Shown piece after piece: positions 1 to 64,000 of a stretch of DNA of 64,000 nt. Location: contig MU270077.1 of the NCBI GenBank assembly GCA_021432635.1, positions 209,531-273,530 on the forward strand. Direction: 5' to 3'. The notes under the pieces were generated by a model. It had not been told where the DNA came from. It made no database searches and was given only the letters and a program-made list of their open reading frames with translations. Position 1 is the first letter of the stretch. Every line of letters starts with the position of its first letter. This DNA comes from Thozetella sp. PMI_491 (taxonomy: Eukaryota; Ascomycota; Sordariomycetes; Chaetosphaeriales; Chaetosphaeriaceae). The translations under genes were made by a program, and so were the position numbers.

Positions 1-177
1 TATTAACTGGGCAATAGATCACCGATGATTGAACGTGGTGCAACGTTTATTGAGTGCTGGGGCTAATGATGACGTGTCGGAAGCGGTACAAGGTAGATAG
101 GCGATGCAAGTTAATGCAGTAATATTTGTATGGAATCTTCTCTAGCTCTTGTGTGTTTGCTTACGATTAACCAGAAA

Positions 178-2477
178 TTATCGGCTAGAAATTATGGAAG
201 ATGCCTTCTCCAGCGCAGTAGCAACTGTCCCTAACCACTGGTTTGCTCCTTCAATGTCATTCTTCTCTAGGCTTTCCAGAACTCCGGGGAAAGCAACACC
301 ATCGTAGCCATACCACAGGCCAGGTGCAAATATCTGGAAGTCAGGATGTCAGCTTCAACACTGCTGATCGCATCGGCGTAGGCGGACTAACCATGTGTCT
401 GTACCACGGCCTACCAGGCAGGCCACCATTCTTGTCCAAGAGGAAAGACCTCTCCAGGTTGATATACTGCTTGTTGACCTCAACTATCTCTGCCTCGTCT
501 CTGACCTGGGCGTCCATCGCCTTGAGAGCACAGGCCCGCGCGTCGAGGTTTTGGGCGGCTTTGTCAAACGCCACTATCGCATCCTCAAGCGGCTGCCAAT
601 CAAGTGACCTTCCAGCCTCCTTCAGTTTTAGTGTGGCAAGGTGCCTCTGTAACGACTCAGAATAACTCCCGGCCTCAAACTGTATCAGATGTACGCCTGC
701 GAGGCGCACAGCCAAAAGCCCAAAGATCTGCGCCATCGCACGGTGTTTCTTAAACCCCACATCGCCGAAGTGCTCTAGCCAGTAATAGCTGTCATAGTTG
801 GAGTGATATGGATAGACAGATGTACCCTGCCTATTAAATATCATATCCACGGACGGGATACCAAGATGGTCGAAAAACACGGTGTAGTCGCTCCCAGTGC
901 CCATCAAATCCAGCAGAGGCTGCTTAACATTGGGGTTTCCTCTTTGTTGATCGCTTAGCCAGTCATCAAAGACAAGCTTGCCTTCATTTACCGGAGAAGG
1001 CACCTTATGGGTTATGTCACGGAGCACTGAATCTAGTAGGGGACTACCCGTTGCGCCAAGGACATTGCCACCATTTGTCGACTCGTCCACATTGATATCT
1101 GCAAGAGCTTTTTAGTACCGCCCCGATTCCTCTTTTCAGTGGGACTTCTAACTTACAAGCAACGCAATTACGGCTCAGAAACTGCGCGTTATGCTCTCCC
1201 CACTCTGTCGACCCAACGAGACCGTACTCTTCATTGTCCCACGAGGCAAGAATACTGTTGCACTTCTGTTAAAATCGACCAGAATTGCCAACCCCAAGAA
1301 GCAGGACTGTTTACTCACATCTTCCTGTAAGGTTTCCACCCTTGCGAGACCAGCACGCCGAGGCCCCGTGCTACCTCGTTGATTGCCGCGCTGCCACTCA
1401 CAGGGTCTACAGCGCCGGGACACCATGAATCATGATGGTTCCCCAGCACAATGCATTCGTCTGTTTCCCCGCTAACTGTGCCGATAACGTTATAGATGGG
1501 TGCATATCGATATTCCCCTTCTCATGTAAGCCGAGCACCTCATAGATAATGCGAACTCCGACCCTACCTTCATTATATAATGAAACCTTTACTCGGCTAG
1601 GCCCCGTGTAATAGTTAACACCGTCAATCTCGCCTTTCCAATCAGCGCCGGATCCGCCAATCTCATCGGGGCTAAGACCGCATCCATTAAGTGCAAGTAG
1701 AAACGGCGTCGCGTCGGCGAAGGAGATGGGCAGAGACGGGATCGTGGGAATGGCGTGTGTAGGATCCAACCTCTTCGTCTCATCCCCGGGTAAGCTCGGA
1801 TAGCCAGGAGTGGACGGATCCCCGACTGCTACCGAAAAGAAGTCCACGCTCCCTCTCTGGATGCTCTTCGGGTGGCGGGCTGGGCCGTGAGGATAGTGCT
1901 GGTAACCGTTCTTCGCGGTATACTCGCCATCCTCCTGCGGATCGTTGTACATGACAACGCCAGCGGCGCCAAACTGCTCTGCAGCACGGACTTTGAGACC
2001 GCGAAACACTTTCCCATATTTGCAGATGACGATCTTGCCTTCGACCGACACACCGCGCGCCTTCATGAGCTGAAAGTCTCCTATCGTGCCAAAGTTGGCG
2101 TACACAAGCTCGGCACACACGTTGCCGTTGGCGCTGAAGCCGTGGAATGCGGGAAGGGAGTTTGGTGGCGCGGATGTAGGATCCTCAGGCAGCTCATCCT
2201 CGGTGAGGCTCGCTGTGAATGCAACGCTGTCCTCACTTCCCCGGCCGTGTAGTCGCAATGAGGAGCCTATGGGGAAGTTCTGCAAGACATCGTAGCGCAC
2301 CAGCTCAGTGGGAATGCCGTAGGATAGCCACAGGTCGCGAATGCTTTCGGCATGTGCTAAGTCCCCGGCAAGATGGCTGTCGCTGCTGTATAGTCGAGAC
2401 CAATGCCGTAGCTTGTCTATCTGCGGGGTGTCCAGCATAAACTGCTCTACTGCCTCTTGGCCCCATGCCTTGGTCAT
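178..2477 (-). CDS. Glutamate carboxypeptidase II-like M28B metallopeptidase
   Basis: Predicted zinc carboxypeptidase of the M28B (GCPII/NAALADase) family, which removes C-terminal residues from peptides. I join five exons: 1568-2477, 1319-1520, 1157-1254, 392-1098 and 178-333. All junctions are GT-AG and in frame, giving 690 aa. The first exon carries the protease-associated domain. The M28 core follows with GNHHDSW and GAVDP (zinc His and Asp), WDNEEYG (catalytic and metal Glu pair), NVDEST (Asp) and YPYHSNYDSYYW (His), so all expected ligands are present. The C-terminal exons carry a TfR-dimer-like region. The chosen start begins almost at the catalytic ectodomain: no signal anchor is visible, unlike animal GCPII, so the protein may be soluble or may have an unseen upstream exon. 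The next gene, also a peptidase, lies upstream on the same strand. Confidence 0.9.
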
Positions 2478-3008
2478 TTTCGATCGGCCAATTCTTGTCG
2501 ACCAGCCTCCTGCTTCTTTCTCTGATGCTCCCGGTCGGAGTTTGCGGCTACGATTGGTCTTTGGATACTCGGATCCTTATCATTCCCGATTCCAGAACCA
2601 ATCGTCTCACCGAAGAATTCCCTTAGCAATACGATATCCGGTATCGGTCACCGGCCCTGAGCAGAGGCGAAGGCCCACCGAAGGCCCGCTCGTGGGTCCA
2701 GATTAGCCAACTCCGTCGGTGACCCACGCCGAACTGACAATCAGCTAAAAACGCCTAGGGTGTATTTTTGCGAGTTGGCGGCCCATTTGTACAAGCGCCT
2801 CTGATGGGGAACATCCACTCGCTTGGAAGCACTAGTCCAGGACTGACATGGCTGCAACTTGTCAGGAGCTGCCAGAGGTACAGCATCAGTCAGATATTGT
2901 CCCAAGGCACATGGTACTAATCAACAGTATCAGGTCGTTGCGATGCCGCCGCCGTAGGTTGGATGCGCAGCATCAGAATATTGCGTTCTCCTAGGCTTCG
3001 ACATTACC
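2478..3008. other. Intergenic, 5' side of M28B gene
   Basis: This gap holds the promoter side of the M28B gene and the 3' side of the M20 gene. I see no supported exon, RNA gene or repeat. Confidence 0.5.
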
Positions 3009-4235
3009 CTATCCGCAAATGTCCATGATCACCCGCACGAACATCCTTACACAGTCTAAGAAATCAGAAATATCAACCTTTTCGTCCGGTCTGGTGTTAT
3101 ACCTCCCTCCGGGCCCACAGACAATGCCCTCCATGCCCAACTTCTTATACATGTGCCCAGCGTCTGAGCCGTAGAAGCAGACTGGCGCAAGCACCCCAGT
3201 GGGCTGCTCTTGTCCTCTGACCTCGAAGTAAGCCCTGTTGAGAGACCTGACAATTTCCGAGTCCCTGGGCACCTCAAACGCAGGCATAGTGTCGTCGGCT
3301 CTTGGCGCAAGTTCGTAAGTCATTCCCGGAAACCGGGTAGCCGTCTTCTCGATAGTCTCCCGAAGCGTCTCCAAAACATCGTCGCGGCTCTGCCCCGGTG
3401 CGAATCTCGCAGCTCCGGATATTTTGCACACGTCTGCCACCTGCGGCGGCCTCCATTCCGCCAGCTCCCGACCCAAGGCACCGTGGACAACCCCGACTTG
3501 GCATCGGTTGCACTTCTCGTGGTCCTTGCTCTTGGCTCCGCGGAAAGTCAGGCCGTTTAGCTTGGGAATCAATTCGCAGGCGGCCATGATGGCATCGACA
3601 GCCTCCTCCCGGGCGGACATGTGACGCGTGATGCCGACGAGAGTGATGTCGAAAACCACGGATTCAGCATGCATTGTGATGGCCCGTATGTCCGAAGGTT
3701 CGCAATTAATAAAATAGTCTGCGTTAATCTTCCCCTGTTCGATCAGGGCAACGGTACCAACGCCGCCCTGGAGCTCACCGACCACATAGGTCAGTATCAC
3801 GTCTCCGCGTGGCTGCCATCCGCTCGCTTTCAAAGCTTGGACGGCACAGTAATATGCGGCACAGCCAGACTTCATGTTGCTCACTCCGATCCCGTAGATG
3901 AAGTCATCGTCCACTTTTCCTTCCCACGGGTCGACTGTCCAGCCTTCGCCGACGGGGTTGGTGTCCAAATGCCCATTGAAGAGCAACGACCTTGGCTTGG
4001 TCGACTTGTCGCCTTGACCTGAGCCCTTCCAGGTTCCGACAGCATTTTGGCGCTTGCCCCCATCGAACGGGCATACGCTGGCATCGAGTCCGATCTCTCG
4101 CATTCTCTCAGCCATGAAGCTAGTGGCTTCCAACTCGCCATCGGTTTTGGAGTAGCTTTTGATCTGCACAAGTCTCGAGAGAAATGTGAGACATTCCTCC
4201 CGATTGATGTCGGGAATCTGCACGGTAACCATCAT
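3009..4235 (-). CDS. M20-family peptidase/deacylase homologue, divergent metal site
   Basis: Single-exon, 408-aa protein of the M20 (ArgE/DapE/CPG2) fold, a family of dizinc amidohydrolases acting on N-acyl amino acids or peptides. HLDTNP near residue 92 matches the first motif (metal His and catalytic Asp). The other positions diverge. GVSNMKSG has Asn where the bridging Asp is usual. GELQGG keeps the general-base Glu but has Leu where a second, metal-binding Glu is usual. NCEPSD keeps an acidic residue. GPGGRYNTRPDE has Thr where the terminal metal His is usual. The protein could be a non-canonical subfamily using other ligands or one metal, or could have lost activity; reading frame and length are intact, which argues for retained function. 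No signal peptide is seen. It is divergent from the MFS transporter gene. Confidence 0.85.
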   Translation of the reverse strand: MMVTVQIPDINREECLTFLSRLVQIKSYSKTDGELEATSFMAERMREIGLDASVCPFDGGKRQNAVGTWKGSGQGDKSTKPRSLLFNGHLDTNPVGEGWTVDPWEGKVDDDFIYGIGVSNMKSGCAAYYCAVQALKASGWQPRGDVILTYVVGELQGGVGTVALIEQGKINADYFINCEPSDIRAITMHAESVVFDITLVGITRHMSAREEAVDAIMAACELIPKLNGLTFRGAKSKDHEKCNRCQVGVVHGALGRELAEWRPPQVADVCKISGAARFAPGQSRDDVLETLRETIEKTATRFPGMTYELAPRADDTMPAFEVPRDSEIVRSLNRAYFEVRGQEQPTGVLAPVCFYGSDAGHMYKKLGMEGIVCGPGGRYNTRPDEKVDISDFLDCVRMFVRVIMDICG

Positions 4236-5167
4236 TAGGAGAGCAGGCGTAGTGATCGACTATGATTCTTTTCCTTTCCAGCACAGACGGATGCTCCGTT
4301 TTGAAAAGCTGATGGGTAGTACATCAGAAAAAATGGCAACGTCTATTGGGGTTGGCTTGGTGCCTGTTTCGGTAGGCCGATCTTGATTTCCCTAATGCCC
4401 CGATATAGGCCAGCTAATGTCTGGTGCGCTAGTCCAACCTGGGCTTAATGGTGCCATTGCTTCGTTAATTCCCTCCCCACATCCACTGGAACGAAGCAGC
4501 AGTCCGGATGCTTGCATCCGCCCAGATTCGAAAGAGCGCCGTTCCAAAGAGCCAGATGGCCCCCAGGTTCTGGCTCAGAAGGCTACACCGGGATCGGCTA
4601 CATACCAAAGGTCTATGTTGAGTCCGGCCAAGCTTTGTCAGCCTCAAAGGCCCTTTCTGCAAGAGGATCTGTCCCCTCTGAATCGTTCTCCCAAATGACC
4701 TACAGGCTCCGCATATCTCTCTCTGTCTTCCGTAGAAGCCACATCAACGAAGACCGGGGTGTTGACTAGAGCCTGTCCAACTGTTTGACCGAGAGGAAGC
4801 CTCAAAGTGGGCATGCAAGATCGGGGTTGCATCCCGCCCACTCGGGCCTCATCGGAACACGGTCAGATAACGACCCACCTAGCTCCATGAGATCCATGCT
4901 CCTCCGTCGCTGTCCAACCAGAAACCGGCGTTTCTTTCGCGCTCTTTTTTAAAAAAGATAAGAACGCATGGGCGTAACGCTTGAGGGTTCAAATTGGTCA
5001 TTGCATGATCTCAAGTCAGCGTGGACATTCATGTTAGATCTGGGGTATACATTCGAGTCGTTCGCAACCAAGTGCCCTCATCAGTGCCCTCATCATAGCA
5101 TCCCCTCAAGAGCTGCTGATGCCTTGTACTCCAGAACAAGTGCTAGATTGATTACCACTAGATTGTC
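4236..5167. other. Divergent promoter region, M20 gene and MFS gene
   Basis: About 0.9 kb between two divergent start codons, so it should hold both promoters. No exon or repeat family was recognised. Confidence 0.5.
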
Positions 5168-7084
5168 ATGGCTCCTAGTGACGAAGTCCACGTGGGCGCA
5201 AGCTCGTCCCCCGAAGCGGCTCCCGACAACACGGCCGAGGCTCTGAAGGGAGAAGTCGCCGACGAGGGATATGAGTTATTCGAAAGGACTGGCCGGGAAG
5301 CTGTTACCGAAGAAGCGAGCAATGCAGTGCGGCGGAAGCTCGACCTCCGGCTGCTGCCGCTCATGTGCTTTCTTTACGGCCTAAATTATGTTGATGTAAG
5401 CCTTGTTTCGCAGTTGTTGATTTCTTCCTCTTGGTATATGTCTCACGAACACTGCTTCCGAGACATACTCCGAACGCACGCATAAAAGGCAATTTATTGA
5501 CTGAGAAACCTGAATAGAGTCCGTCTCCCCATGCTCCTTTTTGCCATTTTCAATATCGGGAGCATTTGAGCTCCTGCTCTTGGGACATGCTCCGGGTAGC
5601 TATAGAAACATCCATTCTGGGAGATTACTGACACTGGGTCATGGATAGAGGTTGCCATGGGCTGGGCAGTACTGTTCAACTTCCGCCAGGACCTCGGCCT
5701 TGTCGGTGATCAGTATTCATGGGCAAGCTCTATGTTCTATTTCGCCTACCTGGTATCTCAGTATCCCGCCAACTATATCCTCCAGAGATACCCCACGGCC
5801 AAGGTGTTGAGCTGCTCCGTGATTTGCTGGGGTGTCCTAATGCTTGGGTGAGTATCGGGCTATTTTCTTTTCTGCTTAGAATGCTGCTCACCATATCTCT
5901 GCCTCCAGTCACCTTGGCCTCAAGAACTTCGCAGGCCTTCTGGTTCTCCGATTCCTTCTTGGCGTTGCCGAATCCGTTGTTACTCCGGGCTTTGTGCTGT
6001 ACACCTCCATGTTTTATACGCGAAGCGAGCAGGTGTACCGCACGATGGCCTGGGCAGCCATGCAGGGACTCTTCTCCATCATATCCAGTTTACTATCGTT
6101 CGGTCTCGGCCATATTACGAACACGGCCCTACGGCCTTGGGAGTATATCTTCCTTGTTCTTGGGCTGCTCAGCATCCTCTGCGGTGTCTGCTGGCTGTTC
6201 TTTATGCCCGAAACGCCTAATAAGACTCCCTTCTTAAATGAACGAGAGCAAGCCATTGCGGTTCACCGGGTTGCACAGAACATGATGGGAATCAAGAGCT
6301 ACCAGTGGAAATCTTACCAAATCTGGCACGCGGTCAAGGACCCTAAGACCTGGCTCATCTTGGCATTCGTTCTATTTACCCAACTGCCCAATGGAGGTCT
6401 TACTAGCTTCGGATCTCTCGTCATCTCCGGCTTTGGATTCGACTCATTCAGGACTCTACTTATCGGGCTGCCTTCGTCTGTCGTCAGTGCGGGAGGCATG
6501 ATAGTCTGGGGTATCTTTTCGATCAAGTACCCAAACCTCAGAACCTGGGGCATGATCGTCCCTCTTCTGCCTGCCATCGCTGGCATCTCCGCTGTCTACG
6601 CAACGATGAATACTGGGGCGAACAAATATGGCCGAGTCGTGGCCTACTGGCTCATTAACTCTTACGCAATCACTGTGAGTTCGGTCTACCCCAGATGCGG
6701 CATCCAAACGTCTACTAACCCTCAACCCTCATCCAGTGGCCGTTCGCTCTCACCATGGTTGGTCAGAATGTGGCCGGCCATACCAAACGCGCCATCACGA
6801 ACACAATGCTGCTGGTTATTTTTGCAGCTGGAAATATCGCGGGACCTTTCTTCTTCCGTGCCCAGGACGCACCCGGATATGTGCTAGCGATCGCCACCAT
6901 TCTCATCTTCTTCTGTCTCGCATTTTTCAGCGGCATTGCTCTCCGGGTCTACATGATTTTCGAGAATCGCAGGAGAGATCGCGTTTATGGCGTGCTGAGC
7001 ACGGAAGAGAAGGTGGATGGCATGCGCTTGGGGATGCACGATAGAACGGACTTAGAGAACACGGATTTCAGATATGTTCTATAA
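5168..7084 (+). CDS. MFS transporter, Dal5/anion:cation symporter type
   Basis: Plasma-membrane permease of the allantoate-permease-like (ACS) branch of the major facilitator superfamily; the likely substrate is a carboxylate or vitamin-like anion. I join exons 5168-5395, a single nucleotide at 5518, 5649-5847, 5909-6674 and 6737-7084, giving 1,542 nt and 513 aa with the frame closing exactly. The N-terminal tail is acidic. The first helix region reads GLNYVD-K-VAMGW, and the Asp-Lys pair is a feature of this family. Later come SQYPANYILQRYP, a central loop with PETPNKTP, and WPFALTMVGQN in the C-terminal half. Intron 2 (5519-5648) is the introner-like copy described separately. The methyltransferase gene downstream is convergent and may share a pathway, but nothing proves it. 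Confidence 0.9.
5396..5517 (+). other. MFS intron 1, abutting a one-nucleotide exon
   Basis: GTAAGC donor after the Asp codon of GLNYVD and an acceptor ending in GAATAG. It is followed by one nucleotide (A at 5518) and then at once by another intron. After removal of the downstream intron, this acceptor would face AAG GTT GCC ATG, coding Lys-Val-Ala-Met. Confidence 0.6.
5519..5648 (+). repeat. Introner-like intron element, copy 1 (130 nt)
   Basis: This intron starts GTCCGTCTCCCC and ends GGTCATGGATAG. It shares sequence along its length with the intron at 9897-10034 in an unrelated F-box gene. In the first 33 nt, 25 positions match and seven of the eight differences are transitions. An internal 46-nt stretch starting ATCGGGAGCA matches at 39 positions without gaps. 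The inverted repeat CGGGAGCAT (5557-5565) and ATGCTCCGG (5587-5595) can form a stem. The branch-point candidate is ACTGACACT. The hexamer ATAGAG occurs on both flanks of the element, at its left junction and at its 3' end. Confidence 0.8.
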
Positions 7085-7338
7085 GCTGATACAATCTATA
7101 TAAGTTGACCTAGGCCAAGCCTTGGCTGCCTCGAGCGGGGTTAGAGGCTGGGCGACGCCACCGACTATGTATGCGGCTGCGGGCTATGCAGCCAAGCTAG
7201 CTAGCCGCCCTGATAGCCACGGTTCCTAAGCTATAATTATACAACTAGTCAAGTATCCTATTAGTGGTGGAGTAAACAGGTAACCGCAGATACTAATCAG
7301 ACATCTGACTTGCGGCCACTCTACAGCACTCGTACTAC

Positions 7339-8232
7339 CTACTCTACCCTAGTGATGGTAAAAAGCAAGCGGCGGCTGTTTTCATCCTCAACAGGACTGT
7401 CAGGGTTAATCCCAACCATGTCCATGGTGCCTTCTACTTTCCATCGCGTCTGCGTCGCCTCCCCAATCTCCTTCCACATAGCATCGAGCGACTCTACACT
7501 GTGCCTGTAGCTGAAGCTCTTTTCCTTGATCGCGGCCACATTCCCCGGCTGAACGCTGCCGATCTGCCTGCCGACGATAACCCCCCCTTTGTTCAAGAGT
7601 TTCGCGACTTGCTTGCCAGCAGTGATCTGCTCGTCGAGCATAAACAGGTGGAAAAAGGCGCTGCAGTGTATGACGTCGTGGCCGCGCTCCTCCAGGCTTG
7701 TCCATACCTCTCCTTGCGCTGCTCCCTTGAAAACGTCGGCAACCACGAACCGCGACTGCAGCGTCTCTCTGTCGAGGAAAAAATCGTAACCCAGTTCCAT
7801 CAGAGACCTTTCGATATCAAGGCCGACAACGTGCCGGGACGGGACACCGTCTTGGACGAGCTGGCGTAGATCCTGCCCAAAGCAGCATCCTATATCTAAA
7901 TAGGCGGCATCTGGGCGCTTGAGACGCTCGACAATTGTGTCATACAGAGGATGCGTGAGCAGGGTGAGGTTTGCAAACCGGTAAAGGCCGATGCACGGGT
8001 AAGGATTGGCCACAAACCCGCGTTCTCGCTATAGCTCGATTAGGATGTTATGGGCCATGGAGTTTCGGGCCCCGATGCCTACTATCTTGTTGACGTGCTC
8101 TACAACCTCAGAACTGGGCACCTTGGAGTAGCTCTCTAGGAGCTTGCGGATAGGCTCGTTAACTTCCGTCAACTCTTGCTGATACCATCCTCGGTTTCGC
8201 TCGGGAAATGAGGTTTCGTTCGTGGCTGCCAT
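7339..8232 (-). CDS. SAM-dependent methyltransferase, fungal meroterpenoid-cluster type
   Basis: Predicted class I methyltransferase resembling the small methyltransferases of fungal meroterpenoid clusters (AusD type), which methylate carboxyl or hydroxyl groups of intermediates. Exons 8083-8232 and 7339-8028 join across a 54-nt intron to give 279 aa. The junction restores HVNKI-RERGFVANPYPCIG, which is typical of the family; without splicing, an in-frame TAG interrupts it. SAM motif I reads YLDIGCCFGQDLR, and VVGLDIE is the following acidic loop. The start chosen is the Met of MAATNETSF, because upstream sequence in frame is not family-like. It is convergent with the MFS gene and divergent from the F-box gene. 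No polyketide synthase, prenyltransferase or cyclase lies nearby, so its substrate is unknown. Confidence 0.88.
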
Positions 8233-8951
8233 ATTTACAATCAGACTACTCGGGTCGTAGAATCCGTTGATGGAGACGAAAGAGCAGCGAAATGCTGGTT
8301 TTGGGTTGGCAGACTGCCCTAATCTCGCTGCAGAGTGTAGGAGTTGAATAAAGAGCACAGGGGCCAAATGAGGAGGGACAGAGGGAATTAAATCACCAGC
8401 CAAATGAGGAGGCAGAGGCAAATAAGGGATAAAGCCGAAGATCGGGGCTACGGTCGTAGTGGGCCATCTGACACGAAGCCAATACATCTATCTGGGGTTT
8501 GGCGACAGGATTCGTGGTCAATGAGGTCCAAGCTAACAATCTTTCCAGGACCAGAGTCAGCACTAATACCTACCGGTAGGTATTCGTCACGATCCCCGGG
8601 AAAGAAGGGCCCCGGATACCGACTATTAGGACTGCTAGCGAGGGGCATAACAAGAGTCTTGGTAAGCGGGAAATCCTCTGTCTCGGGAAGATGCTTGGAC
8701 TGGTCACGTGAGAGCGCGACCTGGGTCGTGCCGCACGAGTCCCGATGTGGACAGCGGCAGGCAGCAGCCACAGGCAGCTACCGCAGCCTAGGCCAATTTC
8801 GCGTGGAGCTAAAGCACCGAAACGCCTATTTCAACCCTCTGCGCGCCTCCTAATGCCCTTGTCCGCGAATTCCAGGGTGCTTTCCAGCAGATCATTCGCA
8901 CGGCTCCAGGCGTGTTTACCCTTGGAATTTCCCCAACCCCGAGCCAGCAGA
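8233..8951. promoter_or_regulatory. Divergent promoter with a perfect 20-bp palindrome
   Basis: This 0.7-kb gap separates the divergent methyltransferase and F-box starts. At 8565-8584 it carries AATACCTACCGGTAGGTATT, a perfect 20-bp palindrome centred on ACCGGT. Such a site would suit a dimeric regulator, but its function is inferred only from symmetry and position. Confidence 0.5.
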
Positions 8952-11238
8952 ATGGTCTCTACACGAAGTGCCCGCGGGTCTCGACCGCCGCAAGCCGAGC
9001 TTGTGGCGGAAGAGCAAGCCAATGGCGACCCTCCGGCAGGCACCTCCGCATCGACACGGAAAGCCGCTGAGAGGGCCAGGAAGGGGCGCGCTGGAACTGC
9101 ACCCAAGCCCAGCAAGCAGAGCAAAGGAGCGAAGGCACCGGACCGCACCCTCTCGGAGGGCAAAAATCACTTGCAATCTCTGCCGCCCGAGATTCTGACC
9201 ATGGCCCTTGCTAACCTCGAAGATGTGCCGAGTATGAGCGCGCTGGGCCGAACCTGCAAAGCTTTCTATTCCATGATGATGCCTCGGGTCTACGGCCGCA
9301 TTGCCGTCGCCGCCATGTTTCACGCACACATTCCGAAGCTCATCCGGACCGTCGAGCCTCTTCTCACCATCGCACAGAAGAAGCAGCTGAAGAGGGAAGG
9401 CAAGTACCGTGGGCAGCAAGAGCGATATCCCACCGGACTCGACGAGCAGGCAAAGCCCTTTTGTACATCCTGCGTCCGTCAATTAGTCGTGGGTGTCGCG
9501 GACCCTGGGAAGAAGCACAAGTACATTGTCGTAAGATATGTGGAAGAGCTGCTCAAGAACCTGGATAATCTGGAGATTCTTGAGACCCGCATACTCACCA
9601 AGTGAGTACTCTATACTCGTTGCCGCCCCTTCGCTTCACCCTCATTCCCTCCTAGCACGGCTAACGCGTGCGAAAGGTCGATCGCTGAGAGTCTTGCGGC
9701 GCGAAAGAGCCTAAAAGCTCTCAACCTGTTCACGAAGATGCCGGACAATGAAGACGTGACGGCACTGTCGCAAATAAAAAATTTGAAGCACTTGAGCATA
9801 CACGACACCGACTGGGGTTTCTCTACGCCGTCAAAGATCTTGCAGTCCATAATCAAAAATTCGGCGTCGTCGTTGGAGAGCCTAACCGTTCAGATGGTCT
9901 GTCTTCCCGTGTTTTTCATTGCCATTTTCGTCAAAGATCGGGAGCATTTTGGCTGCTGCTCTTGAGAGATGCCTCGGGTAGCAACCTAAATAAAAATCCG
10001 CTCTAGAATAGTACTAACACTAAGGCGTGGATAGAGTGGCCTTTACACTAATGGTCATTTGCTGGTCGACTGGGGGTCCCAGGTTCCGGCCGGAGAAACC
10101 GCTGCTGCACCCGAGAAAAAAGCCATCTTTCAAGCCTTGAAGTCTCTCGATCTGACCTTTTATCACGCCGAAAGCGATGCGATTCGAGCTATGGTCTCGG
10201 CTATTGATTTTACCCAGCTGAACGAGCTCGCGATTGGCAACTGCCACAGCGATAATAGTCTCCTGTTTCGACACCTTGCTGGCTTGAATGATTCCTCGTC
10301 AACCGGGACCTCAAGAATGAAGTTGCGACACTTGTGCCTGACGATGGATGACGGTAGTCCCTCGCGCTTAACCCCCGAAGAACGTAGGGAGCATTTGGAA
10401 GCTAAGTGTCGCTTCATCTCCTCGTTCGACACCTTGGAGACATTGCAGCTAGAGGATTATGGGCAGTACCCCGAGAATGCCTCTATCACGAATCCCGGGC
10501 TTGTAGATGTGGTGTTGCAGGCCATCCTCTGTCACCGCGGCCTGCGAGTGTTGAGGATATCCTACAGGGGAAAGATGAGTGGATATGCCATCCCTTATCT
10601 GTCGGCGGCAACTGTCGGAGCGATAGTTGATGGTTTACCGCAACTAAGGGAGTTCCAGTTTGCCCCAGACGAGGTTCAAATGGTAAGTAGCTCAACTTGC
10701 GGCCCATTCCTTCCCCCGGCGAAGAGGTCGTGGCTCCGCTGCCGAACCAACTGGCTGATTTGCATCTTTCCGACACCAGGATGAGATTGGCCGAGTGCTT
10801 TCTCGCGGCACGAGCTTATCGTCTATCACTTGCTTTCCACATACTAGCTGGGGGTCCTACCCACCACCTACCGATCCTGGCTCCAACATACTTTCTGGCA
10901 TCCTGAACGGTTTCCTGAATCACCCAGAGTTCTCTGGTCGATCCAATAGGCACGCTGATGGCCACCTAGTCGATAGTGGCAATAGAGTCGACAGTTCACT
11001 TTTCGTATGGGAGAGGAGATACAACCTCGCGAAAATATCTACTAGCTATAGGAAGTGGGAAGTAGCGTCACAATTCCCCGATAAGAGCACAAAGGGGATG
11101 AAGCAGCCGGAGCAGATAAAGAGTGAGGATGGGAAGCGCCAGGTCTGGTCTCGAGACGTTACGGGGATGGATCGAGTGCGGATACATGTCGGGTACGATC
11201 CTGACTTTGAATGGGTAGAGAAAGTCAGCGGTCAGTAG
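8952..11238 (+). CDS. F-box protein with leucine-rich-like C-terminal region
   Basis: Likely substrate adaptor of an SCF ubiquitin ligase. Exons 8952-9601, 9677-9896, 10035-10682 and 10780-11238 join in frame to 658 aa. The first 70 residues are basic, rich in Lys, Ala and Pro, and probably disordered. The F-box follows as LQSLPPEILTMAL to RTCKAFYSMMMPRVYG (about residues 75-115). The rest has repeated Leu-rich segments such as KALNLFTKM, LKHLSIHDTDW, SLDLTFY, ETLQLEDYG and RVLRISYRG, consistent with degenerate leucine-rich repeats. Upstream in-frame Met codons exist; I chose 8952 as the start that gives a typical basic leader, with moderate certainty. Intron 2 (9897-10034) is the second introner-like copy and falls between two Leu-rich segments. 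Confidence 0.85.
9897..10034 (+). repeat. Introner-like intron element, copy 2 (138 nt)
   Basis: This intron starts GTCTGTCTTCCC and ends GGCGTGGATAG, and is phase 0 between CAG ATG and AGT GGC. It is homologous along its length to the MFS intron at 5519-5648. The stem-loop arms CGGGAGCAT (9939-9947) and ATGCCTCGGG (9969-9978) are retained with a bulge, and the branch-point candidate is ACTAACACT. As in copy 1, the nucleotides after the 3' splice site are AG. The host genes are unrelated, so common descent of the genes cannot explain the similarity. Confidence 0.82.
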
Positions 11239-11382
11239 ATGGCACTGGGAAGGACTAGTATTCAATCGAGTCCGGCGAAGACACAAGCATCCATGTATTG
11301 ATAATCCGCGGTGGAATATAGAAAATAGCTCTCACTCCCGGGACTTGACTAAGAACAGCGCCACTGCAGACACCCGCGTGGT

Positions 11383-11935
11383 CTAATGGGCGGTCTGGTC
11401 GGCAGAAGAAAATGTTTCTTGCCACATCGACTCGAACTGCCCCGCCTGCTCAACAGCAGGCAACCAGTCCACTTTACGCTTCACGTAGCACTCCATGACG
11501 GGCTTCATGTCATCCTTCTGTCCTCCCAGCAAGCCCATGGGCACGAGAATGCGTTCGGAAATCCATTCATTCGCCTTGCTCTTGATACGAATATTGGACC
11601 CACAAATCCCGCAGAATGATCTCTCGACAGTCCGGCCAGAGTCGGGGGAGGTGTCCTCGTAGTGTCGCATGACAGACTGAGGGTCGATGAACTCGACATT
11701 CTGTCATTATTATTACTACCAAATCCTTCTATCTCTAAGGGGGATGACGATCACGGGTTGGGAGCTAGTAACAAACATCTTCGTGAAATAGGGTGAGGGA
11801 CGTGAATATGCCACCGGTGCCTTTTTGGCAAGAAAGGCAATGGCAGAGGCAGTTGGAGTCGGGCTCGCCTCGTAATCGAACTTGGATCTTTCCACAAAGA
11901 CAGGAGCCCGTGCGATCAGGGACAGAGGATGCCAT
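11383..11935 (-). CDS. GFA/CENP-V domain zinc protein
   Basis: Small protein of the glutathione-dependent formaldehyde-activating (GFA)/CENP-V superfamily; members bind zinc and some act on S-hydroxymethylglutathione, but most fungal members are uncharacterised. Exons 11777-11935 and 11383-11700 join across a 76-nt intron to give 158 aa, the usual single-domain length. Zinc ligands are visible as GSCLCGK, CHCLSCQKGTG and FCGICGSN. The sequence after the junction, RTVERSFCGICGS, matches the family order. The start is the Met of MASSVPDRTGSC; a longer in-frame leader exists but lacks family features. It is divergent from the P450 gene at 13 kb. No signal peptide is seen, so it is probably cytosolic. 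Confidence 0.87.
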
Positions 11936-13138
11936 TGTATTGGTGGAATAGGGCGGTTCGCTTGCTGTGGATTCGAAAGTATTAGCTGAGATTGCAGCTG
12001 CCTGTCTAGCTTGGATTTTTTGTGTGACATCAGGAGCGAGGGGGAGTGATGGGAGAGATAACACCTGTCAGACACGTCGCTCCTGGGCATCTTCTCGAGT
12101 GGCTTGTTCCCTATGCAATGATGCGGGGTTGGTTTCCTAATCGGGTGGCTCTGATCGTCACCCCTCGGCTGGAACGGCAGTTTATCGCATCAGGAACTTA
12201 TGCTCTCATCACTGATGAGCTTCCACGGCCTTTTAGAGCTTAAGAATTGGTTGCCACAGGTGGGATAAAAGGTTCACGACCGATATCTCACAGTCATGTC
12301 GTATGTGAAGGCTAGAGAGTTTTATCTCTTCGGCGTAAAAGCTACTAAGATGCTCAGGTCCATTCCCCATCTGACTGGGGGTATCTTTAAATGAAGAAAG
12401 CACTCCTATCTATTTGTAGATGGATGCAATATATGACGTACTGAATTTGCAATCCTCAAGACAAGTCAAAATTAAGCGTTTTATGCAGCCTAGAACAATT
12501 CCTTTTAACTACATGCGGGTAGTTGAGGACAGTCCATAATACTATAGCAGTGTGATCAAGGCCTGTTTATGCCCCCCTTTCTCTTATGATGGCGCCGGTG
12601 ATGGTATCCCTGGTCCGAGGCTACTATCCGCGGGGGCCCGAGCACGGGGGTGCCAGGAGGCAGCCGAACAACCACCTCCCATATCCAGTGCATAAGACAG
12701 TACAGTAGGGTGATTGTCATTCCTCTGAAAAGCCAGAGCTTCTCGCTTATTGGGCCCGCTCCATGTCGCATTGACCGGTAGGTAGGTGAAGGGGCATCTT
12801 CTGATGCCTAACCGACGAAGGGTGCTGTTCTGACAAACGCTAACCTCGGCGACTACATAATGGCAATGATAGATGGCAATGAAGGGTTGATGGTATCCTA
12901 TGGCAACTAGAGGTTAGCTAGGTACCAGCTTGGCAAATAAGTACTGGAGTACTGGGTAGATAGTTTCATCACGTGAGGGCGGTCCAGCCGCTGTGAAACC
13001 TCATCACGGCTGCGGGGTTGTGGCTTCAGAGCACTCAGCCTATCCCGTTTCCATTTTTTTTTTCATCGACGCGTGATTTTTTGTGAACTCCGTGAAGTCT
13101 ATTAAAGTCTGCTTAGCGTTGCTGGCCCTCAACAACTC
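11936..13138. other. Divergent promoter region, GFA gene and P450
   Basis: This 1.2-kb gap lies between divergent genes. I see no supported exon. It contains TAGGTAGG-type short repeats near 12780 and a T-run at 13056-13065. Confidence 0.45.
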
Positions 13139-15216
13139 ATGTCGGGCCTGACTAACTCCCATTCTCGGGGTACCCCAGTTGGGATGGAGGAGCTTGCCTG
13201 GGTCATCCGCTATACTGGTATTGCGGTGCTCATGGCTGTCTTGGGCTACTATCTCTACCGAGGATACAAAGTCCGGATGATGTTTAGAAAGCTCAAGACT
13301 CAAGGTGTGGTATGCGTCCGGATCATTCTCGTCTCACTTCCTTCTTCCTATTCGCGTGTGGGTTCTCGAGTAGCACAAGGGGCATTCTCGGGCACTACGA
13401 AGACAGAACTTCAACTCCTACCCTAGCTGTTTGCATGTCTAATTAACTAGCCTTTGATGAAACACTCGATACTCTTCGGCCATCTCGTCCTCTTCCAGAA
13501 GCTGTGTCGAGGCTACCCCAGGGATATGCACCCCTTGTTCATTCCATGCATCATCCTCGATCACTGGAGGGTGCTCTTCCCAGACCAAACGTCCTGCCCA
13601 CCAGTACTATACTTGGACCTTTGGCCTATCGGCCCACCAATGCTCTTTGTTCTCAATTTGGATCTTTCGGTTCGCTTTGCGTCGGACATGCGGATCCTCA
13701 AAGCAGCCCAGGCCAACGACTTTCTGCAGCCTCTAGGCCACGGCTTAGATATCGTGACAAATAGTGGTGCGATATGGAAGACCTGGCGCTCTAGACTGAA
13801 CCCAGGCTTTAGCGCCAAAAACATCCAAGCCTTGGTTCCTCTCATTCTTGACGAAGTAACTGTGTTTGCTGAGGTGCTCCGAAGCAAAGCTGGCCGGAAT
13901 GGCGAGTGGGGAGAGGTGTTTCCGCTCGAGGAGCTTGCGAACAATCTCACATTTGATGTTATTACGAGGGCCACAATGTACGTACCAAGCCAGCATCATT
14001 TCCTCCATACTCGTGCAACGCCCCCCTTTTCAAAGACGACCCCTATCAATTTTTCATGCAACGCAAGGATAGGATACGTGGCTAACTGGCCTAGTGGCAT
14101 CCGTCTGCACGAACAAACAAATGGACCTACTCCCTTCAAGGCTGCACTCTTAGACCAGCTTAACCTTTGCATGTTTGATCGCAACATCTTCACCGCATGG
14201 AGCTGGATAAATCCGATGAGGCAGATTTCTATCTGGAGGAACAACAAGATCATGAAGGATTTCATCATGCAACATATCCGGGCGCGGATCGATGGAAGTG
14301 CGGGGCCAGAGGCCCAGGATCAGGGGGCGACGACGGTCATCGATCTGGCTCTCAAGTCAGTGTGGCAAGAATCACAGCTGTCGAAGACGCCAGATGTATC
14401 TCTTGACCCGGAGATCATAGACACAGTCATCTCCAACGTCAAGATTTTCCTTTTCGCTGGCCATGATACGACGGCCACGGCCATTTGCTGGGTCCTGCAC
14501 TCGCTGGCGAAGAACCCGGCGGCGATGGCTAAGCTACGCGCCGAGCATGACGAAGTGCTCGGCCAGGATCTGCAGGCCATTGCGCAACGGCTGCGTGAGG
14601 AGCCCCGGCTCCTCAACTCGCTTGTTTATACGTCAGCATGCGTCAAAGAAGCGCTACGTCTGCACCCTGGCCCGCCCATAATTCGAACCGGCGCGCCGGA
14701 GCTTGTGTTTGAAGTCCCTGGTTCCCCGATACGATATCCTACGGATGGGTTTATGATGTGGGACGCTCTCAAAGCCTACATGCGGTGGAACGAGGCATGG
14801 CCACGACCAACCGAGTTTCTCCCCGAGCGGTGGACCACCGGCAGCCCTGATCACATACGGCCACCCAAGAATGCTTGGCGCGTCTTTGGGGTAGGGCCTA
14901 GAAACTGCATCGGCCAAGAGCTGGCAATGGTGGAGATTAAGATGGTGCTTGCTCTCATTGCAAGGGGATTAGACTTGGATTGCAGCTGGGAGGACTGGGC
15001 CCGGGTCAAGTAAGTGTCTTCTCTCTGCTCTCGTCTTCGCTAGAACTCAGCTTTAGTGTCGATGAGCCATCGCTAACGGAGAGATTTGTCTGTAGTGGCA
15101 AGCCGCCTGCCAGGGTGATGGTGGATGGCGATTACTGCTACCAGTGCGGAGCCGGAATGCCGCACACGAGTGAGGGAATGCCGGTTCATGTGCGGCTCGC
15201 TGGGGTTCGAGATTGA
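13139..15216 (+). CDS. Cytochrome P450 monooxygenase (P450-1)
   Basis: Membrane-bound haem-thiolate monooxygenase. Exons 13139-13309, 13451-13977, 14095-15009 and 15096-15216 join in frame to 520 aa. An N-terminal transmembrane helix spans about residues 20-40. The I-helix oxygen-binding motif is AGHDTTATAIC, the K-helix ExxR is KEALR, the PERW-type motif is LPERW, and the haem-binding loop is FGVGPRNCIGQELA. Intron 2 is 117 nt, a multiple of three, so the genomic frame reads through it. Removing it restores TRATIGIRLHEQTNG, which is typical of fungal P450s; intron 2 carries the branch point CTAAC. The family resembles fungal P450s of secondary metabolism, but I cannot assign a CYP number or substrate. 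The regulator gene at 15.8 kb follows on the same strand. Confidence 0.92.
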
Positions 15217-15846
15217 GGCAATGAATGGATGAGGCGCATGTGCTTGTGTGGATGTCTCGAAGTTCCGGGAGAAGGTGGGGGCCGCGGAGGTGGCTCAGGC
15301 CCAGGCTCTGTTCAGTTAGGGTACCTAGGGTAGGTACAGTACACACCTACCTTGGCAAAACGGGTTGGTCCCAATTTTGTTCACAGTAGTTTCATGCTCG
15401 CCATTTTTGCCATCGTACCCCCTGCCAATTGACACATAGCCAAGCGACATAGGTGACTGTCTGAGTAACGTACCGTACCAGGTAGCCGATTACTCATTCG
15501 TATGTACAGTGCTGCCAGGGTGATAATTATCGACGATCAAGCAGTGCTAGTCGGCTGCAAGGTGAGACTGCCCAGGCGCGATGGCGACAGGGACAAGCAC
15601 AGTCGATACGTGAGAGGCCCCCATTGGCTGGTCCACGCGAAGCCGGTTTGCCAGCCGCTGAGGGGAGCGGCTGGATCTGACAAAGCATGACGCTGAGCCC
15701 CTAGATCCTGCCCCTAGATCCCGGCCGAGCTCTGGAAACTTTCTGTCCGGGTTTAGCAGGGACACTATCCGGCGTACCGCTCGGACCAAATTCCACCACA
15801 AGCCAAGAAAGTTTGTCGGGATTTCTCATGTTCTTCACCAGCCAGC
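15217..15846. promoter_or_regulatory. Upstream region of the first zinc-cluster regulator
   Basis: This 0.6-kb gap lies between the P450 stop and the regulator start on the same strand. It contains a GGTACCTAGGGTAGGTACAG stretch near 15320, one of the dispersed TAGGTA-type motifs. No gene is seen. Confidence 0.4.
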
Positions 15847-17599
15847 ATGTCTCGCGCCAGGTCTGGATGCTGGACGTGCCGCCTCCGGACGAAGAAGAAG
15901 TGCGATGAGGCCAAGCCGAATTGCACGCGATGTGCCAGCCTCGGTATCCAGTGCTTCGGGTATGGGCGCCGGCCGAGCCCTGAACAGCTGCAAGGGGACC
16001 GGAGGGCATTGATATCTGCCGTCGGGGACGCCGCCCAGCACGGCACTTCAACCTTTCGAGTCTGGAGGCTGAAGCCAGGGAAGCCAACGTCACAACAGGC
16101 GCCGTCACAGCTCCGGCCTCGCGCCGGTGACATTCAGGCCCCCGCCCCGGCCCCGGCCGGGCCACGTGGAGAGCATAGCAGGCCGCAGGAGCCCCCGATT
16201 TCCCTGGTCGCTCTCGACCGCATCAACTCGGACATATTCGACTTTCTCCACCCGCAGCTTCTCACAAATTACACCGAACGCGTCTTTTGGCTGGACTCCC
16301 GTTTCTACGAATGCCCGGGACCTTGTCCCGGCAACTCTTGGATGAAGACGTTTCTGGTCCGCTCCAAGGAGACGCATCTTGCAGCCGCCCTGATGGGGCT
16401 CATTTGGCAGGCGTTTCAGCAAGACATCTCCTGCCTCATCAATATAAATTTGACCCGCTCCATGTCAGTTCTGCACTCGGTCGTCCTTCAGGGGGCCAAG
16501 GACATGATCACCCGGTCCCAGTCGCTGGTCAGTGATGGAGATGTGCTCGAACTGGGGGCGAATCTGGCCAAGTGTGCCTCCATTCTCCTGATTTTTGAGG
16601 TAATTGGTTGCCCCTCTCCTCCGTCTCGTGTATAAGCTTGACTGAGGCTGACCACTGGGTTTTCTTTTGGCGAAATTTCAGGTATGGAGAACATCGGCCG
16701 GCGATTGGAGAACCCATATGCGTGGCATGCGTGACATACTAAGCTGGGTGGTCTCCCGAGCACCAACAAGCTTGCGAAAGGCAATGAAGATCAGGACAGG
16801 AAGATCCGTGGCCGATAAACTTATCCTAGTCCGGTTGGCCCCAAACCCGGACATGGCTATGACATTTTTAGCCTTGAAATGGTTTGTGCAGTCCTACACC
16901 TGGAACGACATAATGTCTGCAGTCTGGGTTGGGCCGGACTACATGGCCTCGCGCCAAGACGACTTTTACTGTCCTTTGCTCGAGCGGGAAGACCTGCAGA
17001 TGGATAAATTCATGGGGTGCGAGGACAGGGTGTTGTTTGTGCTCGCAAAGATCTCGATGCTCGAGGGAAAATTAGCTGACAAGATCGGGCCCGGCGAGAA
17101 AGAAGAATGCTTACAAGAGGCGGGCGGGTTAGAGGATTCCCTGAATATCAGGCTGTCTGAGCTTATTGGGAAACGATACAGTTGCACTCCCGGGCTCGAG
17201 CGAGACATGAACTACGTCACAGAGATGTGGATTCATGCCGCACTGGTCTACCTCCATATTGTGACAGCAGGCTCTCGCTGGAACCATCCCACTCTTCGGC
17301 GATATGTGGCTAGAGGATCGCACGCTTATGTCAATCTCCCGCGACGTCTCGATATTCACATTGGCATGCCGTTCGGCGTTCTCGCAAGCATGGCCGCCCA
17401 TGAAGAAGCGGAGGAGCTCTTGGCGCTCGCCGAGGCACCGAGAGCCATTCATGAAATCAACCCAGGCCAGCGAAAAACCATCAAAATCGTCAAGGAGTGC
17501 TTGAAAATGAGGCAGCACGTCGAGGAGTCATCGCCGAGCGCAGGGTTTGATTGGAGAGACGCCGCCAGATCGCTGGACCTCTTTGTGCTACCGGCTTGA
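15847..17599 (+). CDS. Zn2Cys6 transcription factor, Fungal_trans_2-like (TF1)
   Basis: Nuclear DNA-binding regulator. Exons 15847-16599 and 16682-17599 join at phase 0 to 556 aa. The zinc cluster is at the N-terminus: C8, C11, C19, C26, C29 and C36. The spacing between the second and third Cys is seven residues (RLRTKKK) rather than the usual six. A proline-rich linker follows, then a long helical region with RINSDIFDF, NYTERVFWLDSRFY and LASMAAHEEAEELLA, characteristic of the Fungal_trans_2 type. Its position just upstream of two short-chain dehydrogenases and a second regulator suggests local control, which is inference only. Start choice is supported by the conserved short leader before the first Cys. 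Confidence 0.9.
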
Positions 17600-17852
17600 C
17601 AGACGCTGGAGTATCACATAACGTTTCTGTCCTCTCAATAACGGGTGCCAGCGTCCGCTTGTACATGCGCCAGCGATCTGGAATAGTAAGAAGTTCACAC
17701 CTAAAGACAATTCGATGCAACTGCTTGTCGAGGGACGACAGGTTGAGGTATATTGGAGCTCTATTGCTGCTTCCTCACGCCCACAAGCCATGTCTGGAAA
17801 AGAGAATACGCCGGTTGTCCAAATGAATGAGCCCAAGCCTAGAGAAGGCAGC

Positions 17853-19002
17853 TCACTCAAACTTCTGCTTCGCGAGCCTCTCGCTCAGCTCCCAGAATCT
17901 CTGCTCGTTCTCCTCCCCCTTTGCATGATCGACTGCAGGCTCGACCGGCTTGCCGAACAGCAGAAACGCGCCGTTATGATCTATCCGCCGGATCAACAAT
18001 TAGCACAGGGAAGCGGACAGAACCAAGGTTGCCTTACCTTTCATTGCTGGATCGAAGGCGCCAACTAGCTGCGAGGCACATGCTTCGGCTTTCGTCCGAG
18101 GAGGAACATTGATATCTGGACCACATATTAGCCTTGATAATATGCCACTGCCCAGCTTTTCAAGGGGGGTTGCTGCGACTCACATGGCTCAATCTCCGCG
18201 TCCGTCATATGAGCACTAAGATTTGTCTCCGCGACGCCGCCGCCTACGTCGACACTTGTGGCAATGATTCCCTTGGAGCCATATCGTCGAGCAAGGGCCG
18301 CAGAAAAAAGTATGTCCGCCGTTTTGGACGACGCATAGGCGAGGGCACCATTGTACTCTTTTTCTTCCTATATTCCCCCCGAGGCTCTTGTGAGCAATCC
18401 AAACTATCACAATCAAAACTTGGCAGTAATACCTCGTAGTTTGGATCGTCCCAGCGAAGACCTTGAAATAGGTACGCACCCGAGCTGGTCGTGACGACGC
18501 GCCCGCCGCCATTCGCTATCATCTTGGGCAGTAGCATGTTGACGAGCACAAAATGGCCTATGGAGTTGATTCCAAGGTGAGACTCGATACCATCTACCGT
18601 CTTACGGAGAGGGTGCAGCATGATGCCGGCGTTGCAGATGACGACGTCGACGGTGTCGCTGGCGTTGATCCGCTCGGTAGCCTTGCGCACCTGGCTCAGA
18701 TCAGCGAGGTCGAACACCTCGTGGCGGACATTCAAGCCCGGGTTTCTGTGGCGGACATTGTTCGCCAAGAGTCGCAACCTAGCATCCGAGCGTCCACAGA
18801 GGATAAGGAGCCCCGGCTGGTGGCTAGCGATCGTCCATGCAAGCGTCTGACCGAGCGACGCCAGACCACAGCCGGTGATGAGAACTGTCTTTCCATTTAT
18901 CTCATCGTGGAAGCGACTTGCAACGTCCTCGGCGGTGATGAAGCTGGCTAGCTTCCCGTAGTCGGGGTGCACTTGGCTTCCTAGTGTGTCGTAGATCTCC
19001 AT
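17853..19002 (-). CDS. Short-chain dehydrogenase/reductase (SDR1)
   Basis: NAD(P)-dependent oxidoreductase with a Rossmann fold. Exons 18433-19002, 18184-18367, 18038-18115 and 17853-17980 join in frame to 319 aa. The cofactor motif is LITGCGLASLG, a variant of TGxxxGxG. The structural motif is ICNAGIM, the catalytic Ser is in TSSGAY, and the catalytic Tyr and Lys are in YASSK. The last motif appears only after intron 1 (65 nt) is removed. The C-terminal exon reads NGAFLLFGKPVEP. The overall pattern is that of fungal WW-oxidoreductase-like or retinol-dehydrogenase-like SDRs acting on small ketones or alcohols. The gene is convergent with TF1 and tandem with SDR2, to which it is not closely similar. 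Confidence 0.9.
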
Positions 19003-19713
19003 CTTGAAGGGCCAGGGGCTATAAGTAAAGCAAAGTTTGAGGTTGGGACCGAAGCTGCGATCTGAAAATACTCAAGGATGGGTCTTGTAGATCAGTAGAC
19101 ACGCCTGATATAAGTAGGCTGGCGAATTACATAATGTTCGCACGAAGCGCCCCTGTATTCGCCTCGTTGTTATTAGCTCTGCCGCGAATTACTGTTTTTG
19201 GACATGGGGCGGGACGAGACGGTCGACAGCCCGAGAGGCCTAGCTTAGCCGCCAAATTGCCGCTTCAGGTATGGATTGGACCATAGGTATGAGAGGTGGC
19301 GTAGAGCCGATCATTCGCCGACCAGCATGGGTGCTTATTGAGACAAACACTACCTCTGCGGTTAGCATTAGCGGATGCCGGCGTGAGAGAGTAGGTAGCC
19401 ATTGTTTGTCGCCTGGTGCCTTGCCAGAAGTGTTACAAAGCTGAACATCGCTGACGCGATTGTATTCTGAATCGTGGGGCCTCTTCGTCCGGAAAACGCG
19501 GTTAATTTCGACTAGCAGAGTAAGGTACCTACCTGGGCAGGTGCTACAGTACGGAGTTCGTTGCCTTAACCCCAGGCGCCGTTTTCAATAGTAGTTAAAA
19601 GTCGCGTTGCACCTCGTGGGCCACAATTATCTTCTCACATTATTCAGTTCTCCAGAAATGTAGGTGAAAATATAGCTGCAATAAGGGGGCTAGCCCGGTG
19701 CTGGCTGCCAAGT
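19003..19713. promoter_or_regulatory. Upstream region of SDR1
   Basis: This 0.7-kb gap between the two minus-strand dehydrogenases includes the SDR1 promoter and SDR2 3' side. A TAGGTA-type motif lies near 19530. No gene is seen. Confidence 0.4.
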
Positions 19714-20690
19714 CTAATCTCCCAAGACGGTGGTGAACTCAAACATTTCCTGGACAGCTGTGGGCTCCTGGTCGCCACGATCGGTACTGCAACTAAAGCT
19801 GTTCCAAATCTCTACTAGCTTGAGCTGCTCTTCACACCGCTGTTTAGCAGACCCCATTCCGTCCGACCCGAGCGCCACCCGCACAGCCCACGACTTGCCG
19901 ACTGCCTTACCCTCCTGCTTGATAATGTCAACGATGCGTGCGGCCGCCTTAGATAGGTCCCCGGGCATGTGGACCATCGGGTTGGTTGCAAACTTGCCGA
20001 CAAGCGCTCCGAACAATGGTGAGTATTCCTCGATGGCCGGGCTGTTGCTCCCAAAGGCCAATGCGGAGGCGTCACGCGGTTGGCCGAGTTTTGTCGGAAA
20101 CCCGCCACACTCGATGGCGACGCAGCGGATGCCCATCGGTCGCACTTCCTTGTCCAAAGACTCCACGTAAGCGCTCAGTGCCGCCTTGGATGCCGCGTAG
20201 TGTGACATGAACGGCAGCGGAGCCCATAGGGTGCTTGACGATGTGAAGGCAATGCGGCCGTGGCCTTGCGTGCGAAAGAAGGGCAGAATGGCCTGAGTAA
20301 CGCGCATGTGTCCGAATAGGTTGACCTGGAACATGTCGTTGACGAACTTCTCGCTGGTATGCGTCAGCTTCTAATCAGCCATTGGAATTCGGTGACTACG
20401 CACTCAGCTTCTTCAGCGCTCTTCATAGCCGACATTCCTGCATTGTTGAATAAGACATCAATTCGCCCAAAGACTTCCCAGGCCTCTCTGATGCGATCTT
20501 GGATCTCGGCGAACCCGCCGCTAATGTCCAGCTCGAGGAGCTGCAGGTTCGTGCTTTTCAGATGACCCAGCCGCTTCTCGACTTGACGTCCAGCTGCAAT
20601 AACGCGGTCGCCTCTTTGGACTATCTCGGCCACGGTTGCCTCACCGATACCTGAGGTAGATCCGGTGACGAGCCAGACTAGAGGAGCCAT
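19714..20690 (-). CDS. Short-chain dehydrogenase/reductase (SDR2)
   Basis: Classical NADP(H)-type short-chain dehydrogenase. Exons 20404-20690 and 19714-20353 join across a 50-nt intron to give 308 aa; the junction restores EEADEKFVNDMFQVNLFG. Motifs are VTGSTSGIGEA (cofactor), AAGR after beta-2, FNNAGM, TSSSTLW (catalytic Ser) and HYAASKAAL (Tyr and Lys). The C-terminal part is longer than the minimal SDR core. It probably reduces or oxidises a small carbonyl or hydroxyl group in the cytosol. It lies head to head with TF2 (0.4 kb between starts), so the two may share a regulatory region. Confidence 0.92.
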
Positions 20691-21125
20691 ATCTGTAGAG
20701 TTGTTGGTTTAGAGGGGTGCTCTGTTTGTGACGTAATGTAAGTAGGTATGTTGATGGGAAATAAGAACATAGAGAAGCATCGCCTACAATTTATACACGA
20801 GTGAAGCCATGCTCGTGAGCGATGGGATTTCTATAGAAGTTCATGTAGGTCAATATTTCCTCCTGGAGGCAGCGGTTCGGCCGAAGCATTTCGGACGAAT
20901 GGCACAAATCGATGGAGGTAGTCGAAGTATTTTTGTACCGAGAATAAGCGTTGTCGGTACATGAACGCCAAGCGCTTCGTCCGGAGCAGTCTTTCAACCA
21001 ATCGGACTTCTCTACGTGCTGCAATGGGTCGGACGAAATGCATTTTCGCACGCCTCCTAAAAATCATCACCCCTCCCTCGCAAAGGCTGTGGAAATTGGG
21101 AAGGCTCGAAAATTAGAAAAAGAAA
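20691..21125. promoter_or_regulatory. Shared divergent promoter of SDR2 and TF2
   Basis: Only 435 nt separate the divergent start codons, so elements here could act on both genes. I recognise no binding site with confidence. Confidence 0.4.
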
Positions 21126-23358
21126 ATGTCGCATCCAGCATATCCTCCAGCAAGGAAGAAGATGCGGAAGGGGACACATAGCTGCATCGAATGTAAGTTG
21201 CACTTCACTACTGACCACCTGTAGCGAGAATTCGGGCCTGGTGGCCTTTCCTATGTTCCTTGGAATAGCTTCAACCTTGTCTCGCTCCTAATCCACAGTA
21301 TTCTGCCAGGCCGACGACGCAAGGTACGGTGCATACTTGAGCCTAATGCATCCTCTTGTACCTACTGCACTGCTCGTGAGCTATCTTGCATCGACCAACG
21401 GGATGGATCTATCGAGGAGCTGGAGGGAAGACGCGCGAGTGCCCCAGCACCCAGCCTAGACCCGGGCCTTCGGGCTCCCAATTACAGTGATCGAGCACGG
21501 CATGACTCCGAGGAACAGTCGTCTTCCGATCTCCGACCCTCGGCCGGGGTTGCGACTCTCCGAGTACCCCTTGTAGCTGCTCTCGGCAATGTCGATGTGA
21601 TTGAGTGCCCAAATCAGTTGATGATGTGGACACATAATAGTGACTAACCATGCTCATAGGGAATTCGGCTGTCAGAGCCGGCAATGGACGAGAGCAGTGC
21701 CACTAAGGCCAATTTGGACCGAAATTTTCACGCAGATGCTTACCGTAGTGTCAAACCTAGTGGTGTAAATATTCTTGGGCAGCTCCGTTCAGAATCTGTC
21801 AGACCACGAAGCCAAGACAGATGGGCATCAGCTTGTACAGCGCTCCGCTCGTCGCTTCCCGGCTACGACGCGATACTGTGTACTCTGACAGACAAAGGCG
21901 CCTGGTGGAGCAGTTTCCGGCAGAAGACTCATGCCATATCTAATCAGACGCCAATCGAAGAGCTGACGGCCTTCGCCCGACGTGTGTATACCAGTGTCAG
22001 TCCTTCGGAGCTGGGGATGCTTGTTGTCGCCTATGCCCGAAGCTCAAACCAAGACAATCACCTGTACGACATCGTAGAGCGCCTCGTTATCTGCGACGAT
22101 GTCTGTGCAGCGACTTTGGACGGACTTGAGTGCTTAGTACTTCTGGCAAAATCCTACACAGACATAGGTCAACCGAGAAGAGCGTGGGCGACATGGCGAA
22201 GAGGCATTATGCTAGCGCTTCTTATGGTTTGTGTTTATCCGGAGCAAAACAGAATCATCCATTCTAACCCCTTGATGCCCGTATCTGCAGGATCTCCATC
22301 GGAAGGAAACCGAGTCTCCGGTCGAACGACGCCTTTGGTTAGCCATATATCATGGCGATCGGTTTACTAGCCTCCTACTAGGGCTTCCGCATGGTTTCCA
22401 TGACGCATTCCTCAGCGTGAACCTACGCACTTCGACGGAGAATGGTCCATCCCCGCTGCGTTTTGTACAGGAAACCGCTTTCGTTGCAGGAAAAGTGATC
22501 GAGAGAAATGTGTCGACTACAAAGCCGTCTTTCGCTCTTGCAATGCTCTTAGACGAGGAGATGCACAAGATACGTGGTATTATGCTGGAGGAGTGGTGGA
22601 CAGTCACAGACGTGCTGCCAAGCTCACACGAGGGCGCTGACGATCTGAGAGAGCGACTGTTGCAGCAATTCTTCTTCTACCACGTTCTGATGTACATCCA
22701 TCTCCCGTTTCTGGGGTCTGACGACTATCTACATGACGCATCACGAATCTCATGCATGATGGCAGCAAGCCAGATGCTGAGGAGATATAAACTCTTTCGC
22801 GCTGAGGGGCAGGGTGGTGTACTTTTTGACTGCAAGACGTCGGATTTCGTCGCTTTCACGGCCGCTGTTGTAATACAGATCGGCCTTTACGGCGCCGGTT
22901 CGAAGCAAAGCGAACACCATGAGCACATGCAGCTGGTGGTAGATATCGAAGAGATACTGCACCGCGAGAGGCGGGCACGGGAATGTAGGCTTGCTGCGCA
23001 ATGCCTCCACACCCTCTCTGTGCTGTCGAGCTGGGGACGCCGAGACGCCTCTTGCTATACAACCGAGATAGCTATCCCTTATTTTGGTGTGGTGGCGAGG
23101 AAACAACACGCAACGCAGAACGACAGAACGCCCGCTGCGAGTATACATGACACGGTGCTGTCGGCACCCACAGCACCAGCAAATAGACCAGCCGCAAAAT
23201 CATCTTCTGTAGAGGAGCCATGCGGCGAATATTGGGATTTCAACATGGCTTGCCCAACGAGTAGGATGTTCGGGGCAGACGATAACCTGTTTCCAGAAGA
23301 TGAATTGCAAATGTGGATGGACATGTGGAGTGAAGACTGGCCCGTTCCTGAGGACTGA
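21126..23358 (+). CDS. Zn2Cys6 transcription factor (TF2)
   Basis: Nuclear zinc-cluster regulator rebuilt from exons 21126-21192, 21310-21590, 21660-22226 and 22291-23358, giving 660 aa. The first intron splits the cluster inside its second Cys codon. The spliced form reads HSCIE-CRRRKVRC, then CTYC and ELSC, the standard C-x2-C-x6-C-x8-C-x2-C-x6-C arrangement. A disordered acidic linker follows. The middle homology region has DGLECLVLLAKSYTDIGQPRRAWATWRRGIMLA and, across intron 3, ERRLWLAIYHGDR and LPHGF, typical of the fungal-specific transcription factor domain. The C-terminus is acidic with WMDMWSEDWPVPED, plausibly an activation tail. Its promoter is shared with SDR2, making SDR2 the most likely local target. 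Confidence 0.92.
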
Positions 23359-23903
23359 TGGAGCGTTCAGGGTTACCTGCCGGAGAAATGTGTGCAGCAG
23401 GGGACGATAGACGAATACTCATCTCTAAGATGAATTAGAGGCAATCTATACTTTATCGCTTTGAAGATAACCCCGGAGCAGTGCAGCATCATTCTAAGGC
23501 AACCAAAAGGGAGTAAGCGTCGCGACGTTGGAGATTGGAAGCGCGCTTGCTCGATTCAACGGTCCAATGATGACGGCATGAATATGCCTGATACTTCTTC
23601 CCCGAAACATGCGTGCATCTCCCGATCTGGATGGATGCAGAAACTCGTCAAAAGTACCTTTCGGGGCTACTGATTGCAGTCGAGGCTACGCTGCACGTAG
23701 GCCGAGAGGGACGGAGATGCGGACTTGCGGCGCAGTAGCTGATGTCTACTGCAGCTCCTTGGCGACTAATTTCCGAAGCCACGACCAACCTGTTCGCGTG
23801 TTGGTTGAGCTTATAAACACGGCTTTCGGGCCGCCGCTGGGGTTTTCGGTGGATATGCAACCTAAAAATTCCTCGTCTCTTCCCGCACGCGTCCTCGTCG
23901 CTC
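23359..23903. other. Intergenic between TF2 and the BIM1-like gene
   Basis: This 0.5-kb gap holds the TF2 3' side and the promoter of the copper-protein gene. No gene or repeat was recognised. Confidence 0.4.
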
Positions 23904-24803
23904 ATGGTTAACATCTTTTTCGCGGCGCTGTGCCTTAGCGCACAGGTGGCAGTGGGCCACACTGTAATATCCTACCCCGGCTGGAGAGGCAACAACCTCA
24001 TTGTGAATGAGGAGTTTCCTTTCGGCATGCAGTGGATGTACCCCTGTAAGAGCCTCTTCCCCCTTCGGCGCGATCCGCTGGCGCTGCTGCGTACATGCTG
24101 TATCGAACAAGCATAATTGACCACTTGGTCAATTTAGGCGGTGGTCTTTCTGTTGCTACTAACCGGACGTACTGGCCAACGAAGGGGGGTGCCGTTGCGG
24201 TGCAGCCGGGCTGGTTCACCGGCCACAAATCGGCACTCATGTACATCAACCTCGGCCTTGGCGCGCAGCCTCAGAACTACTCGTGGCAGATGGTGCCCAT
24301 GTTCGAAGTGCAAGGCCCCACCGACGACCCTTATCCAGGCACCTTCTGCCTGCCACAGGTGCCGCTGCCAGCTGGCCAGACTCCTAAGGACGGCGACCTC
24401 GCCACTATCCAAGTCGTGGAGGCTGCGAAGCACGGGGCGGCTCTTTTCAGTGTATGCCACGCCACGTCTTACCCATTCGCGATGTCGCGCGTGCTTGTCC
24501 GTAGTGGCTGACAAGCTACAGTGTGTCGACATCATCTTTACAGATGACCCCTCTAAGCTTCCACCGTTAAACACGACCAACTGCTTCAACTCGACCAGCC
24601 TTCGTATTAGTGCGGTCAAGGTCGTCGACGCCGAACTAGCCGTCCCCAGCTCGTCCCCTGTGACTCTCAGCCCGAGTTCCAGCAGCAGCGCAGCGCTATC
24701 TCAGAGCCCCGCCACACAGTCGAGTCAAACCCCGGCTGCTAATGCTGCAAGTGGTGCCCAATCAAGATTCTCGGCGCTCATGAGCCTCCTGCTATTGGTA
24801 TGA
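23904..24803 (+). CDS. BIM1-like copper-binding surface protein (X325 family)
   Basis: Secreted, probably GPI-anchored protein of the BIM1/X325 family, which has an LPMO-like fold but acts in copper acquisition or homeostasis rather than polysaccharide oxidation. Exons 23904-24045, 24138-24451 and 24522-24803 join in frame to 245 aa. The signal peptide ends just before His19 in VAVGHTVISYPGW; this His becomes the N-terminal copper ligand after cleavage. Family motifs are GMQWMYPCGG, TNRTYWP, GGAVAVQPGW, YINLGLG, GTFCLPQVPLP, HGAALFSC and LNTTNCFNST. A Ser/Thr/Pro-rich stalk and a short hydrophobic C-terminus (ALMSLLLLV) fit GPI attachment. Several NxS/T sites are present. Confidence 0.92.
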
Positions 24804-25423
24804 GCATGAACTCGATGCACCCAAGCATGGGAAAACGTGGAGAGAAGCAAGAGTGAGCAAGACGTATATAGAATAGTGAATAAGTTGCGGATAGAAATAT
24901 CATCATCGTCACAGTTGCTACATATATTCTGCTAGCTGACGTAGGTATGCTTGCGAGGTACCTTGGTCCTTATATCTAGTACTGAGGGTCACAGTGGGCG
25001 GTGCGCACTGATCTTCGCCCTAATAGCGTAGAAATCTGATTGGATCGTCAATCGGGGGGGGAGGAACACGAGTCATCCAAGCCACGAATGATTACTCAGC
25101 CAGAGCAGAGTGCGAACAATAAACTCAATTCCGCGGCGGGGCCGGAACTATCAAACATACCCCCCTACTGCCTGGCGTGTCCTTGAAGAGTCCAAACCAG
25201 GTGGTTCTGCAGAGTCTTGCGCCGAGACCCATGGAGGAGAGAATGCTGACGTCGTTTGCTCATACCTTCCTTGTCGACGACGGGTACAATGGCTCCCAAC
25301 TGAAATTCGAGGGTCCCCCTCCTCTTCGAAAAAAGAAGCCACACAAAGCAGGCCCCCTTCCTCAAGGCCCGTTTCTGCCCGTCTAGATGGACCGGACTCG
25401 CTAATGATCCGCTTTGAGTATAG
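24804..25423. other. Intergenic with the unresolved 5' exon of TF3
   Basis: This stretch must contain the start codon of the downstream zinc-cluster gene, because its zinc-cluster exon begins directly after an in-frame stop. I could not find a donor that keeps frame convincingly. No other gene is seen. Confidence 0.4.
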
Positions 25424-27004
25424 AAATCGAGGCTGGGATGTGTGAGTTGCAAGAAGCGAAAAGTCAAAGTGCGTCCCATCCCCCACGCTTCTCCGGCTCG
25501 CTCAGGCCGTGCCGATTTTTACTGCTGCTGATCAGACCCGGCGTCAGTGTGATGAGAAGACGCCATGCGGCAACTGTATCAAAAGACACGAGATATGCCG
25601 GCCCGCATCCGAGATCGCGCCGCATCGCCCCCCGGCTTCTGCACGTTCCCTCCCGAAACCACTTGTGGCGGTGCCCCTTTCGGACGCCGACGGGCAGGTG
25701 AATTTTTTTCATTTACAACTATTCTACCACTTCGAGCAGGAAACGGCCAGGACAATACCGTTTGGTCCGGTGTGGCCGAAGCTTCTCCAGACGGCCTTTC
25801 ATGTAAGAAATTTCCCTCATTGGTGTAGCTCTCTGGCGGACCAAGATCTTGCCGTAAGCTCTGCACCATGTAAACTAAGATCTGCGAGCAGGAAAAGTAT
25901 CTTCTAAATGCCATGTTGGCTTTGGCATCGCAGCACCTGGCGTTTTTGCAGCCAGAGGATCCGCGGTTTGCCAATGCTTTCATGGGCTTTCTACAACGGA
26001 GCCTTGTGGAGTACCGCGACACGCTCTCTGCCACCATTACAGAGAGAAATTGCGATGCTCTTTTTGGTACATCTCTGCTGATACACTTTCTCAGCTGGAG
26101 CAACATTGACTTCCTCGACAGCCAAGGGCCGGACGACCCCTTGGATCTCTCCGACGATCGGCCCTTTGTACTCAGCCGCGGCATCCGCGACGTCCACTCT
26201 GCTGCATGGCCCTTGGTGAACCGGCCTGGTGGCATCTGGTCAAGTGCTCCCATATTGCGCCCGTGCAACGCGTTGGAAGAGGTGGCCGAGATCCATGGAC
26301 TCCGATGGAGGGGCATCCGTCGCATCCTCATGGCAGCATACGATAACCCACGTTATCGGGGCGGCCGATGGGATACCACTTCTCCTTATAGTCCCGGATC
26401 CGCGTCGTCTTCCTCCCCGGGGGAGATGGCGCTGGAGACGCAGTCTCCTCCCACAAGCCGAGCAAACGTCAGCCGGCCGCGGGCTAGTCCCGTCCGATTC
26501 GAGCATACGGTCGCACAGTTCATGTCGTTCCGGTTTGACATTCTGCGAATCAACGATATCGCCAAGACTACTCCATTCTGGCTCGTCCCGACCACACTGG
26601 AGGGAGCAGATGAGCAAGAGATAACGCGGGCTGCCTTCGAGAGGACAGCAACTCGGGTCTCCATCATGGTCGCCTATGTGGAAGAAGGCCGGCCGTTACA
26701 GTCCTATCCGAGAACCATGTGGCGGCCGAACCACAATGGAATGCTGGATTACCGGGACGTGATCGCCACACTGAATTCTTTGTCCATCGCGACGTTTGGC
26801 CCCCTGGTGCCGCTGATCTTGAACAGCGACTCCCGGGCGTTGCTGCTGCTGTATCACCTCTACCGAGCAACTAATTTTCTCCTCGAAGGCAGTGCTGCAT
26901 GGTGGGTTCTCAAGCGGACCAGTGTGATGGAAGCCAGGCTCCAGAACGAACTGGCGGCGAGGGGTATTGGGACATCGCTCCAGACTCTGGACCATCTCAT
27001 ATGA
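25424..27004 (+). CDS. Zn2Cys6 transcription factor, 5' exon unresolved (TF3)
   Basis: Zinc-cluster regulator; coordinates cover only the supported exons 25424-25468, 25548-25802 and 25880-27004. The first of these starts after a TATAG acceptor and encodes KSRLGCVSCKKRKVK. A 79-nt intron then splits the cluster, and exon 25548 continues CDEKTPCGNCIKRHEIC, completing C-x2-C-x6-C-x5-C-x2-C-x6-C. After a third intron (acceptor uncertain by a few codons) ICEQEKYLLNAMLALASQHL begins the fungal-specific regulatory domain, which runs to the stop. The initiating Met lies in an upstream exon I cannot place. The 3' acceptor at 25547 is chosen because a nearer one would insert extra residues into the cluster. 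Confidence 0.82.
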
Positions 27005-28057
27005 GCCCCCAAGAGAGGGCCGGATATCCGACACACCACTACTGGGTTTTAAAGGGGTCACTGCAAAGCAAACGCAGGCAATTCGGCCAAAATATTTAGT
27101 AAAATCCTATCCGAATGCCACACGCAGACTCAGTAAGACAACCTAGCCCCCCCCCCGCAAAAGAACCACAAGGCTCTAAGCATGAGGGAAAACGCGACTA
27201 ACGAATTAGTAGAGGATATAATAAGGCCCAGCTAGCGGCGCCTCTTTGACCTATGGCACATTAACGACTCCGCACATTATGTACTCCGAAAGAATAGATG
27301 GACTACGTCGGCCAGATTACTGCAGAGATGCGCCCATCGCTTCTCTGGCCAACCACGAACAATGTGATGGCCAGCTTGTGCGTAGCCTGTCTAGCCGTGA
27401 TCAAATTGGTTGTCTCTTAGCTCTGGCTTGCTAGGGGAAAGCCGAGAAGTCCAGCTAGTGACCGTGTCTTCTCGCGTAGCAGCCGGTGGACTGGTGCGTC
27501 TTCTACAATGGGGATATGGTCGTGCTTGGATCACGATCCGGCTTCCGCTGTGCGGCTGATAGTCCATTGCATTGACTTCCCAAACCGGAGTACAGTCGCC
27601 AGAGCTAGGAATGGCTGCCTAGGCACCCAGCTTGCTACATACCACAGCCACAAAAAGCCTGCAGAGAACCAGAGGTTAGGCCTGTAGGACCCGACTAGCC
27701 GGCTTATTATCTTGGGGATTGTTTTCCAGGTGAGGCTAGCGCCAAACACGGGCTGTGAGAGCTAACCGCCCGAAGTATGCACGTTAGCTACCGTACAACA
27801 AGCTAAAGTAGGTTTCTGGGGCTTCTCGCTAGACTGAGCCTCAAAGTGGACATAATTATACTTGAGTAGGATAGTTTCTATGCCGGCGGACGGCACCAGG
27901 ATATTATTAGGACCAGCCCAGCTAAAGCTATATACTTATTTATCTTTCACCGACTGCCCTTCTCAAACGCACTCGTCTCGCTCACATCTTGGATTCTGAC
28001 CCCAGCGACAATCTTTTGATCTAGTCCGGTTCCGCATCTTTATCTCGCGACCGCATC
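27005..28057. other. Intergenic, no gene recognised
   Basis: This 1.05-kb gap contains a short C-run near 27150 and stop-rich sequence in all frames. It may contain decayed transposon sequence, but I recognise no domain. Confidence 0.4.
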
Positions 28058-28739
28058 ATGATTTCCGCCCAGCTCCTGTTCGCCACTCTGCTGGCTGCCA
28101 ACCTCGGCTTTGGCGTTGCTGGCGCGGTGGAGCCCAAGCTGGCTCCAGCCGTTACGGCCACCATCACAACCCTTGAAACGATTGTTCGGCTACCGGTCCA
28201 AACCATAGTCGCCCGAGAAGACATTGGTGCCGACATTGATGGCGCAGTGACGACAGCGAAGGGGTTGCTCACCTCGGACCTCCCCGCTGATCTCGGCGGC
28301 GCAGCGACAGCTGTTGGAGGGTTCTTAACCTCGGTGCTCCCCTCTGCTGTGACGAATCTCGTGCCCCAGGCCACGAGACTGATCGGCGACGCCCAGAACA
28401 CAGCCGAGGACGCCGCGCACTCGGCGCAAAAATGGATTGACAGCGATACAAATGGAGTATCGAACAAGCTGATACTGGGACTGAGCATCGGGGGTGGTGC
28501 GATGGGGCTGATTGCAGCTGTAACATTATGGTACGCCGTCCTTTTCCCCCCCTCTTCGAGCCACCTGTCCGTATCGCAGACGACAGACGGCAAGTGGAAG
28601 CTATTTATTAACTCTGCTTCACAGCTGTTTCTGCTGCCGCCGCCGCCGCACCAGTTATTCGTCTGTTCCCAAGGCTGTTGCCCCGGGGCAGGAACCCTTG
28701 TTGTCGGAGAGATACGAGCCCTACAAGGGGTCGCACTGA
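28058..28739 (+). CDS. Small type I membrane protein with Cys/Arg juxtamembrane tail
   Basis: Family not recognised. Exons 28058-28530 and 28625-28739 join across a 94-nt intron to 195 aa. The protein has a signal peptide (residues 1 to about 22, ending GVAGA), an Ala/Thr/Val-rich extracellular region, and a single transmembrane helix (LILGLSIGGGAMGLIAAVTL). Splicing places CCFCCRRR directly after this helix, followed by a 30-residue tail SYSSVPKAVAPGQEPLL to the stop. Clustered Cys next to basic residues is typical of palmitoylated juxtamembrane segments. Without splicing the frame runs into a hydrophilic sequence with no such logic, so the intron is favoured. A plausible role is a cell-surface anchor or sensor, but this is inference. 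Confidence 0.7.
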
Positions 28740-29617
28740 TCCGGCCAACGAATTGATACTGCACTAATGAGTCACGAAGCAAATGCATGGGCTTTTGCCG
28801 CAATGGATAACATGTGAACGAGCCAATCATAGATGTCGGTGTTTTGGTGTTAGAGTATACCCTGAGGCTATCTTTCTAAATCGCCCCGCTCGTGGTGGAC
28901 TATGTGTTGTGGTTTAAACTGTTATGAGAACTAAGACTAGCGAAGATGAGCCTACTATCATTTTTTTCTTCCATCCCACCTATGTCGTGTAAATGGCGTC
29001 TACCGAAGGATCGACGCGCTTGCTCTATAACTTGTTCATCAAGGGACCGCTTGTACATCGTATCCGAGTTACTCGACTTAAGTTTGAACCTAGACGTGCC
29101 AGGCTGTCTGGACGCTATTTGTAGAGTCTATGCATGGCCCCCGCAGAAAGGTGATAGTGCGTTGATTTACACAGAAAACCGATATACATGTACATGCGAT
29201 AGCAAATTGTAGAGCGTCCCGGTTAATGCCAAAAGTCCCCTACATACGCTATACAATTAGAACTCTTTAACCCCAGCTAAAACCGCTTGGTAAAGCCATT
29301 TCGAAAGGGTTAAAACTTGTGCTGGCGATCTTAACATATATACGCGACTTGCGAAGGTTAGATGTTCCATCTATTTGAGAAACGCCCGCACAAATAATTA
29401 ACCGAGATGTGAAGGACGTTTACACTCAAGTCTCCAGCACATCTAAATAGACCCGACCTCTTTTATGAGATTGACGGGCTGAAAGGAGAGTATGGTTGTC
29501 TTCCTGGTTACTATCCGCTTGCTGGTATGTTCTTGGCTGGTACATGGTCAGCGTGCATCAATATCACGGGGGGACATCTCGCCGACGCAGAGTTGTCGGT
29601 AAACTTGAGGCGCACCT

Positions 29618-29947
29618 TTGGCCACCATTGCCACGATACCGTCCAGTTCTCCAACTATAGTGACCAGATTCTACTCCTCTACGTCTACAGGCGCGATGAC
29701 TCCTCCTCGTGGTATGGTTCCTTACTACCAAATTAGCATAACGTCCATCGTGATAGTCACCACTCTTGAGCCGTGGGAAGCCTCGCCAACTTCGTTCCCA
29801 TGGACAATCCTTGTAACGGGTATTACGACCGACCCTCCACGGACGAATGTGAACTCCAATGTTGCGACATGCTCCTCCTACGTCATCCTCCCAAGTCCGG
29901 AGGCAGCAGGACTTCGTGAGAGCATTACTGGCATGCTGGCGATGTGA
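29618..29947 (+). pseudogene. Possible remnant of a Ser/Thr-rich secreted-protein gene
   Basis: A 109-codon frame whose composition (Ser, Thr, Pro, Ile, Val) and phrases such as PYYQISITSIVIVTTLEPW and FPWTILVTGITTDPPRT look like fungal cell-wall or secreted proteins. It has no signal peptide, and a stop-rich region lies upstream, so it is either an exon of an unresolved gene or a fragment. An A17 run follows about 100 nt downstream. Confidence 0.25.
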
Positions 29948-30046
29948 ACCCGTCCAGCAACAACGATTAAACGCAACGCCGACTATACAGGAGGGAAGAC
30001 ATGAGGCACAACGGAACGGTGGCGTATCCATGTAACCCCCCTGCCG

Positions 30047-30063
30047 AAAAAAAAAAAAAAAAA
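30047..30063 (+). repeat. A17 homopolymer
   Basis: An uninterrupted run of 17 adenines in noncoding sequence; the longest A run I noticed in the window. Confidence 0.9.
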
Positions 30064-30907
30064 CATACAACACCGGGTATTCGCTGGTCGTCACCGACCC
30101 AACTACTAATCCAGCACTCATCGGCTTATCTAGGGGAGAGCGGACGGGATCCCGAGTTCTCCGATGGTTATGGTCGTATGTGATAGATTCAATTTGGGAA
30201 TTCTCTATATAGCACCATTCCACAGCCTCTGAACAAACAGAGGTGTTTTCTTGCAAGATCTCTCCAGGGTGCTACAAGTGCTGCGGTATCCACACACCCG
30301 CATGCTCTTGGTTAGCCCGCGGGTCATAGAGGTCCCACCGATGGCCATGTTAGAGCCGCTGGATCCAACCTCTTTAAACTCGGTATTGATCTGCGGAAGC
30401 ACCATCTAAGTTGTCTGATCAAGGTGGTTGTGATAGGTTCTGCTCTTGACGCTTGGAGAAGTAGGTAAGAGCAAATGCTAGCTGAAGGGTTATAGCATAG
30501 ATAGGCACCGTTCGGACAGCCGGAAGGCGCCTGGGGCTACTTCAGTCTGCTTTCGTCTGCTTGTTGTATAATGTGACGAGGGTTGGGAGTTAGCTGCTTG
30601 CATTTCGCACTTGTACATTTGCCTGAGGCTGCGAGGGGCTCGTATTTGCTGAGAACAATACGACGACAAGAACATCATGGTCCGTGCGTCAAATACTCGG
30701 CATGCTCTCAGTGCTGGTGCGGGTGCTTAGTGGCCTGACGCTGCTTATCCTTGCTTTGCCTCGCTTTCCCCTCATCTCGTCGCGAAGAATCCGCAAACTC
30801 TCTACGCGCTCAAGAGAGCCGGTCCTCGCCCCGTATCTCTTTCGCTACCTTACCTGCCTCTAATTTAGCCCAACTCAGCTGCCCTACGCCGTCACGAACG
30901 CCTCAGG

Positions 30908-32425
30908 ATGGCGCTTGATATGCTGCCGCCTGAGCTTCAGGTGCTAATCCTCTCCAAGCTCGACGACTTCGGATCTCTCGCATCTGCTATCTTTACCTGC
31001 CGGAATTTGTACTCAGCCTTTTCCATCAGCCCGGAGACTACAGCAACTCAGATCTTAGTCAACCAGGTAGGACTCGACATCCTTCCGGAAGCCGTGGCAG
31101 CCTTTGTGTCCCGTAGTCTCCCATCACAGCCCCCGGAAGCATCCTATGAGTTCTTCTCTAAGTACCTTGGCATGAGGTGCACAAATGCTACAAATTTTGC
31201 TGTCGCCGACTGTGCGAGATTTTCGAAGCTTCATGCGTGCGTCGAGAAGCTTGCGCGCATGTTCGCAGATGACTGCTCTGCCAAGCTGCGACAGATGACC
31301 GCCGACGGCCAGGGTGCTCAGTCTATCACCACTGCTGCGCCGACAGGGAGCGAGATGGATCGGTTCAAGCGTGTACTGTATCGGTTCGAGATCTTTTGCA
31401 ATGTCTTCCGTTGCGGCCCTACAGGAGAACCTATCTCCGACGTGGAGCTAAATAGGTTTTGCATCTGCTTCGCACCGTGGGAGAACGAGCAGCTCGGCTG
31501 CGCTTTGGAATTTCTGTTCCGTCTCATCGGACCAGGTAAGAATTATTTCCCATGTCTGTCCCACCTTGGGGACCGATTCGAGCAGATCCGTTGAGGTGCC
31601 AAACTAATGATCGAAGCGTTCAACGAGGTAGCCGCCCACGACATTGCCTGGGGGAAGTTCCGGGTCCAACCCGTCCTATGGCCCAGTTCCACGATGCTCC
31701 AGGGATTTCTCTCGCAAGGCCTGGAGAAGATTGATCGAATTGCATCGGCCACACTCTACAGCGAGAAATACGCAGAGCTCGAATGCGAGTATCCACCGGT
31801 GCGAGCAGACTTTCTCTATCGCGCGCTGCGATCGATAAGCAGAATCGATGCCCCCAGCGAGAATCGGTTAGCGGATTTTACTCAAGAGGAGCATGTTAGG
31901 TACCTTAGACCTCCATTTTTCGATGACCCAGACTCTGGGCCAAGCTCTGCCTGGGAGAGGGAACATTTGGACGAAGTGAGCACACGTTTCGTTTACCAAC
32001 CGAACCGAATGCACCTTCGCGAGTGGGGCTATGTCATGTGGGATCAAATGCGGCTCGACGGAATTGGAGCCTTGGATTCGAGGCGCTGGTCCCGCGGCAT
32101 GGGCGTGGCGGGGGAAGAGACCCGCGAGGTAGCCGATATAAAATGGACGAGTTCCTGGAAGAAAAGAGCCTTCATTTATGATGAGGGCGGCCGAGGCTGG
32201 TGGGATCCTCTAGACGAGGGCAGAGTTGTTTGGCCGCGGAATCAGGAAACGACCCGGAGGCCTAGAGCATCGAGTAGAGACGGTATCCGTGGCATGTCTC
32301 TGGAGGAAGCCAAGCAGGCCTTGCTTGCCATGAGCCAATCCACGTTGCCTTATCGTCTAGGGAGGACCGCAGGGCAGCAACAAGCTGCCAGTCCCCTTGG
32401 CACACTGAGGAACCACGCCCTATGA
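30908..32425 (+). CDS. F-box domain protein, long C-terminal region
   Basis: Predicted SCF ubiquitin-ligase adaptor. Exons 30908-31535 and 31617-32425 join across an 81-nt intron to give 478 aa. The F-box is at the extreme N-terminus: DMLPPELQVLILSKLDDFGSL with TCRNLYSAF (residues 4-40). The remainder lacks obvious repeats but has a pattern seen in fungal F-box proteins of unknown target, with a central helical region (FEIFCNVFRCG) and a C-terminal REWGYVMWD, LDSRRWSRG and GGRGWWDPLDEGRVVWP stretch rich in Trp. It is unrelated in its C-terminal part to the F-box protein at 9 kb. Target and pathway are unknown. Confidence 0.88.
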
Positions 32426-33294
32426 TACGACAGGCAGCAATAGCATAGATGTCACAATTAATTCAACAGCACTAGAGGCCTCTTGACACTCACATATATT
32501 ACTGTGCTGATCACGCCGTCGAATCGATTAACTTCACCACGGGGGCCACAGAAAGCTAGAACGTACTCACCCTAAAACCTCAGGCCGTCATGATCCTCGA
32601 GTGCGATACAACTGTGTTGGACCTTGGGCAATAATTGAGATAAACCAATACTCATACTAGATTTCAAGAGGATAGCTTAACCCAGCTCTTTCTTGCCACT
32701 CAGACCACCTCAACTACTGTTACCACCAGATTCACCCCAGTCGATATCATCTCCTATCTATTGGTAGGTAGGTAGGTAGGCCGGGGTCCACGGTTAGTCT
32801 GGCACTCTTCCGGACGTGTCTCGGATAAAATACAGCGAACCGTTATAGTTGCCCGATACATGCAGGACAGGCATGTCATCTGCACATCTACACTCGTGGC
32901 CATCTTTGCTCGCCTCTCTACAAGATTAAGGTGGCATAGCTGCCGCTACTTGCAATTGCTCAGCAAAAGACTCTCGGCCCGATATAAATCTTCGGAAACT
33001 GAGATGGGAGAACTCCATTTAGCTTCAAGCCTAAAGAGCGACGAAGCCTTGGCATTGAAAAAGACTAAAACGGCTTCTCTGAAAGGCCATCTATTCAGCA
33101 TATAGAAGCGGTCATGTTTTCTCTCCGGCTATAACAGACTAAACCAAACACACAACCGCAGGAACACATGACAGCTTCAACCACCTCTTATTACCCATTC
33201 CGCCCCTGAACCGCCACCCTAGTAGAAGCCGAAGAAAGCCGAAGAAAATATTGGTGACTTTGCTGTCGACGTGGGAGATTCAACTTGGAGGTGC
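32426..33294. other. Intergenic with a TAGG microsatellite
   Basis: Lies between an F-box gene and the 3' end of the small secreted protein gene. GTAGGTAGGTAGGTAGG at 32764-32780 is a short tandem repeat. No gene is recognised. Confidence 0.5.
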
Positions 33295-33874
33295 CTACGT
33301 CTGAGCTGATGAGGTCGCATTGGCCGCCATTTCTAACTCCATCAGATTGCAATCCGATTCAACACCCTTGTCTGAGTCGTTGTCGACGCAACCGTGCATC
33401 ATGATACGCCCTGTCGCGTTTGCATTGAAGACAACTCTGGAACGGATGGTGTCAGCGTAAGAAGACGCTCGGGGCAGCATAGTGGTGGAAAACCTACCCC
33501 GGAGACTCCGGGCATGTCCAAGTTTCCTTCACAGTCAAACTTATATCGGTCAGGCCGAACCGAAACTCAGTCCCAGTGGTGTTGCACTTAGACCACGAGT
33601 TCTCCAGCTTTGCCAGGTCAACGTTCTGCAACATACAATCCACAGTCATGTTGGTTGCAGAGTAATAGGATCTGAAGCCAAAACTGCCGGTGGTGCCGCC
33701 ATTGTCCCAGTTGTAAACCTTCAGTTTGAAGTCGTCAATCCTCCAATACGAGAGCTGGTGAGAATTTTCAGTGCAGTTGTCTGCTGCAGATTGCACAAAA
33801 TTGCGGCTATTTCCACCTAGATAAGCCGGGGCTGCTCCGGTAAGGAGAGCCGCGAGAGAGGCGACCATATGCAT
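33295..33874 (-). CDS. Small secreted six-cysteine protein
   Basis: Family not recognised by name; candidate extracellular effector-like or cell-surface protein. Exons 33498-33874 and 33295-33436 join across a 61-nt intron to 172 aa, restoring CPESPGVVFNANATG. A short hydrophobic signal peptide occupies about residues 1-18 (VASLAALLTGAAPA). The mature part has six Cys (in DNCTE, VDCML, WSKCN, TWTCP, HGCVD and SDCNL), which could form three disulphides, several NxS/T sites (CTENS lies close to one, NMT, CNTT, NAT), and the pattern SYWRIDDFKLKVYNW, reminiscent of Trp-x-x-x-Asp-Phe openings of fungal secreted beta-sandwich proteins. Two Met codons lie at the start; either gives a usable signal peptide. 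Confidence 0.82.
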
Positions 33875-34933
33875 CCCACCGCGTCAAGCCAAGAAATTCA
33901 GGTTCAATCGCCGGCTCTCATCGGGTGTTAGGAGTGCAATACGAGGGGATATGAGAGCGAGAGAACTGGCATATACGTAGCCGGCACCTGATCCTTACTA
34001 CCACGACGGGGGAATGCCGAACCTCCCGGCTAAAATAAACCAATCGGCATATTGACGCTCTTTATTTAGATAAATAATAATGGCCGCAATTGCGGGGTGT
34101 TTCAACTTGCTATTATAGGGAACCCGACCTTTAGGATCATCTTAAAACGGCAACGGCTTCCGTCAGCGTCTCTCTTCCTCACATGGAGACCGCAGATTAT
34201 ACACTTGCCATACAGCGGGTAGGGACATCTCGGCTGCTACACAGGAGTAGAGACGACGAGGGCAACGACTGACCTCGCTCGCGAATTACATGCGCAGTTT
34301 TTCAACGTGTCTCCTGCGCGACGTGCTACGACGTCCTTACGATGAGCTAGAGCCTCTCATTACGGGAGTAGCCTCAAGCTCAGTACGGACACAGCATGCA
34401 ATGCAGTAGGGAACTAGCAGTCGCATCACCGCTGCGTTAACAATGTAGCCTTTGGTAAATCTTTGGGGCGGTGAGAGCTATTCTATAAGCTATGCCTGGG
34501 TACGGTATGAACTTGGAGAAGCCATCCATCAAAGCGATTCTTAGCGAAGTTTGGATCCAGGTCGGACAGTTCAAATCCGAGACTAGGGATAGCTAAGGCG
34601 ACTGCCACGATGATGCCAATTTAAATAGACAAGTCCTGGCAGGCTTCATATACGCTCAGACCACTCACAAGCATAGGTCAATTCAGAAAATATGCCTAGT
34701 TCGATTGTTATTGGACGCATAATATAATAATTACCCCGGAAAACTGCAGTCCACTCATCGCTTAGCGCCGCAAGTGGCGAGATGGAACGCCCCGCAGTTA
34801 TTTGAGTAGACCACGAGGGCAAAGTAGTACTTATAAAACCCTTAGGTTCGGCATGTTCGCGCAGCGATCGTCTAAGACCCGGGTATTGCTCAATCAACAC
34901 AGGAGTTCAGCATCTGCCCCATAGCTGCCAAAC
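33875..34933. other. Divergent region, secreted protein and tyrosinase
   Basis: This 1.06-kb gap between divergent starts should contain both promoters. It is comparatively AT-rich (for example near 34060). No supported gene is seen. Confidence 0.4.
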
Positions 34934-36383
34934 ATGAGGTCTATCTGGAGTGCGATCATCCTGCTGCCCTCGCTCCTCGCGGGAGTTGGGGCGCAGGGAG
35001 ACTCGTGGAAATCTAAGGTGAAAGTGTAGGTTTCAATATTAAGTCCGCTTTTCCAGGGCCCTTTTCCTAAACGCCTTTTCCGAGCGGCGATGTCTAATCA
35101 GGATTATCCTAGGCAACGAAACGGCTTCTACGCCCAAGATGTCGTCGACAAGCTGGAGGAGACTACTATGTCTAACGTCGAGGCGTATATGAACAAGAAG
35201 ATTGCTGCAGGAAAGAACAACGGTTGTACGTTGGAGAAGGCGGGCGTACGGAGGGAGTGGTACGTTTCCCATGTAGCCCTGTTGCCAAACTTCTAATTCT
35301 CTGATATACTGGCAGGGGTGACATGACCGACGAGCAACGATCTGACTTTATTAATGCTACACTCTGTCTCATGAAAGCACCATCCAAGGCACCTAAGGAC
35401 CAGTTCCCCGGAGCCAAAAACCGGTATGACGACTTCGTCGCATATCACATGACGAATGCTGGGACTCTGCACGATACGGTTGGCCTGTTTCCCGCTCACA
35501 AATACTTCCTCCTAGCATATGAGACGGCTCTTCGTAATGAGTGTGGATATAAAGGCTACCATCCGGTACGATTAACTATATAAGTACTTTTACTTGTTGC
35601 TAACTATATTGTATAATAGTACATGAACTACGACCGTTATACTAAAGATCCAAAGAATTCAGCCCTGTTTAACGGTAATATGACGAGTATGGGCGGTAAC
35701 GGCGCACCGGACTCCAAGTATGCCGGTGTCCGCACTGGCAGCGGACTGATTAAGTCCGGTGGCGGAGGTGGATGTGTTACCGAGGGTCCTTTTAAAGAGT
35801 TTGTATTCTACAGTCAACCGTTTAAAGATCCGTCTAAATAACTGACCTCAACAGCTACGTCGCCAATCTTGGGCCTGGCTCTGCCATGATGGACAATGTA
35901 CCTAAGAACCCTATGGCAGGAGGAGGAGGTTCTAACCCCCGTTGTATGCGCCGCGACATCAACGTCAACGCGGCGCTCGGCGCCACTGCCGACCGCGCCT
36001 ATAACCTGATTACCAAATCTAAGGACATCAACACCTTCTACAACACATTATTGACACCACCCCAGAACAGCAGTGATCCCTATAACTGGGGCATCCATAC
36101 TTCTGGTCATTATATCGCGGGAGGTGACCCTGGTGGTGATCCCATGTGCTCGCCGGGAGACCCGATCTTCTACTTCCACCATGCTATGCTAGATCGGCTC
36201 TGGTGGATTTGGCAGATGCAGGACCCCGACACCCGTGTGAACGCCGTGGTGACTCTCGGCGGTGGTGGCGGCTCAAACCGAAAAATTGATCTCAAGTGGC
36301 TCATCCCCGATGTGGTTCCGGTTCTCGAGGCTCATGATGGGCTTGGTGGACAGAAAGGAGCGTTTTGCCACGTTTACGTGTAG
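34934..36383 (+). CDS. Secreted tyrosinase-domain copper oxidase
   Basis: Type 3 dicopper enzyme that would hydroxylate or oxidise phenols. Exons 34934-35025, 35113-35259, 35316-35565, 35620-35798 and 35855-36383 join in frame to 398 aa. The signal peptide is residues 1 to about 21 (IILLPSLLAGVGAQ). NGCTLEKAGVRREW and LTDEQR-like DMTDEQRSDFI open the domain. CuA ligands are probably His in AYHMTN, TLHDTVG and PAHKYF. CuB ligands are in WGIHTSGHY and in FYFHHAMLDRLWW. Pairs of Cys (NECGYKG and the N-terminal GCTLE) fit the fungal secreted type. Junction GPFKD-YVANLGPG supports the fourth intron. The first intron acceptor could shift by ten bases. It could act in melanin or phenolic-metabolite formation. 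Confidence 0.88.
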
Positions 36384-37568
36384 CTTGAGAGTAATTCCGT
36401 TTGCTGTACGTTAACCACTCGCTCAATTTCTTGAATAAAGCTCGAAGTAGGAGAATACAGAAGTGTTTACAAGGACGTAGGAATCCATCCGAGTCCCGCC
36501 ATTACCCGTGAACTATGCATTAGGTTGACTAAAAGGCCGAACATAGCCATCATTGATACGTATCAACATGTATCTTCTACCGTAGGTGTTGGCCTTTTCA
36601 TGGGCTCGGCTGTGGTTATGATTGTCATGGTAGCGTTGTCTTTACCCGGCGATGGGCTTTGAAACACCGTGAGTGAAGTTTGCTTGTAGGATGAGTTTCA
36701 ATGGAGATGATCCTAGCGTGTCTGAGACCCCTCGAGGTTTAAAGGGCTGGGTGCAGCTATCAGGCAGAGCTCTCCGTCAAGATATGCCGATTTCTCGTCA
36801 GAAGTCAACATCTCGCTGTTATAGTTACCGTAGCGGGCGGGGTTGGGTGGGAACCAACAATAATTGGCGTGGCCACCAAGTGTTGAACTACTGCATTGTG
36901 CCGCTAATTTTACGACTATCGGTTGTTGCTATGCCAATGCTTTCTCGTACGACAATATTTGTTAAAGGGGCTTAGCTGATTAACTATATTTTGTGTAGAG
37001 TTAGGGCTATAAAATATACAAAAAATATAATAAAATAAAAGCTGTACGAAGAAGGCCGCCACCACCACCACCGTCACTTCTACCACTTCGTCCACCATAA
37101 CCCCCACCACCGGGCTATACCGCGCTGTACCGACTAGGGGAGGTTTTAGATTCCGAAGCGCTCTATGGCCTCTTTTTAGCCGTGGTGGTAGTCATTGTAA
37201 AGCTGGCAATTGAACTGGCTCTCTAAAAGATCATACAGCTGGTAAAAGGGGAAGGTACGACGCGGTCCCTGCCCTAGAGCTATTACCAGCGTGGCTGGCG
37301 CCGGCTAATGAGCCTTCCTGGTCAACAAGTATTGTCGTACGGCAAAGCATTGGCATAATAACCTACTTACCTACCTAACAACCTTTGTCCTAAAAGCAGC
37401 GACTTAATATGGGCCAATGCTTGGTGGTCGTCCCAATCGTTGCCGGCCCCCACATACTCCCGGTATGGTAGCCATATTACTCTGCCCAATTAACGCTCTC
37501 TGCTTGCCATAGCTCATGTGCCACCTTGTTGACACATTGGCACATACCTTCCCTGTTGTCTCCCTTCT
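36384..37568. other. Intergenic, no gene recognised
   Basis: 1.2 kb between convergent tyrosinase and P450-2 genes. It includes an AT-rich segment near 37010-37040 and a CCACCACCAC stretch near 37062. Possibly decayed repeat sequence; no domain is recognised. Confidence 0.4.
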
Positions 37569-39470
37569 CTACCACAACCTCCGCCATCGGATCTTCATGT
37601 CCCGGTCGGGCGGTGCTGCAACCGAGTTTGCATACTCCATATCGTCTTCAGCTGGCCGGTCTGACCGAGAACCGTCTTGCTTAACCCACTCCACAAATTC
37701 GATCTCCAGTCTTGAGACCATCATCGCTACGGCGAGCATCACCTCCTGCTTCGCAATGTTACGTCCGGCACAAGTGCTAGTTCCACCGCCTATTCAACAG
37801 AGGAAAAGAGCATTAGTGCGTGTCTAAGACTAATGCCACTAGGCGGGATGTCGCTATGTGCTGTAAGGGGGCACTCACCATATGGGAAGAAGGACCCTGC
37901 CCGACCTGCCATGGAGTATTCAAGGCTTTTTGTGGCCTGCCCCGTCTCGTCCTTTGTCACCACCTCCTTTAAGTGACGAGCACCCCAGAACTGAGAGGCA
38001 GGATGCTCCGGTGTGCCCCCTAGGTAACTCTGTGGTTAGCTTGCGATGTCTGCAACCGGAGGGTGACAAAGGCCTCAATAACACGTACAAACGGTTTCGT
38101 CTAGATGGGCGATTGCGGTCGGGGTCTGCACAATGGAACCTTTGGGTAGGCTGTAGCCCGCAATGGTGACTGGCTCGGTACACTTCCTAGTGATAAGGAC
38201 ACCTACATGGAGGCGCAGAGTCTCGGTGAAGACAGACTGGAGTAGGGGCAGGGATGCCAATTTCTGGGCACTCAGCACTTCTGGGTTGGGCCCTCCCGTC
38301 AACACCTGCTCGACTTCCTCCTTGACGGCCCTGAATAGCTTTGGGTCTCGAATGAGCTCGATCATGACCCAGACGAGGATGGGGGTCGTGTTGGCATGGA
38401 GTCTGCAGCAAGGAACATATCCTAGTTAGCACGGCTGCTCAAGCTACACGCCGATCCGCAGAACCTACCCGAAAAGAAACAGGGAGAAGACGGCGCCCAT
38501 GCTCTCGGAAGAGAAGTCAAAGGACTTGCCCCACCGCGCAAGCCCCCTTGAGATACGCGATCCGAACACGGGCTCATAGTCGACGTCTTCATCGGCACCG
38601 TGCCAGTCATAATCTCGATCCGCCACTTCGTACCATTTCAAGCACATGCCACGCAGCCGGTCCCGGGCCTGCACACCGGGCTTGTTGAGCCAGGTGGGTA
38701 GGCCGAAGGCCAAGCCCTCGACGTACTTTTCATATCCCCAGAAGGCCTCGATGAAGTCTGGGTTGACCTCGAGGACCTTTGGGCCCATCATGGCAGACGT
38801 CGCTGCGAGTGCGATATTTTCCCGGAGGAAGTCGAATAGTAGTACTTCGGCCCACTCCCCGGTCGGGACCGCGGCGAGCTGCTTGGAGTAACAACCTTGG
38901 AACGTGGCGAAGAAGGCGTTCACGGCTGCGGCGCTTAGTAGGCTCTCATCATATGTGCGGTGCATGGCGAACCAGATGCGCTCCTCTGCAGGCGTGTTGT
39001 TGCCGCGCCGGGGCATGCTCCCGCCACCCGACTCGTCTTTGGTGAACTTGGCCACGTCAGACGGCGAGTAGCCTGCGCTGTTCTCCAAAATGCGCGTGAT
39101 CCATGGATCCGACGTGAACGACGACCGAAAGATGGTCGATATGTTGCTGCCACCGGCGACGAGATACAAGTCCATCGGACCGAGGCGGCATCGCACGATA
39201 GGGCTTGTCTCAAACGCCTTCCTATACCATGCGAAATCGTGTGAGCAAGCTACGCTTCAAAGCCTCAGCCGGCCGATGGGGTACCTACTTGGCTCGTTCT
39301 ATGAAAAGCTTCTTGTTCGTCATAAACTGCCAAACGTTGGACACGAAGGGGATGCGCTCGCCGAGTCGCGGCGGCCGCATCGTCTTGCTCCCACTCTGAT
39401 GCCTGACCAGCACGGCGACCAGGGGCAGGAGCAGGAGCATCGCCGTGAGCATCATGCTAGAGACGGCCAT
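37569..39470 (-). CDS. Cytochrome P450 monooxygenase, CYP7/8-like fungal type (P450-2)
   Basis: Haem-thiolate monooxygenase with membrane anchor. Exons 39289-39470, 38469-39221, 38089-38402, 37879-38019 and 37569-37789 join in frame to 536 aa. An N-terminal helix (MMLTAMLLLLPLVAVLV) is followed by PPRLGERIPFVSNVWQF. The distal-helix region reads LHANTTPILVWVM, with Asn-Thr where many P450s have Asp/Glu-Thr. The ExxR motif is TETLR, and the haem loop, completed across the last intron, is FFPYGGGTSTCAGRNIAKQE. The type resembles fungal homologues of sterol 7-alpha-hydroxylase and OrdA-like enzymes. The substrate is unknown. It is tandem with P450-3 on the same strand. Confidence 0.92.
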
Positions 39471-40859
39471 TTTCTCTTTCCCTCTCTCTCTGAAGGTTTG
39501 ACACCTCACTGCAGCTGGTCCTGTCAGGGCAGTTCCGGGCAAGGCAAGATCTACTTTGCTGGGTGGAGCACCTGTGGTCGTAGTCTAGTGCCGGCCGCCT
39601 AGTGTGGTGAGGACTTTGGTCCGCCGTGGGATTGTAGGGGAGGTACTATTCGGTAGCGGTAGGCAGGTAATAATACGGCTCTGGAATACGCAGGCTAGGT
39701 ACCCAGTTTCAAGTACAAGGCTATACTCGGCAGGGGAATCCTTTTTTGGAAGCACCGTAGTTTGGCGCCAAAGCCAGCGCCTCGCTGCGCCGCTGGACGG
39801 ACCAGCAGCTGGGATCGGCAGCCATAAACCTTGCTAGTCTGGATGCGCTGGTGGAACGGGTGGAACGATGGGGGTGGCGACAGAAGGATGGTGCGAATGT
39901 AACCGAGCATACCGAACGAGCTTAGCCCCCCACTCCCCCCTTCTCAGTAAATCTCACCCCACCTCCCCTGGCCGGCTTTGTCGGGGCGCGTAAACCTATA
40001 CGTATTGCTACCATTTGAGGCAATGACCCGTGTGATTGTGCAATGTGTCGGCCAACGTCAACCGACGCACGCTGATCTTAGAGGCAGTGGCCCCCCACCC
40101 CCCACCCCCCCTACGTCCTCTTCCTTCTTCCCGGGAGCTCCTCCACATTTTGGATCATCCTGGTTACTTCGGCACCTGCGGCAAAGCCATTCCCGCCCGC
40201 TGTCTCTGCCTCCCCCAAATCTAGGCCAATCTGGGACCATATCAAGGCGTGTAAGAGCCAGGATGGCGCAACGCAGGCATCAAGATGCACGAACGGACTG
40301 CGACGCAGCAATCAGCGTCCGCCCCCTCCTGGCTGTCTATTCTAACCCCGCCCAAGCCCATCCTTGACCTACATCAGGTGCGGCTGGAAGGTAATACAGC
40401 CGGCACCCGCCTCACCTGACTGACCAGACTGAGGCTGCTGCTTTGGGGGAATGGTGGTATAGACACGCACAATGGATGGAATCTACTTCCCAACTAGCCT
40501 AGCATCTCTTACTGCCCAGCTAGCGGCTGGAATGCCCTGTTCTCGGCTGCGTTCACCCGGCCCGCCATCCGGCCGACCATCCGCCGTGTGGGCTTGTCTA
40601 GCCCATGTAGATGCCAGAGGCCGTGGCAGACCGGCAGCCAAGCAGGAGGACATGTTACGGCAGATTGGTTTGGACCATGAGGAGCGATGCGAGGCAGAGC
40701 AGATGCATATATTCATGTATTCGTGCAGCGGACCAACAACGCCTGTTTATGGGATATCGTAATAAAGGACAAGATAATGCAGAATGGCTTCCTGGTATCC
40801 CTCTCCGCCGTAGAACTCCTCCCGCTACCATTTCCCATGTGCCTAATTTACAAAGGAAA
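39471..40859. other. Upstream region of P450-2
   Basis: 1.4 kb between two minus-strand P450 genes. It contains a C-rich tract around 40090-40112 and no supported gene. Confidence 0.4.
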
Positions 40860-42832
40860 CTATCGCCGGCTCCAAACCAGTGGGACGCGCTCCGGGTGCA
40901 TCAACTGCAACAGCAACCCTCCATAGCTCGAGTCCTTCTCGATGAACTCGGCTGCTCTCGTCTGCGCCTCGGCCGCCGTCTCATTCTCTAGGCGTTGTGG
41001 CTCCACCTTCCAGTCGCGGAACAAGGCGGCTAAGAGGGCCACCCATTCGACCTGCGAGAACTTCTTGGCCGGACAGTCACGCGCGCCCTCAGACCAACCC
41101 AGGAAGTTGCCACGCGCCGGAGGTGGGAGGAGAACCTCGTCGTCTTCATACTCATTCTCGTAGCTAGCAGACTCGCCCACCTCCTCTTGCTTGGGTTGCC
41201 CCTGCTGCATCTCGTCCTGGGGGGATCTCCGAGGTGCTTGGATCCAGCGCTCCGGCTTCCATTCCTCGGTGTCAGCGCCCCAGTACTTGGGGTGCTTGTG
41301 CACATAGAGATAGCTCGGGATCATGAGGATCTTGGGTGGAATCGTGAGTGTCTTGCCGCCGACCTGAAGAAACTGGGTTTGGTCCTTCGTCCACTTCACC
41401 TCCGCTACGGGGGTCTTGACTCGAAGCGTCTCGAAGAGGATGGCGAGGCAGCGCTTAAGACGCGGGTAGTCGGCGTGGTAGTCCCACTCTTCCCGAGGCT
41501 TGTCTCCCAGGACGCGGCGCAGCTCCTCCGCGAGCCAGTCTTGCACTGACGGGTTGGCGGCGAGGAAGAACCTAGCGAAAGTAAGTAGGTGCGTTATATC
41601 GAAGACCATTCGTGTGCACATACATGGCATAGGTGAGGAGATGCGCGGTGGTGTCGTGGCCAGCGAAGCTGACGACAAACATGGTGCCATAAATTTCGGC
41701 CTCGGTCAGCCCCCCTGCGTCGTTCTTCTTCTGGGAAGCACGGATAAGCGAGGCCATCAGTGTGGGCTCTCCTCGGATATGCCCCTCGTTCAAATTGCGG
41801 AGCTCTTGATTGTAAAGGTACGCCATGTGGCCCTTGAACTTAGCGCAGGCCTCGCCGAGGCGTTTCCAGGTATTAGGCAGCGGCAACCACGGGTTCATGA
41901 AGAAGCGCGGGCCTAGAGCCAGAATGAGCAAAGCATTCTCCATAATGGTCAGCAGCGAGAACCGAAAGCTGGCGGATGGGGTTGTGGTGAGCCTCTCGCC
42001 GTGGCCCTCGAACTCGAACGACTGGCCGAAGCAGGCCTTGGTGAGGACGTGAAGCGACACCGTCCGCGCGTCCTCGCCCACGCTGGTGAAGACTTTCTTA
42101 GAGTCCCAGTAGCGCGCCATGGCGTCACCCAAAGACGTGGCTTCGGTCCAGACGATCGCGTTGCACTGCTCGTTGAGGCATGAGTTGACAATCCTCCGGT
42201 GCGCCTTCCACTGTTCACCGGAAGCCTATCGCCAGCCTGTCAGCAAATCCGTCCCCAATTCAAGCCACCCGTATCACACTCACAGTTGCGATGTTTGGCC
42301 CTCCAAAGACATCAAGCATCTCTGTTTCCAACGAAAAAACACTGTGTAAGTAACAAAAGCTATCGTTGGGGTGTATCTCACGCCAGTGGTGTAGTGGGAA
42401 AGTTTTGGGGGGGGGCGGGGGGGGCATACTCGTAATTTCTACCCAGCGTGGGAAGTCGTTGCCCCGGCGGTACATGTTATACAAAGCCTCTGGGTCCGCG
42501 AGGTAGAGCCAGTTGCGCGAGGGAGTCACTAATACAAAGGCCTCGCCCAGCTCCTCGTGGGTACGCATCCCATCGTGCTCGTGCCAGCCGCGGTAGTTGT
42601 AGCGGGTGAAGTTGTTGTCGCCAAGACAGCCCGGGAGTCGCTTGACAAGGGACACGACCCGGCTGTCGATGAGGAGCCATATCTTGTTGAGGTGGTCGAT
42701 AGGGATAATGCGGATAGGGACCCCGATAGTGCGGGCGATCTGATAGTTGCGGTAGATGCAATAGGCATAGTATGCTGTCCAAGCCGTCGCCAGCGCCAGC
42801 AGGGACCACACGGTGATGAGAGGCGATGCCAT
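40860..42832 (-). CDS. Cytochrome P450 monooxygenase with acidic/Gln insertion (P450-3)
   Basis: Membrane-anchored P450. Exons 42430-42832, 42284-42321, 41624-42225 and 40860-41571 join in frame to 584 aa. The 38-nt second exon is required: it restores WVEITKMLDVFGGPNIAT-ASGEQWKAHRR. The I-helix is SFAGHDTTAHLL, the ExxR is FETLR, the PERF-type motif is KPERW, and the haem loop is FLGWSEGARDCPAKKF. Between PERW and the haem loop lies an unusual 40-residue insertion rich in Gln, Glu and Asp (ENEYEDDEVLL). Intron 1 has a long C tract directly after its donor. The start is the Met of MASPLITVW before the transmembrane helix; an in-frame extension upstream is not P450-like. Confidence 0.92.
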
Positions 42833-43587
42833 AATGCCAAGTGCGCGCGGGGTTGAAGCCAAGAGTCGGTAGTGAGCGTCGGCCCTTGCACAGCAACACA
42901 AGCGCGTATCTAGAGAACAACTACGAAAACAAGCGGCGGGCATGACGCCTGGCAAGCCTCTTAAAGAGGACCATCCAGACTGGGCAAGCCCGCAAACCCA
43001 ACCCAACGTCAGGGCAATACAAGGATCACTCGTGGAGCGTGCTCCGGCAGTGCCACACCCGCAGCGTCCATGATCGGAGGGGCTAATCGCCGGCGGCCAT
43101 CGTGCCTTGCAGAGCCAAGGGGGGAGGCCCCCCGGGTGTGCGACTACGAGGTACAACGCCCATAAGTGCGCCATGGGGGGAGCTACTGGGTCAACACCGT
43201 CCGTCGGCCCATCATAAATCCTAAGTACCTTTACTTATTAGCCACGCCACGTGCATTAGCACTGCACAAGCTTCTGCGGCTTACTAGAAGTGGTCCCAAT
43301 TGCCTGCCTAGTGACTAGTGCTACGCGGACCCTCGGCTCCACACGACACTCCCTCGGCGCAGCTCGCCAGCCAGCCCCTCCCCCCTTGATCCTTCACGGT
43401 CCTGCAAAAGTCCATGGATCCACGGCTGCTTTGGGCGGATACCACCTGCTGAGACTAGAGTCGCATTAGATAGGGCAAATTAGACAGGAAACGTGCGTCT
43501 ATTGTGTATCTCTATGGGTTGGGTCACTCCCGGGTCTTCTCCGGGCTCTCGGGAACCTGGCCTCCAGGCCCCAGCTATCATTACAGG
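42833..43587. other. Upstream region of P450-3
   Basis: 0.75 kb between the P450-3 start and the 3' end of the rhodopsin-domain gene. No gene is seen. Confidence 0.4.
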
Positions 43588-45292
43588 TCATGAGTGTGCC
43601 GCCCCGTGCGCGTAGATGGGCGACGGGGGCTGCGGCAGGTTCTGGCTCTGCGCTGAAGCCGACCGCTCGCTCTCTTCTGAGACCGACGCAACAGAGGCAT
43701 TGCGCGAGACGGAACGGTCTACTGAGAAGGAATGCTGCGGGTCGGTCTTCACCAAGTCCCTGCGCCAGTTGGTATCATCGTTGAAGTCCACGGTCATGAG
43801 GCCCATCCCTGTTTGGGGGATGCCGCGCATGGCCATGCTGGATGCATCGCTGCTCGAGTACCCCTCCAGCGACTTGCACGTGTAGATGACACTATCGTGG
43901 AAGTGGCGGAGGCGCACGCGCCAGCCTCTCTGCATCGCATCGCGATACTCGGCCTCCCGCCGCTGCTCCTCGTTGTAGCGGATGCTTGACTGGTTCCTCT
44001 GCTGCACGAAGAGCGTGCGGAACGAGACGACGCAAGCAATGATGAAGGCTATACCCCATTTTTGGTCAGCTCGGGTGCCTCCTTCCAGATGCGAAAAGTG
44101 GTGGGAGGGGAAGAACCGGGGGGCGGGGGGGCGGCGGAAACTTACCAACGCTGAATTCGCAGTAGAACCAGAACCAGGTGAAGGTAGCACTCTGCATGCT
44201 CCCCTTCACGCCAGTGCCGTCATAGACCTGGTGGAAGATGCTACCGCGCACGATCGTGATGGCGATGGTGAGGAAAACTAGGCCGAAGATCAAGGTGAGA
44301 GCGAGCTTCTTCTTGGTGCTGATGCGGCTCTTCCACAGAAGCACCACGGGGAAGCCAAGAACTAGTAGGGCGGCAGTGGTCAGCAGCTAGAGCATGCTAG
44401 CGAAAGAGAGGACTATCTTGGGTTGGGCTGTCCTCTGTGCGCACTGGCGGGCTGTGGGGCCGGTGTAGTGGACCCGCGAGGCCTGGCGGACAGAAAGTTT
44501 CCGCCCGGATGTGTGGGGGAACAAAGGGAACTCACTAAGAAAGTCGGACACGGCATCGACGGTGGCGGAGAAGATGGCGTTGAAGAAGATGCGGTGCAAG
44601 GCGGCGTCACTCGTGCACATGCCGCTGAAGATGTCCTCGATCTTGCCGAAGAAACAGTTGAACTCCTGCATGCCGATCTGGGCGGCGGCGCCGGCGATGG
44701 TGAAGAGCAGGACACCCCACCACAGGATGTTAAACTTTTGAATGTGCTCCCCGAGGCGGCGGAAGAAGATCATGAAGTTGATCTTGACGAGCAGGACGCC
44801 GACGATGGTCAGGTTGACGCTAGTGCCGATGCCGATGAAGGCCTTGTGCGAATTGTCAAAGAAGTTGGGGCCAATCTTGGAATAGTCGCCCTTCTCGACG
44901 GCCTCGAGGTCGTAGGCGTAGCCGACGAAGAGCTGAATGAGGACGGCCTCGACGTTGTGCAGGAGCAGGGCAAACATCATGATGTAGTCCTCGAGGAGGA
45001 ACCGCCGGAAGCAGGCATAGCGAATGTAGGCCCGCACGGCGAAGGCAATGTTGCACAGCGCGAAGAAGATCCAGGTCAGGGACTAGAAGAGAAGGGCGTG
45101 GCCATGGTCAGTGACACCGAGCGCGACGACCAAGAGCCGGCCGGGAAGGGTTGGGTACCCGTCCGGCCCATTTCTCGGAGGGGGAGAGTACACACGGCCC
45201 TGGCGGCGGGGACTTACGTAGAAGGCCGGGGGCGAGATATCATCGTTGGCTGTCGGCGCGAAGCTCGTGCCCGAATCGCCCGAAGAACTCAT
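43588..45292 (-). CDS. Fungal rhodopsin-domain (SAT4/PTH11-like) integral membrane protein
   Basis: Multi-helix plasma-membrane protein of the fungal rhodopsin-like domain group, whose members include PTH11-type receptors; ligand unknown. Exons 45218-45292, 44536-45082, 44146-44361 and 43588-44048 join in frame to 432 aa. Helical segments include TWIFFALCNIAFAVRAYI, DYIMMFALLLHNVEAVLI, SVNLTIVGVLLVKINFMIFF, ILWWGVLLFTIAGAAAQIG, VSDFLILGFPVVLLW, ALTLIFGLVFLTIAITIV and AFIIACVVSFRTLFVQQ, about seven in all. CFFGKIEDIFSGMCTSDAALHRIFF in the middle is typical of the family. The cytosolic C-terminal tail is Ser-rich and probably phosphorylated. Intron 2 (44362-44535) is unusually long at 174 nt; its acceptor was chosen because it joins SDFL to ILGFPVV. 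Surrounded by P450s, it could sense or respond to a metabolite. Confidence 0.88.
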
Positions 45293-47343
45293 GATGGCAA
45301 AGAGAGGCGAGGGAATTGACGGGCTCGGCGAGCGTGTTGGCGCCTAGAGGAGATGCTTCTGCTGCTGCTGCTGCTTCTGCTGCTTTGGTCGAGGAGGAGA
45401 GACAAAGCTGGGCGGGTGAGGGTCAGCATTTCTTTGGGCACTTAGACACTTAGACAAGTCCCCCGAATGGGGGAGGGAACTGGGGGGTTCAAAGGTGCGT
45501 AACACGACGTCGTGCAAGCGCAAAAGGTGGGGCCCGATATTGACGAGGGGCCGTTCTCCGTACTACCCGCCCACGTCAGATTGACGAGTACCTACGGAGT
45601 AGGTTGTCGCTTCCCATGTCATGGGCGCCCCACAAAGAACCTCGCCGACACCCAAAGGAGCAAGCACGAAGCAAGTACCCGCTGGACGTTATCCCGCCCC
45701 AGATGAATACCCAAGGTACTTGGCCCTCCCCCCTCCCCCCTCCCCCCCGGTCCTGCGTCTAAGGTACCGCGCAGAACCCAAAATAACGGGATCCCACCGC
45801 TCCTGGTTTGCTCTAGAAGCTCCATCGCTTCCATTGTTTCCCGGTGTCGTCTTGTCTTTCCCCATCCCTCCACCATCCCTCCTACCCCTTCCCCCGGAAC
45901 CACGCAATGCGTTCAGATCCTCCTGATGGCTTGCGGGTGAAGGAGCTGGTCCGGACGATCGACACCGCACTATGCCGATCGTGTTGCACAGCGGACACCC
46001 GCTTTTGCTCCGGAAATCTCTGTGGTATCTCTGTAGGTGTGGGAGCAAGAAGCTATGGCCTGTCGTATCATTTTTGGCTCTTGGGACAGGGCGCGCGCCC
46101 CCACCCTGGGAGGAGGCAGAGAAGGTTACCGCACTAGAGCCTGTGCCTCGAGTCAGATGGTTCAAGACTGCGGGCTGTGGTCTGCGGGCTGCGGACTGCG
46201 GGCTGCCAGCGCACATGCAAGCCAAGTATCCAGTCGGGAGGGCTCTAGGAAGGACACTGCAGTGTCTAAGGTGAGGTGGGTATAGCTAGGTTTCGCCCTC
46301 TGCCTTCCCTTTTCCGCTCCTCAGCGCGGCCCCGTAACTTCCGCCTAGTCCGTGTGTGCGCAGCCATGTAACCCGCCTTTGGTCGACCGACGACTTCGCT
46401 GGCCAATCAAGCAGGGCGTGTTGTCTAAGTCTCACCGTAGGAGCTGCGCCGCCTGCGCCGCCCGCGCCTACCCCGGCCCATTTCGGTCGAGATCGGCAGA
46501 GCGCAAGCCATGCAACTCGGCCAAGCAATGCTCACCCATCCCTCTGATCCTTTTGGCGCCGCCCCTGCCCCAGCCCGGCCATTGATTGGCCTGTCCGCTA
46601 TGAATTGCCGGCGCATCCCGCACGCTTCTCCCTATGAGGACATCCTAGCGTAGCTTGCCGATAACAGGGAGTGGGCGACCTGAGGACAGGTACCACAGTA
46701 CAGACCGCTAGGCTAAGTCCTGGAACCCCTCTTGCCCCTCCCCAGAGCCAGCCTTACGAATTACCCAATTCTTCTAGCCCCTGGCGTGGCGGGGAAGCGG
46801 AAAATGGGACATGGGAAAATGGGCCCAAAAAAAGGAAGCCCGGCACAGCTGTGCCAAAGAGAGCTGTAATCGGTACCAGTGTCAATCGATTGGATGCGTC
46901 TGTACTCCGTACGTGCCACTCACTTGACCGTTGGCCGTGCACACACATTCACCACTGAACACTGTTTGTTGGGTTGGTACCTGCGTATGTAAGGATTTTG
47001 CCAGCCAGCCAATACGTGGAACTTTTGTTATTTTTCATTTCCAATCAGTCTCTTGGCTTTTCGCTTTTGTTTGTGTTGGCAGCCGTCTCTTTTGGCCCCC
47101 AATCAGCCTACGCAGACCGTGGTGAAAGCTGAACGTCTTTCCCCACACAAGCTTGTTTCGCCCCACGTACCTTCCCTGACCTCAGCTTTGCGCGTGCCTG
47201 GGCGAATTCTGCCTGTTGACGTTCCTCAGGCCGTCATTGTCCCTGCATGCCTCTGGAGCTCGCGCCCTCCCCGTCGTTCTTTTCCCTCTCTTCTCCTTCT
47301 CTGCGTCGGACGCCGCCCTGACGAGACTAGCAAGCTTGCAGCT
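45293..47343. other. Divergent region, membrane protein and P450-4
   Basis: 2.05 kb between divergent start codons. It holds a CTG-type trinucleotide tract at 45359-45382 in the 5' flank of the membrane-protein gene, a CCCTCCCCCC tract near 45730, and a short imperfect tandem repeat of TGCGGGCTG near 46170-46205. No supported gene. Confidence 0.5.
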
Positions 47344-49137
47344 ATGGCGCCCGTTGTCGCCATCGTTTTTGGCGGCTTCGCCGCAGCGTACCTCTCCTTG
47401 CGATTGCTGCTCTACTGGACTCAGGACCCCAGAGAGCCGCCTGCTATCTTGACCGAGGTGCCCTTCATCGGGCCGTTGGTAGGCATTATTCGGGAAAAGT
47501 CACGCTTCCACATCCGATTGAGGTTCGTCCGCCCAGCCCGACAAGCCAGGTCATATCATCCTGCTGCAGCTCCCCTTCTCTCACCCCACCACCAGAGGGG
47601 AGGGGGGCGTCTTTTCCGCCGTTTCCGCCGTTTACTGACCCGCAGCATATGCAGAGATCAATATGGCTTGCCCATCTATACCCTGCGACTTCCTTTTTCT
47701 CGCATGTACATCGTCAACTCGACTGAGCTCATCCCCTTGGTACAGAAACAATGGCGCACTGTCAGCTTCGCCGCCATCGCCGCCGGTGCGGGCTCACTAG
47801 TCGGGATGAGCAAAGAGGCGGTCAAAGTCATGGGCACAGACCTACAGTCGGAGCATGGATTCAGTCCGAGCTGGCCCAAGTACATTATGCCGGCCATGGG
47901 GCCCGGTAAGGACCTGGACAACATCAACCGCGCGGCGATCCTCGTGTTTGCGGACGAGATGGAGAAGCGCAGGGCAGCGGGGAACGCCCGGATCGCCCTG
48001 GGCCATTGGTCGCGCGCGGCCATGGTGACGTCAACGACCGAAGCCGTCTGGGGACCGCAGAACCCGTACCGGGACGCTGCCGTTGCCGAGGCCTGGAGGT
48101 GAGCACCATCGAGGCGCCGTTGCGCCCCGCCCCGTGGTCGGCCACGCCACGCTTCCGCTAGCCCGTCAGCCCTACGAACCGCGCTAACTCCGGCCGCTAG
48201 GATATTCGAGGCCGGCTTCCTCACCTTATCCGTCTTCCCACTGGCTTCTCTGTTGTTCCCCAAACTAATCCGCGCGCGCGAGCTCTGCGCCGCTGCCATG
48301 GTTGACTATTTCCGAAACGGCGGGCACAAGACGGCGTCCGGGCTGGTGCGCATGCGCTACGAGCATCACAGCGGGCTCTTTGGCCTCAGCGACCCCGACG
48401 TTGCACGGGGCGAGCTTGGGAACACGTTTGCCGTACTGGGCAACTCGGCGCCCTGCGCGTTCTGGGTGCTTTTCCACATCTTCTCGGATGAGCAGGTGCT
48501 CGCCGATGTCCGCCGCGAAGTCTCAGCTCTGGTACAAGACGAGGCGGAGGCAGGAGTCAACTCGGTCGACTTGGGCAAAATCCGGACCGCCTGTCCCGTG
48601 TTGTTGAGCACTTTCCAGGAGACGTTGCGTTACCGTGCCGTCAACCCGGGGGTGCGCGTGCTTCTCGAGGACGTGCACCTCGACGGCGGCATTCTTCTCA
48701 AGAAGGGTAACATGCTCATGATCCCTGCCCCGGTTCAGCACACAAGCGTGGCGGCGTGGGGCGAGAACGCTGCCGAGTTTGACTACCTTCGCTTCGCCCG
48801 GAAGCCGGGCCCGGGCCACAAAAAGCCGAATCGGGTCGCATTCCGCGCCTTCGGCGGAGGCCACGTACTCTGCCCTGGCCGGCACTTTGCCTGCACCGAG
48901 ATCATGGCGCTTGCGGCGCTGCTGGTGCTCCAGTTTGACATGGTGCCCGTCGCCGGCAAGTGGATCGAGCCGACGTGGAACAACTCGCCGGTCCAGGCCG
49001 GCTTTCCCATCCCCGACGAGGACATCGAGGTCGAGCTTCGGCCTAGAGATCCTAGCAAGAAGTGGAACGTAACATTCTCGGGGTCAGACGAGGCTATCGG
49101 GATCGTGTCCGAGGATATGAAACCCGGAGAAGAATAA
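47344..49137 (+). CDS. Cytochrome P450 monooxygenase, CYP7/8-like fungal type (P450-4)
   Basis: Membrane-anchored P450. Exons 47344-47522, 47655-48098 and 48201-49137 join in frame to 519 aa. An N-terminal helix (VVAIVFGGFAAAYLSLRLLL) is followed by PREPPAILTEVPFIGPLVG. Intron 1 (132 nt) separates RLR from DQYGLPIYTLRLP. The distal region reads GNTFAVLGNSAPCAFWVLF, with no classic AGxxT Thr pair; this occurs in CYP7/8 and related isomerase- or hydroxylase-type P450s. The ExxR is QETLR, and the haem loop is FGGGHVLCPGRHFACTE. P450-5 downstream is a same-strand homologue with the same first-exon length (179 nt) and phase, indicating duplication. Confidence 0.92.
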
Positions 49138-51890
49138 TTTTACCGAACAGCTGGAGCGGGTTGCGGCCCTCACGCCGACGGTCTTGTAATTTGCGGCTAG
49201 ACGAGCCGCATTGGCTCATCGTCGAACGTTGACAGTATTTTCACGGCTTAAACGGAACAAGACAGGCAGTGCCTTGTGCAGCGGTCATGCTTGCAATTTC
49301 CATGGTGCTGGTTAGTAATAATAGCTCTCTGTCTCCGGAATACTACATAGGCGCCTATGCTAGCGCGCGCTTCTAAACGAATGGCCTGCCAGTCGCCATA
49401 TACTCGAGACAAGCCATGGCTTACGTAGCATCCGCGTCGGACGAAGGCTGCCTAGAGAGAGAGCGAGATAGAGAGTCATGGAGCAAGCCTGGCACGGGCC
49501 AGATACAAATTCTTGCGCAGCTCCGGGCTTGGTGCCGTGGGCCGAATTTAGTACATTCAGTGGGCAGGCGCCCCCACAATGCCTCGTCCGATGCGCTCGA
49601 TGAATGGGGTATTCGGAGCGACGCTAGCCTAGCTGCTTGAGGGATCCTCCCTGCGGAGGGGCGAGCAAAGCTATCTTAGCCCTCCTTTCTTGAGGGCTTG
49701 CCCGTTGTCTGGCAGGCGCTGTTTCGCGCCCTCGCCCTGTTTAGCATGTGCCTGGAGCAAGTAGGCCAATCTTCAGCCGAGCAACCCAATTAGATTTCGC
49801 AAGTTGCCTGATAAGATACAGCGAATCCTACGGCAGATGCCAGTCCGTCGTTTTGATATCCACGTCGGGTGTGATAAACGAAGTTGGGAGGTGGCGGGTT
49901 GCTGCGGCTCCTGCCAGGGGGGCTGCAAAGAAGCGATTGTCTTTGCTTGGATACGACGCTGGTCCAGATAGCACACGAACCGCGCATGACAGCACATGGG
50001 TGATATGCATACCCCTCCTACTTGCATGGGGGGAGGGGGTCTGAAGAGATGATCTGCCCCACATATTGGTCAACATTGAGGAGTGAGCAGTATGGTGGTG
50101 CCGAAGCACCACCCGGCCTGGTCAATTACGTTCTCCCGAGAATGAGGTCAGCGTATGGTAGCACCGACCAGACTTTTAAGAGAACACGGCCAACTCATCA
50201 CGTGAAGCTCAGCCCCCAGAGCCCCCAGCACGCTCTCGCGTCTCTCGGCTGCACCCCGCCGGCACTCGTTGCACAGCGCTACCCGCGGTATGGCTAGCTT
50301 CCTCTACTACGTAACGATCCTGACCGGGGAAAGGCCGTGACGGAAGAAGTTGGGGCGGCGGCGATCCGTGATTCTAGGCGCTGTAGGTGCACGGGGCACT
50401 GCAATACAAGCAAGACAGGGAAGTGAAGGGGGATTTGGGGGCAAACCCGACCCAAGGGAGGGGTGCCCCCCCAGTGGTACAGTGCCGAGATGCGCTTGCG
50501 GGAAACGGCGCCAAGTAGGAAATACAGGCAGCACATAAGGTCCTCGCATGAGTTGGGTGCGCTAGCGATGTCGAGAATCAGAAGAGAGCGAGAGGTGGCT
50601 AAAATTAGGGAGACGCCCCCCTTTTCGATTCCAACCCGCGCAGCACAGACGTGAAGGCGCCCTGAGAAGAAACCAAATGCCCTGGCGCTTCCCGTGCGCC
50701 AACCTATCTGCCTTTGGAGCATCACCCCCCTCCCCCCGCGGCTCAGCACATCTGTAGACACGGACGGCGGCAGGCATATCCCTGCGGATCGCCCTCCTGC
50801 CCGTTCCTGGACCCTCTTGGGCGGGGGCTTGGTTATGACACTGTCTCGAGCCCGATTGCGCCGCGCCTGCCCGTCGGCGTCGCTCGAAATAGGCCCAATC
50901 GCGAATCTCAGTGGCGGCGGGCGGGCGGGAGTGCGTCGGAGTGGACTCGGTGGAACCAATGTGGACAGGAAGCTTCCAAAGAAGAAAGGAGAACAGCCCT
51001 TTCAGGCGCAATCGGCCCGTGCGTATTACATAGCTACGTAGGGCTGGAGGCGGCCGAGGTGACGCTCCACGGAACTGTGTGCTCCCTACACACACCCCCT
51101 CCCCCGGCCCACCTACCGCCATGAGTCCGTAATGACCTAAGCACAGCCTAAGCCTCCCTGAGCAGTACACGTAACTCTAGGGCCTAGGGACGACCGCCGT
51201 GCCCAATGGCAGAGGCCACTGGGTGCAGCTGGAAGGAACCAGGATCTCCATCCCTACGTCTCACAGGCCGGTTTCGACTAATTATGTGGTTTGTACTTCT
51301 CCTGTGCGGATGCGCCGGGACACCGTTGTTACTCGCGGCCGGGTCGGGGGCCAATCGCTATCCCCACACGACCGAGCGACGACCCAGAGTTGCTCCGTGG
51401 CAGGTGGGCGTGCAGGCTCCAGGGTGCCGCCGTTCGTGGGCGACGCTACGCAGCAAGTGGTATCATGGTGGTATGAAGTTGTATGAAGTGATATGAAGTG
51501 GCATGAAGGATGTGCCTCCCGCCCGGTCGTCGGATCTCGAGGTGACCTGTGCGGCTTGCAGTGCCTCCCCCGTACTTTTCCTTCGGACTCACGGCCCATC
51601 GCCTCGGTCCCGTTCCGCACATGAAGCCTGCGCTGCACATGCTCCTTCCGCTCCAGGCCTGATCCCCCGCACCGTATCCGACGCCCGGCCATTTGGGATC
51701 GCCTTTTCGGGCCTTGGCTTGGCGCACCGCCGCGATCAGCGACACTAGCCGCGGCGGCTACGGCGATATCGACAACAGCCTTGTCTTTGTTTCTTGCTTT
51801 TGCTTGCTCGCTACCGGCATCTTTCCCCGCGCGGCTTTATCGACCCTGTCCACTACGATCTTCTCCAACTTTGCCTCTCCTTCCGCCGAG
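49138..51890. other. Long gap between tandem P450-4 and P450-5
   Basis: 2.75 kb with only short overlapping frames on both strands and no family-like peptide. Contains the promoter of P450-5. No repeat family was identified. Confidence 0.4.
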
Positions 51891-53574
51891 ATGGCGTATC
51901 TAGTCTTGTATGTCATAGGCGCCGCGGTGTTAGCGCTCTGTCTCCTCGGCCGCTATCTCACCTTGCCTCACGATGCCCGAGAGCCGCCGCTGGTCGCGCC
52001 GAGCATCCCGTTCGTCGGGCACATCTACGGCATGCTGAACCATGGCTCGGGCTATTACTCAATGATTGCGTGCGTCGGCCCTCCCGCCAAATTCTGCTGT
52101 CGCTGTGCCCCGTGCTGACTCCCTAGGCGTACGGCAGGAAGGAATGCAAACAGCCCATCTTCACGCTGGGCCTCCCCCGGGCCAAGATGTACATTGTCGC
52201 ATCGCCGAACCTGGTGTCAGCCTGCGACCGGCGGTCTAAGATCGTGTCGTTTGCTCCGTACGTTGTAGACTTTGCCAAGCGCGTCCTTGTGGCAAGCCAG
52301 CCCAGCATAGACCTCCTCTCTGAGGACCTTCTTGAGGAGAATGGGCCAGTGACCCTCCGCCCCTCGACCATGAAGGCGATGCACCAGTCTCTCATGCCGG
52401 GCGAGAGTCTGGACGAGACGACGGCGGCCGTGCTCAAACACATGTTGGCCTTTCTCGACTCGGCAGGCGAGCTGAATGACCCGAAGGGCGTTCCTTTGTT
52501 CCAGTTTGTTCGCCAGCTCGTCACCATAGGGAGCACCAATGCCATCTATGGGCCCGAGAAGAACCCCTTTCGGGATCTTGAAGTGCTCGAGGGCTTTTGG
52601 TACGTCGTCTCTGTCTGCCTCATCGACCTGGAGTATGAGTGGCCACTGACAATCCGCACAATAGGGCAGTGGATAGAGACTTTGCCCTGCTGGGCCTTAT
52701 GGTGCTACCAGAGCTTATCGCACCCAAGGGCAGTCGCGGGAGGGAACGATTCTTCCGCGCCTTTCGTGAGTACTACGCCGCAGGCGGGCTTGAGACGGCC
52801 TCACGGCTCATAAAGGCGCGCCATGCCGTCAACACCAAGCACGGCGTGTCTGATCAGGATATCGCGCAGTTTGACCTGGGCGTCTGCACGGCCCTTCTCG
52901 TCAACACGGTGCCTGCCATCTGCTGGACGCTGTGCCATGTCTTCTCCCACCCGACACTCCTGGCCGAGCTGCGTCAGGGTGTTGAATCCATCGTCCTCCA
53001 ACAGGCCAAGCCTGGTGTCCCGGCCACGGTGAACATCTCCAAGATCGCCCAGAGTTTTCCGCTGCTAGAGTCGGTCGTTAAGGAGGTTCTCCGCGTGCAG
53101 AGCAATAACGCATCCGCCCGCCTGTTGCTCAAGGACACCCTGATCGACGACGGGAATGGTGCCACCTACTTGCTCAAGAAGGATTCCTTTCTCCTCATGC
53201 CGTCTGCGCCCGTGCATAACAGCGAGGAGGCGTGGGGGCCCACCGCGAAGAGCTTCAATCCGGAGCGCTTTCTTGGGAAGCAGAAAGCGTCATCATCTAT
53301 CTGGCGCACCTTTGGCGGCGGCAATGCGCTATGCCCCGGAAGGCATTTTGCGGTCCACGAGATTGTCAGCGTGCTGGTGGTGGCCTTGTTGCGATACGAC
53401 GTTGAGCCTACGGAGGGCGTCTGGACGTTGCCCAAGACCCGGAACCACATCTCGACAAGCATTCTGACCCCAGTGAAGGACATCTGGGTGAGGATACGGC
53501 CGAGGGAGGAAACAAGGGAGATCGACTGGAGATTTGTATGGGAGCCTGAACAAAAGGTCCCAGACGTGCCTTGA
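51891..53574 (+). CDS. Cytochrome P450 monooxygenase, CYP7/8-like fungal type (P450-5)
   Basis: Homologue of P450-4. Exons 51891-52073 (or 52069), 52127-52599 and 52665-53574 give about 521 aa. An N-terminal helix (VLYVIGAAVLALCLLG) is followed by REPPLVAPSIPFVGHIYG. After intron 1 comes AYGRKECKQPIFTLGLPRAKMYIV. The ExxR is KEVLR, and the haem loop is FGGGNALCPGRHFAVHE. The intron-1 donor is ambiguous: GTGCGT at 52070 would match the 179-nt first exon of P450-4 but shifts frame against the next acceptor, while GTCGGC at 52074 keeps frame with a weaker donor. Intron 2 acceptor ACAATAG at 52664 is chosen because nearer sites create a stop. If the ancestral donor is used, the gene would be frame-broken. 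Confidence 0.85.
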
Positions 53575-54780
53575 TGAATGAGATATGACATGTACTGTAC
53601 CGCATAATGCTACCTAATCGCCGTGGTCACTGGTCGGAAACTTGGTTCCAGCATTCTGAGCCCACCTTTCGAAGACTGGCGGCGTAGTTTATTGAAGTGA
53701 TCTGTGAGGGGAACGGCGAGGAATCCTGCCAGCTTGCGGCACTTCTATCTAACTACGGTTATGAGGCACCACCCCGGGATCCTCTCCGCTGTCGTATTAA
53801 AACGCTGCGGGGCGATTTAACATCCAGCGCAGGCCGGCACCGGCAATGAGGCACGAGCGGAGTAGCTACGGCGATGGGTAAATATAGAACACCCCCTGAA
53901 CCCTCCGCCCGCCTTCGCGATCATACTAGGAAATGCACAAGGCTCAGTTTCTCCCCCCTCAGCGATGACTCATGCCTTAGCCTCTGATAAAATCTCCCAT
54001 GCATTTCTGAGGTGGTAACGCGGTAGCGTAGAGACGCACCGGATATAGTCTTGATCAAGTAAGGCTGACTCGTCGGGACGCACGGGGCGTGATGGGTGTA
54101 GGACATCCAAATAGGCCCTTTGGCCCTCAAAAGGAGGAGACAGCAGCGGATGTTCTCACTACCGGTAGTGGAATTTGCAAATAGCACTGGCCGTAGCAGT
54201 ATACCTGAGGCCGGCTGGAAGATAGGCACCGGTTGTTCCGCCAATCGTGACCTGGGCAAGCGGTTGGACCGGTCTCGAACCACTGAAACCCTGGGCGGTA
54301 GGGCGCAGCATACACCAACGAGCACCGGCATCGACCCAGGCATCGTCATCCGCAGTGGATGGCGCTAAAACTATTCGCGAACATGGTACCACGGAAAGTG
54401 CTGGAGGTTAGAAGAGCACCCTACCGTAGTTGGCTTTGCTGGGAAGCTGCTGCTGTCGCGTTAAATGCGCGGTTGGTGTCCAATTTGAAGCGGAATGGCA
54501 TGAGAAGCCTCCTCAGCATAGGCCGAACAGATTACTTGGATGCCTACGCGTGGAGAAGATATACGTCGTCTTACACAGTTCCGCACTCCTGAGAGACAGA
54601 GTAGGAAATGAATTAGTGTATAGAAACCTTGTGGGTTGTAGACACACGCCCGAGTAGTGGAGCTGTTTCGATTGGTATCGAAAGTTGCGACCTCTGAGTG
54701 ATCGCTATAGATAGTAAGGCTATCCCACAAGCCTGGGTGGCTGCCTTGTGGAGGAATGGCTATCGTCCTGGAGAGCGTTC
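53575..54780. other. Intergenic between convergent P450 genes
   Basis: 1.2 kb between the P450-5 and P450-6 3' ends. Short frames only; nothing recognised. Confidence 0.4.
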
Positions 54781-56725
54781 CTAACTACTGCTCATCCTTG
54801 ACCTCGACTTAAAGCGATATATCATGCCCTCCTGTCTTGCAAACCAGTACGTATACACCTTCCATTTAGGATCCTTGGACGCCCACTCAAGATCAAAGTG
54901 GCGCAGAACCAACGGGACCAGTTTCCCCATTTCCATGATCGAGATGTTCTTCCCAACACAAGTTCGAGAACCGTACCCAAACTACAGTGCACAAGTCAGC
55001 AACCGGATCTCTCGCGTGGATTGGTATTGTTGGAGAAATACATACAGTCAACAGGTGACGATCCATATTCTTGACGTATGCCTCATCTGTTCCGAGCCAG
55101 CGCTCTGGTTTGAACTCGGCTGCATCCTCTCCGAATATTGATCGGTCGCGGTGTATCACAGAAGGGTTTATTCCTACGATGGTTCCTTCATTTAGATGAA
55201 CTCCGCAGAATGCAGCGCCGCCGGGTGGCACAATCCGCTCTAACGGGTAGGATACCCCAGGGTGGCATCGCATCGCCTCCTTCATCACGGCTTGCCTATG
55301 CAGAGCGAGTTCAGCAACGTCAGCCTTGCTAGGGCGCTAGGTGGTTTCTTACAAGTAAGGCAGTTGCAGGCATTCTGCATACGTGATATTATTGGAGAGT
55401 TTTCCATCTCGGTCGGCTTGATCGATTTCCGCCTGAAGCTTCTTGTAGCAATCGGGGTGCCGCACTAGATAGTAGAAGACTGCTCTCAATGATATGGCTG
55501 TTGTGTCACTACCAGCAAGTCTGGACCAGGCAAGTTAGTAAAATTAGGACACGGAAGAGGCTAGAAACGAGGCGGAGGCTGCAGTGTTGCGAAATACGCA
55601 CAGGTTATTTGCGAGATGATTGACCAAATCTCGATCTGACATACGTTTCCCTGCAGCATTTTCCTGCCTCAGCCAGCCCATGAAATCTGGACGGTCTTGC
55701 TGAGGAGGCTCGCGGTCGTACTCTGCGATACATTCTTCTGTAAACTGCAACATACTTAGTCTCACATGCGGGGTTATCGCGGCAAATCCAGAACCACATA
55801 CCTTGACCACTGTCCGAAGCGGATCAGGAACTTCCCCAAACGGTTGCTTTTCCATTAACGTCCGTACCCAGGAGTTCCCCATGAGCCAAGGGTGGATGCT
55901 GGGGACCTGGCTAATAGAAGAGCCTATCATAAGAGCATCACTGATGTCGTTGATCATGTTCCCGATATCCCGACGCTGCTCCATGAAGCCGAATCTGCGA
56001 TGGAAGGTGATGGCGGCAATCACATCAAACGCATACCATTGAAGCCAGGTGCCGAGGTCGACTTCCTGCCCCTCCAAGTCTCGCATCGCGCTAATGAAGA
56101 TGTCGGCGCAGTCGTCGGCGAACGGCTCCATGGCTTTGATGGAGGACATGGAGAACTTCTGGGCGACCGGCCGGCGCAAGGCCTGGTGAGCGGCTGGGTC
56201 TCGGACGGAAAACATGCTGGGAAGCGGAGACCCCTTATACAGCATGTCGAAGACGGTGTAGAAGGCAGACTGGGGAGAAAGAATGAGATCAACATAGATA
56301 CGCCCCTTTTACCGGCTGCCAGCTTCAAGGGTGCGTCTCAGCAACATTCAATGCTTCTTTCTCACCTTATAGAACTTGGTGCCGATGCCATAGATGGCCG
56401 GGATAGCATGGGGATCCGCAATTGAGACGACATTCGGAGCGGTCCGAACTATTGCTCCATACTCTCGGTGCAAGTTGTAGTACACTTCCTGCGCTCCGCC
56501 GTTGCGCAAGACCCATGGCCGGTACCACACGGTCAGCCTGCCCCACAGAGGCCCGGGTACAGATTTCAGGTCGGACCGGTAGACCTGCCGAAGTATCTGA
56601 ATAGGTAGCCAGGTGAAAGCCAAAGTCAGTAAAGCATGAAGAACTACTCGAAGTGACAATAACGAGTGCACATTGTGTCCATGCAGGAAGTGCTCGAGGG
56701 GGGTCGCCGTCGCGTTGAGAGCCAT
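54781..56725 (-). CDS. Cytochrome P450 monooxygenase, pisatin-demethylase-like (P450-6)
   Basis: Membrane-anchored P450. Six exons (56366-56725, 55802-56269, 55602-55744, 55353-55520, 55046-55295, 54781-54981) join in frame to 529 aa; all introns are GT-AG and 57-96 nt. The N-terminal helix is followed by SVPGPLWGRLTVWYRPWVL, and FSVRDPAAHQALRRPVAQKFSMS is characteristic of the fungal pisatin-demethylase/CYP58-like group. The I-helix is LLAGSDTTAISLRAVFYYL, the ExxR is KEAMR, PERW is present as FKPERWLG, and the haem loop, created by the last splice, is FGYGSRTCVGKNIS. The chosen start is the Met of MALNATATP; a longer leader is possible. The substrate is unknown; such enzymes often oxidise phenolic or terpenoid compounds. 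Confidence 0.93.
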
Positions 56726-58049
56726 CGTTAGGACAGGGCGGTGTCTGAAGATGATGAAGCTTTTAACCTGAGAAGGCAAACGGCGGTCACCAAATACTTA
56801 TAGACTGGCTTTTTGGAATATTAAATGCCGTAGATCTGGTTCACTCGCGATCATGATTGCCGAATCGTGATACCTGGATCGATACACTTAAGGCATGCCT
56901 GACGAGTTGGGAATCTCAACCCCACTCGCCATAAGCCCCGCCGCGTTGTTCCCGCAAATTATTCTCCCCACATGCAGGTAGCAAGACAAACTGGGAGTAT
57001 ACATGACTTGCTCAGCGCCAGTGCTCAACTAAAAACTATACTGCTGCGTAAGTGCATGCAATGCCCCTTAACCCTTGAGTACATGTATTTCCAGGAATTT
57101 ATGAAAGAGGCTACAAAGTTGCCGAGCTCCCTGGATCTCATTCGACGGCCATCCCTAATCGATGCCGAATTGGGCTATCACACAACACTTAGACTCAACG
57201 GACCCAAGACACAAGAAGAGGGAACCGCCGCTTGACGAAGAACCAGATACGGAAGGGGTCGAAAGGGTTGAAGAGGTTGGAAATATTAGTCGTATCATCA
57301 AATGCAAAGAATAAGAGTAGCGTGCCGAAGTCGACGGCGCCGCCACGGAGCTGCGCATGTGTTCTTCAGCAACTGTGAGGCACTGACTTTGGACGAGCAT
57401 AGAGCGGCAAGGCTACTCTGGCTCTATCTCTTTTCTAGAGTACGGAGACTCGAGGAATTGCGGCTGTCTGTTCCGTGGATTGACCTCCTAAGTCCTAACA
57501 CAGGCTGGTGCCTGCCCCAGACAACCTCGCCGTGACCATACATAGTTAAACGAGATATGCCCAGACTTCGGCTGTGACCTGATCATTGCCTCCTTCCTTT
57601 TTCACGTTCTGCGCCACGCTCCTCGTTTGGGCTCACCATTCAGTTTGGCCCGAAAACTAACGTACGTGAACGCATCCCTTCTGAGTTGTGCGGCTACAAA
57701 CGTGAGTTGCGCTCGGCGAATCGCGATTGTGATCGTTGCCAAGTAAACTCGGCGTCAATAGTATCATGTACGTAAGCCTGCGATCGCAACCTTGGGTTGT
57801 ATCCATAAGGCCCTTTCTTGGACCCCAATTCCCCAACGTCTTCATGCTCTATGGCTGGTTGCGTGATCGAACAGAAATGCCTGAGCTGGTATTAGGATAT
57901 GGATACACGTCTTGATGGCGCAAAGTACAAGTAGGACCGGAATATCTCACAGCTGGGACCCGTAGCGCAGCTACTCAGCTCTATGTAAGCCATCATTTTC
58001 CAACAACAACTAAGGCATTTCCTTCCAATTTTATCCTAGTCTATCTAAG
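56726..58049. other. Divergent region, P450-6 and serine protease
   Basis: 1.3 kb between divergent starts. Several short frames exist but none has a recognisable domain. Confidence 0.4.
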
Positions 58050-59040
58050 ATGCGCATTTCTGCTGTTTCTTGTCTTATTCCGCTCGCAGGTCTCGTTCTC
58101 GCTGCTCCAGCAGAGAAGCGATCTGACGAGCCGGAGATTACCAATCCCATCTACTGGGTGCCGGTTGATAATGCTCTCAAGGCTTCTGTGGCGAAAGCGA
58201 AGGCCCCAAAGATTATGGCTTTTGATGCAGCCGGCCTCGGAAACACCACAAGCAACCCGTCATCTCATCCTGGTTCACCACTGACTGCGGAAGAGGAGCA
58301 GGTGCGCGTCAGAATTATCGGAGACGATGACCGAGTCGAGGTTGACAGCGCGTCCTACCCCTGGAGCGCCATCGGCCGTCTGTCATCAAGCGGCGGTGCC
58401 ATCTGCTCAGGTGCCCTAGTCGGCCCTCGCCTCGTCAGCGTCGCCCGTCACTGTATTGACGCGCCTGATGGCACGACGTTCACGTTCTCGCCCAACTACC
58501 GCGACGGACCGCGTTACGGCTCTTTCGGTGTCAACATCATCGCGTGGCTCGACGTGCCCGACTATATCAGTAACAACTGCAACCGGAAGTACGACTGGGC
58601 GCGTGAGTCGACCAGTCATAATCGCCTGCTGCAGATCAAAACTAATCTAAACGCTTCTAGTGCTTGTCCTCGACGAGGCCATTGGGTTCAACCAAGGTTG
58701 GCTGGGCTCCTCTGTCTGGACCAACCTTGGCATCGAGCATCAGGCGGTATTGAACAGCGCAGCGTACCATGGCGACAAGTTCGGCGCCGGACGCATGTAC
58801 TTTCACGGCGGCGTGACCAGCTGGAAGTGGGAGTTCCAGAACTGCGACAACTACGGTCCTCTCGAAAGCGACACCGATGGCACCTCGGGCTCCTCTGGGT
58901 CGGCCCTCTGGGTTTTTGACGGCCAAAACCGCTACAACCTCGGAGCACTCTCTGGTGGCACTGGAACCTTCACCATCCACGGCTGGGGCGAGGAGTATGT
59001 GAACGTGATTGCTGATTTGAATAACCAGTTCCCGAACTAG
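58050..59040 (+). CDS. Secreted chymotrypsin-fold serine protease (glutamyl endopeptidase-like)
   Basis: Extracellular endopeptidase of the S1/V8-like group. Exons 58050-58602 and 58661-59040 join across a 58-nt intron to 310 aa. A signal peptide covers residues 1 to about 19 (CLIPLAGLVLAAPA), and AEKR soon after is a plausible Kex2-type processing site, with a propeptide of about 80 residues before RVEVDSASYPWSAIG. Catalytic candidates are His in SVARHCID, Asp in YDWALLVLDE (formed across the splice) and Ser in TSGSSGSALW. Cys pairs (AICSG with ARHCI; NNCNRK with QNCDNY) are likely disulphides. The Ser loop lacks the usual GDSGG but fits V8-like enzymes. Confidence 0.88.
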
Positions 59041-60370
59041 GCCGGCCGACAGATGATTGGAAGTGAGCGTCTAGCCTCTGCATGCTCTTCGCGTTGTTCA
59101 AGGTGGAGATTGGCGCTGGAGGTTGGAAAAGCCAATGTCCGAAGCAACATCTTCCGAGTTCTCTAGATATATTAGGAGAAGCTACAAATTCAAACAAGTG
59201 TAGTCAACAATCCATTGATCCAGTCTTTAAACTGCATTTAAACTGTACTTTTAGGATCAAATTGTTCACCAATTAGACGCCGGCCCCGACACCAATATAT
59301 GCGCAGGGGGTCGTGCTGCATGCTACCCGATCTGCCCTACTTCGATCTAAATTCGGGCAACAACGACAACGACAATGACAAAAAAGGGCCAATTGACAAT
59401 GCCTGTACGCTTGAAGCATGCTATAGCAACTCGGAATATGTACAATACAACCCCTGTTTGTCTGTTTGTTGGAGTGAGAATTAATAGGCCAATGTCTTCA
59501 TAAGAAAAGTAATTAACCTAGATTATACGGAGTACAACTACCATACTAAGAATGCGGGGAAGCTAGCGATCTGTTAGCACACGGCCCAAGTTGATATCAC
59601 GAGCGCGGTTGTGCCCGATCATCCCCCGCATAATGGTTCGATCAATTTGGCGAGCTCGGCACGAGGTTTCTGTGTCTGGCGAGCGGACCTGTCTTATGTG
59701 GGGCCATCTTACCTCGTCCGAAAAGACGACTTGGCGAGCGGTTTGGTACTTCCGCTTACTTTCCGGCCCATCCTCGCCTCATTCGTCTGATTGGTGGCCA
59801 GAAAGCTGTAGCATTGCCACAAGATGGGGTTCCTGGAGAAGCAAGCTGGCGGCGAGGTCCGGGGTATGGGACGAAGTCGGCAGCGCTCTGTTCGGACCTG
59901 GAACAGCTCGCGGGGTACTAGCTGTAACTTCCCCATAGGGCTGGCCTCCAAATGTGAAGCATTTTCGTTGCGCGAATGCAAAATGATGAGTCGTAGACTA
60001 AATAGGTTGGCTAGTGTTATCTGATGATCCTAGACGAAGCGCGCGACAAGTAACAAGGCGTGACTCTCATGGTCAAAACATCAAAAGAAGTATGGCGGTC
60101 ATTTGCGATGCCGGGTATCGGGGTAGTCGGCTTTTGAACAGGCAAATAACGATATATGTGTCACTTGTTGGGAATAACAAAACCAATTTAACACCTAGTA
60201 TTATGCTCCAAGTCGTACAATATCCCTGCGACGTCGCCGCCAGTCTTGCGACTCCCACGTTGCTTCCCCGCTCCCGTGACGAGAAGCCAGATATACAGGA
60301 CCATTCGGTCTCAACTAGGGCTACCGGGGCCCAGCCTTATATAATTTCCCCATCTCTCTTCGCCATGGCA
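59041..60370. other. Intergenic between protease and transketolase 3' ends
   Basis: 1.3 kb between convergent genes. A 61-codon frame at 59299-59484 with four Cys near its end (CTLEACYS, CLSVCW) is noted but has no signal peptide or start context. Nothing else is supported. Confidence 0.4.
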
Positions 60371-62810
60371 TCAGTGCTCAAATGCAACCCCCAATGTCCC
60401 ATTAAGGTCCCTGAAGTCACCCCGAAGGCTCTGGATGCCCTCTTTCTTGACCTCCTCCACCAAATCGCGGATCTTCGGGGCAATGACGGTGGGTTCAAAC
60501 CCGAAGTAGTCGTACGCTGCCTTGGAGGGTAAGCTCTTGCCAAAGCGTCGCATCGAGACGGAAGCGTCCGCGTATCGCTCCCAACCGTTGGCCGCATATG
60601 CTTCGATCACAACAGTGGGCTTGCCCGCCTCGGGGCGGAGCACCAATTTCTTGTACTCGCGGGATTGCTGCTCAAAGAGGCGCTGGCACGGGAAGGAGAC
60701 GACGCGCGACTTAAGACCATACTGCTTCTCGAGCAGGTCCTTGGTCTGGATGGCGAGCCCCATCTCAGAGCCGACGCCGATCAGTGTGACGTCGAAGTCG
60801 TCGTCCTCGATGAACACGTACGCACCCTTGGCGACACCCTCGCGCGAAGAGTACTGGGGGTACTGCTCCAGGTTCTGGCGGGACAGGGAGATGACGGTTG
60901 GTGTCTCTGTCGCCTTGATAGCGGCGATGTAGGCGCCAGTGACCTCCTCCGAGTCGCAAGGCCGCATGTAGAGTATATTGGGCATCGCGCGATACAGCGC
61001 CGGGAGGGCGATGGGTTGATGTGTCGGGCCATCCTCGCCGGTACCGATGCTATCGTGGGTGGCAATGTGGATCTGTTGGAGTCCTTGAAGGGCACCCATG
61101 CGCACAGCAGGGGCGGCGTAAAGGTAGAACATGAAGAAAGAGCTCGTAATGGGAAGGAAGGTGCCTCGGTTGAAGGCAACGAGGCCGTTAGAGATAGCGC
61201 ACATGGCGTGCTCGCGGATGCCGTAGTGGATATAACGACCACCATAGTTGCCGTCGAGACCGCAGGCGGTGCGAAGCTCGGGCTACAGGATTGTTAGCTG
61301 TCTCGCTGACTTGCCTGAAAGAAGCCGGATAGGACGGATAGATGCAAGAACATACAGATTGGAAGTCCACCTTGTTGCCGTAGGCAACGTTGCAGGACGG
61401 GGTCAGGTCGGCCGTGCCCACTAGGAAGTTCTTCATATTCTCTGACAGGCGGTTGCCCACCAGACCGGCCGACTTTCGTGACGACGTGGGTACCGTGGGG
61501 AGCTCCTCCTTAGTCGGGATGAACTTTTGCCAATCCTCAGGCATCTTGCCCTCGACGCGCAGTTTGAACTCAGCCGCCAGCTCAGGGTATTTCTGGGTGT
61601 ACTGAGCAATTGTCGACGCCCACTCAGCCTCAAGCTGCTGGCCCCGGCCGGGTACATCCTTGAAGAAGTCGTACACATCCGCGGGGAGAACAAAGTGCTC
61701 CTCAGGGCTCAGGCCGAACATCGTTTTAATGCTGGCGACATCCTCGGGACCCAGGGCAGCACCGTGGGTGCTGGCATTGCCGGCCTTACGTGAGCCGAAG
61801 GCAATGACGGTACGGATATTGATGAAGGTGGGCTTTTCGCTCCCGCGCGCCGCGAGCAGAGCGGCCACGATGCCGGACACGTTGGAGTAGCCGTCAAGCA
61901 CGTCAATGACGTTCCAGCCGGTGGCGCGCATTTTGGCGTTGATATCTTCAGAGTTGGCGACGTCTGCAGTGCCGTCGCAGGTGATGTTGTTGTTATCGTA
62001 AATGATGCAGAGGTTGTTAAGTCTCCAGTGGCCGGCCAACGAAACAGCCTCTAGACCGACGCCCTCTTGGAGGCACGCATCGCCGATCATGCACCAAGTC
62101 ATGTTATTGACTAGCTTGAAGCCATCTCGGTTGTATGTCGCAGCAAGATGCTTGGTAGCCATCGCAAGGCCGACCGCGTTCGCGACACCCTGGCCCAGCG
62201 GGCCTGTCGTCACTTCAACACCCTCATTCTCAATTTCTGGATGTCCAGGGCAGAGCGAATCGGTGCGGTTGGAGTGGTAGCTCTTAAGCTGGTCTTGGGT
62301 CATGCTCTTGACGCCAACCAGATGCATGAAGAGATACTGCCAGAGGCAAGCATGTCCTGAAGAGAGCTGGTATCAGCGGCTGGATTACATCTTTACTGGC
62401 GTTTGTGGGGGAGCCTACCATTGGATAGAACAAATCGATCCCTGTTGAAGTAGTCGCAATTTGAAGGGGAATACTTCATGACATATTTGTAGAGGGCAAT
62501 GCCAATGGCTGCCATGCCCATGGCCGAGCTAGCATGCTGTTAGTGGATGAAAGTTCGCTGCTCACGGTGTTCAGGTCTTGCGTTAGGCGGGAGCCCGGAG
62601 GGGTAGGAGTGGGAGATGGGGGGCATACCCAGGATGGCCGCCCTTGAACTGCTCGCAAAGGTCGGCAATGTAAGCACGGAAAACGCCCAAAACACGATCA
62701 TGCTTGTCAGCTCCCTCGAGGTTGAGGCCGACCCCACCGAGCTTGCCCTCGACGGACTTGGTCACCACCGGGAGTGCGGCCGTCTCGTATGCCTCGAGAG
62801 AAGGAGCCAT
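60371..62810 (-). CDS. Transketolase / dihydroxyacetone synthase-like enzyme
   Basis: Thiamine-diphosphate enzyme transferring two-carbon ketol units; in ascomycetes this subtype is close to dihydroxyacetone synthase. Exons 62629-62810, 62419-62528, 61356-62356 and 60371-61282 join in frame to 734 aa, somewhat longer than housekeeping transketolase. The N-terminal domain has GGHPGSAMGMAAIG and VTTGPLGQGVANAVG. The thiamine motif runs from GDACLQEG to YDNNNITCDG. The pyrimidine domain has YIHYGIREHAM with the catalytic Glu, and THDSIGTGEDGPTHQPIA with the conserved His residues. The C-terminal domain ends GVAFEH, with no peroxisomal SKL-type signal, so a cytosolic location is more likely. It may supply triose or other sugars, but no partner kinase lies in the window. 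Confidence 0.92.
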
Positions 62811-63881
62811 GGTGCCGCTCTAGTCTGTGGGAACTGGAGATAATTGGGTTGGTATATGGATCTCACGAAATACAAGAAGACATAGAAACCCAGAAACACT
62901 GTTAAGAGGTGATGGCGGTCCTGGCCACTGCAGCGCATGTCGCGTATATATATATATATATCTGCACATATGGATACCCGTACTGATCGCCCCATGCGAC
63001 CTAGGAAGTCCCGGATGCAGCAAACTCCCTGTTGTCGTCTAGGCCCCTGGCTAGCCCCATGGCTTGATCGAGACGGTACTGGCTAAAACTCGTCTCGAGA
63101 TTTTGTCCTTGGCCAGCCGTCTGCGGCCATGGGCCCGTACAGATGGGTCAGGGGATCCCTAAATGGCCTAGATAAGACAGTCAATGTGGTAAATGGTGCT
63201 CCCTAGGCAGACCGACCTAAGCCCGCTCTATTACCGCCCGGTTGACATGGGGAGCACCCTTTCGTGACGAGTACCCAAGGGGAAGACAGCTAAAACCATG
63301 CCGAACTCGCGCCTCAACTTGCCCTCGGCCGCCCCACCGTACTGCTTCCGCTTGAACGGAAATCGACAATGGGTGGCACACGAGTCATATCTGGTGCACA
63401 TGGGACTGGGTGACACGCGCTGGAACCTGTCCAGCTACCCACTGAAGGCGCGGGGACTGTGTAATCCCCGCCGGCTTTCCCCCGCACTTCCCCCATATTC
63501 GTGGGGCAAAAAAGGCTCGTCTCGAGGCGACATAGTTGCCCATCCTAGTTGGCTCGCTTCTAGGTTTCCATCCCAGTTGGGCGCCAGCATCCCTGTAAGC
63601 GTGGCGTGGAGGCGTCATCTCAGCGATGCCTCGATGCGAGCCAAGATGGCCTCGATACCAGTGGTCTGGGAGTCTTCATGCCCGAGTCGGTGACAGAAGT
63701 AACATTGCTGGATAGGTGTTTTGGGTATGAACAGGATGTAGAGCTATTTACTATAAAACCGAAGCACGCTCGACTGCGAAGACCGAGCGTACCAGTATCA
63801 TACGTGCTGCGATATCGTCGCAATTGACAAGTCACTATCGAGGTTCTTCGCCGCTGCTCGTTCTAAGGCTTCTTATCCAGC
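62811..63881. other. Divergent region with a TA microsatellite
   Basis: 1.07 kb between the transketolase start and the right-edge gene. A TA dinucleotide run occupies about 62945-62961 in the transketolase 5' flank. No gene is seen. Confidence 0.5.
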
Positions 63882-64000
63882 ATGCCTCCGATTGCCAGTT
63901 CAGACCTTAACGCTACTACGGCCCCAGTGGTCGGCAGTGCTGCTGAGGACCAGCCTTTTATCAGCACCCAGCCCGATGCTGGGTTCGACTGGCGTGTTTC
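63882..64000 (+). CDS. Start of a gene truncated by the window edge
   Basis: An ATG at 63882 opens a frame that runs without a stop to the last base, about 39 codons, starting MPPIASSDLN and continuing with polar, acidic sequence (SAAEDQPFISTQ). No domain is visible in this leader. The call rests on the open frame and the spacing from the divergent transketolase gene. Confidence 0.45.
   Translation, partial: MPPIASSDLNATTAPVVGSAAEDQPFISTQPDAGFDWRV

Follow-up and report, generated by a model that had tools for sequence, protein, structure and literature searches.

Two introns in unrelated genes of Thozetella sp. PMI_491 as probable copies of one dispersed introner family

Two introns located in unrelated genes within a 64-kb window of the Thozetella sp. 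PMI_491 genome (the whole stretch of DNA analysed, 64,000 nucleotides) are very probably copies of one introner family, a spliceosomal intron some 134 nt long that is complete in itself, as judged from sequence comparison. The merged results of BLASTN and pattern searches locate this intron family at no fewer than 89 dispersed places in the genome (72.3 Mb); each of the four pattern searches was controlled with reversed patterns, which gave zero matches. The sequence-only reading had taken the two introns for members of an introner-like family, a proposal that this whole-genome count bears out; the case it had named against itself, that of no more intronic copies genome-wide, is contradicted.

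Copy 1 (5519..5648, 130 nt, forward strand) is found in an MFS (allantoate-permease-like) gene and has the donor GTCCGT, and copy 2 (9897..10034, 138 nt, forward strand) is found in an F-box/LRR-like gene and has the donor GTCTGT; both end in the acceptor GGATAG, followed in each case by AG. On recheck, these coordinates and the counts of the sequence-only reading held: the copies are identical at 25 of the first 33 nt, with transitions making up seven of the eight differences, and at 39 of 46 positions of the core, which opens with ATCGGGAGCA at 5555 and 9937, respectively. Genome-wide BLASTN with copy 2 as the query recovers copy 1 at 72% identity (E = 6.6e-14), so that their likeness is not due to chance. 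A covariance model was built from 30 family members, copies 1 and 2 among them; it scores these two at 150 and 123 bits, respectively (each being itself in the model), and they are its only matches in the 64-kb window at E ≤10. A branch-point-like motif is present on the forward strand as TACTGAC in copy 1 (5626..5632) and as TACTAAC, the form found in most of the 30 aligned copies, in copy 2 (10012..10018); its role as the branch point is presumed from the sequence and the 30-copy alignment. Each family copy would bring all the signals needed, donor, branch point and acceptor, and would be spliced out, and its insertion in a gene would consequently be tolerated. An Rfam search over 5300-10200 (E ≤1) matched no known RNA family. 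A viral source was considered and rejected, the 24-nt family core having no exact match among the viral contigs searched.

Flanks, frames and end-to-end alignment were analysed for 55 copies, flanking sequence having been retrieved for all but 33 of the 89 places. The likeness begins at GT and ends at AG, with exact GT...AG ends in 51 of the 55 copies, and the flanks share no common pattern; the other four copies comprise one with GC..AG and three with altered ends. Introns are common in fungal genes and repeats can land in them, which would speak for a repeat that had landed inside pre-existing ordinary introns; the two ends of such introns, however, would then be unrelated, and since in 51 of 55 copies the likeness takes in every part of the intron, GT and AG included, this origin is highly improbable. 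An introner family has been defined as at least four introns that are alike (PMC9860276), and features by which introners are recognised are likeness over the whole intron length, likeness whose limits lie close to the exon-intron boundaries, and non-paralogous hosts. The Thozetella family displays the first two in its 89 places, its 55 copies aligned end to end and their exact termini.

As to the hosts, the 30 that were scanned represent 20 Pfam families above the cut-off, including peptidases, desaturases, P450, AMP-binding and GH30, and are thus non-paralogous. Some hosts are MFS paralogs with copies at differing positions. Exact removal restores the coding frame in many hosts; the spliced sense frame exceeds the antisense one in 47 of 55 copies (P = 8e-8), and in nine of 55 a longer frame is obtained without splicing than with it. 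Among the 30 translations made after splicing, a Pfam domain spans the junction in 22 and no domain clearly does so in the other eight, and phases 0, 1 and 2 occur 16, 14 and 20 times among 50 frames chosen by length. No host gene was established for three of the 55 copies (C1:1056962, C7:809130 and C69:294812). Similar introns could also have arisen by gene duplication or by gene conversion between paralogs, with no mobile family involved. Several hosts are indeed MFS transporters, a large paralogous family, but the unrelated hosts, the flanks lacking a common pattern and the different positions of the copies within MFS paralogs make this explanation scarcely credible.

The family had also been described as active or recently active. 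Its past spread is supported; its present activity is not, the closest pair being 96% identical. Among the 55 copies, identity to the nearest neighbour is 90% at the median and reaches 96% at most, which indicates a family that spread in the past, with no fresh burst in this sample. Compared with their majority sequence, the 55 copies contain 545 transitions and 385 transversions, a milder excess than in the window pair. RIP is not clearly indicated, with C>T at CpA (11.1%) only slightly above the other contexts (7.8–9.7%) and the mirror context TpG low (4.3%).

With regard to the way of copying, we somewhat favour a route via excised intron RNA, which would enter the genome through reverse splicing or be ligated into a DNA break, and would then be converted to DNA. 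Such a route would produce seamless sense-strand insertions without target-site duplications. Among 51 copies no consistent target-site duplication was found, the strongest position-wise excess, out of hundreds of pairs of positions, being z = 2.1; in most cases the flanks have no more in common than they do after shuffling. A different route, spread by a non-autonomous DNA transposon as in algae, with splice sites carried by the element or co-opted from the target-site duplication, appears unlikely, even though some features fit it: strings of at least 5 shared between flanks occur in five of 51 copies versus about 2.8 expected from shuffles, and the insertion sites are not fully random, with A at +1 in 28 of 51 copies and C at −1 in only four of 51, a bias picked post hoc after viewing 24 positions and one that plain break repair does not predict. 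A 5-bp near-terminal complementarity in the 30 aligned copies, paired in 92.7% of cells versus 21–42% when slid by 1–3 columns, would likewise suit a transposon; however, no pair of this helix has changed on both sides, and 447 of 500 column shuffles reach the same pairing, so that the pairing needs no explanation beyond the conserved letters. Apart from this complementarity, no terminal inverted repeats were found in the 30 copies. The transposon is further opposed by the fact that in 51 of 55 copies the two splice sites fall right at the ends of the element, by the sense-oriented appearance of 47 of 55, and by ascomycete introner families being described as devoid of target-site duplications and terminal inverted repeats (PMC9860276). 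The lack of a consistent target-site duplication and of a covarying terminal stem, shared with other ascomycete introners, suggests copying through RNA. A conserved RNA structure was also considered and rejected for want of any covarying pair: RNAalifold gave 20 pairs, none with changes on both sides. Folding energies are slightly below those of shuffles (mean z −0.87, with 18 of 55 copies below −1.5).

The MFS gene, on the forward strand, is modelled with exon 1 at 5168..5395 and later exons at 5649-5847, 5909-6674 and 6737-7084, the last position being set by the stop codon; a Pfam scan of its product locates PF07690 at residues 67–435. Copy 1 starts 1 nt past the acceptor of an upstream intron (5396..5517, forward strand, GTAAGC...ATAG), so that the conserved protein is obtained only if there is an exon of 1 nt, the 'A' at 5518..5518 (forward strand), which would supply the conserved Lys of NYVDK. 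With this nucleotide the model encodes 513 aa and reproduces exactly the NYVDKVAMGWAVLF that P0058 and other close homologs have; without it, a frameshift leads to a stop after 129 aa. NYVDK occurs in 27 of the best 30 listed homologs, and among the matches listed a looser motif has Lys at that place in 90 of 98 longer homologs. From this conservation we infer the 1-nt exon: the copy would have landed 1 nt beyond an existing acceptor, and the two introns would then be removed successively around it. Alternatively, for this gene only, 5396-5650 could be spliced out as a single 255-nt intron, giving an in-frame product without the Lys and no 1-nt exon. This course would use canonical distal sites, GTAAGC...ATAGAG, and keep the frame, and nested introns of stwintrons have been reported to be removed as one via distal sites (PMC12403724); nevertheless, the conservation of the Lys in those homologs and the complete signals possessed by each of the shorter introns render this the less probable course, though a real contender.

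The upstream intron may itself be an older, diverged introner, a post hoc assignment that the global alignments make suggestive: none of 442 GT..AG window segments of 122 nt scores as high against the family, and 2 to 26 of 1000 end-preserving shuffles do. The local alignment is not significant (41 of 500 shuffles reach its score).

A second case of adjacency is found at C37, where two family copies lie 2 nt apart. A tandem duplication was rejected as the origin of this pair; the two are 89.6% alike, and because each is closer to some other copy, they look like separate insertions. Parallel gain is suggested by three MFS paralogs in which one motif holds a copy at residue 74, 75 and 77, respectively, each in phase 1. 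Comparison of paralogs further shows that the one at C4:221596 bears a copy at SM-F-YFGY, a place left free in the window gene, and that the copy of the C48 paralog is 6 nt off the position in the window MFS gene; the public annotation takes the C48 copy out exactly, P0083 reading CYVDKACLAW. A tentative and rather doubtful proposal is that introner RNA inserts by preference where the spliceosome has only just acted, or next to such sites. It would account for neighbouring introns parted by exons of only 1 nt (MFS, 5518) and 2 nt (C37) and for the repeated independent gains at MFS residues 74, 75 and 77; the known cases of a copy adjoining another intron number only two, too few for a statistical rule. 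If true, intron insertion would be coupled to splicing, and fungal genes would tolerate and splice 1-nt exons.

The F-box/LRR-like gene (8952..11238, forward strand), for which homologs were found, is modelled by exons 8952-9601, 9677-9896, 10035-10682 and 10780-11238. Its 658-aa product has F-box and LRR matches below the Pfam cut-off and is, by eye, two residues longer than homologs near the junction. Public models of both window genes differ from those proposed here at these introns, P0001 using other splice sites and P0056 starting downstream, and do not support the proposed models there; it follows that annotation-based introner surveys may undercount.

The origin of new spliceosomal introns is an old open question, for which families whose members are still alike offer the best material. 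The Thozetella family is big enough for statistics, and the MFS gene with its two introns 1 nt apart is a test gene for the real splicing of such an exon. In the literature searched, no introner report was found for the order Chaetosphaeriales, to which Thozetella belongs, and searches on Thozetella introns, PMI_491 and introners with a microexon returned nothing on this family; the main text of PMC9860276 makes no mention of Thozetella, and an earlier detection within the species list of that study is possible.

Among known systems, the introner-like elements described from the Dothideomycetes Fulvia, Dothistroma and Passalora (PMC4457414) are likewise near-identical introns in unrelated genes, and several genes with two copies and parallel gains within a short stretch are described there, as in Thozetella, where parallel gain is suggested; Thozetella belongs to another class, the Sordariomycetes, and the likeness noted is one of description. 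The introners of Gozashti et al. 2022 (PMC9860276) similarly have many copies, non-homologous hosts and likeness extending to both intron ends, and their ascomycete families, as presented there, share with the present one the absence of a clear TSD or TIR. Also in Sordariomycetes, the sister [D1,2] stwintrons and derived canonical introns of Hypoxylaceae/Xylariaceae (PMC8469720, PMC12403724) are described as inserted seamlessly and without TSD and as spliced consecutively where introns meet, as would hold for the Thozetella introns. In contrast to these stwintrons, whose external donor is split by the internal intron between G1 and U2, the Thozetella copies are single canonical introns: the tandem cases lie 1–2 nt apart with no splice signal split, the MFS acceptor is complete, and no long terminal inverted repeat is seen in the consensus fold. 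A 1-nt exon between two complete introns is likewise reported for Arabidopsis APC11 (PMC4674806); unlike that case, the exon of the MFS gene, deduced from protein conservation only, would involve an inserted introner.

The window (C63:209531-273530 of a genome of 72.3 Mb in 157 contigs; Thozetella belongs to the Chaetosphaeriaceae, Chaetosphaeriales, Sordariomycetes) carries two copies of the introner, and the coordinates and match counts given for both introns in the sequence-only reading proved exact on recheck. The genome-wide search for further copies that this reading had proposed was carried out by BLASTN and by pattern matching. With one BLASTN query per window intron, at least 40 places (best 40 of 80 candidates scored) and 39 places were found, and a third BLASTN search found at least 41 (best 40 of 96 candidates scored). 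Four pattern searches, tolerating three mismatches at most, yielded 34, 53, 67 and 36 places, and their reversed-pattern controls yielded 0. Merging all searches resulted in at least 89 distinct places, a lower bound given the limit on scored candidates and the divergence of older copies. Flanking DNA was analysed for 55 of the 89; a 56th copy, on contig C48, was treated separately.

The aligned element ends are GT..AG in 51 of the 55 copies, the others comprising one GC..AG (C1:1958382) and three with altered ends. The most frequent donor is GTCCGT (29 copies), followed by GTACGT (7), GTCAGT (6) and GTCTGT (5); 28 of the 55 copies end in GGATAG, and a branch-like TACTAAC is strongly conserved across 30 aligned copies. 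The GC..AG copy (donor GCAAGT) lies in a sugar-transporter gene, with the encoded domain extending over the junction, and is a possible GC..AG introner. In the consensus fold, 0 pairs had changes on both sides. A near-terminal complementarity of 5 bp is conserved, with column shuffles reaching equal pairing, and it falls short of the 10-nt elements reported from Xylariales stwintrons (PMC12403724).

When the copy was removed, the junction-spanning sense frame exceeded its antisense counterpart in length in 47 of 55 cases (P = 8e-8). The spliced sense frame had a median of 237 codons, compared with 147 when left unspliced and 92 in the antisense direction; the unspliced frame exceeded the spliced one in nine of the 55. 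Five of the eight exceptions to the sense rule are sense genes by other evidence, namely the window MFS gene, a GH30 gene on C93, MFS genes on C5 and C65 with same-strand matches, and a tandem copy on C37, where omitting both copies opens a frame. For the remaining three (C1:1056962, C7:809130 and C69:294812) the host gene was not established. A Pfam scan was made of 30 spliced translations, i.e. 28 of 36 printed frames (seven were left out), the window MFS protein and the F-box protein, of which residues 1-505 were entered. A domain crossed the junction in 22 of the 30 (8/10, 8/10, two of them weak, and 6/10 by batch), with C73, C49 and the F-box protein, whose junctions lie at the match edge, excluded from the 22. 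Ten of the 30 scanned hosts are membrane transporters, including seven MFS/sugar transporters, as a raw count.

The first exon of the window MFS gene (5168-7084) has GAT (Asp) as its last codon; then come an intron at 5396-5517, a single A, the 130-nt introner at 5519-5648 and AG-GTT. With the A included, a 513-aa protein reading NYVDKVAMGWAVLF is encoded; leaving the A out disrupts the frame after 129 aa. Excision of 5396-5650 as a single intron is a possible but less likely alternative; its sole cost would be the Lys. Among 119 other proteins listed (of 340 found), the motif NYVDK occurs in 27 of the top 30 and in 41 of the 98 that have at least 470 aa; 90 of these 98 have a looser motif ending in DK. 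Consecutive splicing of 5396-5517 and 5519-5648, in either order, is possible because the signals of both introns are complete. The public model P0056 begins downstream of the introner. The upstream intron matches the family majority sequence at 73 of 114 aligned positions and, controls being at most suggestive, may be an old, diverged introner.

Without the 138-nt copy at 9897-10034, the F-box gene (8952-11238) encodes a 658-aa protein; the public model P0001, spliced at other sites, is 19 residues short at the introner. In the homologs P0002, P0003, P0004 and P0006 the matching stretch ends in a conserved DW. The exact junction is likely, not proven by conservation, because the predicted product is two residues longer than these homologs in the junction loop (counted by eye).

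A consistent duplicated flank (target-site duplication) was sought in 51 copies and not found: the longest strings shared between flanks resemble those of shuffled pairings, reaching at least 5 nt in 5 of 51 versus about 2.8 expected. Inspection by eye revealed no common flank pattern apart from a base bias: 28 of 51 copies have A as the first exonic base (background 0.218, P = 3e-7), and 4 of 51 have C just before the intron (background 0.294, P = 3e-4), both selected from 24 positions. Phases 0, 1 and 2 were counted 16, 14 and 20 times among the 50 frames reaching 80 codons, the frame being picked by length and wrong in some cases, e.g. C4:221596. Insertion thus looks seamless yet not wholly random.

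On C37, just 2 nt (CT, an apparent exon) separate the copy at 98518-98651 from that at 98654-98787, the latter having the 3' end TAT, then CAG. As these copies are not mutual nearest relatives, they are better explained by separate insertion than by duplication. Among MFS genes, the window copy lies at residue 77 (phase 1), and the nearest Thozetella paralog (67% identical) carries a 149-nt copy in the same motif at residue 75 (C48:440710-440858; Val codon, phase 1). In a third gene (C5:511668-511801) the copy interrupts the second Asn of NNLDRS in phase 1, equated with residue 74 by motif match, the protein alignment stopping short of the junction. In a fourth gene, on C4, the copy sits at residue 106, a place covered by continuous exon in the window gene; in a fifth, on C65, it sits near residue 401. 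The differing positions speak for independent gains. Three copies within ten bases, noticed post hoc, suggest an insertion hotspot, and parallel gains within 15 bp are described for other introner-like elements by Collemare et al. (PMC4457414).

Pairwise identity among the 55 copies averages 79.5% (maximum 96.3%), with a median nearest-neighbour identity of 90%; subfamilies are present, with support of at least 0.9 at just 6 of 54 internal nodes. The description of the family as active or recently active had to be qualified, since no two of the 55 copies are identical and present activity is therefore not shown. The excess of transitions noticed between the window introns recurs family-wide in milder form (545 transitions versus 385 transversions). 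No clear indication of a RIP signature was seen in the 55 copies.

At the level of sequence, the family is characterized by full-length similarity, frame-restoring junctions in many hosts, mostly sense placement within coding sequence and no consistent duplications. The copies would be spliced out as introns and may have been copied through an RNA intermediate. No introner literature on Thozetella or Chaetosphaeriales was found, although the supplementary species list of PMC9860276 may flag the genome without discussing it; for Sordariomycetes, the papers found concern Hypoxylaceae and, in one case, Pleosporales. In the literature considered here, ascomycete introner families are described as outliers without TIRs or TSDs (PMC9860276), and intron RNA has been proposed to be ligated into breaks in DNA (PMC12403724); for ascomycetes these papers lean towards RNA-based copying. 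The base bias at insertion sites is not what random breaks predict. The Thozetella family is a further example of the already known introner elements.
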